Assembly (NCBI RefSeq): GCF_000165505.1
Contig: NC_014632.1
Span: 620,001 to 684,000, forward strand
Length of the DNA stretch: 64,000 nucleotides
Direction of reading: 5' to 3'
From: Ilyobacter polytropus DSM 2926
GTDB lineage: Bacteria > Fusobacteriota > Fusobacteriia > Fusobacteriales > Fusobacteriaceae
Below the pieces are notes generated by a model. It was not told the DNA's origin, ran no database searches, and worked only from the letters and a program-made list of their open reading frames with translations. A program made the position numbers and the translations under genes. Below, piece after piece: positions 1-64,000 of this stretch. Every line of letters begins with the position of its first letter. Positions within the stretch are counted from its first letter, which is position 1.

Positions 1-261
1 TATGGTACAGACGGGAAATTAGTAACATATAAACTTATCACTTTAGAAGATGACAAAAATTTCTTCCTACCGTATCATATAGCCCCACTTTTGAACGGAG
101 AATTTGCAAAGATTCATCCTGAAGTAGCAGAATCCCTAGAAAGGCTATCGGGACAGTTCAATGAAACAGAGATGCAGAATATGAACTATAGAATTGATGA
201 AGAAGGTATTCCTGCAAGGGCTGTGGCAGAAGAATTTCTCAAGGAAAAAGGACTTATATAA
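1..261 (+). CDS. C-terminal end of an osmoprotectant-type ABC transporter substrate-binding protein (5' end outside window)
   Basis: The frame is open from base 1 to a TAA at 259-261, giving 86 residues of a C-terminus. The pattern DDKNFFLPYHIAPLL, then a Pro-Glu-Val-Ala block, a short LERLSGQFNETEMQNMNY segment and a final VAEEFLKEKGLI matches the end of OpuBC/OpuCC/OsmF-type periplasmic binding proteins for glycine betaine, choline or related compatible solutes. The permease and ATPase genes, if linked, lie upstream of the window. A strong terminator follows, so this is the last gene of its unit. The substrate cannot be read from this fragment. Confidence 0.7.
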   Translation, partial: YGTDGKLVTYKLITLEDDKNFFLPYHIAPLLNGEFAKIHPEVAESLERLSGQFNETEMQNMNYRIDEEGIPARAVAEEFLKEKGLI

Positions 262-281
262 AATTTAAGTTATGATTTGTT

Positions 282-320
282 AAAAGCACCGGAAATATTT
301 TTCCGATGCTTTTGTTTTTT
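282..320 (+). terminator. Rho-independent terminator after the binding-protein gene
   Basis: Arms AAAAGCACCGG (282-292) and CCGATGCTTTT (303-313) can pair with one mismatch. They enclose a short AT loop and are followed by a run of T. Confidence 0.85.
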
Positions 321-387
321 ATTCTAAGGAAAGTAAGCTTATTTTTTGTATAAGTATGTAAGATTTAGAATAAAAGGAGGCAAGGAT

Positions 388-717
388 ATGGAATTGAAAA
401 AAGAAAAATGTCTTCCATGTGAGGTCGGTGGAGTTCCATTAGGTGAAAAAGAGGTCTTGGAAATATCTAAGATGATAAATCCTGAATGGGGTATAGAGGG
501 CAGTAAAATAATCAAAAGAACTTTTAAATTCAAAAATTTTAAAAAAGCTTTGGAATTTGTAAATAGAGTAGGAGAAATTGCAGAGTCAGAGGGTCATCAT
601 CCTGATATAGAATTAAGTTGGGGAAAAGTAACGGTTAAATTTACCACACATAAAATAGGGGGATTAAGTACTAATGATTTCATCATGGCTGCAAAAATAG
701 ATGAGGTGGAAATTTAA
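388..717 (+). CDS. phhB: Pterin-4a-carbinolamine dehydratase family protein
   Basis: 109 residues. The ATG at 388 is chosen because AAAGGAGG lies at 373-380, 7 bases before it; the in-frame start at 346 has no ribosome site. The signature is clear: EGHHPDIELSW near residues 70-80, then VKFTTHKIGGLSTNDFIMAAKID. The two adjacent His and the later THKIGG/ND residues form the dehydratase active-site pattern. The family dehydrates 4a-hydroxytetrahydropterin made by phenylalanine hydroxylase, but stand-alone members in anaerobes without that enzyme have an unclear role. It is a single-gene unit between two terminators. Family assignment is firm; the role in this organism is open. Confidence 0.9.
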   Translation: MELKKEKCLPCEVGGVPLGEKEVLEISKMINPEWGIEGSKIIKRTFKFKNFKKALEFVNRVGEIAESEGHHPDIELSWGKVTVKFTTHKIGGLSTNDFIMAAKIDEVEI

Positions 718-735
718 ATTCCACCTCATCTATTT
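700..735. terminator. Bidirectional terminator shared by phhB and citG
   Basis: GATGAGGTGGAA (700-711) pairs perfectly with TTCCACCTCATC (719-730). T-rich sequence lies on the right, and the matching A-rich run on the left, so it can end both phhB (+) and citG (-). Its left arm lies inside the last codons of phhB. Confidence 0.8.
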
Positions 736-755
736 TAAATTATGAAAATATTTAA

Positions 756-1616
756 TTAAAGAGAGTTGTAAAACTCTTTTTTTATAAGAGACAAAAAAAC
801 TGTTACGGCCAAAAGGTCTGCACAGCCACCTGGACTAATTCTTTTTTTAGAAAATTTTTTATCTAGCTCATAGATTTCCACAAGAAGCTCTTTATTTAAA
901 AGACTGCCTTTTTTTAAGAGATTCTTACATATGTCCTGAACTTCTTTCAAGATATCAATATCATGTCTATGAAGTATGGTGGTATCATCACAGTGGGCCA
1001 TAATTGTGATAAGGGTGTGCAGAAGTCTTTCGTTGTCGCCTGCGTTGGAAAATGTTAGGTCATCATATGCAGGAAGGGCATAGTCAAATATGACAGGAAG
1101 ACCTGATTCAACTTCTCCACGAATACCTGTAATGCCGTATTCTAAAAAAACCCTTTCTCCATGGGTGAGATTAGTTTTTTTCTCTAAGGTTTTTAGTTCA
1201 CTTCCAACTAACCCTTTGGTCATAAAACGGATATTTTCCTGAATCGAATGGAACTCTTTATTTTCATAAAGAGTTTTTGCTGCTGCTATCACAACTATTC
1301 CAAGGACGAAGATCATTCCTTTATGGGTGTTTATTCCTTTGGTTTTTTTAAACATCTCTTTTTCAGCCTCTATACCAAGCTGCCGGCAGTCCTTAAAAAT
1401 TACCTCTAGTCCATCAGGAGAAAAAGCCCTGTTGGCAATTTTTAACATATATTTTTGCAGTGAGGCTGTGCTTTTTATAAATGTAAAATAGTCCATATCC
1501 TCATGAGCTCCCTTTGATACAGGAGAAACAAGTCCGAATGATGGAAAACAAGCTACTTCCATAAGCATGGACTCAAGAGCAAATTCACCTAAGCTGTATA
1601 TTTTTTCAGAATACAT
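756..1616 (-). CDS. citG: Triphosphoribosyl-dephospho-CoA synthase CitG
   Basis: 286 residues. It makes 2'-(5''-triphosphoribosyl)-3'-dephospho-CoA from ATP and dephospho-CoA, the precursor of the prosthetic group of citrate-lyase-type enzymes. Recognised by GLVSPVSKGAHEDMDYFTF near the N-terminus and SPGGCADLLAVTVFL at the C-terminus, both typical of CitG. The length is normal for the family. The start ATG directly follows the citX stop codon, and GAGGTG inside the end of citX serves as ribosome site, so the two are translationally linked. It is the last gene of citC-citX-citG and would serve the lyase encoded by citDEF at 13.4-16.2 kb. Confidence 0.95.
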   Translation of the reverse strand: MYSEKIYSLGEFALESMLMEVACFPSFGLVSPVSKGAHEDMDYFTFIKSTASLQKYMLKIANRAFSPDGLEVIFKDCRQLGIEAEKEMFKKTKGINTHKGMIFVLGIVVIAAAKTLYENKEFHSIQENIRFMTKGLVGSELKTLEKKTNLTHGERVFLEYGITGIRGEVESGLPVIFDYALPAYDDLTFSNAGDNERLLHTLITIMAHCDDTTILHRHDIDILKEVQDICKNLLKKGSLLNKELLVEIYELDKKFSKKRISPGGCADLLAVTVFLSLIKKEFYNSL

Positions 1617-2141
1617 TTATTTTTTCACCTCATTTTTCTTAAAATTTTCATAAGAGATGTGGATATATTTGATAAGCTCATCCAATGAGTGAGCTCTGCT
1701 TCTGACACAGATATGGGCATCATTTTCACAGATAAAGCATTTTCTTTTTGGTAGATTCAGCTGACTTCTGCTGATACCTTGAGAGTCATCTTTGTAAACA
1801 TCAATGTCCACTAGTCTTCCGAGAGGATGATTTTTTTCTAGATCTATCATTGATTTTTTTATGTTTACAGGGTCTTCTTTTATAAACATAAGATATACAA
1901 GTCCTTCAAAGGAGTTAAGTGTTTCGTTATGTATTATTTTATTCTCAAAAATTCTGTGACATTCATTATTCATAATAGATGCTATATCATTGGCTACAAA
2001 ATTATTCTTATCTAGGCCAGGGTAATTTGTTCTGAGGGCTATAAATGGGAATCTATATTTTTTTGATAGTGATTCTTGCAATCTCACCCTATTTTCTCTG
2101 GCGTTTAATATATCTATGGGATTAATGTTTTTTATCTTCAT
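1617..2141 (-). CDS. citX: Apo-citrate-lyase phosphoribosyl-dephospho-CoA transferase CitX
   Basis: 174 residues. CitX transfers the CitG product onto a serine of the acyl carrier subunit CitD. The N-terminus (NAREN RVRLQESL then FIALRTNYPG) and the C-terminal RKCFICENDAHICVRSRAHS segment fit the CitX family. The ATG shares one base with the citC stop codon (TAATG at 2139-2143), and the stop abuts the citG start, so all three genes sit in one tight operon. The usual CitX-CitG fusion of some enteric bacteria is not seen; the genes are separate here. Confidence 0.92.
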   Translation of the reverse strand: MKIKNINPIDILNARENRVRLQESLSKKYRFPFIALRTNYPGLDKNNFVANDIASIMNNECHRIFENKIIHNETLNSFEGLVYLMFIKEDPVNIKKSMIDLEKNHPLGRLVDIDVYKDDSQGISRSQLNLPKRKCFICENDAHICVRSRAHSLDELIKYIHISYENFKKNEVKK

Positions 2142-3196
2142 TAGTGTCTGGTATGTGAGGAAATAATCTTCTCCACAATCTCCTTTCCTTCTCTTGACAA
2201 TAGAAATTCAATGGTAACTTTGGGAATAAGGTCTGACAGTTCATATGTATTGACACCTTTGTTTGTTTTTAATGACTCTCTCACCTTTGAAGCACTTATA
2301 AAACCAGTCTTTTTTTCTCCTTCTTTTCTTTTTATGGTTTCGAGACTTACTCCTGATTTTTCAAGGGTTTTTAAAAGTGCCTTATTGTAAGCGTCAGTAA
2401 CTTCACAGTAAGGTTCATCACCTACAATTCTCTTGGTAATGTTGAATTTTTTACAAAAATAATTTGCAAAGATTTTTGCATCCAAATTGGTATAAGCTTC
2501 CAAAAATTCACCAGATTCTCTTAAAAAATATGCGGGGAATGTGGCTGAAGAGATAATATATTGTCCTCCTGGGATTACCTTTACATTTTTAAGGTCAGAA
2601 ATCCCATTTTTTACCAGATTATATCTGATTTTAAAAGGGAAAAGGGACTTGTTTTCTTCTACAATGAATAATAAAACCTCTTGGGAGTTTTTGCTAGCCT
2701 GTTCTATAAGGTATCTATGTCCCAAAGTAAAGGGGTTGCAGTTCATTACTAAAGCTGTTTTTGGTTTAGATGAATCTATAGAATATTCCGAAGCTATTTT
2801 TTTTAGTTCATTGTCAATGCTTCCCATTCCTCCTTCTAATAAAACCACCTTATCAACTTTTTCCACAACCTTATATCCAAGAGATGTAAATATGGTTTCA
2901 TAGACAGGTTTTGTAAAAATAAAAGAGTGAAAAATACCCTCTTCAAAAAGTTTATCTTGGATTGATTTCAAAAGTATATTTGTTATACCAGTTCCCTGCA
3001 TAGATGGGTCAATTGCAAAACATTTCAGTATATCCTTTGATTTTGAACAGGAGGCAACTATTTGTCCCTGTTCTCTTATTGCAACTGTATAATCAATATT
3101 TTCTTCAAAATCAAGCTGAAATTTTTTTAAAAATTTTTTTACTTCGTCAACTTCAGCTGGATTTCTCAGATGAATTTTTTCTGAAGAATAAATCAT
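2141..3196 (-). CDS. citC: [Citrate (pro-3S)-lyase] ligase CitC
   Basis: 351 residues. It acetylates the thiol of the lyase prosthetic group with acetate and ATP, switching the enzyme on. Residues about 1-130 resemble a GNAT acetyltransferase-like fold (FAIDPSMQGTGITNILL), and residues about 145-345 form the nucleotidyltransferase part with NCNPFTLGHRYLIE, which contains the HxGH-like nucleotide-binding motif, and a late SASKVRESL. AAAAGGGGG precedes the ATG. First gene of citC-citX-citG and divergent from the regulator at 3610. In this locus the target may be citramalate lyase rather than citrate lyase (inferred from the glm-mal genes nearby). Confidence 0.95.
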   Translation of the reverse strand: MIYSSEKIHLRNPAEVDEVKKFLKKFQLDFEENIDYTVAIREQGQIVASCSKSKDILKCFAIDPSMQGTGITNILLKSIQDKLFEEGIFHSFIFTKPVYETIFTSLGYKVVEKVDKVVLLEGGMGSIDNELKKIASEYSIDSSKPKTALVMNCNPFTLGHRYLIEQASKNSQEVLLFIVEENKSLFPFKIRYNLVKNGISDLKNVKVIPGGQYIISSATFPAYFLRESGEFLEAYTNLDAKIFANYFCKKFNITKRIVGDEPYCEVTDAYNKALLKTLEKSGVSLETIKRKEGEKKTGFISASKVRESLKTNKGVNTYELSDLIPKVTIEFLLSREGKEIVEKIISSHTRH

Positions 3197-3227
3197 AGAA
3201 CCCCCTTTTAAAAATATCTTTACGACT

Positions 3228-3233
3228 ATTATA
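3228..3233 (-). promoter_or_regulatory. Candidate -10 element for citCXG
   Basis: TATAAT on the minus strand (ATTATA on plus), about 32 bases upstream of the citC start. No convincing -35 is visible, which would suit activator-dependent transcription; that reading is inference. Confidence 0.4.
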
Positions 3234-3489
3234 CCTTAAATTTATAATAATTATTATTTAAAGAATATATAGAACAACTGGCATCTATTATATAATTTAA
3301 GCATAGAAAATATTCATCAAAGCAAAAGTAAAAGTTAATAAATTATTAATTTTTTTTAATGGTAATAATCCAAATGAACAGTTATACCTCAGTAGCTCTT
3401 TAATAATGGGCTTAAAATCAGCAGTAATAAGACGATAAGTTTATAAAAATTTGCATTAAATTAAAATTTAATATTTTTATACATATAGA

Positions 3490-3498
3490 TGGTATAAT
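3490..3498 (+). promoter_or_regulatory. Extended -10 promoter for the regulator unit
   Basis: TGGTATAAT is an extended -10 with no clear -35. It lies about 55 bases upstream of a short leader ORF and its regulator. The rest of the 413-base space between citC and the regulator is very AT-rich and shows no other gene. Confidence 0.5.
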
Positions 3499-3553
3499 AT
3501 ATCTTATAAATAATAAAAGTGGGGACTTTTAACGTAACTGGGGGGGTATATAA

Positions 3554-3613
3554 ATGAATTTTATATTTTTGAATTTAGCTGAAATTTTTGTAGGGGGTGA
3601 AAATTTTATATGA
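3554..3613 (+). CDS. 19-codon leader ORF overlapping the regulator start (ATGA)
   Basis: ATG at 3554 follows GGGGGG at 3541-3546. The ORF reads MNFIFLNLAEIFVGGENFI and stops at TGA 3611-3613, sharing ATGA with the regulator start at 3610. The regulator's own AGGGGGTGA lies inside this ORF, so ribosomes finishing the leader would deliver the regulator start. The peptide is hydrophobic and matches nothing I recognise. It could be a coupling device, an upstream regulatory ORF, or chance; the good ribosome site and exact ATGA overlap favour translation. Confidence 0.5.
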   Translation: MNFIFLNLAEIFVGGENFI

Positions 3614-5481
3614 AAGAGATGTATTTTAAAATTTTTGGAAATCCTCAAATAAAAGTTGATAATATAGTTATTTCACCGAGTCTCAAAAGGGGAGAGGCTC
3701 TATTGTATTATATGGTAGTCAATAAAAGGGTGTGCCGAGATGAAATTATAAATTTATTTTGGAAAGATTCAGAAAAAAAGAACGCCAGAAAAAATTTGAG
3801 AAATTTGTTATATAAGCTGAAACAAGATCTAGGATTTGATCTTATTATATCAATAAATAGGGAAACTTTGGTATTGAACCCTAATATAAGGATCTCAAGT
3901 GATTACAATGAGTTTATGGAAGGAATTGGAGAATATGAAGGCAGTATTTTAGAAGATTTCTGTGATGGGATTTATATGTTTAGCCTGTGGAAAGAAAAAC
4001 TGCGGAAAAAAGTTAATTATAAATTTCTGGATTCAATACTTTTACAGTTAAAAAATAACTTGAAAAATCAGGAATTTGATATAGCTGAAAAACTTGCTCT
4101 AAAAATAATAAAAATAGACTCAAAAAATGTAAGGGTATATTTTGACCTTATGAAAATTTATGATGCAAAGGGTGAAGATGAAAAGGTTCATAATATATAT
4201 GATAAGTTCAAAAGTGATTTTGATGATCTTTTAGATGATAACTTAAGAGAAGATGTAGAAAAATTTTATAAAGATGTTTTTATGGAAAAAGCAGACCGGG
4301 TACCTAGGGTAAAATTTGACAGGGAAAGTTTTTTTGTTAGAAATAAAGAACTTAATATTCTAAAAAAAGAGTACGAGGATTTTATCCAAAATGACGTAAA
4401 GAAAATTGTCATGATACACGGAGAAGCAGGTGTAGGTAAAACTCATCTAGTTAATAAATTTTTTAAAGAAGTAGACAATGAAGAGGCTGATATTATTTAC
4501 TATGATTGCAGCAAAGACGATTCACATAAGAATTTTAAATTATGCAAGGAGCTTTTTTATCAAGCCAGGGAATGCTGGTCTTCTGGGAATGTGTCTCTTT
4601 CAAAATATTTTATGAGGTCGGGAGCCAGAATATATTCATTTTTGGAGAAATTAGATGAAAATACAGTTTTAACAAAAGAAGAGGAAGATGAGAAACTTAA
4701 GTATATAGAAAAATCCATGAGTCAACTATTTGGGGAAATAAAAAGAAAGTTTATTTTTGTAGTTGATAATATTCAGTGGGGAGATAAAGCAAGTTTATTT
4801 CTCTTAGAAAAAAGAATACCATTTCTCAAAGGAAAGGTTATGTTTATTTCTACTGTTAGAGATGAAGGGGGACCCTGGGTAAAGGATTTTCTTACTATTT
4901 GCTTAAATTATGACAGAGTTAAAAAGATTGATTTAAAAAGGTTTAGCACAGAGGAAACTTTTGAATTTATTGATAAATATTCAAATAATAGTGTCTCAAG
5001 TGTTGTAAAAGAGAGTATCTACAGGGAGTCAGAGGGGAATCCGTTTTTTATAGTTGAATATCTTGAAAATTTAGGAAAAGATGGCACTATAAAAGAGATC
5101 TTTACTAAAAATATAAGTGCTGTTCTAAATGGGAATCTTAAAGGGCTATCAGACGATGAATATAAATTACTTAAGATTCTATCCTTGTTTAATATAGGCT
5201 TGGAATTAGATACCCTAAAAAAATTGTATGATTTTGATAAAGATAAGCTTAGAGAAATTCTAAGAAATCTTATTCTATCAGGAATTATAAAAGAGAAATA
5301 TGGCTTTGATGAAGTCAGATATAAGTTTAAACACAGAAAGTTTAAGGAATTTGTTTATTCTATAATAGAGACATCTGAAAAAAAAGGTCTGTATAAAAAG
5401 ATTAGGGAAAAACTTGGAGCAACTCAAGTTCAAGGTGAAAAAAGTTTTTTATATTCAGAAAATACAAATTCACTTATATGA
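3610..5481 (+). CDS. Winged-helix / BTAD / AAA-ATPase transcriptional regulator (SARP-MalT-like)
   Basis: 623 residues. Residues about 1-95 look like an OmpR-type winged helix with the KNLRNLLYKLKQDLGF pattern of SARP-type regulators. Residues about 100-225 form a bacterial transcriptional activation (helical repeat) domain. A P-loop ATPase follows, with Walker A GEAGVGKTHL near 271-280 and Walker B KFIFVVDNIQW near 382-392. The end (about 500-600) is helical, like AAA-linked winged-helix regions. There is no C-terminal LuxR helix-turn-helix, so DNA binding should be N-terminal. It is divergent from citCXG and close to the glutamate operon, so it may control one or both; this is positional inference only. 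Effector unknown. Confidence 0.8.
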   Translation: MKEMYFKIFGNPQIKVDNIVISPSLKRGEALLYYMVVNKRVCRDEIINLFWKDSEKKNARKNLRNLLYKLKQDLGFDLIISINRETLVLNPNIRISSDYNEFMEGIGEYEGSILEDFCDGIYMFSLWKEKLRKKVNYKFLDSILLQLKNNLKNQEFDIAEKLALKIIKIDSKNVRVYFDLMKIYDAKGEDEKVHNIYDKFKSDFDDLLDDNLREDVEKFYKDVFMEKADRVPRVKFDRESFFVRNKELNILKKEYEDFIQNDVKKIVMIHGEAGVGKTHLVNKFFKEVDNEEADIIYYDCSKDDSHKNFKLCKELFYQARECWSSGNVSLSKYFMRSGARIYSFLEKLDENTVLTKEEEDEKLKYIEKSMSQLFGEIKRKFIFVVDNIQWGDKASLFLLEKRIPFLKGKVMFISTVRDEGGPWVKDFLTICLNYDRVKKIDLKRFSTEETFEFIDKYSNNSVSSVVKESIYRESEGNPFFIVEYLENLGKDGTIKEIFTKNISAVLNGNLKGLSDDEYKLLKILSLFNIGLELDTLKKLYDFDKDKLREILRNLILSGIIKEKYGFDEVRYKFKHRKFKEFVYSIIETSEKKGLYKKIREKLGATQVQGEKSFLYSENTNSLI

Positions 5482-5506
5482 TAAAGAAATCAAATGTTGA
5501 TATATA

Positions 5507-5535
5507 AAAAGACCGTCCATTTGGACGGTCTTTTT
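5507..5535. terminator. Bidirectional terminator between the regulator and the symporter
   Basis: AAAAGACCGTCCA pairs with TGGACGGTCTTTT around a short loop. T tracts occur on both strands, so it serves the converging genes at 3610-5481 (+) and 5557-6789 (-). Confidence 0.9.
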
Positions 5536-5556
5536 ATTATTAGAATAATTTTTAAA

Positions 5557-6789
5557 TTAACTTTTTTGTTCCTCTTTGTCTAGCATGTTCTGGATAATTA
5601 CTGCACATGAAGCATCTCCTGTAATATTAACAGCGGTTCTCATCATATCAAAGATTCTGTCAACACCGAAAAGTAGTGGGAGAGCCTGTACAGGAAGTCC
5701 TGCAGCCAGTAGAACTGCTACTACTAGGAGAGATGGACCTGGTACACCAGCCTGTCCTATAGAACCTATTGTGGCAGTTATTATTATAGCAATATACTGA
5801 GTCATTCCAAGTTCAATCCCGTACATTTGTGCAAAGAACATAGCACAAAGGGCGTAATATATAGCATTACCATCCATGTTAATGGTAGCTCCAAGAGGAA
5901 GTACAAATGAAGTGGTTTCATTTGAGACTTCTAGCTCTTCTTCGCAGACTTCAAAAGTTACAGGAAGGGTAGCCATTGATGATGCTGTAGAAAGAGCAAC
6001 TATCTGAGCTTTTGATATCTTCTTAATGAACTTTGTAGGAGAAGTCTTAGATAAAAGCTTAACAAATAACGGATAAACACCAAATGTTTGTAAAGCAAGG
6101 GCAACAGTATAAACAATAAGAAGCTTGAGTACTAAAGCCAGTATATCATAACCAAATGTTCCAACAGCATCAGCCATTAATCCAAAAACTCCTATAGGAG
6201 CTAAAATCATTACTTTTAATATCATCCATATCATAGCCTCGTTGAGACTTTCAAGGAGACTGATAACAGGTTCTCTCTTTTCCTTTACAAGCTTCGAAAG
6301 AGCGATACCTAAAAATAAACTAAAAAATAAAATTTGTAAAATATTTCCGTTTACCAATCCAGCTAAAGGATTGGTAGGTATGATCCCTAGTATAGTATCC
6401 CAGAATCCAGCTATCTCACCTCTAGATGCAAGTTCACCAGTCTTATCTAAAAACTGAGCTGGAAGACTTCCTTCTTGAAGTCCTAGACCAGGCTTGAATA
6501 TCCCACCGAACACCAGTCCTAAAGTAACTGCTACAGCAGTAGTACTAAGATAATAAACAAATGTTCCTAAACCTATTTTTCCTGCTGATTTCGTCTCTCC
6601 TAGTGAAGCTGCCCCTAAGATAATTGATACTGTTACCAGAGGAATAACCATCATCTTAATTAGGTGAATAAAAATGCTACCTAAAGGTGCAAACATAACT
6701 GATTTTTCTTTTAAAATAGCACCAGTTACAATACCTAACAACATAGCAATTAAAATTGCTACTCCCAAGTTTAACTTTCCTTTTTTCAT
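5557..6789 (-). CDS. Sodium:dicarboxylate/glutamate symporter (DAACS family)
   Basis: 410 residues of very hydrophobic sequence. Family motifs are present: the serine-rich hairpin STASSMATLPVTFEVCEE, the NMDGN loop in GATINMDGNAIYYA (usually NMDGT), and the glycine-rich QAGVPGPSLLVVAVLL. These bind substrate and Na+ in GltPh/GltT. The ATG at 6789 is chosen because GGGAGGG lies 5 bases upstream; an in-frame TTG at 6801 lies before that site. It sits beside the glutamate-fermentation operon, so glutamate or aspartate uptake is the likely role. Substrate specificity is inferred from context and cannot be read from the sequence alone. Confidence 0.92.
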   Translation of the reverse strand: MKKGKLNLGVAILIAMLLGIVTGAILKEKSVMFAPLGSIFIHLIKMMVIPLVTVSIILGAASLGETKSAGKIGLGTFVYYLSTTAVAVTLGLVFGGIFKPGLGLQEGSLPAQFLDKTGELASRGEIAGFWDTILGIIPTNPLAGLVNGNILQILFFSLFLGIALSKLVKEKREPVISLLESLNEAMIWMILKVMILAPIGVFGLMADAVGTFGYDILALVLKLLIVYTVALALQTFGVYPLFVKLLSKTSPTKFIKKISKAQIVALSTASSMATLPVTFEVCEEELEVSNETTSFVLPLGATINMDGNAIYYALCAMFFAQMYGIELGMTQYIAIIITATIGSIGQAGVPGPSLLVVAVLLAAGLPVQALPLLFGVDRIFDMMRTAVNITGDASCAVIIQNMLDKEEQKS

Positions 6790-6918
6790 ATACCCTCCCA
6801 AGTAAAATTTTTATATTTTATATTCAGATGACTCTGATTATGACCCTGTAATTTTTTTATTAATGATAACTTAATCATATATTAAGAGTAGTGTATAAAT
6901 AGAATAAATACACATCGG

Positions 6919-6947
6919 ATATTATCATTTATAGAAGAGATTGTCAA
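6919..6947 (-). promoter_or_regulatory. Promoter for the glutamate/dicarboxylate symporter
   Basis: On the minus strand, TTGACA (6947-6942) and TAATAT (6924-6919) are 17 bases apart. The leader to the gene would be about 120 bases. It contains a 6-bp hairpin (6892-6914) and a CTTAAT/ATTAAG inverted repeat (6870-6886) of unknown meaning. Confidence 0.55.
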
Positions 6948-7016
6948 GTTGATAAGGGGAGGGATGGTGTTCTTTTGTAAATTTAAAGTTCAAATAAACC
7001 TAATATAGTACAATAG

Positions 7017-7583
7017 TTATTTCCATATTGAATTTAGAAACTGATCTCTTCCAGAGCTATATCTATAAAATTTATAACGCAACTTGTTTTTTATATAGTA
7101 ATCCTGATGATAATCTTCTGCAGGATAGAAGTTTTTAAATTTTACGATATCAGTTACAATTTTTTTTTCAAATTTTTTTGAATTTTCTAGATTTTCAAGA
7201 GATTTTAGAGCTTGAGACCTCTGTTCTTCAGTGGTATAAAAGATGGCTGAGGAATATTGAAAGCCTCTGTCTACAAATTGTCCGCCAGGATCGGTGGGGT
7301 CAATCTGTTTCCAAAATATTTCCAAAAGCTCGGGATAGGTAACAACAGAATCCTCGTAGATTATTTTTACAGCCTCTCGGTGCTTAGTTTTACCTGAAGC
7401 GACCTCTTTATATGATGGGTTTTCAATGTCTCCACCTGAATACCCAGAGGTTACAGATAAAACTCCTGCCAATTTTTCAAAGGGAGGTTCCATGCACCAA
7501 AAGCAACCTCCTGCAAAGTATGCCTCTTTTTCAGCTGCAAATGAAAATATAGAAATTATAAAGAAAAGAATAATTTTTTTCAT
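7017..7583 (-). CDS. msrA: Peptide methionine sulfoxide reductase MsrA, exported form
   Basis: 188 residues. MsrA reduces methionine-S-sulfoxide in damaged proteins. The active-site GGCFWC lies at about residues 25-30, with the catalytic Cys at 27; FEKLAGVLSVTSGYSGG, FVDRGFQYSSAIF and AEDYHQDYY complete the family pattern. The start is the ATG at 7583 (GAGGTG 6 bases upstream), giving MKKIILFFIISIFSFA, a short signal peptide without a lipobox, so the protein probably acts outside the cytoplasm. An upstream GTG would destroy the signal. It is a monocistronic unit between the symporter and a repeat element. Confidence 0.95.
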   Translation of the reverse strand: MKKIILFFIISIFSFAAEKEAYFAGGCFWCMEPPFEKLAGVLSVTSGYSGGDIENPSYKEVASGKTKHREAVKIIYEDSVVTYPELLEIFWKQIDPTDPGGQFVDRGFQYSSAIFYTTEEQRSQALKSLENLENSKKFEKKIVTDIVKFKNFYPAEDYHQDYYIKNKLRYKFYRYSSGRDQFLNSIWK

Positions 7584-7669
7584 ATTTATCACCTCAATAT
7601 AAAAATTCGGTGTCACTTAAAAAAATCCTTTTAACCATAATTAACCTAAGCTGCTTTTTTACTCTAAAT

Positions 7670-8079
7670 TAAATTATTGAATTTATCGGTATTCGTTACT
7701 TTTCTCTTGAAAGAAAAGTAACCAAAAGTTCAAGCCTGTGAAAAATCAGCTAAATAACCTTGAAAATCCAAGAAAAACTCGAAACTCGCTACGCTCAGAC
7801 AGTCGATTTTTTCTAAGGATTTCACTGCGGTTATTCTTAACGCTTATTTTGTCAATGGCAAAAGAAAAAAGATCGAAAACCTCTCGCAAAAGAAATCGTA
7901 TCTAGTTTTCGTCTTAACTCTGTGAAACTCTCTCTTTTTCTCTATGCAACATACACTTTTATGATGCTCTGTGGCCAAAATCTTTTCTCCTTATTCGTGT
8001 TAATTTTTTTTGCCTTTTATCGGTTTTAATTCGTGACAAAATCATTTGACTCTAATATTCTTGTAAATTCAGTAATTTA
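7670..8079. repeat. Copy A of a non-coding dispersed repeat with terminal inverted repeats (MITE-like)
   Basis: About 410 bases without a plausible gene. The left end (7670-7685, TAAATTATTGAATTTA) is the inverse of the right end (8064-8079, TAAATTCAGTAATTTA) with one mismatch. Just inside the left end is a hairpin, GTTACTTTTCTCTTG and its partner (7695-7722). A block near 7782-7815 containing CTCGCTACGCTCAGACAGT also occurs in copy B at 41627-42107. The 40 bases 7695-7734 match the reverse complement of 42043-42082 exactly. It has no transposase of its own, so it is either a non-autonomous mobile element or a structured intergenic repeat. Confidence 0.7.
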
Positions 8080-8413
8080 TAGTAATTATCTATGAAATAG
8101 CAACTTGAATTAATTAGGAATTATAGTTTAGTTTAGGAAATATTTGAAAGTTATTTATGGAATCTGACTTTTGATTAGGTAAAAGTGGTTTCAGATTTAA
8201 AAAAATTAAGAAAAAAAACAGATGAGTAATGGTAATAAATTCTAAGATTAAAAAAAGATTAAAACAAACGAGAAGTTATTAGTTAAAAATTGCTTTACTC
8301 ATTTATCAAAAGAATGAGTTTAGTTATAAACATATGCTTGGAATATCAAACGGACCTTCTGGATATACCGAATAGAAAGGCTTAATAGTTTGCATATAAA
8401 AAATAAATAGTTG
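8080..8413. other. AT-rich intergenic region upstream of the glutamate mutase operon
   Basis: No gene is seen. One GC-richer patch at 8331-8396 is flanked by CATATGC and GCATAT and contains CCTTCT and AGAAAGG, which could pair; it may be a small structured RNA or regulator-binding site. It matches no riboswitch I know. Confidence 0.4.
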
Positions 8414-8441
8414 TTGCAATAAAAAAAAAAGAGAGTATACT
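8414..8441 (+). promoter_or_regulatory. Promoter of the glutamate mutase operon
   Basis: TTGCAA (8414-8419) and TATACT (8436-8441) are separated by 16 bases that include a run of ten A. Transcription would start near 8448, about 70 bases before glmS. Confidence 0.65.
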
Positions 8442-8518
8442 CTGTGTATAAAGAGGCATAAAACAATTAAGATAACAAACAAAAAGTTCTTTTATAAAAC
8501 AGGGAGGCAATCGAAGTT

Positions 8519-8941
8519 ATGGAAAAAAATGGAAAGAAAGTTGTAATAGGAGTAATAGGATCAGACTGTCATGCTGTAGGAAACAAGATTATTGATCATG
8601 TATTGGCTAAACAAGGTTTTGATGTTGTGAACATAGGAGTGCTATCTCCTCAAGAGGACTTTATAAATGCAGCAGTTGAAACAAATGCTGACGCTATAAT
8701 TGTCTCTTCACTTTACGGACATGGAGAACTAGACTGTCAAGGGATGAGAGAAAAGTGTCAAGAAGCTGGACTTAAAGATATTACTCTTTATGTTGGTGGT
8801 AACATAGTAGTTGGAAAGCAAACTTGGGAAGATGTTGAAAAAAGATTTGAATCTATGGGATTTGACAGAGTATATGCTCCTGGAACTCCTATTGAGATTA
8901 CAGCCAAGGATCTTAAAAAAGATTTGTCAATTGCAGAGTAG
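8519..8941 (+). CDS. glmS: Glutamate mutase sigma (small, B12-binding) subunit
   Basis: 140 residues. With GlmE it forms adenosylcobalamin-dependent glutamate mutase, which rearranges L-glutamate to (2S,3S)-3-methylaspartate. The cobalamin motif DCHAVG (DxHxxG) near residues 16-21 supplies the axial His; SSLYGHGE and YVGGNIVVG complete the Rossmann-like B12 domain. The length is typical of the separate sigma subunit. GGGAGG lies at 8502-8507. It is the first gene of glmS-glmL-glmE-mal, the textbook order in methylaspartate-pathway fermenters such as Clostridium tetanomorphum. Not to be confused with glucosamine synthase, which shares the symbol. Confidence 0.97.
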
Positions 8942-8995
8942 TTAGTCTGTGTGTGTAGTTAAATTTAAAAGATTATAGAAGAGAGATGATTTTTT

Positions 8996-10405
8996 ATGAA
9001 AGTATATCTTACTATAGATTTTGGGAGCACCTACACGAAGCTTACAGCTATAGATATAGATAATGAAGTAATTTTGGCAACCTCTAAAGATATCACCACA
9101 ATAGAGGATGATATCATGAAAGGTTATAACAAGGCTTTTGAAAGTCTAAAAAATAAAATAAGTAAAAAATTAAATTTCGATGAAGTTGATTTTGTAAAAA
9201 AAATTGCATGTTCATCAGCTGCCGGTGGATTAAAGATGTTTGCCATCGGACTGGTTCCTGACCTCACAGTGGAAGCAGCTAAAAAGGCGGCCCTTGGAGC
9301 TGGTGCAAGGGTGATGAAAACTTATTCTTATGAACTCAGTCACAGAGAGATGCAAGAGATAAAAGACTCTAATGCAGATATAATTCTCTTGGCAGGAGGA
9401 ACAGACGGTGGAAATAAGGAGTGTGTGATCCATAATGCAAAAATGATAGCTGACTTCGGTATAGAGGTTCCAGTGGTTGTAGCTGGTAATAAATCAGCTG
9501 TAGATGAGATTGAAGTAGCTTTTAGAAAAAATAAGATCGACTATCAGGTAGCTGAAAATGTTTTACCCCAGCTGAAAAAACTCAATGTAGAACCTACAAG
9601 GGAAGAGATCAGAAAAGTTTTTATGAATAAAATCGTAGAAGCTAAAGGACTTAAGAATGCAGAAGAACTGGTAGGAGATATAGTAATGCCAACTCCTGCA
9701 GCTGTTTTAAAAGCAGCGCAAGTTCTGGCAGATGGCACTGATGAGGAATCCGGACTAGGAGACATAATAATAGTAGATATAGGCGGGGCAACTACAGATA
9801 TACACTCTATAGGAAGAGGCGAGCCTACACAACCTGGTGTTGTGTTAAAGGGATTAGAAGACCCTTATTCAAAGAGGAGTGTAGAGGGAGACCTTGGAAT
9901 GAGGTATTCTGCACTTTCACTACTAGAAGCAGCGGGATCAAAAAAACTTAGGAATTATTTAGAAGATCCAGAAAGAGAAATAGATATAAAAGAGAGATGC
10001 CTGTACAGGCACGATAATATAAAGATGGTTCCTTCTAGCAAAGAAGATTTTAAATTTGATGAATCAATGGCAAAAGCTGCCACAGAACTGGCTATGAAGA
10101 GACACTGTGGATTCTTAGAGTGCATCTACACCCCTATGGGAACAATGTATCACCAGATAGGTAAAGACTTGATGGAAGCGCCTTATATAATAGGTACCGG
10201 TGGAGTGATTGTCCATAGTGAAAATCCTTCTCACATATTAAAGGCAGGAAATTTTCATTCAAGTGAACCGATATATCTAAGACCTAAAAATCCAAAATTC
10301 TTAATAGATAAATCGTATATACTTTCGGCTATGGGGCTCTTTGCCCAGGAAATGCCAGATATGGCAGTGAGAATTATGAAAAAATATTTAGTAGAAGCTA
10401 ATTAA
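8996..10405 (+). CDS. glmL: Glutamate mutase reactivating/chaperone protein MutL
   Basis: 469 residues. An ASKHA-fold ATPase: the N-terminal phosphate-1 motif [16 protein letters not shown] and a central [16 protein letters not shown] (phosphate 2) resemble actin/Hsp70 nucleotide sites. MutL-family proteins are thought to protect or reactivate glutamate mutase by exchanging damaged cobalamin. It lies between the two mutase subunit genes with gaps of 54 and 13 bases, so it is co-transcribed. Full length for the family. Confidence 0.95.
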
Positions 10406-10418
10406 GGAGGCTAACATA

Positions 10419-11870
10419 ATGAAGTTAAAGTTTAATAGGTGGACAGAAGAAGAGTTCATGAAGGTAAGAGAAGAGGTACTAAAGCAATGGCCAACAGGAG
10501 CGGAAGTTGATCTTGATGAGGCTGTGGCTTACCATAAAGCTTTACCTGATCACAAGAACTTTGCAAAGAAGTTAATAGATGCAAAAGAGAAAGGGATAAC
10601 CCTTGCACAGCCAAGAGCGGGAGTTGCACTTATTGATGAGCATATTGAACTTCTTAACTTTTTAGATGAAAAAGGGGGAGCAGACCTTCTTCCTTCGACA
10701 ATAGATTCTTATACTAGACAAAATAAATACGAAGAGTGTGAAAGAGGAATTATCGAATCAAGAAGAGCAGGAAGATCTCTGCTTAACGGATTCCCAGGTG
10801 TAAACCATGGAATAGAAGGATGTAGAAAAGTAGTAGAATCTGTAAATCTTCCTCTTCAATTAAGACACGGGACTCCAGATGCAAGATTACTTTCTGAAAT
10901 AATGATAGCTTCAGGATTCACTTCAAATGAAGGTGGAGGAGTTTCTTATAACATTCCTTATGCAAAATCAGTATCTCTAGAAAGAACACTTTTAGACTGG
11001 CAATATGTTGACAGACTGATCGGATGGTATGAGGAACAGGGAGTATCAATAAATAGGGAGCCATTTGGACCGTTAACAGGAACACTAGTTCCACCAAGTA
11101 TGTCAAATGTAGTTCAAATTCTTGAGTGTCTTTTAGCTGCTGAGCAAGGAGTGAAAAACATAACTCTTGGATATGGTCAGTGTGGAAACCTGGTACAAGA
11201 CGTAGCTGCAATAAAATCTTTGAGAGAGCAAGCTGAAGAGTACTGTGCAGAGCTGGGTTATGAAAATATGATGATAACTACAGTATTCCATCAGTGGATG
11301 GGTGGATTCCCTGAGGATGAAGCAAAAGCATTTGGAGTTATCTCAAATGCATCTGTTACTGCAGCACTTTCGGGAGCGACTAAAGTAATAGTTAAAACTC
11401 CCCATGAAGCATTGGGAATACCTACAAAAGAAGCAAACGCAGAGGGAATTAAAGCAACTAAAATGGTTCTTAATTTATTGGAAGGTCAGAATATTTCTGA
11501 CTCTGAAGAATTAAATGCTGAAGTTGATCTTATTAAAAAAGAAGTTAAAGCTATAATGGATAAAGTAGCAGAATTAGGAAACGGAGATTTAGCTGTAGGT
11601 ACAGTTAAAGCTATCGAGCAAGGAGTTATAGATATTCCATTCGCTCCATCTATGTATAATGCAGGGAAAATGCTTCCTGCAAGAGACAACCAAGGAAAAA
11701 TTAGATATCTAGAAGTAGGAAATGTTCCTTTCTCTCAAAAAATCGTTGATTTCAACAAATCTGCCCTTGAAGAAAGAGCTGAATTTGAAGAAAGAGAAGT
11801 TGGTTTCCAACTAACTGTAGATGATATATTTGCTGTATCAAAAGGGAAACTTATCGGAAGACCTGAGTAA
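10419..11870 (+). CDS. glmE: Glutamate mutase epsilon (large, catalytic) subunit
   Basis: 483 residues, the normal size of the TIM-barrel subunit that binds glutamate and contacts cobalamin held by GlmS. Recognised by [65 protein letters not shown] and GQCGNLVQD, all conserved in MutE. AAGGAGG is well placed before the ATG. The downstream gap to mal carries a small stem-loop without a T tract. Confidence 0.97.
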
Positions 11871-11889
11871 TATAAAAACGTTGATTTAG

Positions 11890-11909
11890 GGGAGTCTGAA
11901 AGGACTCCC
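11890..11909 (+). other. Intercistronic stem-loop between glmE and mal
   Basis: GGGAGTC (11890-11896) pairs with GACTCCC (11903-11909) over a 6-base loop. No T tract follows, so it is more likely an mRNA stability or processing element than a terminator. Confidence 0.5.
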
Positions 11910-11960
11910 ATAAATATTGGAAATTTTGCCTTGAAAATAATTTTATCTGGGAGGATATAA

Positions 11961-13202
11961 ATGAAAATTATAGATATCGTTTGTTCAGAAGGAAGAACTG
12001 GATTTTATTTTGATGATCAAAAGGCTATAAAAAATGGAGCTGTAATCGACGGCGTAAACTATGTGGGAGAACCAGTAACTGCAGGATTTTCAAGCATAAG
12101 ACAAGCTGGAGAATCTATATCGGTTATGTTTGTTTTAGAAGATGGACAGGTATCTCACGGAGACTGTGCAGCAGTACAATATTCAGGTGCAGGAGGAAGA
12201 GATCCTCTATTCTTGGCTGCAGATTTCATTCCTGTGATAATGGAAAAAATTGCTCCAAAATTAATTGGAAGAGAATTGACAAGCTTTAGAGAATTGGCAG
12301 AAGAGATTGACAGAATGGAGATCGACGGAAAAAAACTACATACAGCTATAAGATATGGTATCACACAGACTATTTTAGATGCAGTTGCTAAATCTAGAAA
12401 AATAACTATGGCTGAAGTTATAAGAGAGGAATACTCAACAGGCTTAGAAGTAACTAGAAGACCTATATTTACTCAGTCTGGAGATGACAGAAAAAACAAT
12501 GCTGATAAAATGATTATAAAGGGTGCAGATGTAATGCCACACGCACTTATAAATAATGTGGACACTAAACTTGGTAAAGACGGATCACTTCTTAAGGACT
12601 ATGTGACATGGTTAAGAGATAGAGTTTTATCACTGAGAACAGACGAAGATTACAGCCCTATATTCCACATAGATGTATATGGAACTATCGGAATGGCGTT
12701 TGATCAGGACATCAAATCTCAGGCTGACTATATTGCTGATCTAGCAGAGGCAGCAAAGCCATTTGCCCTTAGAATAGAAGGTCCTATGGACGTCGATGAC
12801 AGAGACAAACAGATCGAAGCTTTAGCAGCTTTAACTGCTGAGGTAGATAAAAGAGGCATAAATGTAGAGCTTGTTGCAGATGAATGGTGTAATACTTTAG
12901 AGGATATTAAACTCTTTGCTGACAACAAGGCTGGACACGTAGTTCAAATAAAAACTCCAGATTTAGGAGGAGTAAATAATATCGCTGAAGCAATCCTTTA
13001 CTGTAACGAAAAAGGAATAGGTTCTTATTCAGGAGGAACTTGCAACGAAACAAACAGATCAGCTGAAGTAACTACTAATATAGCAATGGCCTGTGGGGCA
13101 CTTCAGGTACTTGCTAAGCCTGGGATGGGTGTAGATGAAGGGTTCATGATAGTTAACAATGAGATGAACAGAGTAATGGCACTTGTCAACAGAAGAAAGT
13201 AG
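11961..13202 (+). CDS. mal: Methylaspartate ammonia-lyase
   Basis: 413 residues. Converts (2S,3S)-3-methylaspartate to mesaconate and ammonia, the second step of the pathway. It belongs to the enolase superfamily; the start MKIIDIVCSEGRTGFYFDDQ, GDCAAVQYSGAGGRDPLFLA, HIDVYGTIG, VADEWCNTLED and the acid/base lysine segment VVQIKTPDLGGVNN match known Mal enzymes. GGGAGG precedes the ATG. A terminator-like hairpin follows, so citDEF may be expressed at a lower level or separately. Confidence 0.97.
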   Translation: MKIIDIVCSEGRTGFYFDDQKAIKNGAVIDGVNYVGEPVTAGFSSIRQAGESISVMFVLEDGQVSHGDCAAVQYSGAGGRDPLFLAADFIPVIMEKIAPKLIGRELTSFRELAEEIDRMEIDGKKLHTAIRYGITQTILDAVAKSRKITMAEVIREEYSTGLEVTRRPIFTQSGDDRKNNADKMIIKGADVMPHALINNVDTKLGKDGSLLKDYVTWLRDRVLSLRTDEDYSPIFHIDVYGTIGMAFDQDIKSQADYIADLAEAAKPFALRIEGPMDVDDRDKQIEALAALTAEVDKRGINVELVADEWCNTLEDIKLFADNKAGHVVQIKTPDLGGVNNIAEAILYCNEKGIGSYSGGTCNETNRSAEVTTNIAMACGALQVLAKPGMGVDEGFMIVNNEMNRVMALVNRRK

Positions 13203-13214
13203 TTGTAAATATAT

Positions 13215-13249
13215 GATGGAAAAGTAGTTCTAGGACTACTTTTTTCCAT
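13215..13249 (+). terminator. Terminator-like hairpin between mal and citD
   Basis: ATGGAAAAGTAGT and ACTACTTTTTTCCAT pair around TCTAGG, with six T in the descending arm. It divides the 7-gene array into glmS-glmL-glmE-mal and citD-citE-citF. Partial read-through is possible. I see no convincing promoter in the 130 bases after it. Confidence 0.65.
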
Positions 13250-13393
13250 TATATAAATTTTTTAAAAATAGTTATCTAATAATTCTCTGAAATTTGTAGA
13301 GATGATAAAAAATCAGAAATAATTTATATTTTTAAACTTAGAGTAAAGTGAGGTCGATTGACTTTAACTAAATAGATTTAAGAGGTGAAGGAT

Positions 13394-13654
13394 ATGACTA
13401 TTAACAAACCTTCTAAAGCTGGTACTTTAGAATCCAATGATATTTATGTAATGCTTATGCCTGGTGAAAATGGAATCGATATTGATCTTGAAAGTATCGT
13501 AGAAAAGCAATTTGGAGAGGATATAAGAAGAGTAATAATAGAAAAACTCCAAGAAATGGGAATAAGTTCGGTAATAGTTAAAGCTCAGGATAAGGGAGCT
13601 TTAGACTACACGATTAAATCAAGAATTGAAGCTGCTGTTGCAAGAGGACTGTAG
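13394..13654 (+). CDS. citD: Citrate/citramalate lyase acyl carrier (gamma) subunit
   Basis: 86 residues. It carries the phosphoribosyl-dephospho-CoA arm made by CitG and attached by CitX. The attachment serine is Ser14 in KAGTLESNDIYVML, exactly as in CitD proteins. AGAGGTGA at 13381-13388 selects the ATG at 13394 rather than the in-frame GTG at 13385. The C-terminus (KDKGALDYTIKSRIEAAVARG-like) is normal. In a glutamate mutase locus the acyl carried is probably the citramalyl/acetyl pair. Confidence 0.93.
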   Translation: MTINKPSKAGTLESNDIYVMLMPGENGIDIDLESIVEKQFGEDIRRVIIEKLQEMGISSVIVKAQDKGALDYTIKSRIEAAVARGL

Positions 13655-13757
13655 AAAGTCCTGTAGAATAGAGGCTAATTTTTGTGGAACAAGCAGTTTT
13701 TACATTTAATAAAATTTTGTGTTTAAATTGTAACTTATGATTTGAGAGGTGTTGAAA

Positions 13758-14630
13758 TTGAAACTTAGAAGAAGTATGTTATTCATGCCTGGAAACAACC
13801 CTGGGATGCTTCAAACTGCTGTGGACTTTGGAGCAGATGCAATAATCCTTGATCTAGAAGATGCAGTATCTCTAACAGAAAAGGATGCAGCAAGGATATT
13901 GGTAAGGGAGGCTATGAAGGTTAATGACTATTCGTCGGTAGAAGTGGTTGTTAGAATAAATCCTCTGTCTACTCCATTTGCAGATGAAGATATAGATGTA
14001 ATAGCGAGACTAAATCCAGATGCTATATTACTCCCAAAGGCTGTCCCTGAAGATGTAAAAATTATTGATGAAAAACTTTCCAAGATAGAAGAGGAAGAGG
14101 GATTAGAAAAAGGAAGTATAAAAATTCACTGTCTTGTGGAAACCACTTATGGAGTAGAGACAGTGTATGAAACTATAAAAGCAAGTTCAAGAATACAAGC
14201 GGTACTTTTGGGGGGAGAAGATCTTGCTGCAGACCTAGCAGTGAAAAGGACCAAAAGTTCAGAAGAAATATTTTACGCAAGAACTAAAGTTGTAAATGCC
14301 TGTAAAGCTTTGAAGATAGATGCTATAGACACTCCTTTTACCGATACAAATGACTATAGCGGACTTAGAGCAGATACGGAAAAAGTGAAGGGTCTTGGGT
14401 TTAATGGTAAACTTTCCATAAATCCTAGACAGATAGACACAATCCATGAAGTATATTCTCCAAGTGAGGCAGATATAAATTATGCTCTTAGAGTTATGTA
14501 TGCACAGGATGAAGCTGAAAAAGAGGGGCTAGGTGTATTTTCTTTAGATGGTAAAATGGTCGATCTGCCTGTTATAAACAGAGCAAAGCAGACTCTTGAC
14601 GTAGCAAGACTTATAGGTCTTATAAAATAA
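13758..14630 (+). CDS. citE: Citrate/citramalate lyase beta subunit (CitE-like)
   Basis: 290 residues. The lyase subunit cleaves the (3S)-citryl or citramalyl thioester; with citramalate the products are pyruvate plus acetyl-enzyme. It has RRSMLFMPGNNPGML at the N-terminus, the acidic Mg-binding ILDLEDAVSLTEKDAAR, and CLVETTYGVE followed by LGGEDLAADL, all typical of the HpcH/HpaI-related CitE fold. GAGGTG at 13746-13751 points to a TTG start at 13758; upstream GTG 13749 and TTG 13752 are too close to that site. Citrate versus citramalate specificity cannot be read directly; the neighbours favour citramalate. Confidence 0.92.
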   Translation: MKLRRSMLFMPGNNPGMLQTAVDFGADAIILDLEDAVSLTEKDAARILVREAMKVNDYSSVEVVVRINPLSTPFADEDIDVIARLNPDAILLPKAVPEDVKIIDEKLSKIEEEEGLEKGSIKIHCLVETTYGVETVYETIKASSRIQAVLLGGEDLAADLAVKRTKSSEEIFYARTKVVNACKALKIDAIDTPFTDTNDYSGLRADTEKVKGLGFNGKLSINPRQIDTIHEVYSPSEADINYALRVMYAQDEAEKEGLGVFSLDGKMVDLPVINRAKQTLDVARLIGLIK

Positions 14631-14672
14631 TAATAAATAGGACATAATTATATATATGTGAGGTGCTTTAAT

Positions 14673-16214
14673 ATGAAAAATATTTTGGGAAGAGATATTC
14701 CCGATTATATAGAAGGCTATGGTGAAGTAAGACACTATAACGGTTATCTTGCCGGTAAAGGTGAGAAATTTAAAAGAGCTTTTAAATTTAAAAATATATT
14801 ACCAGGCGACGACAAGTTGCATAGAGGATTGGATACTCTTATGGATAAGCTGCCTCTAAAAGACGGAATGGTTTTATCTTTTCATCACCATCTGAGAAAC
14901 GGAGATTATGTTCTTAATATGGTAATGGATGAAATCGCCAAAAGAGGATATAGAGATATAACTATTGCAGCGAGTTCAATATTTCCATGTCATAAGGATA
15001 TGGTAAAACACATAGAAAATGGTGTGGTGACACAGATATATGCAGCTTATATATCTGGACCTGTGGCTGAGGCTATATCAGCTGGTAAGCTAGCTAAACC
15101 TGCTGTAATGCATACACACGGAGGGAGAGCTAGAATTATGGAGTCTGGTGATTTAAATGTTGACTTTGCATTTATAGCTGCTCCAACTTCAGATGAATAT
15201 GGAAATATAAACGGAGTGGACGGAAAATCTGCTTGTGGGGCCTTGGGTTATGCTCATTCTGATGCTCAGTGTGCAGATATCACAATAGCACTAACAGACA
15301 ACCTGGTAGAGTATCCAAATCCTCGATTTGAAATTGATCAGACACTTATAGACTACGTTGTAGTTGTAGACGCCATAGGAGACCCTAATGGCATTGTTTC
15401 TGGAACAACTCAGATCACAAAAAATCCAATAGGACTTAAGATAGCTTCGCTTACTTCAAAATTTATAAAAGATTCAGGATATTTTAAAGATGGAATGAGT
15501 TTTCAAACTGGAGCAGGGGGGATCTCACTAGCTGTAGCTGCAGAGGTAAGAGAGCAGATGAAAAAAGACGAAATATGCGGTAGCTTTGCCTCTGGTGGAA
15601 TCACAGGTTATATAGTGGATATGTATAAAGACGGGCTTTTTAAATCACTTTTTGATGTTCAGTGCTTTGACCTTGAGGCTATCAAATCTGCAAAGGAAAA
15701 TCCCGAGCATATAACTATGTCTGCTTCTATGTATGCAAATTCTGATAACAAAGGTGCAGTTGTCAATAAATTGGATGTGGTTATATTGGGAGCAACAGAG
15801 ATGGATGCTAATTTTAACGTCAATGTAACTACAACTTCAGATGGGAAAATCATGGGAGGTTCTGGGGGGCATAGTGATACCTCTGCAGGATCAAAACTTT
15901 CCATAATAGTTTCTCAGCTGGTAAATTCTAGAATTTCTGTACTAAAGGATAAAATAACTACGGTAACAACTCCTGGAGAAACTGTAGACGCTCTTGTAAC
16001 TGAAAAAGGGATAGCGATAAATCCAAAAAGGACAGATCTTATTGAAAGATTTAAAGACTCTAATCTTCCTATAAAAACAATAGAAGAACTTCAGCAGATT
16101 GCCGAATCTATGACGGGGAAACCTAAAGATATCGAGTTTGGTGATAAGATAGTAGCAGTTGTAGAATATAGAGATGGTACAGTGGTCGACGTAATAAAAG
16201 ATATGAAACAATAA
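14673..16214 (+). CDS. citF: Citrate/citramalate lyase alpha subunit (CoA-transferase type)
   Basis: 513 residues. The alpha subunit swaps the acetyl group on the carrier for the incoming acid, forming the citryl/citramalyl thioester. Conserved CitF stretches include LSFHHHLRNGDYVLNMVM, HTHGGRARIMESG, FQTGAGGISLAVA and GGSGGHSDT; the class belongs to the CoA-transferase fold. GAGGTG at 14660-14665 supports the ATG at 14673 over the GTG at 14658. It ends in a strong terminator, the end of the fermentation gene array. Confidence 0.95.
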   Translation: MKNILGRDIPDYIEGYGEVRHYNGYLAGKGEKFKRAFKFKNILPGDDKLHRGLDTLMDKLPLKDGMVLSFHHHLRNGDYVLNMVMDEIAKRGYRDITIAASSIFPCHKDMVKHIENGVVTQIYAAYISGPVAEAISAGKLAKPAVMHTHGGRARIMESGDLNVDFAFIAAPTSDEYGNINGVDGKSACGALGYAHSDAQCADITIALTDNLVEYPNPRFEIDQTLIDYVVVVDAIGDPNGIVSGTTQITKNPIGLKIASLTSKFIKDSGYFKDGMSFQTGAGGISLAVAAEVREQMKKDEICGSFASGGITGYIVDMYKDGLFKSLFDVQCFDLEAIKSAKENPEHITMSASMYANSDNKGAVVNKLDVVILGATEMDANFNVNVTTTSDGKIMGGSGGHSDTSAGSKLSIIVSQLVNSRISVLKDKITTVTTPGETVDALVTEKGIAINPKRTDLIERFKDSNLPIKTIEELQQIAESMTGKPKDIEFGDKIVAVVEYRDGTVVDVIKDMKQ

Positions 16215-16250
16215 AAGAATCCGGCTTGATTATCAAGTCGGATTCTTTTA
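16213..16250. terminator. Terminator after citF (also usable by the HAD gene)
   Basis: AAAAGAATCCGGCTTGA pairs with TCAAGTCGGATTCTTTT (one G-T wobble) around TTA. The sequence works on both strands and separates citF (+) from the converging HAD hydrolase gene (-). Confidence 0.9.
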
Positions 16251-16273
16251 TTGTCATTGTGATAAAAATTCAG

Positions 16274-16873
16274 TTATAGTATTTCTAATTTTTCAAGTTC
16301 CTTAAAAAGATCCTCTGGTTTTTTTAAAACAATTCCTTTTATGCCGAAATAGTCAGCATTGGATATGTTTTTACTCGAATCGTCAATTAAAAGGGTTTCT
16401 TTAGGAATAAGTTGGTATTTTTTCAAAAAATAGTTATACATCTCTTTTTCAGATTTCAATATATTTATTTTACAGGATATTACTTTTCCGTAGACCTGCT
16501 GAAGCATCGGTATTTCAGAAAGATATTCGTCTAGGAGATCCTCATGGAAGTCTGCCAAAAGAAATATTTTGTAGCCGTTGTTGCCCAGTCTTTCCAGTAT
16601 CTTTAGATTATCTTTTATTGGAATTATATATTTTTTTCTGTCATCCAATATTTTTTTTGCTTCCTCGTAGGAAACTGAGGACTTAGAAGAAATTCTTTTT
16701 GCAGCTTCTTCGGGATTTATTAAACCTCTGCTCAAATCCTCCCATTCCTTTTCTCTGAAAACCTCTTTGTATATTAAATCTCTTTTTTCATGGCTGAATT
16801 CTTTTTCTAGATAATGCTTTGGAGTGAATTTAAAAAGTACCTGTCCCAAATCAAAAACTACGTTTCTTATCAT
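16274..16873 (-). CDS. HAD-superfamily hydrolase (subclass IA, YihX-like)
   Basis: 199 residues. Motif I is FDLGQVLF near residues 8-15, with DLG in place of the DxD of many phosphatases. This variant is known in YihX (FDLGNV) and related sugar-phosphate phosphatases. A late LLIDDSSKNI corresponds to motif IV and the GIKGIVLKKPEDL tail is typical. The substrate is probably a small phosphorylated sugar, but this is not readable from the sequence. GGGAGG precedes the ATG. It is a single-gene unit. Confidence 0.8.
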   Translation of the reverse strand: MIRNVVFDLGQVLFKFTPKHYLEKEFSHEKRDLIYKEVFREKEWEDLSRGLINPEEAAKRISSKSSVSYEEAKKILDDRKKYIIPIKDNLKILERLGNNGYKIFLLADFHEDLLDEYLSEIPMLQQVYGKVISCKINILKSEKEMYNYFLKKYQLIPKETLLIDDSSKNISNADYFGIKGIVLKKPEDLFKELEKLEIL

Positions 16874-17143
16874 TGTATAACCTCCCTATTCTTTCAGGAT
16901 TGGTACGAAAGTCGGTTGAAAATCTGTTGTTAAAAATGCTCTTTCTTAATTTTACAATATATATTGTAAAATTCAAATAAATTTAATTAAAAAACTTTGT
17001 TTTTTAGCAGTTTAAACTGATATAGTAAAACAAACATTAAACAAATTAAATTTTTATTTTAACTGTTTTTAATAATTAAAATGGAATTTTTATCGAAAAT
17101 GTAGTAATTTATATATTGTAAAAAGAAAAAGGGGTGGGATTTA

Positions 17144-18604
17144 GTGAATTTGAAGAGTGTGGTAGATTTTTTAAATGGAATAATATGGAGTAAGACACTT
17201 ATATACTTGTGTCTTGGTATAGGGGTTTACTTCTCCATAGTTACAAGGTTTTTGCAGATAAGACATATAAAAGAGATGATAAAACTTATGTTTAAAGGGA
17301 ATGCTTCAGAAAAAGGAATATCATCATTTCAAGCACTTGCCATCTCTATCTCGGGTAGGGTAGGGACAGGTAATATCGCAGGAGTTGCAACAGCCATAGC
17401 ATTAGGAGGACCAGGAGCTTTGTTCTGGATGTGGGCAATCGCCTTTTTAGGAGCTTCATCTGCGTTTGTGGAATCGGCTCTTGGACAGATATACAAGGTG
17501 GAAAAAGACGGACAGTATAGAGGGGGGCCATCCTACTATATAGAAAAAGGTTTGGGGATGAAGTGGTATGCAGTTTTATTTTCGATAGCTACTATAATAG
17601 GAGCAGGGGTGTTTCTTCCTGGGGTGCAATCGAACAGTATTGCTTCTGGATTCAAAGGAGCTTTTGGGATTTCTTCTACATTAACTGGAATTCTTATAGT
17701 CGTACTTTTGGGTATTATTGTATTTGGCGGAGTTAAAAGAATAGGAAAAGTTGCAGAAATAATTGTTCCTTTTATGGCACTGGCATATATTATCATGGCA
17801 GTAATAATTTTGATCATGAATATAGAAGAAATTCCTAGGATATTTACCCTGATAATAACATCTGCCTTTGGTGCCAATGAAATTTTTGGTGGTATACTGG
17901 GGATGGCAATATCATGGGGAGTAAAAAGAGGAATATATTCAAATGAAGCTGGTCAGGGAACAGGACCGCATGCAGCATCAGCGGCGGAAGTTTCTCATCC
18001 TGCTCAACAGGGTCTTGTACAGGCGTTTTCGGTATATATTGATACCTTATTTGTTTGTTCTGCTACTGGATTTATGATATTGATCACAGGTAATTATAAT
18101 ACTTATAACCCAGCGGGAGGGTTTCTGGTGGAAAATCTTGCTGGAGTAGAAATAGGACCTGCATATACAATGGCTTCAGTAGACAGTGTGTTTCCAGGAA
18201 TAGGAACTATATTTATAGCCGTAGCGTTATTTTTCTTTGCTTTTACCACTATAATGGCTTATTACTATATAGGTGAGACAAATGTGGCTTATATAGAAAA
18301 AGAAGGGGACACTAAGTATATAACAATCTTCAGAGTATTGTTTCTAGTTGCAACTTATTTTGGTGCCGTTAGAACTGCTAGCCTTGCATGGGCTATAGGA
18401 GATATTGGAGTAGGGATGATGGCATGGCTAAATATTATAGCCATAATACTTTTACGTAAACCGGCTTTGATATGTTTAAAAGATTATGAAAATCAAATTT
18501 CTCAGGGGATAAAAACCCCAATATTTCATCCGGAAAAACTTGGAATCAAAGGTGCTGAGTTCTGGGAAAAAAGAATTGCTGAAAAAAGTACAGATAAGAA
18601 ATAA
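17144..18604 (+). CDS. Alanine or glycine:cation symporter (AGCS family)
   Basis: 486 residues with about ten to eleven hydrophobic segments. The family signature GRVGTGNIAGVATAIALGGPGALFWMW and FVESALGQIYK are clear, as is SNEAGQGTGPHAASAAE in the middle. AGCS carriers import alanine or glycine with Na+. The start is GTG 17144, preceded by GGGGTGGG at the right distance. About 270 AT-rich bases upstream separate it from the divergent HAD gene. The exact substrate is not determined by sequence. Confidence 0.93.
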   Translation: MNLKSVVDFLNGIIWSKTLIYLCLGIGVYFSIVTRFLQIRHIKEMIKLMFKGNASEKGISSFQALAISISGRVGTGNIAGVATAIALGGPGALFWMWAIAFLGASSAFVESALGQIYKVEKDGQYRGGPSYYIEKGLGMKWYAVLFSIATIIGAGVFLPGVQSNSIASGFKGAFGISSTLTGILIVVLLGIIVFGGVKRIGKVAEIIVPFMALAYIIMAVIILIMNIEEIPRIFTLIITSAFGANEIFGGILGMAISWGVKRGIYSNEAGQGTGPHAASAAEVSHPAQQGLVQAFSVYIDTLFVCSATGFMILITGNYNTYNPAGGFLVENLAGVEIGPAYTMASVDSVFPGIGTIFIAVALFFFAFTTIMAYYYIGETNVAYIEKEGDTKYITIFRVLFLVATYFGAVRTASLAWAIGDIGVGMMAWLNIIAIILLRKPALICLKDYENQISQGIKTPIFHPEKLGIKGAEFWEKRIAEKSTDKK

Positions 18605-18660
18605 TTTGATAATAATAGCCTTAGCCATATAAATTTGTAAAATATTTAGAGTTATAAAAT

Positions 18661-18696
18661 AAGAGTCGAGAAATAAACTTTTCTCGACTCTTATTA
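18661..18696. terminator. Bidirectional terminator between the AGCS symporter and pabC
   Basis: AAGAGTCGAGAAA and TTTCTCGACTCTT pair around a short AT loop. It overlaps the pabC stop codon and has T tracts on both strands. Confidence 0.88.
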
Positions 18697-19467
18697 TTTA
18701 TTAAAAAAATTTGATATTTTATCTGTAATTTTTCTTTTAAAGTAGATCTTGTCATCTAACTTGTTAACCCACATTATATGCATTAGGGAATTTGTTATGA
18801 AAACCTCATCAGCCTCTATAAGCTGAGAGAGATGGTAGTGTCCTTCTTCATAAGGAATGTTTTCTTCTTTTAATTTTTCAATAACTTTATTTCTCATAAT
18901 TCCAGGCAAAAGTCCGCACTCTGTTGCCGGAGTTTTTACTGTTCCATCTTTAATGAAAAAGATGTTGCTTATGGCCCCTTCACAAATCTCTTCTATAAAG
19001 TTCAAATGTAAAGATTCGTCAAAACCTAAAGACCTTGAATTTTTAAGGGAGATGAGGTTGTCGGAATAACAGGTGCTCTTTATATAAGTTAGAGAAGAGG
19101 TGGGGTTTTTTCTCAAAGGGGAAGTTTTTAGAGAAAAACCCCTTTGGTAATCCTCGTCTGAGTAAGCTAATTTTCTGGTGTTTATTAAAATGTCATAACC
19201 TGTTCCTCTTTTCAAGAGTGTAAACCTCAGAGCAAAATTATCTAGTTCGAATTTTGATATAAAGTCCAAGATAATTTCTTGAAATTCTTTGTAAGGCATT
19301 TCAAAAGAAATGTCTAAAGAGTGACCTCCCTTATATAGTCGTTCATAATGATCTGAAAGATACTCGGGTTTTTTATTGCAGATGCAGATAGTCTCAAATA
19401 GTCCTGTTCCATAGAGTTCTCCTTCTGAGAAATTAGTTTCGGTATATTTTCCGTTTAAGTAGTTCAT
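18694..19467 (-). CDS. pabC: Aminodeoxychorismate lyase (class IV PLP enzyme) PabC
   Basis: 257 residues. A fold-type IV aminotransferase-family protein: GTGLFETICICN at the N-terminus, SLGFDESLHLN and EICEGAISNIFFIKDGTVKTP, then TECGLLPGIMR, resemble PabC and branched-chain aminotransferases. It follows pabB by one base, so release of p-aminobenzoate from aminodeoxychorismate is the natural role. The alternative, a D-amino acid or branched-chain transaminase, is less likely given the operon. It is last in pabA-pabB-pabC. Confidence 0.88.
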   Translation of the reverse strand: MNYLNGKYTETNFSEGELYGTGLFETICICNKKPEYLSDHYERLYKGGHSLDISFEMPYKEFQEIILDFISKFELDNFALRFTLLKRGTGYDILINTRKLAYSDEDYQRGFSLKTSPLRKNPTSSLTYIKSTCYSDNLISLKNSRSLGFDESLHLNFIEEICEGAISNIFFIKDGTVKTPATECGLLPGIMRNKVIEKLKEENIPYEEGHYHLSQLIEADEVFITNSLMHIMWVNKLDDKIYFKRKITDKISNFFNK

Positions 19468-19468
19468 G

Positions 19469-20836
19469 CTATTCCCTCCAAATAAGAGCTTCTTTCAGAG
19501 CTTTTCCCTTTAAAATACTCTCCTGGTATTCGCTTTCTGGATCAGAATCCCACACTATTCCTCCGCCCACCTGGAAATAACCAGTGTTTTCTTTGCACAA
19601 AATCGTACGTATGACAATGTTCAGATCGATACTCCCGTCAAATCCCATATAACCGATAGATCCAGTGTAGATGTTTCTGGCTGTGGGCTCTAGTTCATCT
19701 ATTATCTCCATAGCCCTTATTTTGGGGGCTCCAGTTATGGAACCACCTGGAAAGGTGGCTTTTAATATATCTGCTGTGGAAATATTTTTTTTTAGTTTTC
19801 CTGTAACAGTGGCTACCTGCTGAAACAGAGTGGAATATTCTTCTATACTGAAAAGTTCAGTAACTTTTACACTTCCAGTCTCTGAGATCTTTCCTATGTC
19901 ATTTCTTTCTAAATCTACTATCATAAGTAGCTCTGACTTATCCTTTTCGCTGGCTTTTAGGATTTTTTTATTTTTTTTATCCTCTTTTAAAGTGGCCCCC
20001 CTGGCGATGGTTCCTTTTATAGGCCTGGTTTCTATTATCCCTTCTCTTACTTGTATAAATCTTTCTGGAGAACAGCAGACTATCTCTCCTTCTCCAAAGT
20101 TTATATAGCTAGCAAAGGGGGCGGGGTTAGTGGATCTTAACCTCTCGTAGATTGTATAGGGGGATTTATTGAGTTTACACTGAAACCTCTGGGTGAAGTT
20201 AATCTGATAGATATCTCCAGAATAGATATAGTCTTTCACCTTTTGTATAGATTTGAGATAAGATTTTTTATTCATATTTCTATGAAATATTGTTTCTTTT
20301 TCATCAGTTTTATTTTGGTGTAGATTTATTTTTTTTTCTGTTTTGATTTTTAATTTTTGTATTATTTGGTCAGCCGATTCTTTAAACCCGTGAGCTATTA
20401 GGTATTTTTTATTTTCCAAATGATCTACTGCCAGAACACCATCGTAAAATCCTAAGAAAAGATCTGGAATATTGATGTCGTCTGTCACAGATTTTGGAAG
20501 AGCCTCTATATGATGGCAGAGGTCATAAGAAAGATAACCGGCAGCACCTCCTGTAAAGGGGATGTGAGATTTTTCATCTGTCTTGTATTTTTCTAGAAGT
20601 TCTTGAAGAATATCTAAAGGACTGTCCTGTAAATTTTTTTTGCTGTTTTCTTCTAGTATTTCTATATTATTACCCTTTGATTTTATCACAAGAAAGGGAT
20701 CTGACATTATAAAGCTGTATCTCCCCAGTTTTTCAGGATCTTTTTGGCTCTCTAAAATAATGGGGTATTTGTCTTCTTTAAATTTTTTAAAAAGACTCCC
20801 TACATCTTGAGTGGTTACAAGTTCTTTTATCAGCAT
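19469..20836 (-). CDS. pabB: Aminodeoxychorismate synthase component I PabB
   Basis: 455 residues. Converts chorismate plus ammonia to 4-amino-4-deoxychorismate for folate synthesis. The chorismate-binding domain fills about residues 185-450, with [24 protein letters not shown] and [23 protein letters not shown]. The PIKGT lysine distinguishes PabB from TrpE, which has PIAGT. The N-terminal domain carries [12 protein letters not shown]. It overlaps pabA by 7 bases, matching the synthase-glutaminase pairing. Confidence 0.94.
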
Positions 20837-21420
20837 TTGTACCCCCTGAAATTACAGCACTCTCTTAAAAAGTTTTTTAGCAATTCTAATCCCTGTTCTG
20901 TGAGTATTGCCTCAGGGTGAAACTGGACACCCTCTATAAGATAGGTTTTGTGCTTTAAGCCCATGATCTCTTTATTTGGTCCAAAAGCTGTGATCTCAAG
21001 ACATTCTGGCAAGGATTTTTTTTCCACAATAAGAGAGTGGTACCTTGTAACTTTCAGAGGGTTATTGAGATTTTTAAAAACACCGGTGTTATTATGAGTT
21101 ATCTCGTGAACCTTTCCGTGGACAGGCTCTGATGCCTTTATAATTTTGGCTCCGAATACCTGAGCTATTGACTGGTGCCCTAGGCAGATTCCGAGTATAG
21201 GGATTTCCCCCTTGAATCTTTTTATGACCTCAAGACTAATTCCCGCATCGTCAGGTGTGCAGGGTCCTGGAGATATTACTATCATATTTGGAGAAAGTTT
21301 TTTTATCTCTTGTAGTGTTATCTCATCATTTCTTTTTACTACAACCTTTTCACCTAGCTGTGAAAGATACTGAACAAGATTATAGGTAAAAGAATCATAA
21401 TTATCTATCATTAATATCAT
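20830..21420 (-). CDS. pabA: Aminodeoxychorismate synthase glutamine amidotransferase PabA
   Basis: 196 residues. Class I glutaminase supplying ammonia to Pab[17 protein letters not shown], oxyanion ISPGPCTP, nucleophile Cys in [11 protein letters not shown], and the His-Glu pair in [12 protein letters not shown]. Sequence alone cannot separate PabA from TrpG, and in many bacteria one protein serves both. Fusion to PabB in the operon makes folate the main role. AAGGAG precedes the ATG. Confidence 0.93.
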
Positions 21421-21494
21421 TGTTACTCCTTGAAAATAATATATATCTACCCCTTGATATTTTAAGATAAAACCAGGGATGGTAGTGTATCTGA

Positions 21495-21524
21495 ATTATA
21501 TTATAGCAGAGGTGATATTTGCAA
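21495..21524 (-). promoter_or_regulatory. Promoter of the pabABC operon
   Basis: On the minus strand, TTGCAA (21524-21519) is followed after 18 bases by TATAAT (21500-21495). A second, overlapping TGCTATAAT extended -10 ends at 21500. The -35 lies against the stop codon of the upstream dehydrogenase gene. Confidence 0.6.
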
Positions 21525-21525
21525 A

Positions 21526-22467
21526 TTATTTATTTTCAAGTTCTTTTTTTATATAACTTTTTAGCTGCTCCATTATATCGTCAAAATAAATCCATACATC
21601 CTCTTTTACAAAGGTTGCAATATGAGGTGACATTATAATATTTTCCAATTCTTGGAAAGGGTATTTTGAAGGGAAACACTCTTTTTTTATTCTGTCTGGA
21701 TAATCGTACCAGACCTCTATACCTGCTCCCTTGAGTTTTTTATTTTTAAGAGACTCATATAAAGCTTTTTCCTCAATTGTTTTACCCCGTCCTACATTTA
21801 TGAGATACTTTCCTTTGAGTTTATCTAATATTTTTTCATCTATTATTTCCTCTGTATTCTCATTTAAAGGCAGAGATACGAAAAAAACGTCGCAGTTTTC
21901 AGCCAGTTCCTCAATTGTTTTAAAATATTTTTTTACTCCAGGATAACTTTTGCCTCTGTCTAAGGTGTAAATTTCAGATGTAAATGGTTTTAAAAGGGCT
22001 GTGATATTTTGCCCGATATGTCCTATTCCCAAGAGGGCACATCTTTTGTCAAAAAGTGTCTCCCAACGGTTTTTGTTTCCTGTTCTCGGACCCCAGTTAC
22101 CCTTTCTCATATCTTTGTCATATTCGGTGATTTTCCCCATGATTCCGAGGGCCAAGGTAAGGGCTCTTTCAGCCACATATTTTGACTTTGCATAACTGTG
22201 ATATATTTTGATTTTTCTTTCTTTTAAATATTTTTGGGGAAATTCATCTAATCCAGTATATGGGACAAAAATTGCCTTCATATTAGTAGCTTTTTTGGCT
22301 TCTTCTATTGTCATATCAACTGCTAGAATAACATCTGAATTTTTATAATCTTTTTCATCTTTTGTAAAATATGTTTTTATATCGACTTCTGGAAACTCTT
22401 TTCTTAAATTTTCGATTGCATTTTTAAAATGATCTAATTCTTTCCAAAGATATATGCTGACTAACAT
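21526..22467 (-). CDS. D-isomer-specific 2-hydroxyacid dehydrogenase family protein
   Basis: 313 residues. NAD-binding Rossmann motif CALLGIGHIGQNI near the middle, catalytic Arg in INVGRGKTI, Glu in GAGIEVWYD and His in MSPHIATF, as in D-lactate, glycerate or erythronate-4-phosphate dehydrogenase relatives. AGGAGGGG before the ATG at 22467 fixes the start; the in-frame extension to 22521 has none. It sits downstream of the TIM-barrel protein and serA on the same strand, behind a terminator. The physiological substrate is unknown. Confidence 0.82.
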   Translation of the reverse strand: MLVSIYLWKELDHFKNAIENLRKEFPEVDIKTYFTKDEKDYKNSDVILAVDMTIEEAKKATNMKAIFVPYTGLDEFPQKYLKERKIKIYHSYAKSKYVAERALTLALGIMGKITEYDKDMRKGNWGPRTGNKNRWETLFDKRCALLGIGHIGQNITALLKPFTSEIYTLDRGKSYPGVKKYFKTIEELAENCDVFFVSLPLNENTEEIIDEKILDKLKGKYLINVGRGKTIEEKALYESLKNKKLKGAGIEVWYDYPDRIKKECFPSKYPFQELENIIMSPHIATFVKEDVWIYFDDIMEQLKSYIKKELENK

Positions 22468-22525
22468 AGATATCCCCTCCTTTATTAAATGATAACCTAA
22501 ATAAGTTGATTCTAGCAACATAAAT

Positions 22526-22568
22526 AAAAAATCCCCCTTTGAAATTTCAAAGGAGGAAATCTTTTTTT
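22526..22568 (-). terminator. Terminator after the TIM-barrel protein gene
   Basis: The core CCTTTGAAATTTCAAAGG is an 18-base perfect palindrome, extended by G/C and A/T pairs, and on the minus strand runs into TTTTTT. It lies between the genes at 22573 and 22467. Confidence 0.8.
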
Positions 22569-22572
22569 GTTT

Positions 22573-23367
22573 TTACAGGGACATTTTATTAAAAACTTCT
22601 AATGATTTCAGGGCGTTCTCACGGGGTCTGACCTCTATAATATAAGTCATATCTTTTTTCCCTATGATATCAAAGTGTTTTTTAAAATCCACATTTCCCT
22701 TGCCGATTATCTGGTGGTCACTTTTTCCATTGTTGTCATGGACATGGCAGGTTCTTATTCTGTCCTTATGCTTTATAAAAAAATCCACTTCGTTATAAAG
22801 GTTTTCATATGAGTGACCTATATCCCAAGTGAGAAATAAATTTTTATTTTCCTTTAAAACTTCTTCTAGTGTTTCCTGCACGAGTTTTTCAGGGAAACGT
22901 CCGGAGTTTTCCACACAAAGAATAGTTTTACCTACAGAGTAATCTGCGAGGTCTACAAGGGATTCTTTTAAAACAACCTTGTATTCGTCATGGTAGGTTT
23001 CGTCAAGATATGACTTTCTGTCTGTGAGGGTAAAGCATACGGCAGGTCCCACATGCATAGTTAATCTGGTTGCTCCTATATCTCCTGCAAAATCTATAAC
23101 TGTCTTGAACCTTTTTATTGTAGCTTTTCTTATATCTTTTTGAAGCTGAAGCAGTGTGAGGTCCTCAGGGGCGTGTAGGGTGATCTCTACTCCTAGATCT
23201 TCACGGTATTTTTTTATTTGTTTTTTTTCTTGCTCTGTAAAATTTTCTGGAAAAAATATAGGCATGTTTACATTTAGTTCTACTGACGAGAAGCCGTTAT
23301 CTTTGGCGTATTTTATAGAATCAAATATATTTTTTTCTCCAGAAGAAGCTGCGTATCCGAATTTCAT
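22573..23367 (-). CDS. Xylose isomerase-like TIM-barrel protein (sugar isomerase/epimerase family)
   Basis: 264 residues of the AP-endonuclease-2/xylose-isomerase-like barrel: ELNVNMP near the start, ITLHAPEDL, LTMHVGPAV, CVENSG, LTWDIGHSYEN, CHVHDNNGKSDHQIIGKG and a C-terminal IIEVRPRE. The His/Glu/Asp residues are placed as in metal-dependent members of the family. AAAGGAGG precedes the ATG. The substrate is not predictable; the neighbours (serA, a 2-hydroxyacid dehydrogenase) give only a loose hint of hydroxy-acid or sugar metabolism. Confidence 0.8.
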   Translation of the reverse strand: MKFGYAASSGEKNIFDSIKYAKDNGFSSVELNVNMPIFFPENFTEQEKKQIKKYREDLGVEITLHAPEDLTLLQLQKDIRKATIKRFKTVIDFAGDIGATRLTMHVGPAVCFTLTDRKSYLDETYHDEYKVVLKESLVDLADYSVGKTILCVENSGRFPEKLVQETLEEVLKENKNLFLTWDIGHSYENLYNEVDFFIKHKDRIRTCHVHDNNGKSDHQIIGKGNVDFKKHFDIIGKKDMTYIIEVRPRENALKSLEVFNKMSL

Positions 23368-23387
23368 AGTATTTTCCTCCTTTAAAC

Positions 23388-23413
23388 TAAAGGAAGTCTA
23401 TATAGACTTCCTT
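23388..23413 (-). terminator. Terminator-like hairpin after serA
   Basis: GGAAGTCTATATAGACTTCC (23391-23410) is a 20-base perfect palindrome with flanking A/T pairs. The following T tract on the minus strand is weak (CCTTTAGTTT), so termination may be partial and serA read-through into the TIM-barrel gene is possible. Confidence 0.6.
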
Positions 23414-23428
23414 CTTTTGAATTATTTA

Positions 23429-25021
23429 TTAAAGAACAACACTCTTTGCAGTGACCACATTGTCCATTTTCTTGAACTCTTCTAAAGTAGTGCTAGATAC
23501 TTCCTCATCGATAGTTAATATCATGATGGCAGTGTCTCCCTTGGTTTTTCTTCCAACCTGCATTGTTGCTATGTTGATTCCTTTTTCTCCTGCCAATGTT
23601 CCTACGTGTCCTATTACACCAGGGACATCTTTATTTTTTACGAAAAGCATATACTCGGTAGGTTTTACCTCAAAGTCATATCCTTCAAGTTCAACTAGTT
23701 TTCCTTCGGCGTTTGAACTGATGGTTCCTGAAATTGTAAACACATAATTCTTACTGTTTGTTATTTTTATTGTCACAAGGTTGGAATAATTTCCGAAGTT
23801 CTCTATGAATTTTTTTTCTTTCATTCCTATTCCTGCATTTTCAGCCATTATTTTTGCATTTACATAATTTACGCTGTTTCCTAAAATAGGCTGTAAAAGT
23901 CCCTTTGTGAAGGCTAGGTCAGCCATCTGAGTATCTAAATTTGAAACATCTCCCCAGTAGTTGATCTCTACGAATTTTACAGATTCTGTGTAAAGCTGAT
24001 AGTAAATTTTACCGAGATTTTCCATTAGCTCGATATATGGCTTGACATCTTTTAGACCTTCTCTTTCCATTACAGGTAAGTTTACAGCAGTCTCTACTAT
24101 CTCTCCGTTAAGACCGTTTGATACCTGCTGTGCAATGGCGATACCCACGTTCTCCTGTGCCTCAGAAGTGTTCGCACCTATATGAGGAGTAGGGATAAAG
24201 TTGTCAAATTCGTATAGAGGGCTTTCATATCTCGGTTCTACTGCGTGGACGTCTATTCCTGCCCCTCTTATTTTCCCACCTTTAAGCCCCTGATAAAGAG
24301 CATCTTCATTTACAATTTTACCTCTTGCCACATTTACTAAGATTACATTATCTTTCATTTTATCTATTTCATCAAAACTGATCATGTCGATTGTTTCTTC
24401 GGTTCTAGGTGTGTGAATTGTTATGAAATCAGAAACTTTTAAAAGATCGTCTAAATTTTCAGCTTTTTTTACTCCAAATCTGCTGAATCTTTCGTCAGAA
24501 ATATAAGGATCGTATGCTACGATTTTCATCCCGAAAGCTTTCATTCTAGTGGCCATAAGTGAACCGATCCTTCCAAGACCGATTATTCCTAGAGTTTTAT
24601 TATATAGTTCCACTCCTTCAAAGGAGTTTCTGCTCCATTTCCCAGCCTTCATATCTTTGTCAGCAACTGAAACATCTCTTGCACATGCCATCATTAGAGC
24701 AATTCCCAATTCGCATGCTGAGATTGAGTTACTTTCTGGGGTATTGGCTACTATTACACCTTTTTTTGTGGCAGCATGAATATCTATATTATCTGTACCG
24801 TTTCCTGCACGTCCTACGATTCTGAGTTTGGTGGCTTTTTCCAAAAGCTCATCATTTACCTGAGTTGCACTTCTTACCAAAAGAGCATCATAATCGTGGA
24901 TTCTTTTTAAAAGTTCCTCACGGCTTATACCGATACAGACGTCTACATCAAATTGATTTTGAAGAAGTTCTATTCCCCTTATATCCATTTTTTCTGCAAT
25001 GATTACTTTGAATTTACTCAT
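23429..25021 (-). CDS. serA: D-3-phosphoglycerate dehydrogenase (ACT-domain type)
   Basis: 530 residues, the long type I form. First step of serine synthesis, oxidising 3-phosphoglycerate with NAD+. The nucleotide site is LGIIGLGRIGSLMATR near residue 145; RIVGRAGNGTDNID, NVARGKIVNEDALYQG and TPHIGANTSEAQENVG carry substrate and catalytic residues. A C-terminal extension follows, with an intervening domain (about 320-450) and an ACT domain (VPGVIGHVGTLAGEKGINIATMQVGRK) that usually mediates serine feedback. GGGGG precedes the ATG. It is monocistronic or the head of a three-gene run. Confidence 0.96.
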   Translation of the reverse strand: MSKFKVIIAEKMDIRGIELLQNQFDVDVCIGISREELLKRIHDYDALLVRSATQVNDELLEKATKLRIVGRAGNGTDNIDIHAATKKGVIVANTPESNSISACELGIALMMACARDVSVADKDMKAGKWSRNSFEGVELYNKTLGIIGLGRIGSLMATRMKAFGMKIVAYDPYISDERFSRFGVKKAENLDDLLKVSDFITIHTPRTEETIDMISFDEIDKMKDNVILVNVARGKIVNEDALYQGLKGGKIRGAGIDVHAVEPRYESPLYEFDNFIPTPHIGANTSEAQENVGIAIAQQVSNGLNGEIVETAVNLPVMEREGLKDVKPYIELMENLGKIYYQLYTESVKFVEINYWGDVSNLDTQMADLAFTKGLLQPILGNSVNYVNAKIMAENAGIGMKEKKFIENFGNYSNLVTIKITNSKNYVFTISGTISSNAEGKLVELEGYDFEVKPTEYMLFVKNKDVPGVIGHVGTLAGEKGINIATMQVGRKTKGDTAIMILTIDEEVSSTTLEEFKKMDNVVTAKSVVL

Positions 25022-25068
25022 TTAAATTCCCCCTTTGAACTGTTGAAAATAAAATTTATATTATCCCA

Positions 25069-25094
25069 CATATCAAATTACCCATTTTGATATG
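25069..25094. promoter_or_regulatory. Inverted repeat upstream of serA (candidate operator)
   Basis: CATATCAAA (25069-25077) and TTTGATATG (25086-25094) form 9-bp perfect arms with an 8-base spacer, 48 bases upstream of serA and next to a GATAAT/TATAAA-rich promoter-like stretch. There is no T tract, so it looks like a regulator site rather than a terminator. Confidence 0.45.
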
Positions 25095-25784
25095 TTTGGA
25101 TTTTTTATGAAAAGATCTGTAAAAATAACAAAATATTTTTGTTGTAACTTTCAGATATACTATCACAAAAAATAAAATAATTCTAGGTAAAGTTAATATT
25201 TACGGGCTTAGATGAGGTTTTGGCATAGTGTGTGGGATGTGGAAATTTCAGTATTTTAAAAAATAAATAATACAAGTTTTTTATGAAAAAAATAATTTAA
25301 ATGTTGATTTTTATAGTAAAAAAAGACCCTGATAAAGTTTTTTTTCTGAAATAGAAATATCAGAATATAAAATACTTTTTCTTTAAATAAAAGTAGGAGT
25401 GTAATTAAATTCATTTTTTTATAATTATGAAATATAAATTTTAATTAATTTTTTTTATGATTTTTTATATATTCTTCTGCAAAGATTCTATTTTTTCCTT
25501 TTCTTTATATTCATTTGAGTACAAATACTTTGTTTTTAATTAAAGAGATTTACTTTTGGTCTGAAGTGTTGTCAGCAGTGTTATATTTATAACGTTGATT
25601 CGAGATCGTTCCTGCTGAAATAATGAGTAATATTTTATTTTTTTGACTAGCGGAAAACTCTTGTTAAGCTCATTAAGAATATGTTTTGTAGAAAATAAAA
25701 TTTTTAGAATTTGACTTTCTTTTTTTAAAAGGCTAAAGTTTACTAGGTTAGTAAATAATCAGAAGAGATAAATGGTGATAAGGT
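25095..25784. other. Very AT-rich intergenic region without a recognised gene
   Basis: No coding region with a ribosome site is visible on either strand. The only structured patch is TCAGCAG (25572-25578) pairing with CTGCTGA (25612-25618), enclosing AACG/CGTT. It could be a small RNA but has no clear terminator. Confidence 0.4.
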
Positions 25785-25813
25785 TTGATTTTTTTTGTCT
25801 TTTGTGCTATAAT
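25785..25813 (+). promoter_or_regulatory. Promoter of the rimP-nusA-infB operon
   Basis: TTGATT (25785-25790), a 17-base spacer, then TGCTATAAT with TATAAT at 25808-25813. This is a strong extended -10 promoter about 100 bases before rimP. Confidence 0.75.
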
Positions 25814-25844
25814 TACCACGGATAATGTAAATATGTCGAAGTTG

Positions 25845-25872
25845 GAAAGAGTGGGTTAAGGCCCACTCTTTC
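25845..25872 (+). promoter_or_regulatory. Conserved-type hairpin in the rimP leader (possible NusA-responsive attenuator)
   Basis: GAAAGAGTGGG and CCCACTCTTTC form an 11-bp perfect stem over TTAAGG. A T7 run starts about 8 bases after the stem rather than directly. Similar GTGGG/CCCAC hairpins stand before rimP in many Firmicutes. It may act as a leaky terminator or pause site under NusA control; this is inference. Confidence 0.55.
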
Positions 25873-25911
25873 TTTATAGTTTTTTTGGAAGTGGGGTGAA
25901 AATCACAAGAT

Positions 25912-26388
25912 ATGGAAAAAAATGCAAAGGCAGCTATCGTGGAAAAGATTTGGGATCTTACAACTCCAGTTGCAAGTGAATTCGGACTCGATATAGTGGA
26001 TATCGAATATCTGCAAGACGGAGGATATTGGTATGTAAGAGTATATATAGAGAAGCCAGATGCTGAAATAACCTTAGTGGATTGTGCCAACGTAAGTAAC
26101 AGAATTGAAGAGGACGTAGACGCCCTTATAGACAAAAAATTCTTTTTAGAGGTTTCTTCTCCAGGTATAGAGAGGCCGCTTAAAAGTGAAAAAGATTTTA
26201 TTAGGTTTGTTGGAGAAAAAGCTAGATTGATCCTTAAGCATAAACTTGAGGATTCAAGAAACTGGACTGGAGAAATCTCTAGTTTTGAAAATGGAATCAT
26301 CTACCTCAGTACAGACGGGAAAAAGTTAGAGATTCCTTTCAGCGAGGTTAAAAAAGCCAACCTAGTCTTCGAATTTGGGGATTTATAA
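25912..26388 (+). CDS. rimP: Ribosome maturation factor RimP
   Basis: 158 residues, full length. Needed for assembly of the 30S subunit. The N-terminal domain has GLDIVDIEYLQDGGYWYVRVYIEKP and CANVSNRIEEDVDA; FFLEVSSPGIERPLKSEKDFIRFVG is the hallmark junction to the C-terminal SH3-like domain. GGGGTGA lies about 13 bases before the ATG, a rather long spacing. First gene of the operon, directly behind the leader hairpin. Confidence 0.95.
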   Translation: MEKNAKAAIVEKIWDLTTPVASEFGLDIVDIEYLQDGGYWYVRVYIEKPDAEITLVDCANVSNRIEEDVDALIDKKFFLEVSSPGIERPLKSEKDFIRFVGEKARLILKHKLEDSRNWTGEISSFENGIIYLSTDGKKLEIPFSEVKKANLVFEFGDL

Positions 26389-26408
26389 TATTTCAGGAGG
26401 TAATTTGA

Positions 26409-27479
26409 ATGAAGAGTAAAGACGCAAAGGTTTTCCTCGAAGCTTTGACGGAACTAGAGAAGGAGAAGGGGATAAGCAAAGAAAGTCTTATCGAAACTGT
26501 AGAGCAGGCTCTTCTTGCTGCATACAAAAAGCACTATGGAGAAGAGGATAGCTCTATAGAGGTGGAAATCAACAGAGAATCAGGAGATGTCAAAGTATAT
26601 GAGATCAAAACTGTAGTAGAAGCGGAAGATCTCTATGACTCAGCTTGTGAGATAATACTTGAAGATGCCCTTCTAGAAAAAAAGAGAGCAAAAGTAGGGG
26701 ACGTATTAAAAATTGAAGTAAACTGTGAAGAGTTTAGAAGAAATGCTATCCAAAACGGGAAGCAGATCGTGATACAGAAAGTCAGAGAAGCAGAAAGACA
26801 ATTTGTCTTTGATAAGTTTAAAAGCAGAGAAAAGGACATAATAAACGGAATAATCAGAAGAATAGACGACAGAAGAAATATCTTTATAGAGTTTGATGGT
26901 ATAGAGGCAATGCTTCCTATCGTAGAGCAGTCTCCATCTGATGTATATAGAGTAGGAGACAGGCTTAAAGTATATGTTGTAGAAGTGGAAAAAACAAGTA
27001 GATTCCCAAAGATATTAATTTCTAGAAAACATGAGGGACTACTGAAAAAGCTATTTGAATTAGAGATACCTGAGATTGAAGACGGTCTTATAGAAATAAA
27101 GGCAGTTGCAAGAGAAGCAGGCTCTAGAGCAAAAGTGGCAGTTTACTCTGAGAATAAAGAGATTGACACTGTAGGGGCATGTATAGGACAAAAAGGTCTA
27201 AGAATTAAAAATGTGGTAAATGAGCTTAACGGAGAAAAAATAGACATTGTAGAATGGCTCGATTCCCAAGAAGAGTTCGTATCTGCAGCTCTTAGTCCGG
27301 CAAAAGTAATGAGCGTAGAGGTTTTAGAAGACCAGGTGACAGCGAGAGTAATCGTAGACACATCACAACTTTCCCTAGCTATAGGTAAAAATGGTCAGAA
27401 TGCAAGACTTGCGGCGAAACTAACTGGTATGAGAGTTGACATAAAAACTCCTGAAGCTGCTGCAGAGGAAGAGAATTAA
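26409..27479 (+). CDS. nusA: Transcription termination/antitermination factor NusA
   Basis: 356 residues. The N-terminal RNA-polymerase-binding domain spans about 1-125; an S1 domain (INGIIRRIDDRRNIFIEFDGIEAMLP) covers about 135-200; two KH domains follow, with VGACIGQKGLRIKNVVNEL and SLAIGKNGQNARLAAKLTG. It lacks the C-terminal acidic repeats of proteobacterial NusA, which is the usual short form. AGGAGG precedes the ATG. The stop overlaps the next start by one base (TAATG). Confidence 0.97.
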   Translation: MKSKDAKVFLEALTELEKEKGISKESLIETVEQALLAAYKKHYGEEDSSIEVEINRESGDVKVYEIKTVVEAEDLYDSACEIILEDALLEKKRAKVGDVLKIEVNCEEFRRNAIQNGKQIVIQKVREAERQFVFDKFKSREKDIINGIIRRIDDRRNIFIEFDGIEAMLPIVEQSPSDVYRVGDRLKVYVVEVEKTSRFPKILISRKHEGLLKKLFELEIPEIEDGLIEIKAVAREAGSRAKVAVYSENKEIDTVGACIGQKGLRIKNVVNELNGEKIDIVEWLDSQEEFVSAALSPAKVMSVEVLEDQVTARVIVDTSQLSLAIGKNGQNARLAAKLTGMRVDIKTPEAAAEEEN

Positions 27480-28003
27480 TGAAAAACAGTGACTTGCCAG
27501 AAAGAACCTGTGCTGTCTGCCGTAGTAAAAAAACTAAGGATCAGCTTTTTAGAATTGTGGAAAAAAACGGTGAATTTATCTATGATAGAGAACAGAAAAT
27601 TCAGTCTCGTGGAAGCTATGTCTGCAGAACTCACGAATGTGTGAAAAGATTGTTAAAACATAGAAAATATAAAATGGACATTTCTGAATTAACTAAGATG
27701 GTAGATGACCTTAAAAAAAACAGTAAGGACTATATGGGAATATTAAATGCAATGAAAAGTTCTCAGTTTCTGACATTTGGAATTAATATGGTTTTTGAAG
27801 ATATAGAAAAAGTTCATTTTCTGATAATTGCAGAAGACATCAGTGAAAAAAATGATAAAAAGATAATTTCAAAAGCGAAAGAACAAGGGATAAAGTATAT
27901 CCATTATGGTAATAAAAATCAGCTTGGAGAGGTATTTGGTAAAGCTGAGATTAATGTTATAGGCGTAAAAAATAAAAAAGTGGCACGTGGTCTCATGGAG
28001 TAA
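27479..28003 (+). CDS. Fused YlxR (DUF448) and L7Ae-like YlxQ RNA-binding protein
   Basis: 174 residues. Residues about 1-75 are YlxR-like: PERTCAVCRSKKTKDQLFRIV and SRGSYVCRTHECVKR. Residues about 85-174 resemble the L7Ae/L30e ribosomal-protein family (FGINMVFEDIEKVHFLIIAEDIS, IKYIHYGNKNQLGEVFG, INVIGVKNKKVARGL). In Bacillus these are two separate genes, ylxR and ylxQ, at the same place in the operon. Here they are one reading frame. The role is probably RNA binding during translation or RNase P-related regulation; poorly known. Confidence 0.88.
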   Translation: MKNSDLPERTCAVCRSKKTKDQLFRIVEKNGEFIYDREQKIQSRGSYVCRTHECVKRLLKHRKYKMDISELTKMVDDLKKNSKDYMGILNAMKSSQFLTFGINMVFEDIEKVHFLIIAEDISEKNDKKIISKAKEQGIKYIHYGNKNQLGEVFGKAEINVIGVKNKKVARGLME

Positions 28004-28023
28004 ACGTACTGGAGGTGTTATTA

Positions 28024-30120
28024 TTGAAGACAAGAGTACATGAATTAGCTAAGAAGCATGATATGTCAAATAAGGATTTTTTAAATCTTCTTCATGAAAT
28101 GGGAGTGGAGGTTTCTTCACATCTTTCTGGTTTGAGTGATGAAGCTGTGAAAGAGATAGAAGAGTATCTTGAGTCAGAAGAGAATACAAATTCAAAGAAA
28201 AAAAAGAAAAAAAGAAGTAAAGGAGCAGCCAAAGAATCTTCTAAGGATAAAGAGGAAAAAGGAAAAACAAAAACTTCTAAAAAGAAGAAAGGTAGAAGAT
28301 CTGATTTTACCGTAAAAAAAGCTGAAGAGGTAGAAGAAATTGTCTTAGAAGAAGACGGAATGAAAATAGTAAAGTTAAGAGGTGAAATCACAGTTGGTGA
28401 ATTTGCTGAAAAGCTTGGAATCAATGCTACAGAAATTATAAAAAAACTTTTCCTTAAAGGGCAGATGCTTACAATTAACAGCACTATGTCTTTAGAATTA
28501 GCAGAAGAGATGGCTGTCGAATATGATGCACTTATAGAGATAGAAGAAGAAGTAGAAATGGAATTCGGAGAGAAGTTTGACCTTGAATTAGAGGACAAAG
28601 AATCTGATCTTGTGGAAAGGCCTCCTGTAATCACAATAATGGGACACGTTGACCACGGAAAGACTTCACTTCTAGATGCACTTAGAGCGACTAATGTAGC
28701 AGATGGAGAAGCTGGAGGAATCACTCAAAGAATCGGTGCCTACCAGATATCAAAAAATGGTAAGAAGATCACATTTGTAGATACTCCAGGACATGAGGCC
28801 TTTACAGATATGAGAGCCAGGGGAGCCCAGGTTACAGATATAGCTATCCTTGTAGTAGCAGCAGATGACGGAGTAATGCCACAGACAATAGAAGCATTAT
28901 CCCATGCTAAAGCTGCAAAAGTACCGATCATTGTGGCAGTAAACAAAATAGATAAACCTGAAGCCAATGCTCTAAGGGTAAAACAAGAGCTTATGGAACA
29001 CGGATTAGTATCTGTAGAATGGGGTGGAGATGTAGAATTCGTAGAAGTTTCGGCAAAGCAAAGACTAAATCTTGACGAACTTCTTGAAACAATCCTTCTT
29101 ACTGCAGAGATATTGGAATTAAAAGCGAATCCTAAGAAAAGAGCTAAAGGTATAGTCCTTGAATCTAGACTAGATCCAAAAGTAGGACCTATAGCCGACG
29201 TTCTGATACAGGAAGGTGAACTTAAAATAGGAGATGTCATCGTCGCTGGAGAGGCTCAAGGTAAAGTAAGAGCTCTAATGAGTGACAGAGGGGAAAGAGC
29301 AGAATCTATAGGTCTTGCTCAACCTACTGAGATCGTTGGATTTAACATAGTTCCAGAAGCAGGAGACGTAGTATATGTAATCCAAAATGAACAGCATGCT
29401 AGAAGAATCGTAGAGGAAGTAGCCAAGGCAAGAAAGATATCAGAAGTATCTAGAAAGTCTATCTCTCTTGAATCACTTTCTCAGCACATGGAAGATTCAA
29501 ATATAAAAGAACTTAATCTAATACTAAGAGCTGATTCAAAAGGTTCTGTAGAGGCTCTAAAAGAATCTCTTCATAAACTTTCTACTGATGAAGTTGCAGT
29601 AAACATAATACAGGCTGCGTCAGGAGCTATAACAGAAAGTGACGTAAAACTAGCAGAAGCCTCAGATGCTATCATCATAGGTTTCCATGTAAGACCTACA
29701 ACAAAGGCCCTTAGAGGAGCAGAAGATTCAGGGGTAGAGATAAGAACATCAAATATCATCTATCATATTACTGAGGATATAGAAAAAGCTCTTACAGGAA
29801 TGCTAGACCCTGAATTCAGAGAAAATTATCAGGGAAGAATAGAGATCAAAAAGATATTTAAAGTAAGTAAAATCGGAAATATAGCAGGATGTATAGTTGT
29901 AGACGGTAAGGTGAAGAGTGACTCTAACATAAGACTCCTTAGAAATGGAGTAGTAGTTTATGAAGGGGAACTTGATTCACTAAAAAGATTCAAAGATGAT
30001 GTCAAAGAGGTTGTTGCTGGTCAAGAATGTGGACTAAACATTCAAAACTTCAATGATATCAAAGAAGGAGATATCGTCGAGGCCTTTGATGTCATTGAAA
30101 TAAAAAGAACTTTAAAATAA
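28024..30120 (+). CDS. infB: Translation initiation factor IF-2
   Basis: 698 residues. GTPase that brings initiator tRNA to the 30S subunit. An N-terminal domain (TRVHELAKKHDMSNKDFLNLL) is followed by a lysine-rich linker (about 50-95), a second IF2-N unit (ITVGEFAEKLGINATEIIKKLF), the G domain with GHVDHGKTSLLDALR (G1), DTPGHEAF (G3) and NKIDKPEA (G4), and domains II-IV. GGAGGTG at 28011-28017 selects TTG 28024 as start; the upstream GTG overlaps that site. Confidence 0.97.
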   Translation: MKTRVHELAKKHDMSNKDFLNLLHEMGVEVSSHLSGLSDEAVKEIEEYLESEENTNSKKKKKKRSKGAAKESSKDKEEKGKTKTSKKKKGRRSDFTVKKAEEVEEIVLEEDGMKIVKLRGEITVGEFAEKLGINATEIIKKLFLKGQMLTINSTMSLELAEEMAVEYDALIEIEEEVEMEFGEKFDLELEDKESDLVERPPVITIMGHVDHGKTSLLDALRATNVADGEAGGITQRIGAYQISKNGKKITFVDTPGHEAFTDMRARGAQVTDIAILVVAADDGVMPQTIEALSHAKAAKVPIIVAVNKIDKPEANALRVKQELMEHGLVSVEWGGDVEFVEVSAKQRLNLDELLETILLTAEILELKANPKKRAKGIVLESRLDPKVGPIADVLIQEGELKIGDVIVAGEAQGKVRALMSDRGERAESIGLAQPTEIVGFNIVPEAGDVVYVIQNEQHARRIVEEVAKARKISEVSRKSISLESLSQHMEDSNIKELNLILRADSKGSVEALKESLHKLSTDEVAVNIIQAASGAITESDVKLAEASDAIIIGFHVRPTTKALRGAEDSGVEIRTSNIIYHITEDIEKALTGMLDPEFRENYQGRIEIKKIFKVSKIGNIAGCIVVDGKVKSDSNIRLLRNGVVVYEGELDSLKRFKDDVKEVVAGQECGLNIQNFNDIKEGDIVEAFDVIEIKRTLK

Positions 30121-30186
30121 ACTTAGTAGCAGGAGAATGCATCTTCTGAAGCTTTCTATGGTTATTTAGAGAAAGAGGGTGTTATC

Positions 30187-30540
30187 ATGAAAAAACAAAG
30201 AATTGCTGCCATTGAAAAAGAGATGACAAAGGTAATTTCTAATGTTTTGTTTGGAGAACTTAAAAATCCTAAAATAAAAGGAATAGTCTCTGTTACTCAT
30301 GTAAGGGTGACGCAGGACCTGAAGTTTGTGGATGTTAGTTTTAGTGTTCTTCCTATGGCAGGGCAGACTGTAAATAGAGAAACTGTACTAAAAGGCCTTA
30401 ATGAAACAAGAGGATATTTCAGAAAAAGAATCGGTGAAGAGATAAAAATCAGATTTGTACCTGAAGTAAGAGTTCATTTAGATGACAGTATAGAACATGC
30501 AGTTAAAATTTCAAAACTACTAAATGAAGTAAAGGAATAG
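30187..30540 (+). CDS. rbfA: Ribosome-binding factor A
   Basis: 117 residues. Binds the 5' region of 16S rRNA during late 30S maturation. KH-like fold with QRIAAIEKEMTKVISNVL, VSVTHVRVTQDLKFVDVSFSV and RKRIGEEIKIRFVPEVRVHLDDSIEHA, all typical. It sits in the canonical place after infB. Full length. Confidence 0.96.
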   Translation: MKKQRIAAIEKEMTKVISNVLFGELKNPKIKGIVSVTHVRVTQDLKFVDVSFSVLPMAGQTVNRETVLKGLNETRGYFRKRIGEEIKIRFVPEVRVHLDDSIEHAVKISKLLNEVKE

Positions 30541-30547
30541 TGGTTGT

Positions 30548-32263
30548 ATGTTGTGGGAATATAGTGATGTGGCGGAGTCCCTGGTGGACTCTAAGTCTAA
30601 GGAATGGCATGTATCAAAATGCCTTTCCAGACTTCTCCTCAACAGAGGAATAAACACCGAAGACAGATTAAAGGATTTCCTCAATCCCCACATTGATAAA
30701 TTTAGAGATCCTTTTGATTTTGAAAGGATGAATGAAGTTGTCAAAAAGATAATCGATGCCAAAAGAAAAGGTGAAAAGATTTTTATCTACGGGGACTATG
30801 ATGTAGATGGAATAACAGCAGCCACTTTTCTGGTATTGGTCTTTAGGCAGATAGGAATAGATGTGGACTACTATATCCCAAACCGGATGGAAGAGGGATA
30901 CGGTCTAGACAGAAAGGCTATCAATTATATTAATGATAAAAATGGCAAACTTGTCATAACTGTAGATACAGGAGTAAATTCTATAGAAGATGTGCAGTAT
31001 GCTAATAAACTAGGTATAGATGTGATAATATCTGACCACCACAAAATAATCAAGGAAAAAGGTGACGAACAGCTGCTGATAATCAATCCTAAATTCAGCG
31101 AAAAATATCAGTTTAAGTTTTTAGCTGGAGCAGGAGTGGCTCTTAAAGTAGCTCAAGCTGTATACATAACTTTAGGAGAAAATCTTGATAAACTATATCA
31201 GTATATTGATATAGTTATGATAGGAACTGTGGCAGATGTAGTACCTATGATAGATGAAAACAGGATTATAATACGAAAAGGTCTTGAAGTAATAAAAAAA
31301 ACAAAGGTAAAAGGTCTAGTCTATCTCATGAAATATCTGAGGCTTCAGAATAAAGATATAACCACTACTGATGTGAGCTTTTTTATATCGCCACTTCTTA
31401 ACTCTCTTGGCAGAATAGGCACATCAAAGGTGGGGGCAGACTTCTTTATAAATGAAGATGACTTTGAAATATATAATATCATCGAAGAGATGAAGAAATC
31501 TAATAAAAAGAGAAGAGAGTTAGAAAGAACTATTTTTAATGAGATAGATGAAGAAATTCAAAAGATGAAGGATAAGAACTTTAAGTATCTTTTCCTAAAA
31601 TCTTCTAAGTGGCATCCCGGTGTAATAGGTGTAGTCTCGTCGAGACTATCGATAAAATATCATGTCCCTGTAGTCCTTGTGGCTGTAAAAGACGGGATAG
31701 GAAAAGCATCCTGTAGAAGTATAGAGGGAATAAATATTTTCAATATACTCAGGGAGATGGCAGATAAGTTATTAAGATTTGGAGGCCATGATCTGGCATC
31801 TGGTTTTATAGCTCGAACTTCTAATCTTGATGAGATAGAAAAGAGATTAAAAGGATGCCTTGAAGTACCTGGCAAGAAAAAAGAGATAAAAACTTTAAAA
31901 ATAGATGGAACTTTTTCTATTGAAAATATAGATGAAAACATTTTAACAGATTTACAACAGGTTTCACCCTACGGGCTAGAAAATGAACACCCTATTTTTC
32001 TTGATGAAGGTCTTGAATTTGAGAATCTTAAAAAATTCGGTGTTGAAAACAGACACTTTAAAACTTTTATAAAAAAGAACGGTAAGAGATATTCTGCCGT
32101 GGCCTTTGATCTCGGTTCTAAGATAGATGAAGAGGAGTATAAGCTTCTGAGATTTGATATAGCCTATTATCCTGAAAAGGTATATTATAAGGGTGATGAA
32201 ACCCTTCAGATCAGAATCAAGGATTTTAAAGTAAAAGATAATTTTTATAATATTTTTACATAA
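30548..32263 (+). CDS. recJ: Single-stranded-DNA-specific exonuclease RecJ
   Basis: 571 residues. 5'-3' ssDNA exonuclease used in recombination and mismatch repair. DHH phosphoesterase motifs: FIYGDYDVDGITAA (motif I), TVDTGVNS, ISDHHK (motif III), and GTVADVVPM. The DHHA1 part has HPGVIGVVSSRL and RFGGHDLASGF. It follows rbfA by 7 bases with only a weak AAGGAA as ribosome site, so it is translationally dependent on the operon. Normal length. Confidence 0.95.
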   Translation: MLWEYSDVAESLVDSKSKEWHVSKCLSRLLLNRGINTEDRLKDFLNPHIDKFRDPFDFERMNEVVKKIIDAKRKGEKIFIYGDYDVDGITAATFLVLVFRQIGIDVDYYIPNRMEEGYGLDRKAINYINDKNGKLVITVDTGVNSIEDVQYANKLGIDVIISDHHKIIKEKGDEQLLIINPKFSEKYQFKFLAGAGVALKVAQAVYITLGENLDKLYQYIDIVMIGTVADVVPMIDENRIIIRKGLEVIKKTKVKGLVYLMKYLRLQNKDITTTDVSFFISPLLNSLGRIGTSKVGADFFINEDDFEIYNIIEEMKKSNKKRRELERTIFNEIDEEIQKMKDKNFKYLFLKSSKWHPGVIGVVSSRLSIKYHVPVVLVAVKDGIGKASCRSIEGINIFNILREMADKLLRFGGHDLASGFIARTSNLDEIEKRLKGCLEVPGKKKEIKTLKIDGTFSIENIDENILTDLQQVSPYGLENEHPIFLDEGLEFENLKKFGVENRHFKTFIKKNGKRYSAVAFDLGSKIDEEEYKLLRFDIAYYPEKVYYKGDETLQIRIKDFKVKDNFYNIFT

Positions 32264-32281
32264 TAAATAAGGAGGAAATTG

Positions 32282-33571
32282 ATGAATTACGAAATTAAGA
32301 AACTTGAAAACTCTACTGTTGAGATCTCTTTAGTACTAGAAGGTGCAGAAGTTAAGGGGTACAAAGATGAAGTAATAAAAAATCTAGCTGGAAAGGCTGA
32401 TGTTCCTGGATTCAGAAAAGGTAAAGCACCTTCTTCGGCAATTGAATCTAAATTCAAAGAGGTTATTCAAGAAGAAGTAACTGAAAAAGTACTTCAGGCA
32501 CACTATGAGACTGTATTAAAGGAAACTGGATTAAAACCAGTAAACTTTGTAAATTCAGCTAATGTAGAATTAGAAGATGAAAAGTATGTAGGAAAATTCC
32601 TAGTAGACGTTTATCCTGAGTTTGAAGTTGCAAACTACAAAGGTCTAGAAGCTGAAAAAGAAACTTTTGAAATGAACGACGAAGTTCTAAACAGCGAGAT
32701 CGAACTTATGATAGAAAAGGAGTCAAAACTTGCAGATGCTCCTGAAGGATACAAAGCTCAAATAGATGACACTTTAGACCTTGCCTTTGAAGGGTTTATA
32801 GATGGAGAAGCATTTGAAGGTGGAAAAGCTGACTCACATATGCTAAAATTAGGTTCTAAAATGTTCATAGGGGACTTTGAAGAGCAGTTAGTAGGATATG
32901 AAGCAGGACAAGAGGGAGAAGTAAATGTATCTTTCCCTGAAAATTACCATGCACCAAACCTTGCAGGTAAACCAGCTTTATTCAAAGTAAAAGTAAATGC
33001 AGTTAAAGTTATGGAAAAACCAGAACTTAACGATGAATTTGCAAAGGCTCAAGGATTTGAATCTGTAGAGGACTTAAAAGCTAAGAAAGCTGTAGAAATC
33101 AAAGAAAGAGAAGAAGCTAGAACTGTAAATGAATATAGAGGAAAACTTCTTCAACAAGTAGTTGACAATACAGAGATGGCTTTACCTAACTCAATGATCG
33201 AAAGAGAGATAAAAGGAAGAATCACTGAGATGGAGCAGCAACTTTCTACACAAGGTATCGGACTTGATATGTACCTAAAAATGTCAGGTGTAACAATGGA
33301 AAAAATGAATGAGCAGCTTAGACCAATGGCAGCTCAAAAAGTTAAGCTAGATGTAATCTTAGATGCTATAGCAACTGCTGAAGATATCACAGTTTCTGAT
33401 GAAGAACTTGCTGATAAAATGGAAGAAGTAGCTAAAATGTACGGAATGGATACTGAAAAACTTAATGAAGAATTAACAAAAGCAGGAAACTTAAACACAT
33501 TTAAAGAAAACGTAAAAATAGACACAAGAATCCAAAAGACAATGGACTTTATCGTAAATAACGCCAAGTAG
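32282..33571 (+). CDS. tig: Trigger factor
   Basis: 429 residues. Ribosome-associated chaperone and peptidyl-prolyl isomerase. The N-terminal ribosome-binding signature PGFRKGKAPSSAIE (GFRxGKxP) is present, then a PPIase domain (about 150-240, DTLDLAFEGFIDGEAFEGG) and a helical C-terminal chaperone domain. GGAGG supports ATG 32282. It precedes clpP-clpX-lon, a protein quality-control block common in bacteria. Confidence 0.97.
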   Translation: MNYEIKKLENSTVEISLVLEGAEVKGYKDEVIKNLAGKADVPGFRKGKAPSSAIESKFKEVIQEEVTEKVLQAHYETVLKETGLKPVNFVNSANVELEDEKYVGKFLVDVYPEFEVANYKGLEAEKETFEMNDEVLNSEIELMIEKESKLADAPEGYKAQIDDTLDLAFEGFIDGEAFEGGKADSHMLKLGSKMFIGDFEEQLVGYEAGQEGEVNVSFPENYHAPNLAGKPALFKVKVNAVKVMEKPELNDEFAKAQGFESVEDLKAKKAVEIKEREEARTVNEYRGKLLQQVVDNTEMALPNSMIEREIKGRITEMEQQLSTQGIGLDMYLKMSGVTMEKMNEQLRPMAAQKVKLDVILDAIATAEDITVSDEELADKMEEVAKMYGMDTEKLNEELTKAGNLNTFKENVKIDTRIQKTMDFIVNNAK

Positions 33572-33580
33572 TCTTTTAAA

Positions 33581-33613
33581 AGTTATAGGGCAGATTATTC
33601 TGCCCTATAAACT
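33581..33613 (+). other. Stem-loop between tig and clpP
   Basis: TATAGGGCAGA and TCTGCCCTATA pair perfectly around a tiny loop, with A/T extensions. No T tract follows, so termination would be weak. A TATAAT at 33629-33634 may be the -10 of a clpP promoter. Confidence 0.5.
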
Positions 33614-33696
33614 CATAAACTGATTTTATATAATGAGCAGCTTAAGGGACAAGAGGGTCACTTGTGGCTTTAGCTACTGATTAAGGAGGGATAATA

Positions 33697-34296
33697 ATGT
33701 ATAATCCAACAGTAATAGAAAACACAGGTAGAGGAGAGCGTGCTTATGACATCTACTCCAGACTTTTAAGAGATAGAATTATATTCTTGGGAACTGAAAT
33801 AGATGACCGTGTGGCTAACTCCATAGTGGCGCAACTTTTGTTTCTAGAGGCCGAAGATGCTGAAAAAGACATTATCATGTATATTAACAGTCCTGGCGGG
33901 GTAATTACCGGGGGAATGGCAATATATGATACTATGAATTATATTAAACCTGATGTACAGACGGTGTGCATAGGACAGGCAGCAAGTATGGGTGCACTTC
34001 TTCTGACTGCAGGGACTCCAGGGAAAAGATACTCCCTGGAAAACTCGAGAATAATGATACACCAGCCTTTAGGTGGAGCCAGAGGACAGGCAACGGATAT
34101 CGCCATTCAGGCAAAAGAGATACTAAAGATGAAAGAACTCACATCACAGATAATTTCCAAAACCACAGGCCAGCCTTTTGACAAGGTAATGGAAGACACT
34201 GAAAGAGATAAATACATGAACCCTTATGAAGCAAAAGAATACGGATTGGTCGATCATGTATTTAAAGGGACAAGAGGTGAAGAAAAAAATGGATAA
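33697..34296 (+). CDS. clpP: ATP-dependent Clp protease proteolytic subunit
   Basis: 199 residues. Serine protease ring that works with ClpX. Catalytic Ser in [11 protein letters not shown], His in [16 protein letters not shown] and Asp in DTERDKYM are all present; [17 protein letters not shown] forms the substrate groove. AAGGAGG is well placed. The end overlaps clpX by 8 bases. Confidence 0.98.
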
Positions 34297-35527
34297 GGAA
34301 ACTAGATGCTCCTTTTGTGGAAAAAAAGAGGGAGAAGTAGCAAAACTTATAGCAGGTGTAGGAGGAGCTTTTATTTGCAATGAGTGTGTAGAGGCTTGCG
34401 TAGAGATGTTAGACTTTTCAATAGATGCACTTCCCTATGACAGAGAGGACTTTTCTGAAATCAACCTTTTAAAACCAAAGGAGATAAAGACGAGCCTCGA
34501 CGAATATGTAATAGGACAGGAACATGCAAAAAAAGTACTAGCTGTGTCTGTTTACAACCACTACAAAAGAATCCTTCATAAAGACAAAAGAGAAGAATCA
34601 GATGTAGAACTTCAAAAATCAAATGTACTTCTTATAGGACCTACAGGTTCAGGTAAGACGTTACTTGCACAGACTCTTGCAAGGACTCTTCATGTTCCAT
34701 TTGCAATAGCAGATGCAACTACACTCACAGAAGCTGGATATGTAGGGGATGATGTAGAAAACGTGCTTGTAAGACTACTCCAGGCTGCAGATTATGATGT
34801 AGACGCAGCAGAGAGAGGAATAATCTACATAGATGAGATAGATAAAATTGCCAGAAAATCCGAGAATACCTCTATAACTAGAGATGTGTCGGGAGAGGGA
34901 GTGCAGCAGGCACTTCTGAAAATAATAGAGGGAACAAAGGCACAGGTTCCACCTCAGGGAGGAAGAAAGCATCCTCACCAAGAATTAATTGAGATAGATA
35001 CCTCTAATATCCTATTCGTAGTAGGAGGAGCTTTTGAGGGTCTAGATAAAGTCATCAAGTCCAGAACTAAGAAAAAGGTAATAGGATTTGGTGCAGATAT
35101 GAAATACGATTCCAAAGAATCTGAGGATGAGACACTATCAAAGGTTTTACCAGAAGATCTTGTAAAACATGGTCTTATACCAGAATTAATAGGAAGATTA
35201 CCTGTTCTCACAACCCTTGAACATTTAGATGAAGATGCCCTTATAAGTATTCTTGTCGAGCCTAAAAACGCCATCATAAAACAGTATAAAAAGTTTTTTG
35301 AGTTTGAAGAAGTAAAACTTGAATTTGAAGAAGATGCGCTTAAGAGAATAGCACATATGGCTATAGATAGAAAAATTGGTGCCAGAGGTCTAAGGTCAAT
35401 ATTAGAAAGCACTATGCTTGCTCTTATGTATGAAGTTCCATCTAGCGGAGATGTGGAAAAAATAATCATAACTGAGGGAGCTGTCAGCAACAGCAAAGAA
35501 GCTGTTATTGTAAAAAAGGAGGGATAA
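34289..35527 (+). CDS. clpX: ATP-dependent Clp protease ATP-binding subunit ClpX
   Basis: 412 residues. The N-terminal zinc-binding domain has four Cys in [11 protein letters not shown] and CNECVEAC. The AAA+ module carries Walker [16 protein letters not shown], Walker [24 protein letters not shown] and the sensor-2 region [17 protein letters not shown] at 34274-34280 picks the ATG at 34289 inside the end of clpP; longer in-frame starts would put non-family residues before the zinc finger. Unfolds substrates for ClpP. Confidence 0.98.
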
Positions 35528-35531
35528 CTCA

Positions 35532-37838
35532 ATGATTAAGACACCGTTTATACCCACGAGAGATTTAGTTATCTTCCCAGGAATAATAACTCCACTTTTT
35601 GTGGGAAGAGAAATAAGTATAAATAGCCTTGAAAAGGCAATGTTAAATGAAAATAAGATAGTTCTTTGTATGCAAAAGGATTTCCTTAAAGAGGAACCTG
35701 AACTTCCTGAAGATGTTCACAGTGTGGGAGTTTTGGCAAATGTACTTCAGACGGTAAAAATGCCAAATAACACTATTAAAGTACTCGTAGAAGCTCAGAA
35801 AAGAATTACTTTAAAAAATGTTGTAGAAGAGGGAGATTCGTATTTTGCAACTTACAAAATAGTAGAAACAAAAGAGCTTGATCCTGTAGTGGGAAAAGCC
35901 CTTTACAGAAAAGTAATTGATATATTTGAAAAATATGCAAAAATGAACAGCAGAATACTGCCAGATCTTATTGCAAACTTAAGAGGACTTACTGATATTG
36001 AAAAGGCCTTTGATCTGGTGGCATCAAATCTTCAGACAACAAGTGAAGAAAAGCAAAAGCTTCTTGAAACTTTCGACACAGAGGAAAGAGGCTACCTGCT
36101 TATAGATATAATATCAAAAGAGATCGAAATAGCTGGAATAGAGAAAAAAATAGACAGTAAAGTCAAAGAAAAAATGAATCAAGCCCAAAAATCATACTAT
36201 CTAAAGGAAAAGATAAATGCTATGAAGGATGAGCTTGGTGAAAACTTTGAAGATGATGACATAGCGGAACTAAAGGAAAAGATAAAAAAAGCAAAACTTC
36301 CTCAGGAAGCGAAAAAGAAAGTTGAAAAGGAACTTTCTAGACTGACTAAGATGCCTGCATTTTCTGCAGAATCAACAGTTTCAAGAACTTATATTGAGAC
36401 TATAGCAGAACTTCCTTGGAATAAAAAAACAAAAGATATACTTGATGTGAAAAAGGCTCATGAAGTATTGGAAGCAGATCACTACGGCCTTAAAGAAGTA
36501 AAGGAAAGAATCTTAGAATATCTTTCTGTAAAGAAACTCAATCCTGGAATGAAAGGAAGTATACTTTGTCTTGTAGGGCCTCCTGGTGTAGGGAAAACAT
36601 CCCTTGCAAAATCAATAGCATCAGCTATGGGTAGAAAATTTGCAAGAGTTTCTCTAGGAGGAGTCAGAGACGAAGCTGACATAAGAGGACACAGAAGAAC
36701 CTACATAGGATCTATGCCTGGTAGAATAATAAGAACCTTAAAAGATGCTCAGTCAAAAAATCCTCTTGTTCTTTTAGATGAAATAGATAAAATGTCTAGT
36801 GACTTTAAGGGAGATCCTGCTTCTGCAATGCTTGAAGTTTTAGACCCTGAGCAAAACAAGCATTTTGAGGATCACTATGTGGATATGCCTTTTGATCTTT
36901 CAGACGTATTTTTCATCGCTACGGCTAATGACCTAAGAACTATACCTGCACCTCTTAGAGACAGGATGGATATAATAAGTCTTTCGTCATATACTGAGTA
37001 TGAAAAACTTCACATAGCAAAAAGATACCTTATAGAACAGGCTAAAAATGAAAATGGATTAAATAATATAACACTTGAACTATCTGACAGAGCTCTTATG
37101 AGAATAATAGACGAATATACTAGAGAAGCCGGGGTAAGAACATTAAAGAGAGAGATATCTAGACTCTTTAGAAGAATTGCCAAGGAGATAGTGGATACAG
37201 ATAAGAAAAAAGTAGTTGTAAATATAAAAAATCTTGAAAAATATATGGGTAAAGTAAAGTTTAGACCTGGAAAAATGAGAGAAAAAGAATATAAGGTCGG
37301 AGTGGTAAACGGTCTGGCATGGACTGCAGTAGGTGGAACTACTCTTGAGGTACAGGGAGTATCAATGCCTGGAAAGGGAAAGCTTTCCCTGACAGGAACT
37401 CTAGGAAATGTCATGAAAGAGTCTGCTCATGTAGCCTATACCTTTGTAAGAGCCAAGGGACAGGATTTTGGAATTGAAGAAGCTGACTTTAACGAAAAGA
37501 AAGATATTCACCTTCATTTCCCTGAAGGAGCTACTCCAAAAGACGGACCTTCTGCTGGTATCACAATAACAACGACAATTATCTCAATTCTTTCTGGAAG
37601 AGGAGTAAGACAAGATCTGGCAATGACTGGAGAAATCACCATAACAGGTGAAGTCCTTGCAGTGGGAGGTATAAAAGAAAAGGTTATAGGGGCCCACAGG
37701 GTCGGTATAAGAGAAGTTATTCTTCCTGCTGAAAATGAATCTGATGTTTCTGAAATACCTTCAGAGGTTTCAAAAGATATGAAATTTAACTTTGTTAAAA
37801 ACTATGAAGAGGTAGAGAAATTAGTTTTTGAGAAATAG
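35532..37838 (+). CDS. lon: ATP-dependent protease Lon
   Basis: 768 residues. Full Lon: N-terminal substrate domain (PFIPTRDLVIFPGIITPLFVG), coiled middle, AAA+ module with CLVGPPGVGKTSLAKSIA and VLLDEIDKM, and the C-terminal protease with catalytic Ser in PKDGPSAGITI and a later Lys in GGIKEKVIGA. Cytoplasmic quality-control protease. It starts 4 bases after clpX with AAGGAGGG. A terminator follows. Confidence 0.98.
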   Translation: MIKTPFIPTRDLVIFPGIITPLFVGREISINSLEKAMLNENKIVLCMQKDFLKEEPELPEDVHSVGVLANVLQTVKMPNNTIKVLVEAQKRITLKNVVEEGDSYFATYKIVETKELDPVVGKALYRKVIDIFEKYAKMNSRILPDLIANLRGLTDIEKAFDLVASNLQTTSEEKQKLLETFDTEERGYLLIDIISKEIEIAGIEKKIDSKVKEKMNQAQKSYYLKEKINAMKDELGENFEDDDIAELKEKIKKAKLPQEAKKKVEKELSRLTKMPAFSAESTVSRTYIETIAELPWNKKTKDILDVKKAHEVLEADHYGLKEVKERILEYLSVKKLNPGMKGSILCLVGPPGVGKTSLAKSIASAMGRKFARVSLGGVRDEADIRGHRRTYIGSMPGRIIRTLKDAQSKNPLVLLDEIDKMSSDFKGDPASAMLEVLDPEQNKHFEDHYVDMPFDLSDVFFIATANDLRTIPAPLRDRMDIISLSSYTEYEKLHIAKRYLIEQAKNENGLNNITLELSDRALMRIIDEYTREAGVRTLKREISRLFRRIAKEIVDTDKKKVVVNIKNLEKYMGKVKFRPGKMREKEYKVGVVNGLAWTAVGGTTLEVQGVSMPGKGKLSLTGTLGNVMKESAHVAYTFVRAKGQDFGIEEADFNEKKDIHLHFPEGATPKDGPSAGITITTTIISILSGRGVRQDLAMTGEITITGEVLAVGGIKEKVIGAHRVGIREVILPAENESDVSEIPSEVSKDMKFNFVKNYEEVEKLVFEK

Positions 37839-37839
37839 T

Positions 37840-37863
37840 AAAAAGGGGAGAATTCCCCTTTTT
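37840..37863 (+). terminator. Terminator after lon
   Basis: AAAAAGGGG and CCCCTTTTT pair over AGAATT. The stem is short but ends in a T tract. Confidence 0.75.
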
Positions 37864-37943
37864 ACATTTAAAGGGACGACTACCACTAGAATTGATATAA
37901 GAGAAATTGTAAAGATACTTAGAAAGGAGGTATAGGGGATAAA

Positions 37944-38534
37944 ATGAACATTAAACAAGCGGATTATGTAAAATCAGCTGTATTTGAAAAAGATTACCCA
38001 GAGGAAGTGGCTTCTTATGAGTTTGCATTTGTAGGAAGATCGAATGTAGGGAAATCTTCGCTAATAAACAGTATAACAGGCAGAAGGAAACTGGCCAAAA
38101 CGAGTAAAACACCTGGAAGGACTCAGCTTATAAATTATTTTATTATAAATAAAGAGTTCTTTTTTGTAGATTTACCTGGATATGGTTTTGCAAAGGTTCC
38201 TAAGATCATGAAAGAAGAGTGGGGAAAAACTATGGAAACATATTTGGCCTCAGCCAGACAAAAGTTGGTTTTTGTGCTGTTGGATATAAGAAGAATACCA
38301 AGTGAAGATGACATCAATATGCTAAAATGGCTAGAACACTATGAAATTCCATTTAAGATTATTTTTACAAAGGTAGATAAACTTTCTAATAATGAAAAGT
38401 TTAAAAATTTAAAGAATATAAAGAAAAAACTTGTATTTGACAATTCAGATGTCTTTTTTCATTCAGCTCTCAATCACACAGGTAAAGAGGAGATATTGAA
38501 TTACGTGGAAACAGTTCTGCAAAATGGGATATAA
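37944..38534 (+). CDS. engB: Ribosome-biogenesis GTP-binding protein EngB/YsxC
   Basis: 196 residues. Essential GTPase acting in 50S assembly. FVGRSNVGKSSLINSITGRR (G1), TPGRTQLINYF (G2), DLPGYGFA (G3) and FTKVDKLS (G4) are complete. It stands directly behind lon, a gene pair common in many phyla. Followed immediately by the valS promoter. Confidence 0.97.
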   Translation: MNIKQADYVKSAVFEKDYPEEVASYEFAFVGRSNVGKSSLINSITGRRKLAKTSKTPGRTQLINYFIINKEFFFVDLPGYGFAKVPKIMKEEWGKTMETYLASARQKLVFVLLDIRRIPSEDDINMLKWLEHYEIPFKIIFTKVDKLSNNEKFKNLKNIKKKLVFDNSDVFFHSALNHTGKEEILNYVETVLQNGI

Positions 38535-38540
38535 AAGACT

Positions 38541-38568
38541 TTGAAAATATATAAAAATTTGATATAAT
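38541..38568 (+). promoter_or_regulatory. valS promoter
   Basis: TTGAAA (38541-38546), 16-base spacer, TATAAT (38563-38568). It starts 6 bases after the engB stop and would give a leader of about 260 bases before valS. Confidence 0.75.
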
Positions 38569-38621
38569 TGAAAAATAAAAAAGTTTATATTTCAATTTTA
38601 TTTAGAGAGGATATTAAAATT

Positions 38622-38669
38622 ATGCCTAAAAATAGAGTGGTCAAAGTCGTAGTAAAGCAAACAAGTTAA
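38622..38669 (+). CDS. valS leader peptide, 15 codons with five valines
   Basis: Reads MPKNRVVKVVVKQTS, with Val at positions 6, 7, 9, 10 and 11 (codons GTG, GTC, GTC, GTA, GTA). AGAGAGG lies at 38604-38610, 11 bases before the ATG. Five of 15 codons for the very amino acid charged by the downstream enzyme is the hallmark of ribosome-mediated attenuation. Its Val codon stretch GTCGTAG (38646-38652) can pair with CTATGAC (38684-38690) downstream. Too short for normal gene finding; not a known protein. Confidence 0.75.
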   Translation: MPKNRVVKVVVKQTS

Positions 38670-38736
38670 TATAACTGGGGTAGCTATGACTAGTGGTATA
38701 GTTAAATATCTAAAAGGCTTATAATTAGAGGTTTGT

Positions 38737-38780
38737 GCAGCTATCTTAGTGATTAAAGGACTAATAATAGCTGCTTTTTT
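38737..38780 (+). terminator. valS leader attenuator (terminator with competing antiterminator)
   Basis: GCAGCTAT (38737-38744) pairs with ATAGCTGC (38767-38774); an inner stem TTAGT/ACTAA stacks below, and six T follow. The upstream GGTAGCT (38679-38685) can instead pair with AGCTATC (38739-38745), which would destroy the terminator. Expected logic: stalling at Val codons frees the upstream strand and allows valS transcription. Confidence 0.75.
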
Positions 38781-38836
38781 ATTGCGGTGCACTAAGATAA
38801 AAGTTAAAATTATAATAAATTTCAGGAGGGACAGTA

Positions 38837-41491
38837 ATGGACGAGCTAAGTAAAATTTATTCTCCTAAGGAGATTGAGGATAAGTGGTATCAAGATTGGG
38901 AAAATAACGGATATTTTTCTGCCACAATGGATGAGGAAAAGCCAAATTATTCAATTGTAATCCCTCCGCCTAATGTAACAGGAATATTACATATGGGACA
39001 CGTACTAAATAACACTATTCAGGATACAATTATCAGATTTAAAAGAATGAGTGGTTATAATACTCTTTGGCAGCCTGGAACAGACCATGCCGGGATTGCC
39101 ACACAAAATAAAGTAGAAAGAAAACTAGCTGAACAGGGTCTTAAAAAAGAGGACCTGGGAAGAGAGAAATTTTTAGAAAAAGTCTGGGAATGGAAAGATG
39201 AGCACGGAGGACTTATAACAAATCAACTTAGAAAATTAGGAGCGTCACTTGACTGGGAAAGAGAAAGATTTACCATGGATGAGGGACTTTCAGATTCTGT
39301 AAAAGAGATATTTGTAAAGCTATATAATGACGACCTGATTTATCAAGGTGAGTACATGGTTAACTGGTGTCCTCGTTGTGGTACTGCTTTAGCTGATGAT
39401 GAAGTGGATCATGAAGAGAAAAAGGGAAGTCTATGGCATATAAAATATCCAATTAAAGATTCAGATGAAAATTTTGTCATAGCAACTACAAGACCTGAAA
39501 CAATGCTAGGAGATACAGGAGTAGCAGTAAATCCAGATGATGAAAGATATAAACATCTAATAGGGAAAACAGTAATTCTTCCGTTAGTTGGAAGAGAAAT
39601 ACCTATTTTTGCCGATGAATATGTGGATATGGAGTTTGGAACAGGTGTGGTAAAAATGACTCCGGCACATGATCCTAATGATTTTGAAATTGGAAAAAAG
39701 CATGACCTTGAAATCATAAATATTATGACAGAGGATGGAAAAATCAATGAGCTAGGAGAAAAATATCAGGGGCTCGATCGGTTTGAGGCAAGAAAAGCAA
39801 TAATAGAGGACTTGAAAACTAAAGGTATACTTGTAAAAACAGAGGAACATATTCATAAAGTGGGAGGATGCTACAGATGTGACACAGTAGTTGAGCCTAG
39901 AGTATCTAAGCAATGGTTTGTTAAAATGAAGCCCCTTGCTGAAAAAGCGCTGGAAGTAGTTAGAAATGGACAGGTAAAAATAGTTCCTAAAAGATGGGAA
40001 AAAGTTTATTATAATTGGCTAGAAAATATAAGAGACTGGTGTATATCAAGACAGATATGGTGGGGGCACAGAATACCTGCTTATTACGGTCCTGACAACC
40101 ATATGTTTGTAGCTAGAAATCCAGAAGAAGCTGCACAACAGGCAGAAGCACACTATGGGGAAAAAGTGAACCTGACACAGGAAACTGATGTGCTTGATAC
40201 TTGGTTTTCATCTGCCCTATGGCCTTTCTCTACTCTTGGATGGCCAGACAAGACTAAAGAATTGGAGATGTTTTATCCTACTGCCACTCTCGTAACAGGG
40301 GCAGATATACTTTTCTTCTGGGTAGCCAGAATGATAATGATGGGTCTTTATGAAATGGAAGAGATTCCGTTTGAGACTGTCTATCTTCATGGAATTGTAA
40401 GAGATGAAAATGGTAAAAAAATGTCTAAATCCCTAGGTAACTCACCTGATCCACTGAAATTGATAGATGAATACGGTGCAGATGCCATAAGATTTACAAT
40501 GCTATACAATACATCTCAGGGACAGGATGTACATTTTTCTGAAAAACTAATTGAGATGGGTAGAAATTTTGCCAATAAAACTTGGAATGTGTCAAGATTC
40601 GTACTTATGAATCTTGAAGGTTTCGATATAAAATCAGTGGGAAAAAATGAACTGAAGCTTGAATTGGTAGACAAATGGATATTCTCAAAATTCAACAAAA
40701 CTGCAAAGGATGTGGCTGCAAAATTAGATAAAAACACTCTAGATGAAGCTGCTAAGTCTGTGTATGAATTCTTGAGAGGGGATTTCTGTGACTGGTATGT
40801 AGAGATGGCTAAGGTGAGACTTTACAATGCAGAAGATGAAGTTTCAAAAAAGACAGCCCAATATGTACTGTGGACAATTTTAGAATCTTCTCTTAGACTG
40901 CTTCATCCTTTCATGCCTTTCTTAACAGAAGAGATATGGCAAAAGCTAGGAGCAGAGGGAAAAACTATAATGCTTGAAAGTTTCCCGCTATGCCAAGAGG
41001 AACTTGTAGATGAAGATGCCGAAAAAGCCTTTGAATATATTCAGACAGTGATATCTTCTGTAAGAAACATCAGGGCTGAAATAGGTATATCACCTGCTAA
41101 GCCGGTAAACATGATAGTGAGGACTTCTGATGCACTTGAATTAAAAGCCCTTCAAGATAATAGAGGCTTCCTTTTAAATCTGGCTAAACTTGAGACTCTA
41201 GAAGTTGGTGAAAATCTTGAGAAACCTAAACAAGCTGGATTCAGAGTTGCAAAAAATTCTGAATTATATGTTCCTTTGACAGGTCTTTTAGATTCTGAAG
41301 CAGAGATAAAAAAAATAAATGTGCAGATGGAAAAAATACAAAAAGACCTTGATAAAGTTACAGCAAAACTTTCGAATGAAAAGTTTACATCTAAGGCTCC
41401 TGCTCAGATAATTGAAAGAGAAAAAAGAATTCAAAAAGAATATCAGGATAAAATAGATAAACTTCAAGAAAACTTAAAAAACTTTTTATAA
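38837..41491 (+). CDS. valS: Valyl-tRNA synthetase
   Basis: 884 residues. Class I synthetase: HIGH-type HMGHVLNN near residue 52, WQPGTDHAGIATQ, the editing domain with IATTRPETMLGDTGVAVNP, WWGHRIPAYY, and KMSKSLGNSPDPL. The C-terminus ends in the valyl-specific coiled coil (KKINVQMEKIQKDLDKVTAKL onward). AGGAGGG precedes the ATG. Expression is probably controlled by the valine-codon leader upstream. A terminator follows. Confidence 0.98.
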   Translation: MDELSKIYSPKEIEDKWYQDWENNGYFSATMDEEKPNYSIVIPPPNVTGILHMGHVLNNTIQDTIIRFKRMSGYNTLWQPGTDHAGIATQNKVERKLAEQGLKKEDLGREKFLEKVWEWKDEHGGLITNQLRKLGASLDWERERFTMDEGLSDSVKEIFVKLYNDDLIYQGEYMVNWCPRCGTALADDEVDHEEKKGSLWHIKYPIKDSDENFVIATTRPETMLGDTGVAVNPDDERYKHLIGKTVILPLVGREIPIFADEYVDMEFGTGVVKMTPAHDPNDFEIGKKHDLEIINIMTEDGKINELGEKYQGLDRFEARKAIIEDLKTKGILVKTEEHIHKVGGCYRCDTVVEPRVSKQWFVKMKPLAEKALEVVRNGQVKIVPKRWEKVYYNWLENIRDWCISRQIWWGHRIPAYYGPDNHMFVARNPEEAAQQAEAHYGEKVNLTQETDVLDTWFSSALWPFSTLGWPDKTKELEMFYPTATLVTGADILFFWVARMIMMGLYEMEEIPFETVYLHGIVRDENGKKMSKSLGNSPDPLKLIDEYGADAIRFTMLYNTSQGQDVHFSEKLIEMGRNFANKTWNVSRFVLMNLEGFDIKSVGKNELKLELVDKWIFSKFNKTAKDVAAKLDKNTLDEAAKSVYEFLRGDFCDWYVEMAKVRLYNAEDEVSKKTAQYVLWTILESSLRLLHPFMPFLTEEIWQKLGAEGKTIMLESFPLCQEELVDEDAEKAFEYIQTVISSVRNIRAEIGISPAKPVNMIVRTSDALELKALQDNRGFLLNLAKLETLEVGENLEKPKQAGFRVAKNSELYVPLTGLLDSEAEIKKINVQMEKIQKDLDKVTAKLSNEKFTSKAPAQIIEREKRIQKEYQDKIDKLQENLKNFL

Positions 41492-41499
41492 TATACAGG

Positions 41500-41531
41500 C
41501 AGAGTACCCGGCGTTTATGTCGGGTACTCTG
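41500..41531 (+). terminator. Terminator after valS
   Basis: CAGAGTACCCG (41500-41510) and CGGGTACTCTG (41521-41531) form an 11-bp perfect stem. The T content after it is moderate (TTTGTCTTT). Confidence 0.78.
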
Positions 41532-41626
41532 TTTGTCTTTACAAGGCTAATAAAGGATTTATAAAATAAATTAAGATAATAAATTTACTGAGTAACTTAA
41601 AATTAGTTGCTACCTTTGTTTTAGAT

Positions 41627-42107
41627 TAAAGTAATGAATTTATCCAAAGTTCCGTTACTTTTCCTTGATGAAAAGTAACCAAAAATCAAGGCCTGTGAAA
41701 AATAAGCTAAATGCCTTCGGAAATCTAAGTAAAAATCAAAACTCGCTACGCTCAGACAGTTGATTTTTTCTAGAGATTTCTCTCAGTCATTCTTAACGCT
41801 TATTTTATCAATGGCCAAAAACTTAAAAAAAACTTTTGTGTGAATAAACCTTGGTAAACCTTTGCGCTTATTTCTTATAGATAGATCATACGGTTTTATA
41901 TTTTTTGAATTTCAAGTCGCAGGGCTTATACAGGAAAGAACCTGCACTCAGCCGTCCTACAGAATAAGTTCCGCAGGGAACCGAGGACTGTAACTTACAA
42001 AGGCGATAAAAGAAATATCTACTTCCTAGACATTTGAAAATTCTTGAACTTTTGGTTACTTTTCTTTCAAGAGAAAAGTAACAGGTTCAAATAAATTCAG
42101 TAATTTA
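41627..42107. repeat. Copy B of the dispersed inverted-repeat element
   Basis: About 481 bases, no gene. The ends TAAAGTAATGAATTTA (41627-41642) and TAAATTCAGTAATTTA (42092-42107) are imperfect inverted repeats. Hairpins built from GTTACTTTT and AAAAGTAAC stand just inside both ends (41654-41679 and 42055-42082). The interior block with ACTCGCTACGCTCAGACAGT and TTCTTAACGCTTATTTT matches copy A. Compared with A it has kept the right-hand hairpin and carries about 100 extra GC-richer bases (about 41905-42005). Confidence 0.7.
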
Positions 42108-42230
42108 TTTAGAATTTCTTTCAAATATCAAATTAAGTTAAAGTAACAAATAAAAAAACTATCAAAATTATTTTTCTAGCAGGATATCTTATTTTTTTTT
42201 GTAAGTCCTTTTATCTGTTTTTAGATATTA

Positions 42231-42259
42231 ACAATTCATATGTCTGACATATGAATTGT
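42231..42259. promoter_or_regulatory. Near-perfect 29-base palindrome upstream of the LysR gene
   Basis: ACAATTCATATGTC and GACATATGAATTGT are exact 14-base inverse arms around a single T. It lies about 90 bases before the LysR-type gene, next to TTGCAA. There is no T tract, so an operator is more likely than a terminator. Confidence 0.55.
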
Positions 42260-42347
42260 TTGCAAGTTTTTATCAAATATATAGTGAAAATTATTAAAAT
42301 ATATGATAGAATTATAGTAAAGATTATTTTAGTAGGGAGTGAGGATA

Positions 42348-43217
42348 TTGGATTTACACTATCTAAGAATATTTTATGAAGTTGCAAAGGAAAGAAGTTT
42401 TACTAAAGCAGCAAATAAATTGTATATAAATCAATCTGCAGTGTCTATTCAGGTTAAAAAATTTGAGGAACTTTTAAATACAAAACTATTTGACAGAAGT
42501 TCTAAAAAAATAAAACTGACGTATTCTGGAGAAGTTCTTTATAAAATGGCTGAAGAGATATTTCAGAAGGTAAAGAGAGCCGAAAAAGAGATGACTAGGA
42601 TAATAGAACTAGACAAGGCGAAGATATCAATAGGATCAACATCTACAGTAGGAGAACCACTTATTCCTAAATTGATGAAAGCTTTTTCTAAGGTGCACTC
42701 TGAGATAGAATATGATATAATCTTTTCTGATAAGCAGAGACTTCTCAAGAGTTTGAAAGAGGGAGAGCTTGATGTTATCATAATAGATGAAGAACACATA
42801 ACAGACTCAAACCTAGAAGTAATAGAAGTGGATAAATTTCCTTATGTACTTGTAAGTAAAGAAGACTACAGGGATATAGAGGATGTCATAGATACTCCGC
42901 TTATATCAAGAAAAACTATACCTAACAATAATGAAGCCATAGCTGCACTTGAAAATAAATATAAAATCTCTTTTGATAATCAGATTTCAGTTATGGGAAG
43001 TCTAGAAACAATAAAAGGTATGGTAAGAGAGGGAGTAGGAAACGTAATACTTCCGTATTATTCAGTTTATAAAGAGGTAGAAGCTGGAGAGTTTAAGATA
43101 ATAGAAAAAATAGAAGAGGTTGAAGACGCTTATCAGATAGTTATAACTAAGGATAAGAGAACACTTCTTGAAATAATTAAATTTATAAACTTCACCCAAA
43201 ATTTTAAAATTATATAG
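42348..43217 (+). CDS. LysR-family transcriptional regulator
   Basis: 289 residues. N-terminal winged helix-turn-helix MDLHYLRIFYEVAKERSFTKAANKLYINQSAVSIQVKKFEE is classic LysR; the rest (about 90-289) is the periplasmic-binding-protein-like effector domain. GGGAG at 42335-42339 best serves TTG 42348, which also gives the usual family N-terminus; GTG 42339 is an alternative. The gene starts 8 bases before gmhA, so the two are co-transcribed. Target and effector unknown; the palindrome upstream is a candidate autoregulatory site. Confidence 0.9.
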   Translation: MDLHYLRIFYEVAKERSFTKAANKLYINQSAVSIQVKKFEELLNTKLFDRSSKKIKLTYSGEVLYKMAEEIFQKVKRAEKEMTRIIELDKAKISIGSTSTVGEPLIPKLMKAFSKVHSEIEYDIIFSDKQRLLKSLKEGELDVIIIDEEHITDSNLEVIEVDKFPYVLVSKEDYRDIEDVIDTPLISRKTIPNNNEAIAALENKYKISFDNQISVMGSLETIKGMVREGVGNVILPYYSVYKEVEAGEFKIIEKIEEVEDAYQIVITKDKRTLLEIIKFINFTQNFKII

Positions 43218-43225
43218 GAGGATTT

Positions 43226-43804
43226 ATGCAACTTATTGATTCATATATAAAAACTTACAATTTATTGGAAACTTTTATAAAGGAAGAGAAAATATCTAAT
43301 ACAACTGAAAAAGTTGCCATGTGTCTTGCTCGTGTTTTTGAAAACGGAAATAAGGCTCTCATCTGCGGAAACGGAGGGAGTAACTGTGATGCTCTTCACT
43401 TTGCAGAGGAGTTTACAGGGAGATTCAGAAGTGACAGAAAAGCCCTTCCTGCTATAGCCATATCCGATTCATCTCATATAACATGTGTGGGAAATGATTA
43501 TGGATTTGACTATATTTTTTCTAGAGGTGTAGAGGCCTATGGAAAAGAGGGAGATTTCTTTATCGGAATATCAACAAGCGGAAACTCTGCAAATGTAATA
43601 AAAGCTGTGGAAGCTGCTAAAAAAGCAGGTTTAAAAACATGCCTTCTTTTGGGAAAAGACGGAGGAAAGCTAAAGGGAATGTGTGACTACGAGTTCATAA
43701 TTCCTGGAGAAACCTCAGACAGAATACAGGAGATTCATATGATGATTCTTCATATTATTATAGAAGGTGTAGAAAAAATAATGTTTCCTGAAAACTATAA
43801 ATAA
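43226..43804 (+). CDS. gmhA: Phosphoheptose isomerase (SIS domain) GmhA
   Basis: 192 residues. Converts sedoheptulose 7-phosphate to D-glycero-D-manno-heptose 7-phosphate, the first step of heptose supply for lipopolysaccharide. CGNGGSNCDALHFAEEFTGRF is the family signature (usually GNGGSAADAQHFAAE), and GISTSGNSANVIKAVEAAK is the SIS phosphosugar loop. ATAGGAGG precedes the ATG. Its presence indicates a Gram-negative envelope. Confidence 0.93.
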   Translation: MQLIDSYIKTYNLLETFIKEEKISNTTEKVAMCLARVFENGNKALICGNGGSNCDALHFAEEFTGRFRSDRKALPAIAISDSSHITCVGNDYGFDYIFSRGVEAYGKEGDFFIGISTSGNSANVIKAVEAAKKAGLKTCLLLGKDGGKLKGMCDYEFIIPGETSDRIQEIHMMILHIIIEGVEKIMFPENYK

Positions 43805-43831
43805 AAAAGAGCCATATGGCTCTTTTTTATT
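43801..43831. terminator. Bidirectional terminator between gmhA and the RseC-family gene
   Basis: AAAAAAGAGCCATATGGCTC and its continuation form a perfect palindrome with A and T tracts at both ends. It serves both converging genes and overlaps the last codons of the minus-strand gene. Confidence 0.92.
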
Positions 43832-44273
43832 TATCTAGTGAACAGCTGCTGATATCATTTTCTTGGTCTGGTTTATCTATACTAATTACTTTTATCTTTT
43901 GGTCTATAAGTTTTTCCCCTCGTTGCTTGTCAAAAAAGTATATAAGTCCAAATGAGACAGCTAAAAATAAAAAGCTCATAAAAACTCCCTGTCCTTCAGT
44001 AAAGCCTAATTTCTGACCTAAAAAGTATCCTGCCATCATAAAAATAATAGGCATCAGATAAACCAATGCTGCAATATTTAGCAGAGATGAATCCTCTATT
44101 TCAAAGGTAACAATATCACCTATACTAAGTTTTTCCTTGCATTTAAAAGAAAAAGTCGAGCCCATCTTGGTACTAGAACTGCATCCTGAACAGTGGGCAC
44201 AGGCACTGTCCCGATATAAGTGAACCTTTATATTGTCGTTGTTTATTTTTTCTATAATCCCTTTGTTTATCAT
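43827..44273 (-). CDS. RseC/MucC-family membrane protein with cysteine cluster
   Basis: 148 residues. A short soluble N-terminus with CAHCSGCSSST (Cys near 25, 28 and 31), a beta-rich segment (IGDIVTFEIEDSSLL) and two membrane helices (about 67-88 and 97-117) match the RseC/SoxR-reducing-system family. Such proteins often accompany Rnf electron-transport complexes, but no rnf gene is in view. AAAGGTGG precedes the ATG. Function in redox or envelope control is inferred. Confidence 0.82.
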   Translation of the reverse strand: MINKGIIEKINNDNIKVHLYRDSACAHCSGCSSSTKMGSTFSFKCKEKLSIGDIVTFEIEDSSLLNIAALVYLMPIIFMMAGYFLGQKLGFTEGQGVFMSFLFLAVSFGLIYFFDKQRGEKLIDQKIKVISIDKPDQENDISSCSLDK

Positions 44274-44372
44274 AAAAATACCACCTTTAAATAGAATAGT
44301 TAATTTGTGACATAATCGATATGTAAATTATATCACAGGAAAACCTCTTTGTAAAAGTAGGATAGGAATATC

Positions 44373-44401
44373 TTGAAAAGTAGGGGGGGATATGATAAAA
44401 T
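44373..44401 (+). promoter_or_regulatory. Promoter for the FtsK-N-like/maf/mreB unit
   Basis: TTGAAA (44373-44378) and TAAAAT (44396-44401) are 17 bases apart. The start codon follows within 30 bases. Confidence 0.5.
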
Positions 44402-44428
44402 TAGAGTAAAAGTTTTTAGGGGGTAAAG

Positions 44429-45241
44429 GTGGAAAAAGCTAAGGATAATAAAGAGGTAAAACTAGCAACTCTTTTTATATCTTTATTTTTTTTATATCAT
44501 TTTATAAAGGGGAAATTCTTTTTTGAAAGTAGAATTTTTGAACTTCTTTATACAATTTTTGGAGTTTATTATTATTTCTTGATAGCTTACCCGCTCCTTA
44601 TATCCTACTCCTGCTCTTTAGAGGACAGTAAAAGAAAGATGGTTTTGAAAACCCGAATGTTTTTCACAGTCCTTTTTTTCTTTTTTTGCACCCTTATGAC
44701 GGTGATTTTTCAGATGAAAGAGTATAACTATGACGGTGTAAGGCTGGAAAAGCAACTTATAAAGGTATCCTGGATAGAAGATGAGCTAGGAGGAATGGCC
44801 ACCATGCTCATAGATTTATTATATTTTAATTTTGAGAAATTACATCTTTATATTTTTTCAACTGTTGTAATTTTTATCTCCTTCTTTTTTATTTTTGGAA
44901 GTAGCGTAAGAGGATTTATAAAAAGTATCGGAAATATAAAAAACTTTTATGTAGAGAAAAAAGAGCTTGTAAAAAGGGAAAGAGAGTTACAGGAAAAAAT
45001 CAGTATAAAAGAGAGTATCGAAAAAGAGATGCTTATTAAAAAAGAAAAATATCTCCAGGAAAAAGAGCGAAAGATAAGAGAAAAAGTAAAAGAGGTTCTA
45101 CAGGACAGTTCCGATGGATACCAGGGAGAGCCTGAAATACAAAAAATTACTTCTGAGTCTGCTGCAGTGGATGACTTGATAAAAGAAGAAAAAATTGTCA
45201 CTGAGAAGGAGAAGGATTTAATAAATGATATTGGCATCTAA
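44429..45241 (+). CDS. Membrane and coiled-coil protein resembling an isolated FtsK N-terminal domain
   Basis: 270 residues. Four hydrophobic helices at about 12-30, 38-62, 76-97 and 138-160, then a charged coiled coil (about 165-225) and an acidic tail. The loop and last helix (ELGGMATMLIDLLYFNFEKL then YIFSTVVIFISFFFIFGSS) resemble the glycine-containing helix 3-4 region of FtsK/SpoIIIE N-termini, but no motor ATPase follows: the frame ends at 45241. GTG start with AGGGGG upstream. It overlaps maf by 17 bases, and maf overlaps mreB, so it belongs to a cell-shape unit. The FtsK relation is a pattern judgement; otherwise hypothetical. Confidence 0.6.
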   Translation: MEKAKDNKEVKLATLFISLFFLYHFIKGKFFFESRIFELLYTIFGVYYYFLIAYPLLISYSCSLEDSKRKMVLKTRMFFTVLFFFFCTLMTVIFQMKEYNYDGVRLEKQLIKVSWIEDELGGMATMLIDLLYFNFEKLHLYIFSTVVIFISFFFIFGSSVRGFIKSIGNIKNFYVEKKELVKRERELQEKISIKESIEKEMLIKKEKYLQEKERKIREKVKEVLQDSSDGYQGEPEIQKITSESAAVDDLIKEEKIVTEKEKDLINDIGI

Positions 45242-45821
45242 ATCACCGAGAAGGAAAGAGATATTGGAAGGATTTGGCATAGAGCTAGAGATCCTGACTT
45301 CAAGTATAGAAGAAACAAGTGATAAAGACGGACTTTTAGAGCAGATAATGGATATTTCTAGAAAAAAATCTCTGGATATTTCCGAAAAAAGAAAAAAAAG
45401 TTATGTGGTATCAGCAGATACTGTCGTTGTATTAGAGGGTAAGATACTAGGGAAGCCAAAAGACGAGGACGAGGCCTTTTATATGCTAAACTCTCTGTCT
45501 GGAAAACAGCACAAGGTTCTCACCGCCTATACTTTAATGAACTCTGAGAAAAAAATAGATTTCACAAGTTATGATACTACAGAAGTTTTTTTTAAAGAAC
45601 TTTCAGAAGAGGAAATAAGATGGTATATATCAACTGGTGAACCTATGGACAAGGCCGGTGCTTATGGTATACAGGGAAAGGGATCAGTACTGGTAAAAAA
45701 AATAGAGGGTGATTTTTTTAATGTAATGGGATTCCCTATAAGCAAGTTTTACGATGACCTTAAAGATCTAGATTTAAGCATAGATGAACTAAATAAAACT
45801 ATAGAGGTGGAAGAATGTTAA
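45225..45821 (+). CDS. maf: Maf-type nucleotide pyrophosphatase
   Basis: 198 residues. Maf proteins hydrolyse non-canonical or excess nucleotides (dTTP, UTP or m7GTP) to monophosphates. ILASKSPRRKEIL at the N-terminus, VVSADTVVVLEGKILGKPKDEDEA, and EPMDKAGAYGIQGKGSVLV are conserved. It overlaps both neighbours (17 bases upstream, 7 bases with mreB), as in many bacteria where maf precedes mreB. Confidence 0.95.
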   Translation: MILASKSPRRKEILEGFGIELEILTSSIEETSDKDGLLEQIMDISRKKSLDISEKRKKSYVVSADTVVVLEGKILGKPKDEDEAFYMLNSLSGKQHKVLTAYTLMNSEKKIDFTSYDTTEVFFKELSEEEIRWYISTGEPMDKAGAYGIQGKGSVLVKKIEGDFFNVMGFPISKFYDDLKDLDLSIDELNKTIEVEEC

Positions 45822-46861
45822 AAGCAATAAACAAAGCACTTGGGATGTTTTCAGAAGATTTAGGTATAGATTTAGGTACTGCAAATACTCTGGTTTGTGT
45901 AAAAAATAAAGGTGTTGTTTTAAACGAACCCTCTGTAGTTGCTGTAAATAATAAAACAAAAGAAATATACGCAGTGGGAGATAAAGCCAAGAGAATGATC
46001 GGTCGTACTCCTGCAGTGATAGATGCCATAAGGCCCCTTAAAAACGGAGTTATTGCTGACTATGAAGTGACTGAGAAAATGCTTCGTGAATTTTATAAAA
46101 GGGTGCATAAAAGAAAGTTTCTTGCAAATCCAAGAGTTGTGATATGTGTACCTGCAGGGGTTACACAGGTAGAAAAAAGAGCGGTTATCGATGTGACCAG
46201 AGAAGCTGGTGCCAGAGAGGCTTACCTTATTGAAGAACCTATGGCGGCTGCAATCGGGGCGGGCTTAAATATATTTGAGCCCGACGGTAATTTTATAATA
46301 GACATAGGAGGAGGGACTACTGAAATCGCAGTAATATCTCTAGGAGGAATAGTCAAGACCTCGTCTTTAAGAGTTGCAGGAGATAAATTTGACACTGCAA
46401 TAGTTCAGTATGTGAGACAAAAGCATAACCTTCTTATAGGGGATAAAACTGCCGAAGAGATCAAGGTTAATGTAGGCAGTGCAATAGATTTAGAAGAGGA
46501 ACTGACAATAGAGATAAGCGGAAGAAACGTTTTAAATGGACTTCCAAAGAATGTATCCATTAATTCCTCTGAAATAAAAGAAGCCTTAGACGAGATGATG
46601 CATCAAATTATAGAAGAGATAAAAGTTATATTAGAGAAAACTCCTCCTGAATTGTCATCAGATATAAAAAGAAAAGGGATAGTTCTTGTAGGAGGAGGAG
46701 CCCTTATAAGAGGAATAGACAAGAAAATTTCAGATGCTCTGCAACTTAGTGTACAGATAACTGAATTTCCTCTGAATGCAGTGGTGATGGGTATAGAGGA
46801 GTTATTAAAGAATTTTGAAAAATACAGAGAGGTTATTATTTCTCCAGAAACAGATTATTAA
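45815..46861 (+). CDS. mreB: Rod-shape-determining protein MreB
   Basis: 348 residues. Bacterial actin that guides peptidoglycan synthesis. GIDLGTANTLVCVK (phosphate 1), PAGVTQVEKRAVIDVTREAGAREAYLIEEPMAAAIGAG, IIDIGGGTTEIAVISLGG (phosphate 2) and VLVGGGALIRGIDKKI are all complete. The start is the ATG inside the end of maf. No mreC or mreD follows here. Confidence 0.97.
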   Translation: MLKAINKALGMFSEDLGIDLGTANTLVCVKNKGVVLNEPSVVAVNNKTKEIYAVGDKAKRMIGRTPAVIDAIRPLKNGVIADYEVTEKMLREFYKRVHKRKFLANPRVVICVPAGVTQVEKRAVIDVTREAGAREAYLIEEPMAAAIGAGLNIFEPDGNFIIDIGGGTTEIAVISLGGIVKTSSLRVAGDKFDTAIVQYVRQKHNLLIGDKTAEEIKVNVGSAIDLEEELTIEISGRNVLNGLPKNVSINSSEIKEALDEMMHQIIEEIKVILEKTPPELSSDIKRKGIVLVGGGALIRGIDKKISDALQLSVQITEFPLNAVVMGIEELLKNFEKYREVIISPETDY

Positions 46862-46880
46862 GTTTATTTAGGAGAAGCCT

Positions 46881-48490
46881 ATGAAGAAAATTTTATTGTT
46901 TTATATAATGATATCGACATTTTTGTATGGAGAGTATCTAAGTACCAACGGAAAAGTTAGTTTTTTTTATGATACAGAAATGCAAAGACTTCACAGTATA
47001 AAGGGAGATGTTTTTGACTCTCCATCTATATCGCAGATAGAGGTAGGAGTTATGCTAGAAAAGAAAATCTACTTACTCAGGGATCATGTCCTAGATGTAA
47101 GTCTAGTGGAAGGAACTAGCATACTTGTTATAAAAAGCAGGATAGAGGATGTGGACATAAATACCTATGTATTTCCCTCTTCTTATGATAAAAAAAGGGT
47201 GTATCTTATAAATGAGTTTCTGAATCCTTCTGTGAAAAAAGATATTGAGATCTTATATAGAGTTATTCCTTATAATGATACAGGGGTAATAGGCTATATT
47301 CCATATAAAAATTATTATACTTATGGAAAAGCAAGGTTTAAATCATTGAATAACGGATCAGGGCTTTATATATCCAATGATGAATACTTAGATGTTTTTA
47401 AATTCCGTAAGGTAAAAAATAAAGATGTAAAATACCAGGAAGATAAACTTTTTTTGTTACTAAGATTGTTGATAAAAAGAAAAAAAGTTATGACATGGTG
47501 GCTTTTGATTTTTCAAATGATGAATGGCCCAATAAAATTATTTTAACTGCTGAGGCCCTGAAAGAGGAATATTTGTCTTGGGGAGACTGGAACTGGGATT
47601 TTAAAAGATATCCAAAGGATATAGAGGCACAGCTTTCTCACTTAAAAATGCTTATAACAGGGGGAAAAATACCTGACCTTGTGTATTATGGTAAAAGCAG
47701 AGAAAATCTGTCTACAAATCTTGATTTAGCTACAATACTTTCCATCTATGGGAAATCAGAAGAAAGCAGAAAAATCTTACAAAGTTATAAATTCAGAAGA
47801 AAAAACAGTGCTGAAGATGTAGCAGTCTTGCTTTCCCTGTTTAAAAGCTGGGAGTTCTCAGAGGAACCCTTTGACAACTCTAAGTTTTTAACCAAGGTCT
47901 ATCCCGTAATAATGAGAACCCTAAAGGGGATAAACTCCGACGGAAAGTTTGACAGTGAAAGCCAAGAGATAAAAGTTTACTATGACCTCATAGTACTTAT
48001 GGAGGAACTCATAGTGAATTCCATAGATATAAAAAATCTTCCTAGAAATCTACTGATAGAGAAGCTAGAGAAAGTAAAAAAATATGTGGAAATAAATTTT
48101 ATGACGCCTGACGGGATAAAAGACAACCCTAAATCTGCAGAGGTTAATCCAAAAAATATAAAATTTGTAGAACTTTATCCTGAAAAGTCCAAAAGATTTT
48201 TTATTGAAGAGGAGTTTGAAAAATACTACGACAAAAGACTGGGATACCTTATACTTGAAGGTGAGCCTTTTATGGACTTAGAATATAACCTAAATTTTAC
48301 TCTGGTTCTTTACAACAACTTTTTTCAAAGAGAGGGAGAAAGATTGTACAGTAGAATAAGAGAATTGGTGGTAGAAAATAAAAATTATCTGGTTCCAGAA
48401 ATGTATACCAGGGAGAAAAATATGGCAGGCATATACGGTGAACTGATACACTTATATCTGCTGACCAACTATTACAGGGGGATAGAATGA
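46881..48490 (+). pseudogene. Secreted protein gene of unknown function, interrupted by a -1 frameshift
   Basis: Two overlapping frames, 46881-47546 and one ending at 48490, read as one protein of about 535 residues if one base is added to the T7 run at 47449-47455. The first part starts with MKKILLFYIMISTFLYGEYL, a signal peptide; the second continues as TKIVDKKKKSYDMVAFDFSN. The second frame has no ribosome site of its own near its first ATG at 47495. The site reads T TTT TTG in frame, a legal -1 slippery heptamer, so programmed frameshifting, a real mutation or a sequencing error are all possible. The C-terminal half is helical and might be a six-hairpin-like domain; I do not recognise the family. 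It ends with an ATGA overlap with scpB. Confidence 0.65.
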
Positions 48491-49020
48491 ACCTAAAACT
48501 ATACTTAGAATCCATACTGCTCTTATCTGGAGAGGAACTTAAAATTTCGGAACTCTGTAAATTTTTTAAAAAAGATCACCAAGAAATTGTTGAAATACTG
48601 AACGAGATAAAAAATGAGAGAAAAAACACCGGAATAAATGTTGAGATAAATACTGAAAACGTCTATCTTACAACCAATCCAGCTAGCGGAGAGATTATAC
48701 ACAAGTTTTTTAACCAGGAGTCAAAACCTAAAAAACTCTCTGGGGCAGCCTTAGAAACGTTGTCTATAATAGCCTACAGGCAGCCAGTTACCAAAAGTGA
48801 GATAGAAGGAATAAGAGGTGTGTCTGCAGAAGGTGTTATTCAGAATTTAGAGGACAAGAAATTAATTAGAGTTTGTGGGAAAAAAGAAAGCGTAGGGAGA
48901 CCAAATCTATACGAAGTAACAGATAGGTTTTTTAGTTATCTGAAAATAGATTCGATAGAGGAACTTCCAAATTATGATGAGGTGAAAAGGCACATTGAAA
49001 GAGAAAATGAGGATAAATAA
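48487..49020 (+). CDS. scpB: Segregation and condensation protein B
   Basis: 177 residues. Winged-helix partner of ScpA in the SMC condensin complex. LSGAALETLSIIAYRQPVTKSEIEGIRGVSAEGVIQNLEDKKLI and VGRPNLYEVTDRFF are signature segments. ATGA overlap with the upstream frame and 14-base overlap with the pseudouridine synthase gene. scpA is not in the window. Confidence 0.95.
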   Translation: MNLKLYLESILLLSGEELKISELCKFFKKDHQEIVEILNEIKNERKNTGINVEINTENVYLTTNPASGEIIHKFFNQESKPKKLSGAALETLSIIAYRQPVTKSEIEGIRGVSAEGVIQNLEDKKLIRVCGKKESVGRPNLYEVTDRFFSYLKIDSIEELPNYDEVKRHIERENEDK

Positions 49021-49705
49021 ATATCTTTCTTCTATAGGGGTAGCATCTAGAAGAGAAATAGACAGACTTGTAGAAAAAGGGTCTATAAAAGTGAATGGTG
49101 CAATAGCAACTCCTGGAATGCAAGTGTCTGAATCAGATACCATAGAGATAAACGGAAAAAAATTCAGAAAAAACCGGGGAAAAGTTTATTTTATGCTTTA
49201 CAAACCCACTGGAGTAATAAGTGCAGCAAAGGATGACAGAGGAAGAAAAACCGTAGTGGATCTTGTAAAATACCAAGAGAGAATTTATCCTGTAGGAAGA
49301 CTTGACTTTGATACAGAGGGACTAATTCTTTTGACCAATGACGGAGATTTTTTTAATAAAATAATGCATCCCAAATCAGAAGTGTATAAAGAGTACCATG
49401 TAGACGTTATGGGAAAAGTAAATAAGCTTGAGATAGACAAACTAAAAAGAGGAGTAAGACTAGAAGACGGAATTACCCTGCCTGCTAAAGTTGAGCTTCT
49501 AGATTCTTCTCATGAAACATCAAAACTGAGAATATCCATAAGGGAAGGTAGAAATCGTCAAATAAGAAGAATGTGCAAAGCAGTAGGACATCCTGTGACT
49601 CATCTGAAAAGAGAAAAAATAGGAGAATTATCCTTGGGAAGATTAAAAAAAGGAGGGTTCAGAGAGTTGTCCAAAAAAGAGATCGAATACCTATACTCTC
49701 TGTAA
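49007..49705 (+). CDS. rRNA/ribosomal large subunit pseudouridine synthase (RsuA/RluB family)
   Basis: 232 residues. S4 domain at 1-60 (MRINKYLSSIGVASRREIDRLV) followed by the synthase domain with catalytic Asp in YPVGRLDFDTEGLILLTNDG and the C-terminal EGRNRQIRRMCKAVGHPV. An scpB-rluB pair is typical and suggests the RluB role (23S rRNA position 2605 in E. coli numbering), but RsuA/RluB/RluE are hard to tell apart. Start: ATG 49007, family-like; TTG 48995 is an alternative. Confidence 0.9.
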   Translation: MRINKYLSSIGVASRREIDRLVEKGSIKVNGAIATPGMQVSESDTIEINGKKFRKNRGKVYFMLYKPTGVISAAKDDRGRKTVVDLVKYQERIYPVGRLDFDTEGLILLTNDGDFFNKIMHPKSEVYKEYHVDVMGKVNKLEIDKLKRGVRLEDGITLPAKVELLDSSHETSKLRISIREGRNRQIRRMCKAVGHPVTHLKREKIGELSLGRLKKGGFRELSKKEIEYLYSL

Positions 49706-49711
49706 AGAATT

Positions 49712-50341
49712 ATGAAAAAAAGAATTTTTTTAGTGGATTTTGATAAAACGATATCTGACAGAGATACTACAGATGCAATCTTAGAACGGCATAATCCAGA
49801 CTTACTGGCATCTACCCGTAAGTTGTTTCGAAAAGGTGAAATAGATATAAAAAAGTATCTTCAAATCCTTGTAGAATCTCTTTCAATGACGGAAAAAGAG
49901 TTTGAAAAAGAGATCTCTGTTGGAATAAAAATAGATTCTTTTTTCAAAGATTTTTTTCAAAAAGATCATGAAATCAGAATTGTAAGTGCCGGAACTTACC
50001 ATAATGTAATTTCAAATTTGAAAAAGGCAGGTATTAAATTTCCTGAAGAGCATATTTACTCGAATATACTAAAATTTCAGGGAAAGAAGATAAAGGTAGA
50101 GTTTCCTGATGCAGATTCTTTTGAGGGAATATGTAAAAGAAGAGTTGTGGAAAAATATAAAGAAGAATATAAAGAAGTTGTGTTTATAGGGGATGGATCG
50201 TCAGACTATTACGGGGCTTCTAAGGCACACAGAGTTTTTGCTAAAAAAGGACTCAGATTAGAGGAGTATTGCCTTGCAAATAATATTGAATATACTTCAT
50301 TTGAAAGTTTTGAAGAAATAATTAAAATTTATAATATATAG
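49712..50341 (+). CDS. HAD-superfamily phosphatase (subclass IB, phosphoserine phosphatase/MtnX-like)
   Basis: 209 residues. Motif I VDFDKTISDRDTTDAI with both aspartates at about residues 9 and 11, motif II IVSAGTYHNVI, and motif IV FIGDGSSDYYGASKA. This resembles MtnX (methionine salvage) and related phosphoserine phosphatases. A weak ribosome site and a 6-base gap suggest coupling to the preceding gene. Serine metabolism (serA elsewhere) is possible but not proven. Confidence 0.8.
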   Translation: MKKRIFLVDFDKTISDRDTTDAILERHNPDLLASTRKLFRKGEIDIKKYLQILVESLSMTEKEFEKEISVGIKIDSFFKDFFQKDHEIRIVSAGTYHNVISNLKKAGIKFPEEHIYSNILKFQGKKIKVEFPDADSFEGICKRRVVEKYKEEYKEVVFIGDGSSDYYGASKAHRVFAKKGLRLEEYCLANNIEYTSFESFEEIIKIYNI

Positions 50342-50351
50342 GAGGATAAGA

Positions 50352-50642
50352 ATGTCTTTAACAAGAGAAGAAGTTTTGAAAGTGGCTAAACTTGCCAGAC
50401 TTGAATTTAAAGATGAGGAGATACAAAAATTTCAGATACAATTAAACGACATATTAGGATATATAGATATCTTGGACGAGGTAGACACAGACGGGGTAGA
50501 ACCATTGATTCATGTAAATGAGGGATTAGGGAAACTGAGAGAGGACGAGATAAGAAAATCCTTTACTGTAGAGGAAGCCCTTAAAAATGCTCCTCAGTCA
50601 GAAGCAGACACTATAATAGTTCCAAAAGTTGTAGGAGAATGA
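50352..50642 (+). CDS. gatC: Asp-tRNA(Asn)/Glu-tRNA(Gln) amidotransferase subunit C
   Basis: 96 residues. Small stabilising subunit of GatCAB: LTREEVLKVAKLARLEFKDEEI, LNDILGYIDILDEVDTDGVEPLIHVNE and the C-terminal IIVPKVVGE. AGGAGG lies 7 bases before the ATG. First of gatC-gatA-gatB. Confidence 0.95.
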   Translation: MSLTREEVLKVAKLARLEFKDEEIQKFQIQLNDILGYIDILDEVDTDGVEPLIHVNEGLGKLREDEIRKSFTVEEALKNAPQSEADTIIVPKVVGE

Positions 50643-50728
50643 TTTAAAAAAAGCTTTTTTAAGTGAAAAATATTCTCTATTTTTTGTAAATAGATAGATT
50701 GTAAATAAAAGAGGAGGAAAAATATCTT

Positions 50729-52186
50729 ATGGATAGATTTTATAAACTTACTGCCTTTGAAATAAAGGAAAAAATCTCCACAGGAGAGATAAAGGCAGTA
50801 GATGTAATAGCTGATATTTTTGACAGGATAGAAAAAACTGAAAGTAAAATAGACAGCTTTGTTTCTCTGAGAAAAGAGGGAGCCCTTGAAGATGCTAAAA
50901 ATATAGATGAAAAAGTAGCTAAGGGAGAAGCACTCGGTGCCCTTGCAGGAGTACCAGTGGCTTTAAAGGACAACATGGTATCCTACAATGAACCGTCATC
51001 ATCTTGCTCCAAGATTTTAGATGGATATATTGGTGTATATGATGCCACAGTAGTAAAAAAAATAAAAGAATCTGACGCAATTATAATAGGTAAAACAAAC
51101 ATGGACCAATTTGCAATGGGTTCTTCTACAGTGACTTCCTGCTATAAAAAAACTAAAAATCCTTGGGACCTTGAAAGAGTTCCAGGAGGAAGCAGCGGAG
51201 GATCGGCAAGTGCTGTAGCAGCACAGCAGGCAATAATAACTCTTGGTTCAGACACTGGTGGAAGTATCAGGCAGCCTGCATCATTCTGTGGGACGGTGGG
51301 ATTAAAGCCTACTTACGGAAGAGTTTCGAGATATGGTCTCATGGCTTTTGCATCTTCATTAGACCAGATCGGACCATTTACCAAGACTGTAAAAGATGCA
51401 GCTCTCTGTATGAATGTAATTTCAGGATCAGATGATTATGATTCTACAGTTCAGGATGTGGAAGTTCCAGATTATACGAAATTTCTTACAGGAGATGTAA
51501 GAGGAATGAAAATAGGAGTTCCCAAGGAATATTTTGTTGAAGGAATGAAACCTGAGGTAGAAAAAGCCGTAAGAGATGCAATGGTGAAATTTCAAGAAAT
51601 GGGTGCTGAGATAGTGGATATCTCTTTACCTCATACTAAGTATGGGGTATCAGCATACTATATAATAGCTCCTGCTGAAGCTAGTTCAAACCTTGCTAGA
51701 TTTGACGGAGTAAGATACGGACACAGAAGTGAAAACTATAAGGGTGTAGAAGATCTTTATGTTAAATCAAGAAGTGAAGGTTTTGGAGATGAAGTAAAAA
51801 GAAGGATAATGATGGGGACATATGTGCTTAGTGCAGGTTTTTATGATGCTTATTACAAGAAAGCACAAAAAGTCAGAAGGCTTATGAAGGAAGATTTTGA
51901 AAAAGCCTTTGAAAAAGTGGATATTATCTTGACTCCTACCGCTCCAAGTGCTGCCTTTAGGCTAGATGATGAGAAGACTCCCCTCGAGATGTATCTAGAA
52001 GATGTATTTACAATTCCTGTTAATATGGCGGGACTTCCGGGGATATCAGTTCCTGCAGAAATAGTTAACGATCTTCCTGTGGGGATACAATTAGTGGGGA
52101 AACCATTTGGTGAAGGGGATATTCTAAAAGCTGCTGATGCCTTTGAAAAGGCAAGAGGAGAATGGAATTTTCCGGAGTTTGAGTAA
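50729..52186 (+). CDS. gatA: Asp-tRNA(Asn)/Glu-tRNA(Gln) amidotransferase subunit A
   Basis: 485 residues. Amidase-family glutaminase; catalytic Lys in GVPVALKDNM, cis-Ser in GSDTGGSIRQPA and nucleophile Ser in PGGSSGGSASAVAA. Generates ammonia from glutamine for transamidation of mischarged tRNA. GAGGAGG precedes the ATG. The operon implies the organism lacks GlnRS, AsnRS or both. Confidence 0.97.
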   Translation: MDRFYKLTAFEIKEKISTGEIKAVDVIADIFDRIEKTESKIDSFVSLRKEGALEDAKNIDEKVAKGEALGALAGVPVALKDNMVSYNEPSSSCSKILDGYIGVYDATVVKKIKESDAIIIGKTNMDQFAMGSSTVTSCYKKTKNPWDLERVPGGSSGGSASAVAAQQAIITLGSDTGGSIRQPASFCGTVGLKPTYGRVSRYGLMAFASSLDQIGPFTKTVKDAALCMNVISGSDDYDSTVQDVEVPDYTKFLTGDVRGMKIGVPKEYFVEGMKPEVEKAVRDAMVKFQEMGAEIVDISLPHTKYGVSAYYIIAPAEASSNLARFDGVRYGHRSENYKGVEDLYVKSRSEGFGDEVKRRIMMGTYVLSAGFYDAYYKKAQKVRRLMKEDFEKAFEKVDIILTPTAPSAAFRLDDEKTPLEMYLEDVFTIPVNMAGLPGISVPAEIVNDLPVGIQLVGKPFGEGDILKAADAFEKARGEWNFPEFE

Positions 52187-52217
52187 TAACAAAAGAGGAA
52201 TGGAGGGTTAAATATAC

Positions 52218-53660
52218 ATGGCTATAGAATGGGAATCGGTAATTGGACTGGAAGTTCACTTGCAGTTAAAAACAGGGACTAAAGTATGGTGTGGATGTAG
52301 TGCAGACTATGACAACTCGGCACCGAATACTCATACATGCCCTATCTGCCTTGGTCATCCAGGAGCACTTCCAAAATTAAACAGAAAAGTTGCAGAGTAT
52401 GGTGTAAAAGCTGCACTGGCACTTAACTGCCGAATAAACAACGAAAGCAGATTTGATAGAAAAAATTATTTTTATCCTGATTTGACAAAGGGGTATCAGA
52501 TAACTCAGTTTGATGTACCCTACGCAGAAGAAGGTCATATAGATGTAAAACTTAATTCTGGAAAAGAAAGCAGAATAGGGATAACAAGAATACAGATAGA
52601 AGAGGATACAGGTAAATCTATACATGCAGGAGAGGAATCTTTTATCAATTATAACAGGGCTTCTATGCCACTAATCGAAATCATATCAGATCCAGATATA
52701 AGAAGTTCAGAAGAGGCATATGAATACCTAAATCTACTGAAAACATCCGTAAAATACACCGGAATAAGTGATGTATCCATGGAATTAGGATCCTTGAGAT
52801 GTGATGCAAATATATCTGTAAGACCTAAAGGAGAGGAAAAGTACGGTACAAGGGTAGAAGTAAAAAATCTGAATTCCTTTAAGGCAGTGGCTAGAGCTAT
52901 CGACTATGAGATAGGAAGACAGATAGAGGAAATCGAAAACGGAGGAACAATCCACCAGGAGACTAGACTCTGGGATGATGAATCTCAGGTGACAAGACTC
53001 ATGAGAAGCAAAGAGGAAGCTATGGATTACAGGTACTTTCCAGAGCCTGATCTAGGAGTGCTCTATATATCCGATGAACTTATAGATAATATCAAAAAAG
53101 AGATGCCAGAATCCAAAATAGAGAAGGTTAAAAGATTTATTGAGGATTATGGTCTTTCTGAATATGATTCAAACATACTTTGTGATGAAATAGAACTTGG
53201 TAATTATTTTGAGACTGCTGCAAAAATATCTGGAAATTCCAAGACTACTGCGAACTGGATAATAACAGAAGTTTTAAGGGTTTTAAAAGACAGTCAAAAA
53301 TCGATAGAAGAGTTTGAAATATCACCAGAAGATTTGGGTGAAATAGTAAAATTAATAGGAAACGGATCTATTTCAGGAAAGATAGCCAAGAAAGTTTTTG
53401 AAATAAAGCTAACAGATAAAAGATCACCTGAAGAGATAGTAAAGGCTGAAGGACTTGCACAAGTAGCTGATGAAGGTGCAATTGAGGCCATGGTAGACGA
53501 AGTACTTGCTAATAATGGAAAACTTGTAGAAGACTATCATAATGCAGATGAAGGCAGAAAACCAAGAGTTCTTAAAGGACTTATAGGACAGGTTATGAAG
53601 GCATCTAGGGGTAAGGCAAATCCTCAGATGGTAACAGATCTTTTGACAAAAAAATTATAA
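52218..53660 (+). CDS. gatB: Asp-tRNA(Asn)/Glu-tRNA(Gln) amidotransferase subunit B
   Basis: 480 residues. tRNA-binding kinase subunit: VIGLEVHLQLKTGTKVWCGC and NTHTCPICLGHPGALP carry the zinc Cys; DLTKGYQITQFDVPY and EDTGKSIH are phosphoryl-transfer residues; the YqeY-like C-terminal domain begins near 330. Full length. Confidence 0.97.
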   Translation: MAIEWESVIGLEVHLQLKTGTKVWCGCSADYDNSAPNTHTCPICLGHPGALPKLNRKVAEYGVKAALALNCRINNESRFDRKNYFYPDLTKGYQITQFDVPYAEEGHIDVKLNSGKESRIGITRIQIEEDTGKSIHAGEESFINYNRASMPLIEIISDPDIRSSEEAYEYLNLLKTSVKYTGISDVSMELGSLRCDANISVRPKGEEKYGTRVEVKNLNSFKAVARAIDYEIGRQIEEIENGGTIHQETRLWDDESQVTRLMRSKEEAMDYRYFPEPDLGVLYISDELIDNIKKEMPESKIEKVKRFIEDYGLSEYDSNILCDEIELGNYFETAAKISGNSKTTANWIITEVLRVLKDSQKSIEEFEISPEDLGEIVKLIGNGSISGKIAKKVFEIKLTDKRSPEEIVKAEGLAQVADEGAIEAMVDEVLANNGKLVEDYHNADEGRKPRVLKGLIGQVMKASRGKANPQMVTDLLTKKL

Positions 53661-53698
53661 TAATCAAAGAGGATTCCCTAGGGAATCCTCTTTGATTA
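53661..53698. terminator. Perfect 38-base palindromic terminator after gatB
   Basis: AATCAAAGAGGATTCCC and its exact inverse meet at TA. It serves gatB (+) and the converging DUF2147 gene (-). Confidence 0.85.
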
Positions 53699-53711
53699 TC
53701 TAATTAAAATT

Positions 53712-54185
53712 TTACTTTAGTAATGGCAAACCGTATTTTTCAGGAGAGACTATACGGGTGCACTTCTGGGAATATCCAAAGATTCCCCAGGGATCAAGTG
53801 AGCCTTTTAATTTTAGGATGTCAGGTTCAGATAACACAGCTTTTCCGTAGTATTTTTTACCGTTCCAGGAGTCATATACCCAGCCATCTTTTAAAATATT
53901 GCTGTTTTTAGAGTCTAATTTCATATTTCCCACTACTTTTAATCCCATTACCTTTCTATTTCTAAGGAGAGGGTCAGGATTTCTTCGATCTATCTGGATC
54001 TCACTTTCCATAGGGTCTCTTTTGGGGTATAGAGGGTTTTTTAACCACACTACATGTCCAGAGAATTCTTTGTTCTCCTGAGTTATATGTATTATGGTTT
54101 TTCCCGATGGTATGAGCCAGTAACCTTCAAAAGATTTTCCCATTATATTTATTGATAAGACTATAAAAATAAAAAAAAATTTCAC
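53712..54185 (-). CDS. DUF2147 family secreted protein
   Basis: 157 residues. A signal peptide (MKFFFIFIVLSINIMGKSF) then the DUF2147 pattern: GYWLIPSGKTIIHI, GHVVWLKNPL, RRNPDPLLRNRKVMGLKVVG, LKDGWVYDSWNGKKYYGKAVL and LKGSLDPWGIFGYSQKCTRI. Members are small exported beta-rich proteins of unknown function. It follows the rubredoxin gene by 57 bases on the same strand. Confidence 0.85.
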   Translation of the reverse strand: MKFFFIFIVLSINIMGKSFEGYWLIPSGKTIIHITQENKEFSGHVVWLKNPLYPKRDPMESEIQIDRRNPDPLLRNRKVMGLKVVGNMKLDSKNSNILKDGWVYDSWNGKKYYGKAVLSEPDILKLKGSLDPWGIFGYSQKCTRIVSPEKYGLPLLK

Positions 54186-54242
54186 AAAAACCGCCTTTTA
54201 TTATTTGTTTGATTAATTATTGAGTTTATAAAAATTCCTTAT

Positions 54243-54404
54243 TTAATCTATTTTTTTAAATATTTTTTTTTTCAAACCGCAGGTTGGACAGGTCCAATTA
54301 TCGTCAAGTTGATCAAAGGGAAGATTCATCTGATTTCCATTATCATATTCAATATAAACATATATATACCCACAGTGGATACATTGATATTTTTCAGTTT
54401 TCAT
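54243..54404 (-). CDS. Rubredoxin
   Basis: 53 residues, too short for routine ORF calling. The iron site is CIHCG near residue 8 and CPTCG near residue 39, with YIYVYIEYDNG and LPFDQLDDNWTC between, the rubredoxin pattern. AGGAGG is 9 bases before the ATG. It is basic at the C-terminus (LKKKIFKKID). In anaerobes rubredoxins pass electrons to rubrerythrin or superoxide reductase; no partner gene is nearby. Promoter on the minus strand at 54442-54471. Confidence 0.9.
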   Translation of the reverse strand: MKTEKYQCIHCGYIYVYIEYDNGNQMNLPFDQLDDNWTCPTCGLKKKIFKKID

Positions 54405-54441
54405 ATCTAAACCTCCTCATAATTTTAATATATGTACATAA

Positions 54442-54471
54442 ATCATACCTTAATTCTGCTGATAAAATCAA
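54442..54471 (-). promoter_or_regulatory. Rubredoxin promoter
   Basis: On the minus strand TTGATT (54471-54466) and TATGAT (54447-54442), 18 bases apart. Confidence 0.55.
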
Positions 54472-54612
54472 TTTTACTTAAAAGTTTAATTAATTTTACT
54501 AGATATTTCAAAATATAGATATAATTAACCAAAGAAAATTATCTTTTTTTTATTACTAAAAACGGTATACTGTTTTAAACTAAAGTTATTTACAGATCAA
54601 GGAGGAAAAAAA

Positions 54613-55863
54613 ATGAAAAAAATTACCGAAAGATTTTTTAAATATATAAAAATTGATACCAAATCAGATGAAAGCAGGCTGACATGTCCAAGTACAGAAA
54701 GTCAGATGGGATTTGCAAAACTCATGGTAGAGGAACTAAAGGCCATAGGAATGGATAGAGTATCCCTAGACGACAATGGCTATGTATCTGCTACTCTTTC
54801 TTCAAATACAGATAAAGATATACCTGTAATAGGATTTGTAGCTCATATGGATACTGCCCCGTCTTTTTCTGGTAAAAATATAAATCCAAGAATTGTTGAA
54901 AAATATAACGGAGAAGAGATTATCTTAAATAATCAGGATAATATCATAATGTCTCCTAATGATTTTCCTGAACTAAAAAATTATCTGGGACAGGATCTCA
55001 TAGTCACAGACGGGACTACTCTTCTAGGAGCAGATGATAAGGCAGGGATAACAGAGATAATAACAGCCATGGAATATCTAATAAATAATCCTCATATAAA
55101 ACATGGGGAGATAAAAGTGGGGTTCACACCTGATGAAGAGATAGGAAAGGGAGCTGATTTATTTGATGTTGAAAAATTTGGAGCAGACTATGCCTATACA
55201 ATTGATGGAGGTGAGATAGGGGAGCTAGAGTATGAAAATTTCAATGCAGCATCAGCAATGATAAAAATAAACGGAAGAAATATCCATCCTGGAACCTCTA
55301 AAAATAAAATGGTAAATTCTGTGCTTCTCGGTATGGAGTTAAATTCTATGCTCCCTGTAAATGAAAGACCTGAATATACTGAAAACTATGAGGGGTTTTT
55401 TCTCCTCTGTGATATAAAGGGAGATGTAGAGAGTACCAACATGAACTATATCATAAGGGATCATCATATTGAAAAATTTGATCAGAAGAAAAATCTCATA
55501 AAAAATGCAGTTGATTTTCTCAATAAAAAATATGGCCTTGGAATTTTTGAACTGGAAATAAAAGACAGTTACTATAATATGAGGGAAAAAGTTTTACCTG
55601 TTATAGAAATAGTGGATATTGTAAAAAAATCAATGGAGGATATTGGAATAAATCCCATTGTGAAACCTATAAGAGGCGGAACAGACGGAGCAAGACTTTC
55701 TTATATGGGCCTGCCATGTCCAAATATATTCACAGGTGGGCATAATTTTCACGGGAAGTTTGAGTATATTCCAGTGCAGTCAATGGAAAAATCTGTGGAA
55801 CTTATAGTTAAAATCTGTCAAAATTATGTAGAAAGTGAAATTTCAATTAAGAAAAAAAAGTAA
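54613..55863 (+). CDS. pepT: Peptidase T (tripeptidase)
   Basis: 416 residues. M20-family metallopeptidase that removes the N-terminal residue of tripeptides. GFVAHMDTAPSFSG carries the first zinc His and Asp; TDGTTLLGADDKAGITEI the bridging Asp; FTPDEEIGKGADLFDVEKF the catalytic Glu pair; IRGGTDGARLSYMGLPCPNIFTGGHNFHGKFEY the last ligand. AAGGAGG precedes the ATG. TATACT at 54566-54571 is a possible -10. Confidence 0.97.
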   Translation: MKKITERFFKYIKIDTKSDESRLTCPSTESQMGFAKLMVEELKAIGMDRVSLDDNGYVSATLSSNTDKDIPVIGFVAHMDTAPSFSGKNINPRIVEKYNGEEIILNNQDNIIMSPNDFPELKNYLGQDLIVTDGTTLLGADDKAGITEIITAMEYLINNPHIKHGEIKVGFTPDEEIGKGADLFDVEKFGADYAYTIDGGEIGELEYENFNAASAMIKINGRNIHPGTSKNKMVNSVLLGMELNSMLPVNERPEYTENYEGFFLLCDIKGDVESTNMNYIIRDHHIEKFDQKKNLIKNAVDFLNKKYGLGIFELEIKDSYYNMREKVLPVIEIVDIVKKSMEDIGINPIVKPIRGGTDGARLSYMGLPCPNIFTGGHNFHGKFEYIPVQSMEKSVELIVKICQNYVESEISIKKKK

Positions 55864-55890
55864 CTTTTGCATATTATTTTTTAATAGGTT

Positions 55891-55919
55891 TTGACAGTTA
55901 GATTGTTTATGTGTATAAT
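55891..55919 (+). promoter_or_regulatory. Consensus promoter of cysK-cysE
   Basis: TTGACA (55891-55896), 17-base spacer, TATAAT (55914-55919): a perfect sigma-70 match, the strongest promoter in the window. Confidence 0.85.
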
Positions 55920-55960
55920 AAAGAATATTCCTTATATAAAAAATAAAGAAAGGGGATTTT

Positions 55961-56872
55961 ATGATTGTCAACAATTCAGTAGAGCTTATAGGAAATACAC
56001 CTGTAGTAAGGCTGTCCAATCTACATCAGGACGGAATGGCTGAAATTTATATAAAATTAGAGGGTAAAAATCCAGGTGGAAGTATAAAAGACAGAGCTGC
56101 TCTAGGAATGATAGAAGAAGCTGAAAAATCAGGGATACTGAAAAAAAACGGAGTTATAATAGAGCCTACAAGTGGAAATACAGGTATTGCATTAACTCTT
56201 ATAGGGGTTTTAAAAGGTTACAGGGTAATAGTTGTAATGCCTGACACCATGAGTGTAGAGAGAAGAAATATAGTAAAATCATACGGTGGGGAACTTGTGC
56301 TTACTGATGGTTCTCTTGGCATGAAAGGTGCTATTGAAAAAGCTGAAGAACTTTCTTATAATATTGCCGGTAGTTTTATACCTCAGCAGTTTACCAATAA
56401 AGCCAATCCTGCAAAGCATTATGAAAGTACTGCAGAGGAAATTCTTGAGGATTTTGATAGTTTAGATGCTTTTGTCACAGGAGTAGGTACCGGTGGGACA
56501 GTCACAGGTATTGGTAAAAAATTAAAAGAAAAGATGAAAAATATAAAAATATATGCAGTGGAACCGGAAACATCTGCTGTAATGTCAGGAGAAAATCCAG
56601 GAAAACACAAGATACAGGGTATAGGGGCAGGTTTTATACCTGAAATATTAGATATGGATATTGTGGACGAAGTGATACAAATAAATGATGCTGAGGCTTA
56701 CGAATCTGCCAGAGATACAGCTAAAAAAGAGGGACTGCTTCTTGGGATATCATCTGGGGCAAATATTGCAGCTGCAGTAAAAGTAGCCAAAGAACTGGGA
56801 GAAGGGAAAAAAGTTTTGACCATATCTCCAGACGGAGGAGAGAAGTATCTCTCTACAGACCTTTACGGATAA
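55961..56872 (+). CDS. cysK: Cysteine synthase A (O-acetylserine sulfhydrylase)
   Basis: 303 residues. PLP enzyme making cysteine from O-acetylserine and sulfide. PLP lysine in GGSIKDRAALGMI, EPTSGNTGIALTLIG binding substrate, GTGGTVTGIGKKL holding the phosphate, and LGISSGANIAAAVKVA. AAAGGGG precedes the ATG. Paired with cysE 38 bases downstream, so serine from SerA could feed this step. Confidence 0.95.
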   Translation: MIVNNSVELIGNTPVVRLSNLHQDGMAEIYIKLEGKNPGGSIKDRAALGMIEEAEKSGILKKNGVIIEPTSGNTGIALTLIGVLKGYRVIVVMPDTMSVERRNIVKSYGGELVLTDGSLGMKGAIEKAEELSYNIAGSFIPQQFTNKANPAKHYESTAEEILEDFDSLDAFVTGVGTGGTVTGIGKKLKEKMKNIKIYAVEPETSAVMSGENPGKHKIQGIGAGFIPEILDMDIVDEVIQINDAEAYESARDTAKKEGLLLGISSGANIAAAVKVAKELGEGKKVLTISPDGGEKYLSTDLYG

Positions 56873-56910
56873 AATATAAAGAATAAAAAAATGGAAAGAG
56901 AGGTATATCT

Positions 56911-57468
56911 ATGTTTAAAGGATTAAAATACGATTTAGATAATATACTTAAACAAGATCCTGCTGCTAGAAGCAGACTGGAAGTCTTTTTTCTTTACCCG
57001 AGTATTCACTCGGTTATTTTTCACAGAATTTCCAGTTTTCTTTACAATAAAAAGTTTTTTTTCCTGGCTAGATTTATCTCTCAATTTGCACGTTTTTTAA
57101 CAGGGATAGAAATACATCCAGGTGCTAAAATAGGAAAAGGCCTATTTATTGATCACGGTATGGGAGTAGTAATAGGTGAAACAGCTGTTGTTGGAAATAA
57201 CATAACCCTTTATCATCAGGTCACTTTAGGAGGGACAGGAAATGAGAAAGGTAAGAGACATCCTACAGTAGAGGATGGTTGTATAATTGGATCTGGAGCC
57301 AAAGTTTTGGGTAATATAACATTGGGTCCAGGAAGCAGAGTGGGAGCCAACTCGGTGGTTTTAAAAGATGTACCTGCTGGAGCTACTGTAGTTGGGATAC
57401 CAGCAGCGATAAAAAAAAAGCGGTATAAAATAAACAAAGAAGCTGAAATGACTTCAAAAAGAGCGTAG
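56911..57468 (+). CDS. cysE: Serine O-acetyltransferase
   Basis: 185 residues. Left-handed beta-helix acetyltransferase: [50 protein letters not shown], and [40 protein letters not shown]. The short form lacks the long N-terminal helical domain of E. coli CysE. It makes O-acetylserine for CysK. Ends at a terminator. Confidence 0.95.
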
Positions 57469-57471
57469 ATT

Positions 57472-57503
57472 TAAACTGTGGAATTTGTTCCACAGTTTTT
57501 TTA
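57472..57503 (+). terminator. Terminator after cysE
   Basis: AAACTGTGGAA pairs with TTCCACAGTTT over TTTG, followed by a T tract. Confidence 0.88.
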
Positions 57504-57601
57504 TAAAATTTTTGAAAAAAAGTTTTCTTAATTTATGATATATTAGATATAAATCGAAATAACAAAAGATTAATGTGCAGAGACAGATAGGAGAACAGAG
57601 T

Positions 57602-58580
57602 ATGAGCAGATTTGATATAGGAAAATTAATGATAGGGAACATAGAACTTACAATGCTTTTTAAAGACTCCTATATGGATCTTCTGAAAATAGAAAAAAAT
57701 ATGAAAACAGAGATAAAAAAACTGGATTTTTCAAAGGAGTTTTACTTTTCAGGTAAAAAGACAGAATTTTTTTACTCTTCTTATACTGAGTATATTAAAG
57801 CAAAGTGGGATAAAAGATATAAAACTTTTGGAATACGGAAAGGTTATATATTGTCTGAGGGCAATAATTACTTGTACGGATAATATTATAGATAATGAAA
57901 ATAAGGGTGTGCTTTTTTTGAAAACGCCCAAAAATACTGTGGTAAATAATGTGCTTCTGCTGATGGTATGTCAGAATATACTTATAAACACCTTGAATAA
58001 TCTAGGGGATGACAAAGGAGAGGTAGCACGGGTTATCTTAGAAAAAATTCATAGAGTGGCAGAAAGTGAGGGCCTTAGAGATGAAGGACTATATAAAAAA
58101 TATCCTAATCCTCAAGAAATAATAGAAAAAATCCACAGGGGTATAGGGGGTGAACTTTTACAACTTTCCCTATGGGCACCTATGGAATTAGAAAAATTAG
58201 CTTCTTTGGATAAATTTAACAGAGGTTTGTATGATATCGGAATGGCCCTTCAAGGTCTAGATGACCTAAGTGATATGGAGGAAGACCTTGATGCTAATAA
58301 AGTGAACCTCGGAATATCACACCTGATAAATAATTTATCTTTTGAAAAAGACAATTTGAAGCTTAAATTCTGGATCTCTGATGAAAACATTACTGGGGAA
58401 TTCAGAAGGTTTTTATCCCAGTGCACAAAGGAATGTATAGAAAAGTCACTGGAGGGTTTTGAAAAACTGAGAGAAGGTGGATATCCTGTTTCGACAAATG
58501 AAGCAGTCACCCTAATGAAAATTCTTTTTAAACTTAGGGGACTTGAGAATCTATGGGAAATCAGTTATGAAAACAGATAA
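57602..58580 (+). pseudogene. Isoprenyl-diphosphate-synthase-like gene interrupted by a +1 frameshift
   Basis: Frame one (57602-57883, MSRFDIGKLMIGNIEL onward; AGGAGA before the ATG) and frame two (57828-58580) overlap. They join smoothly if one A of the AAAA run at 57821-57824 is skipped: residues YIKAKWDKRYK would continue as LLEYGKVIYCLRA. The joined product is about 325 residues. Aspartate-rich TDNIIDNE and LDDLSDMEEDLD resemble the two metal-binding motifs of class I isoprenoid synthases, though neither is a perfect DDxxD. Alternatively these are two coupled genes. Family assignment is tentative. It lies directly before the cobalamin adenosyltransferase gene. Confidence 0.55.
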
Positions 58581-58618
58581 AAGGTAAGTCGGTTGTTTTT
58601 AAAATGGAGGTGTATTAA

Positions 58619-59146
58619 ATGTCAATAAGTACAAAATCTGGAGATAAAGGAAATACCAGTCTCTGGAGTGGAGAAAGAGTGAATAAATCTAGTAACAGAG
58701 TTGAAGCCTATGGAACTGTAGATGAACTTAATTCCTTTATAGGTGAGGCAAAACACTATGTGAAAATTTACAGAATAAAAGAGATAATATCCGAAATACA
58801 AGATGATCTTTTTAAAGTGGGTGGGTCCCTTGCAAGTATAGGGGAATTTAAATACCCGGTGACTGATGGAGATGTAGACAGAATAACAGGTTATGTTCAT
58901 GAGTTTGAAAAGAAAATTTCTTTTAATGGGTTTGTCATTCCAGGAACCACCATACAGTCGGCAAAACTAGATGTATGCAGAACCATAGCAAGGAGAAGTG
59001 AAAGAAGGGTTAACACTCTTTCAGAAAATGAAGAAACAGATGAAAACGTAAAAAAATACTTAAATAGATTGTCGGATTTGATATATATAATGGCGAGGTA
59101 TGAGGAAAAATCTGAGGGGAAACTACGACTTAAAAAGTGGGATTGA
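58619..59146 (+). CDS. Cob(I)alamin adenosyltransferase (PduO type)
   Basis: 175 residues. Makes adenosylcobalamin from cob(I)alamin and ATP. STKSGDKGNTSLWSGERVNKSSNRVEAYGTVDELNSFIG is the PduO N-terminal signature (TKxGDxGxT with Glu/Asp pair), and VCRTIARRSERRV with YLNRLSDLIYIMARY the C-terminal one. It supplies the cofactor of glutamate mutase and can also serve other B12 enzymes. AATGGAGGTG precedes the ATG. Confidence 0.95.
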   Translation: MSISTKSGDKGNTSLWSGERVNKSSNRVEAYGTVDELNSFIGEAKHYVKIYRIKEIISEIQDDLFKVGGSLASIGEFKYPVTDGDVDRITGYVHEFEKKISFNGFVIPGTTIQSAKLDVCRTIARRSERRVNTLSENEETDENVKKYLNRLSDLIYIMARYEEKSEGKLRLKKWD

Positions 59147-59174
59147 AAAAAGGAAGGTTATGACCTTCCTTTTT
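59147..59174. terminator. Terminator between the adenosyltransferase and TPR genes
   Basis: AAAAAGGAAGGT pairs with ACCTTCCTTTTT over TATG and works on both strands. Confidence 0.9.
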
Positions 59175-59176
59175 AA

Positions 59177-60367
59177 TTACATGGAACTCAAAAGATTATC
59201 TTTGAGGTTTCTGAATTCAAATAAAATCTCTTTTAAGAGATCTTTGTCTTCTATTGAAAATCTAAAATACTGATTCAGAGAAGTAACAAGTTTATTTAGT
59301 CTAGATTTTGAAATGCCCTCTTTGAAAACCAAAATAAGTTTTTCTTTTATTTTTTCCTTGGATGATAGTGTCTCTTGAAAAATAGCAATATTATCTAAAT
59401 GTTCTTTTATAGTAGATTCTTTTAGATTTTTTTCTTTTAAATTATCTTCAAAGGCCTCTATACTACAAGTTTTAAGGTCCTCTAAAGGAGAGTCATCACT
59501 GTCTGTCTCATTCTCAAAATTTTCACAGACATCTAATGGTATATTTGATTTTAAGAACTCTATGGAACCTTCGGCTGAATTCCAATATTCTCCAAAATTT
59601 TCCCAATAATACAGAAACTTATTCTGAAGTGAGTTAAAAGGGATGTACTTATGAGATTCCTCTTGGAAAAAGCTGTTTTCTTTTTCAAGCTGTAGATATA
59701 CCTTTATATTTTTGCTGTTTAGGTTAGAGATCAAAGCTTTTGCTTCGTCTAATTTACCCGTTATATACAAAGATAAAATCTCATTGAAGACCATAGATGG
59801 ATTTTTATCTTTATCATAGTTTTCTGAAACTTTTATAACAGAATTATAATCTTTTAATTCAAAAAGAGTGTCTACAAGAATTTCACTTACATCCTGTTCG
59901 TCACTAGGGTTTAACTTTAACAAAAGACTGAAAGTCTCCTTTGCTTTAACTGGATTTCCTGCATTTAAACTTCTCACACCAATATTATATACAAAGGTTA
60001 GGAAATCTCTGTTTGATCCATACTTCCAGCAGATCATATCTTCCGGTTTCAAATTTTTTAGGATTAGTTGTACATCTTTTTCTCCTTGTTTAAAGAGTTT
60101 TGAAACCTTGAGATGATTTCCCTGACCAAGTGCTATATCTATAAGGGAGTTGTATGATTCATAATGACATTTAAGATTTTTTACAACGTTGCTTAGCATG
60201 GTTTCAGACTTTGAAAACTCTTCTTTTTCAAGAGCCTCCATGGCCAGATTATATTTTTCAATATATGTGTTTGCTTTATCTGGAAATAACAATATAAATT
60301 CATTTTCTGCAGCCCTTTCTAGATTAGGGGTAATTACCAAGTTCTTTTTATTTATTTTTCTTACCAA
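59177..60367 (-). CDS. TPR-like repeat protein with a recombinase-core-binding-like C-terminus
   Basis: 396 residues, no signal peptide. Residues about 35-240 form helical repeats (NLAMEALEKEEFSKSETMLSNVV, AGNPVKAKETFSLLLKLNPSD) of TPR type, followed by an acidic linker near 285-300. The end (about 305-390: LKESTIKEHLDNIAIFQETL then SRLNKLVTSLNQYFRFS) resembles the SAM-like N-terminal domain of tyrosine recombinases, without the catalytic part. TTG start, with AAGGAG upstream. Function unknown; a protein-interaction role is inferred from the repeats only. Confidence 0.6.
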   Translation of the reverse strand: MVRKINKKNLVITPNLERAAENEFILLFPDKANTYIEKYNLAMEALEKEEFSKSETMLSNVVKNLKCHYESYNSLIDIALGQGNHLKVSKLFKQGEKDVQLILKNLKPEDMICWKYGSNRDFLTFVYNIGVRSLNAGNPVKAKETFSLLLKLNPSDEQDVSEILVDTLFELKDYNSVIKVSENYDKDKNPSMVFNEILSLYITGKLDEAKALISNLNSKNIKVYLQLEKENSFFQEESHKYIPFNSLQNKFLYYWENFGEYWNSAEGSIEFLKSNIPLDVCENFENETDSDDSPLEDLKTCSIEAFEDNLKEKNLKESTIKEHLDNIAIFQETLSSKEKIKEKLILVFKEGISKSRLNKLVTSLNQYFRFSIEDKDLLKEILFEFRNLKDNLLSSM

Positions 60368-60401
60368 AAAAATCCGCTCCTTCTAAAAAAAATTACCCTG
60401 T

Positions 60402-60430
60402 ATTTTAACACGAAGAGAGATATAATTCAA
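60402..60430 (-). promoter_or_regulatory. Promoter of the TPR protein gene
   Basis: On the minus strand TTGAAT (60430-60425), 17 bases, TAAAAT (60407-60402). Confidence 0.6.
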
Positions 60431-60442
60431 GGATGCTTACTC

Positions 60443-60471
60443 TTGCAAGGGTCTTTGAAATAATGTATAAT
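60443..60471 (+). promoter_or_regulatory. Promoter of ktrB-ktrA-mnmG
   Basis: TTGCAA (60443-60448), 17 bases, TATAAT (60466-60471). It is divergent from the TPR promoter and leaves a leader of about 170 bases before ktrB. Confidence 0.7.
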
Positions 60472-60515
60472 AAACGAAGGGTAAAAAATAAATTTTATAC
60501 GTGAAATAGACACTG

Positions 60516-60551
60516 CAGCTAATTATCTAAAATTCTTGAGATAGTTGGCTG
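60516..60551 (+). promoter_or_regulatory. Long stem-loop in the ktrB leader
   Basis: CAGCTAATTATCT (60516-60528) and AGATAGTTGGCTG (60539-60551) pair over all 13 positions with two G-T wobbles and a 10-base loop. No T tract follows. It may be a regulatory RNA structure; it does not match the c-di-AMP riboswitch core I would expect before potassium genes. Confidence 0.5.
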
Positions 60552-60650
60552 TTAAATATTTTAAAGTATATTATTGGAAATTTAAAGTGAATTTTTTAAA
60601 GCTTATACTTTAGTTTTATAAAAAACAAAAATTTTAAAGAGGTGTATGTG

Positions 60651-61988
60651 ATGATTGGTTTTGCACTAAAAAAAATGCCTCCGTCGAGAATATTGCTTTT
60701 GGTTTTTGTTGTCGCGATATTTGTGGGCAGTTTTCTTCTTCTTCTTCCTGCTGCAGTAACCCCTGGGAATAAGATAGGTTATCTCACATCTATTTTCACC
60801 GTTACTTCGGCAGTTTGTGTTACAGGTCTCACAGTAGTAGATGTCAGCAAGGTTTTTTCTCCCTTTGGTCAGAGTGTAATACTTTTTTTCATACAGTTGG
60901 GTGGGCTGGGAATAATGACTTTTTCATCTATTTTATTTATGATGATAGGAAAAAGAATAACCTATCATGAGATGAAAATACTAAAAGAAGATTTAAATGC
61001 AGAAAATACAGGTGAGATAGTTCAACTGGTTAAAAGACTGGTAATGATTGTCTTTACAATTGAGATTATTGGGACAATTTTTTTAACATTGGAATTTTTA
61101 AAAGAGATGCCCTTTAAAAAAGCACTACTTTTTGGGATTTTCCACTCTATATCGGCATTTTGTAATGCTGGATTTTCTTTATTTACAACAGGTCTTGAGG
61201 GCTATTCGGGAAGTGTTATTATCAATCTTACAATTGCACTGCTGATAATATTAGGTGGTATTGGCTTTGCAGTTATAAGTTCTTTTATTAGCTATTATAA
61301 GACGAAGAAAAAAAGATTTAATCTGAGTTCTAAAATGGTTCTCAGAATTTCGACAATATTAACCTTAGGGGGAATGGTGCTTTTTTTTGCACTAGAATAC
61401 AGGAATCCACTGACCATTGGAAAGATGAATTTTTTCCATAAGATCATGGCATCTTTTTTTCAGAGTGTGACAACAAGGACGGCTGGGTTTAATACAGTGC
61501 CTATAGGAAGTCTTACTCCAGGTACAATCTTTTTATTTTGTGTACTTATGTTTATAGGGGCCTCACCTGGATCTACAGGAGGAGGTATCAAGACTACAAC
61601 CTTTGGAGTAATAATGGTCTATGTAGTCGGGATAGTAAGAGGACAGGAAGATATAGAAATATCAAACAGAAGAATCACCTGGCAGATATTAAATAGAGCC
61701 CTTGCAATACTAGTCATATCGGTAGCCTATGTGAGCACTATTATTTTAATAATGTTAATGACGGACCATCTGGGATTCAGTGAGACTATATTTGAAGTTA
61801 TATCAGCTTTCGGAACTGTGGGTCTTTCTATGGGTGTTACTGCTGATATGAATGAATTTTCAAGAATACTAATAATAATAACAATGCTTATTGGAAGAGT
61901 GGGTCCTCTCACCTTTGCACTGGCTCTAGGTGAACAGTCAAAGAAGAAAGAGAGAAAATATCCAAAGGAAAATATTCTGATAGGATAA
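60651..61988 (+). CDS. ktrB: Potassium uptake protein, TrkH/KtrB family
   Basis: 445 residues. Channel-like membrane subunit with four pseudo-repeats, each with a pore loop: TSAVCVTGLTVVD, ISAFCNAGFSLF, TTRTAGFNTVPIG and ISAFGTVGLSMG. The glycine in each loop is the selectivity residue. The short length and partner suggest KtrB rather than TrkH. AGAGGTG supports ATG 60651. Operates with the next gene. Confidence 0.94.
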   Translation: MIGFALKKMPPSRILLLVFVVAIFVGSFLLLLPAAVTPGNKIGYLTSIFTVTSAVCVTGLTVVDVSKVFSPFGQSVILFFIQLGGLGIMTFSSILFMMIGKRITYHEMKILKEDLNAENTGEIVQLVKRLVMIVFTIEIIGTIFLTLEFLKEMPFKKALLFGIFHSISAFCNAGFSLFTTGLEGYSGSVIINLTIALLIILGGIGFAVISSFISYYKTKKKRFNLSSKMVLRISTILTLGGMVLFFALEYRNPLTIGKMNFFHKIMASFFQSVTTRTAGFNTVPIGSLTPGTIFLFCVLMFIGASPGSTGGGIKTTTFGVIMVYVVGIVRGQEDIEISNRRITWQILNRALAILVISVAYVSTIILIMLMTDHLGFSETIFEVISAFGTVGLSMGVTADMNEFSRILIIITMLIGRVGPLTFALALGEQSKKKERKYPKENILIG

Positions 61989-62041
61989 ATTTTAAAAATG
62001 AAAAATTTTAATAAAACAGATTATTGGGGAAAGGTGAAATT

Positions 62042-62704
62042 ATGGCAAAACAGTATCTTGTTATTGGACTAGGAAGATTTGGAACAAGCGTGGCAAAGAC
62101 ATTATACGAGGCAGGGGAAGATGTCTTAGCAGTGGACATAGACGAAGATCTAGTACAGGAAGCGGTAAACAATAGTGTAGTTGATAATGCAGTTACTCTA
62201 GACGTTGCCGACGAAAGAGCCATGAAAGAGATCGGTGCAGGAAATTTTGATGTAGCCTTTGTCTGTATAGGTTCAAAGCTTCAGTCTAGTATAATAATAA
62301 CCCTAATTCTTCAGGAGATGGGAGTAAAAAATATAATAGCCAAGGCGGTAAGTAAAAGTCACGGTAAGGTATTGGGTAAAATAGGAGCAACAAAAGTAAT
62401 ATATCCAGAAGAGTACATGGGGAAAAGAGTGGCATTACTTGCTATGGAGCCAAACATGATAGAACACTTGAGATTTTCTCAGGATTTTCTTCTTGTGGAG
62501 ATAAAGGCACCGAGCATATTTTGGGATAAAACCCTTATGGAACTTGGAATAAGAAATAAATATAATGTTAATATTGTAGGTATCAAGAAAGGGAACGGGA
62601 CATTAGATCCAACTCCTCGGGCAGACAGTGTCATCGAAAAAGATGATATACTTTTGGTAATAACCGATGCAAAAACTGCCAAACAGCTTGAAGACCTAAA
62701 ATAA
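62042..62704 (+). CDS. ktrA: Potassium uptake regulatory subunit KtrA/TrkA (RCK)
   Basis: 220 residues, one RCK_N domain ([21 protein letters not shown], nucleotide-binding) and one RCK_C domain (about 135-220). This is the single-RCK KtrA form that gates KtrB by binding ATP, ADP or c-di-AMP. AAAGGTGA precedes ATG 62042. 53 bases after ktrB, 14 bases before mnmG. Confidence 0.95.
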
Positions 62705-62718
62705 TTCAGGAGGAAATA

Positions 62719-64000
62719 ATGCATAACTTTGATGTAATAGTAGTGGGAGCTGGCCATGCAGGATGTGATGCAGCTCTAGCAGCAGCGAGAATGGGGATGA
62801 AAACTGCGATATTTACCATAACCTTAGATAATATAGGGGTGATGTCGTGCAATCCTTCCATAGGAGGACCTGCAAAATCTCATCTCGTGAAAGAGATAGA
62901 CGCCCTAGGGGGCGAAATGGGGAGAAACATAGATAAGACCTTTATACAGATGAGGATACTTAATACCAAGAAAGGTCCGGCTGTACGGTCTTTGAGAGCC
63001 CAGGCAGATAAGCAGCTCTATCATATGGAGATGAAAAAAACAATAGAAAATACAGACAATCTGGAATCTATACAGGGGATGGTAACAGAGGTTCTGGTGG
63101 AAGATGGTAAAATAGTAGGTGTAAAAACTAAGGTCGGTGTAGAGTACAGGGCAAAGGCGGTAATTATAGCTTCTGGGACTTTTATGAGAGGACTTATACA
63201 TGTGGGAGACAAGCAGTTTAGAGGTGGAAGAATGGGAGAACTCCCTTCAGATGAACTTCCAATTTCCTTGGAAAAAATAGGACTTAAACTGGGAAGATTC
63301 AAGACTGGTACACCTCCTAGAATTGATGCAAGAACCATAGATTATTCCAAAATAGAGGAACAGCCTGGAGATAAGGAGCTGCTTAAGTTTTCAGACAGAA
63401 CACCGTACTCTGAAATAGAGGGAAGAAAGCAGATACCTTGTCATATAGTTTTCACCAATGAAAAGGTACATGAAACTATCTTAAAAAGCAAGTCTAGATC
63501 TCCCCTCTTTAACGGGACTATACAGGGAACAGGTCCTAGATACTGTCCCTCTATAGAGGATAAGGTATTTAGATACCAGGACAAAACCAGACATCACCTA
63601 TTCCTTGAAAAAGAGGGTTATGGAACAAATGAGGTATATATAAGCGGCTTTTCTAGCTCACTTCCTTCAGATGTACAGTATGAGATGCTTAGAAAAATAG
63701 AGGGTCTTGAGAATGCCAAGATAATGAGATATGCCTATGCAATAGAGTATGATTATATCCTTCCAGAGGAACTAAAGTTTTCATTGGAGACAAAAAAAAT
63801 AGACGGACTTTATCTGGCAGGTCAGATAAACGGGACATCCGGTTATGAAGAAGCTGCTTCTCAAGGGCTCATTGCCGGGATAAATGCTTCTAGAAAAATA
63901 CAGGGAAAAGACCCTGTGGTTTTAGACAGGGCAGATTCCTATATAGGAACCCTAATAGACGACCTCGTAACAAAGGGAACAAATGAGCCCTATAGAATGT
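62719..64000 (+). CDS. mnmG: tRNA uridine-5-carboxymethylaminomethyl modification enzyme MnmG (3' end outside window)
   Basis: 427 codons present; the frame runs off the end. FAD-binding protein that with MnmE modifies U34 of several tRNAs. [21 protein letters not shown] is the FAD motif; [62 protein letters not shown] and [15 protein letters not shown] are classic MnmG. AGGAGG precedes the ATG. Gene order ktrB-ktrA-mnmG is unusual in linking potassium uptake to tRNA modification, probably by chance of operon structure. Confidence 0.97.

Follow-up and report, generated by a model that had tools for sequence, protein, structure and literature searches.

A putative valine leader-peptide attenuator upstream of valS in Ilyobacter polytropus and related Fusobacteriaceae

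Introduction

The region between engB and valS in Ilyobacter polytropus raises the question of whether the gene for valyl-tRNA synthetase is controlled by a leader peptide and, if so, what this leader senses. The trp, his, ilv and pheST leaders of enteric bacteria act by leader-peptide attenuation, and in Firmicutes the control of synthetase genes is dominated by T-boxes. Most known cases of leader-peptide attenuation come from Proteobacteria and Actinobacteria (PMC2965389), and a 2008 survey of T-boxes listed none in Fusobacteria/Thermotogae (PMC2494555).

Results

Organization of the engB-valS region

The stretch of DNA analysed here, referred to as the window, comprises 64,000 nucleotides of contig C1 (2,046,464 bases) from a genome of 3,132,314 bases. 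The following elements were located in it, with coordinates counted from the first base of the window:

37944 to 38534, plus strand: engB, the upstream neighbour, outside the switch; not 5' of valS in genera g8, g10 and g14
38541 to 38568, plus strand: promoter TTGAAA-16-TATAAT with an extended -10 TG, matching the consensus at 11 of 12 positions
38604 to 38611, plus strand: ribosome-binding site of the leader ORF, AGAGAGGA; SD-like in 15 of 15 leader genomes
38622 to 38669, plus strand: leader ORF, MPKNRVVKVVVKQTS and stop, 15 codons including 5 Val codons (38637-38642 and 38646-38654)
38645 to 38652, plus strand: region 1, AGTCGTAG, within the Val codons; partner at 38684-38691
38679 to 38691, plus strand: region 2, GGTAGCTATGACT; 38684-38691 pairs with region 1 and 38679-38685 with region 3
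38739 to 38745, plus strand: region 3, AGCTATC, which pairs with region 2 in the antiterminator and shares bases with the 5' arm of the terminator
38737 to 38774, plus strand: intrinsic terminator hairpin (3:4), GCAGCTAT/ATAGCTGC, arms at 38737-38744 and 38767-38774, inner stem TTAGT/ACTAA
38775 to 38780, plus strand: U-tract of the terminator, TTTTTT; a U-run follows the hairpin in all relatives
38824 to 38830, plus strand: ribosome-binding site of valS, AGGAGGG
38837 to 41491, plus strand: valS, valyl-tRNA synthetase, the proposed regulated gene

These elements agree with a preliminary description of the locus, which had named a TTGAAA-16-TATAAT promoter, had counted five Val codons in a 15-codon ORF, and had identified the six T after the GCAGCTAT and ATAGCTGC arms. 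The pairing that it gave for 2:3, GGTAGCT (38679-38685) with AGCTATC (38739-38745), is present as described, and that given for 1:2, GTCGTAG (38646-38652) with CTATGAC (38684-38690), could be extended to 8 bp (AGTCGTAG/CTATGACT). The terminator hairpin of the window has a predicted energy of -13.4 kcal/mol. Region 3 overlaps its 5' arm, and antiterminator and terminator are mutually exclusive.

The arrangement suggests the following mechanism. Transcription would begin from the 38541-38568 promoter, with a ribosome following to translate the 15-codon leader. With Val-tRNA plentiful, the ribosome would clear the Val codons and reach the stop, so that region 2 would be either masked or engaged with region 1. 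This would leave region 3 free, and the 3:4 hairpin would form and end transcription before valS. With Val-tRNA scarce, the ribosome would stall on the Val codons and hide region 1, so that region 2 would pair with region 3, the terminator would be blocked, and read-through would allow valS to be transcribed as a response to the shortage. We regard it as very probable, from sequence and comparison, that the valS leader is such a ribosome-mediated transcription attenuator sensing charged tRNA-Val.

Valine content of the leader ORF

When both strands of the 64-kb window were scanned for ATG ORFs of 8 to 30 codons with at least 5 Val codons and at least 30% Val, the valS leader was the sole ORF retrieved. 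In random sequence with matched dinucleotide make-up, the chance of such a Val-rich ORF was 4e-4 to 6.5e-4 per 268 nt, and 5e-5 if an SD-like site was also required. The Val count was not extreme by composition alone, as 5 Val in 14 codons failed P<1e-3. The GTC codon, which makes up 8% of the Val codons in the genes of the window, was found in 15 of 15 valS leaders (38640-38648 in the window), so the sensor may favour a tRNA-Val that reads GTC.

The folding energy of the whole leader of the window was likewise unexceptional with respect to shuffles (z = -0.83). With these modest statistics for both Val composition and folding, the case for the leader rests on comparison, and the comparative evidence described below puts it far beyond chance at the level of sequence.

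Conservation of the valS leader in relatives

A valS-like match was found in 96 of 96 genomes of the order, and 90 loci with a valS start were examined. A promoter, an SD-preceded Val-rich ORF and a terminator preceded valS in 15 of the 96 genomes, belonging to four genera of the family, and the leader was present in all the sampled members of each genus (3/3 in g1, 8/8 in g14, 2/2 in g10 and 2/2 in g8). The leader peptides of these relatives were MLKNRSVTVVVEQTS in g1, MIEFLAVVKVVKNNILFLK in g8, MLKVVEVRRNSKTI and MLRLVEVRRRLKTI in g10, and MKRVEVKVNHILIKLI plus variants in g14. Some leaders of g14 and g10 contain only two or three Val codons, and one g10 leader combines only two with a weak 2:3 pairing. 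When the 90 valS loci were scanned without regard to the identity of the amino acid, Val gave the top signal (14 loci in four genera, g1, g8, g10 and g14), followed by Ile (7 loci, one genus) and Lys (6 loci, three genera), both of which arose from the same ORFs as Val, and by Arg and Leu with one locus each.

The leader sequence has strongly diverged between genera, with the ORF, its Val codons and the terminator persisting. The other two g1 genomes show the promoter with unchanged hexamers and spacing, and TTGACA-type sites occupy the equivalent position in the other leader-bearing genera; overall, promoter-like sites are no denser in the region than expected by chance (5 observed, 4.4 expected). 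The Val-rich ORF and the alternative pairing, whose absence from related genomes had been proposed in the preliminary description as evidence against an attenuator, both precede valS in the 15 genomes of four genera. Comparison thus supports the interpretation as an attenuator, with Val-rich leader, terminator and alternative pairings kept across the four genera.

The gene located 5' of the valS leader varies among g14 species, and it is not engB in g8 and g10. As the upstream gene changes and the leader stays, the leader unit belongs to, or travels with, valS. These data also bear on a simpler reading, in which the engB operon ends in an ordinary terminator before valS and the small ORF between them arose by chance, as might be thought from the position of the element directly after engB in the window and from the frequency of promoter-like sites in this AT-rich DNA. 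However, the strongest promoter candidate precedes the terminator, the Val-rich ORF with its SD recurs in four genera, and engB is not upstream in three of the four leader genera, making a plain engB terminator a very improbable explanation compared with an attenuator of valS.

Most genera of the family lack the valS leader; there, valS directly follows engB at a distance of 0-45 bases, too short to accommodate one. On the ValS tree, whose backbone is weakly supported, the presence and absence of the leader needs four changes, and a single origin followed by losses is possible. When a covariance model built from the valS leaders was run on this genome, it recovered the valS leader. Four weaker matches of this model in the same genome were discarded as plain terminators by their look.

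Upstream of the g10 valS leaders (L016 and L036), the neighbouring gene encodes a BrnQ-like branched-chain amino acid transporter, as judged by eye from its translation.

RNA pairings and folding

When the duplexes of the window leader were compared with shuffles, 1:2 was matched by 4.2% of them and 2:3 by 1.4%. The 1:2 pairing was present in all 15 leaders, in differing registers (that of the g14 leaders is unlike that of g1 and g8), and was equalled by no more than 5% of shuffled spacers in 6 of 15. The 2:3 duplex stayed within this limit in 13 of 15 leaders, related leaders not being independent; in g10, this pairing was pairable in L016 and weak in L036.

Covariation was assayed on a gap-free alignment of the helix arms from g1, g8 and g14. 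In it, the helix of the terminator was 100% paired, with two compensated pairs across these genera, and its covariation score was reached by 3 of 500 shuffles. The antiterminator 2:3 was pairable in 100% of cells with three varying pairs, and its covariation was within the shuffle range. The last pair of the 1:2 helix changes from G-C in g1 to A-U in g8, giving one compensated pair, and the region 2 motif [AG][AG]TAGYTATGRYT is conserved in the three genera.

The effect of ribosome position was followed in folds of the nascent RNA, with the antiterminator value defined as the extent to which upstream sequence binds the terminator's 5' arm. For the window leader, this value was 0.86 with the ribosome on the Val codons versus 0.63 when unstalled or at the stop. 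The stalled value was higher than the unstalled one in 8 of the 8 leaders tested, with differences ranging from 0.03 (L006) to 0.53 (L016); compared with shuffled spacers, the effect was at the 5% level or better in 4 of 8. In equilibrium folds in which the 3' arm of the terminator had been made, the terminator won nearly always, whatever the position of the ribosome; therefore, the decision of the switch would have to be kinetic, which is usual for attenuators.

Taken as a sequence, the valS element looks like a classic leader-peptide attenuator and should work like one; the sequence-level features of this class are present, the 1:2 pairing being the least certain of them.

A perfect 10-bp inverted repeat, TATCTTAGTG/CACTAAGATA, was also detected at 38742-38751 and 38790-38799, joining the 5' arm of the terminator to a stretch past the U-tract; the sister genomes keep only TATCTTA/TAAGATA.

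Absence of a T-box at valS and presence of T-boxes elsewhere

The T-box covariance model (RF00230) was silent at the valS locus, both at the Rfam gathering cut-off and at E<=1, and it did match elsewhere in the genome; T-box identity was consequently rejected for the valS leader. The two T-boxes detected were:

L173:1648-1895 and L173:3581-3810, contig G000:C2: T-boxes, E ~1e-12, below the Rfam curated cut-off

They precede an asparagine synthase-like gene (asnB) and an asparaginyl-tRNA synthetase-like gene (asnS), named from reading their translations. Hence, the earlier statement that no T-box motif is seen holds for the valS locus but does not extend to the genome as a whole.

The fact that the regulated gene is a synthetase, in a genome where T-boxes precede asnB and asnS, could suggest direct binding of tRNA-Val or ValS to the leader RNA, by a T-box-like mechanism or by autoregulation like that of E. 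coli thrS, the ORF being incidental. We consider this highly unlikely, as relaxing the threshold to E<=1 still gave neither a T-box nor any other Rfam match there, and it is the ORF, the Val codons and the terminator that persist between genera while the leader sequence diverges.

Cognate leaders upstream of other synthetase genes

Leaders rich in the cognate residue were also found upstream of three other synthetase genes of this genome:

approximately 1809550 to 1809800 of G000:C1 (L202/L206), minus strand: thrS leader, MLYGVFFDTTTTLTNK and stop, 5 Thr codons
same leader, minus strand: thrS leader terminator, GGCCATCTGG..CCAGGTGGTC followed by T6
5' of tyrS (1890237 to 1891097 of G000:C1; L257), minus strand: tyrS leader, MNRKINYNGYYYYYH and stop, 6 Tyr codons, then a terminator; search confined to this genome
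5' of trpS (1660696 to 1661511 of G000:C1; L258), plus strand: trpS leader, MLSFNKNNKNWIHWWF and stop, 3 Trp codons; search confined to this genome

Thr-rich leaders preceded thrS at 13 of 50 loci in five genera (g1, g9, g11, g13 and g14). The distance from the start of the tyrS leader to the tyrS ATG is 197 nt, and the trpS leader shows a strong 1:2 pairing, a 2:3 pairing, the terminator CCCCGTGG..TGCGGGG followed by T6, and a weak SD. From these features, thrS, tyrS and trpS of this genome appear to carry the same design as the valS leader. No cognate leader was found in this genome before leuS, ileS, metS, cysS, serS, proS, hisS or pheS.

The identity of the residues is relevant to the signal that is sensed. 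Whatever its signal, a leader of this kind would make read-through depend on translation. One proposal is that short leader genes with reinitiation increase expression (PMC4833913), and the two or three Val codons of some g14 and g10 leaders would fit a sensor of general translation (ribosome loading, reinitiation or energy state) instead of Val-tRNA. Nevertheless, in every case looked at, the residue matches the synthetase: the valS leaders of four genera are rich in Val and the thrS leaders of five genera in Thr, and the tyrS and trpS leaders are rich in Tyr and Trp, so that general sensing seems improbable and the charging of tRNA-Val is the preferred signal.

Comparison with known systems

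In E. coli pheST, with its pheM leader, a synthetase gene is placed under a cognate-rich leader peptide with competing pairings and an intrinsic terminator. By description, the valS leader has the same design, with Val instead of Phe, in front of another gene, and in the phylum Fusobacteriota. It also resembles T-box leaders (RF00230), which respond to the charging of tRNA and govern synthetase genes through termination or antitermination, but it contains a sensor ORF and gives no T-box match.

Two further cases involve synthetase-family genes. The uORFC-8-2 motif before cysS in Rhodobacterales contains a leader ORF with cognate codons, for which ribosome-mediated attenuation was proposed from comparison only (PMC8632094); like the valS leader, it joins a synthetase gene to a cognate-codon leader ORF, the residue being Cys and the hosts alphaproteobacteria. 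In bacilli, a group also using T-boxes, His leader peptides precede the hisS*/hisZ paralogues (PMC2965389). These are likewise examples of synthetase-family attenuation alongside T-boxes outside Proteobacteria and Actinobacteria, but they concern His and duplicated genes of Firmicutes, whereas valS is a single gene.

In the accessible part of the uORFC-8-2 study, which included a Fusobacteria genome, no mention of a valS, thrS, tyrS or trpS leader was found (PMC8632094). In the papers searched, no leader-peptide attenuator of these four genes in Fusobacteriota was found; an earlier prediction may be contained in the work of Lopatovskaya et al. (2010), which deals with the attenuation of aminoacyl-tRNA operons. 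The kind of system is known, and it is for the gene valS and for this phylum that no report was found.

The presence in one genome of four synthetase genes with putative leader-peptide switches, together with T-boxes, suggests that two sensors can share out the synthetase genes. Synthetase leader-peptide attenuators (at least those of valS, thrS, tyrS and trpS) plus a few T-boxes might constitute the main means of sensing tRNA charging in part of the Fusobacteriaceae, the valS one having been lost in Fusobacterium-like genera when valS joined the engB operon; we hold the arguments for and against this proposal to be evenly balanced. The set of leaders offers a tractable case for studying the origin, movement and loss of such switches, and their presence or absence beside the engB-valS linkage provides a natural experiment.

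In g25, a genus of another family, the region upstream of valS (L054, L057 and L059) lacks a Val ORF and consists of a promoter-led stretch of about 300 nt with a hairpin, for example CCGGCGG..CCGCCGG.
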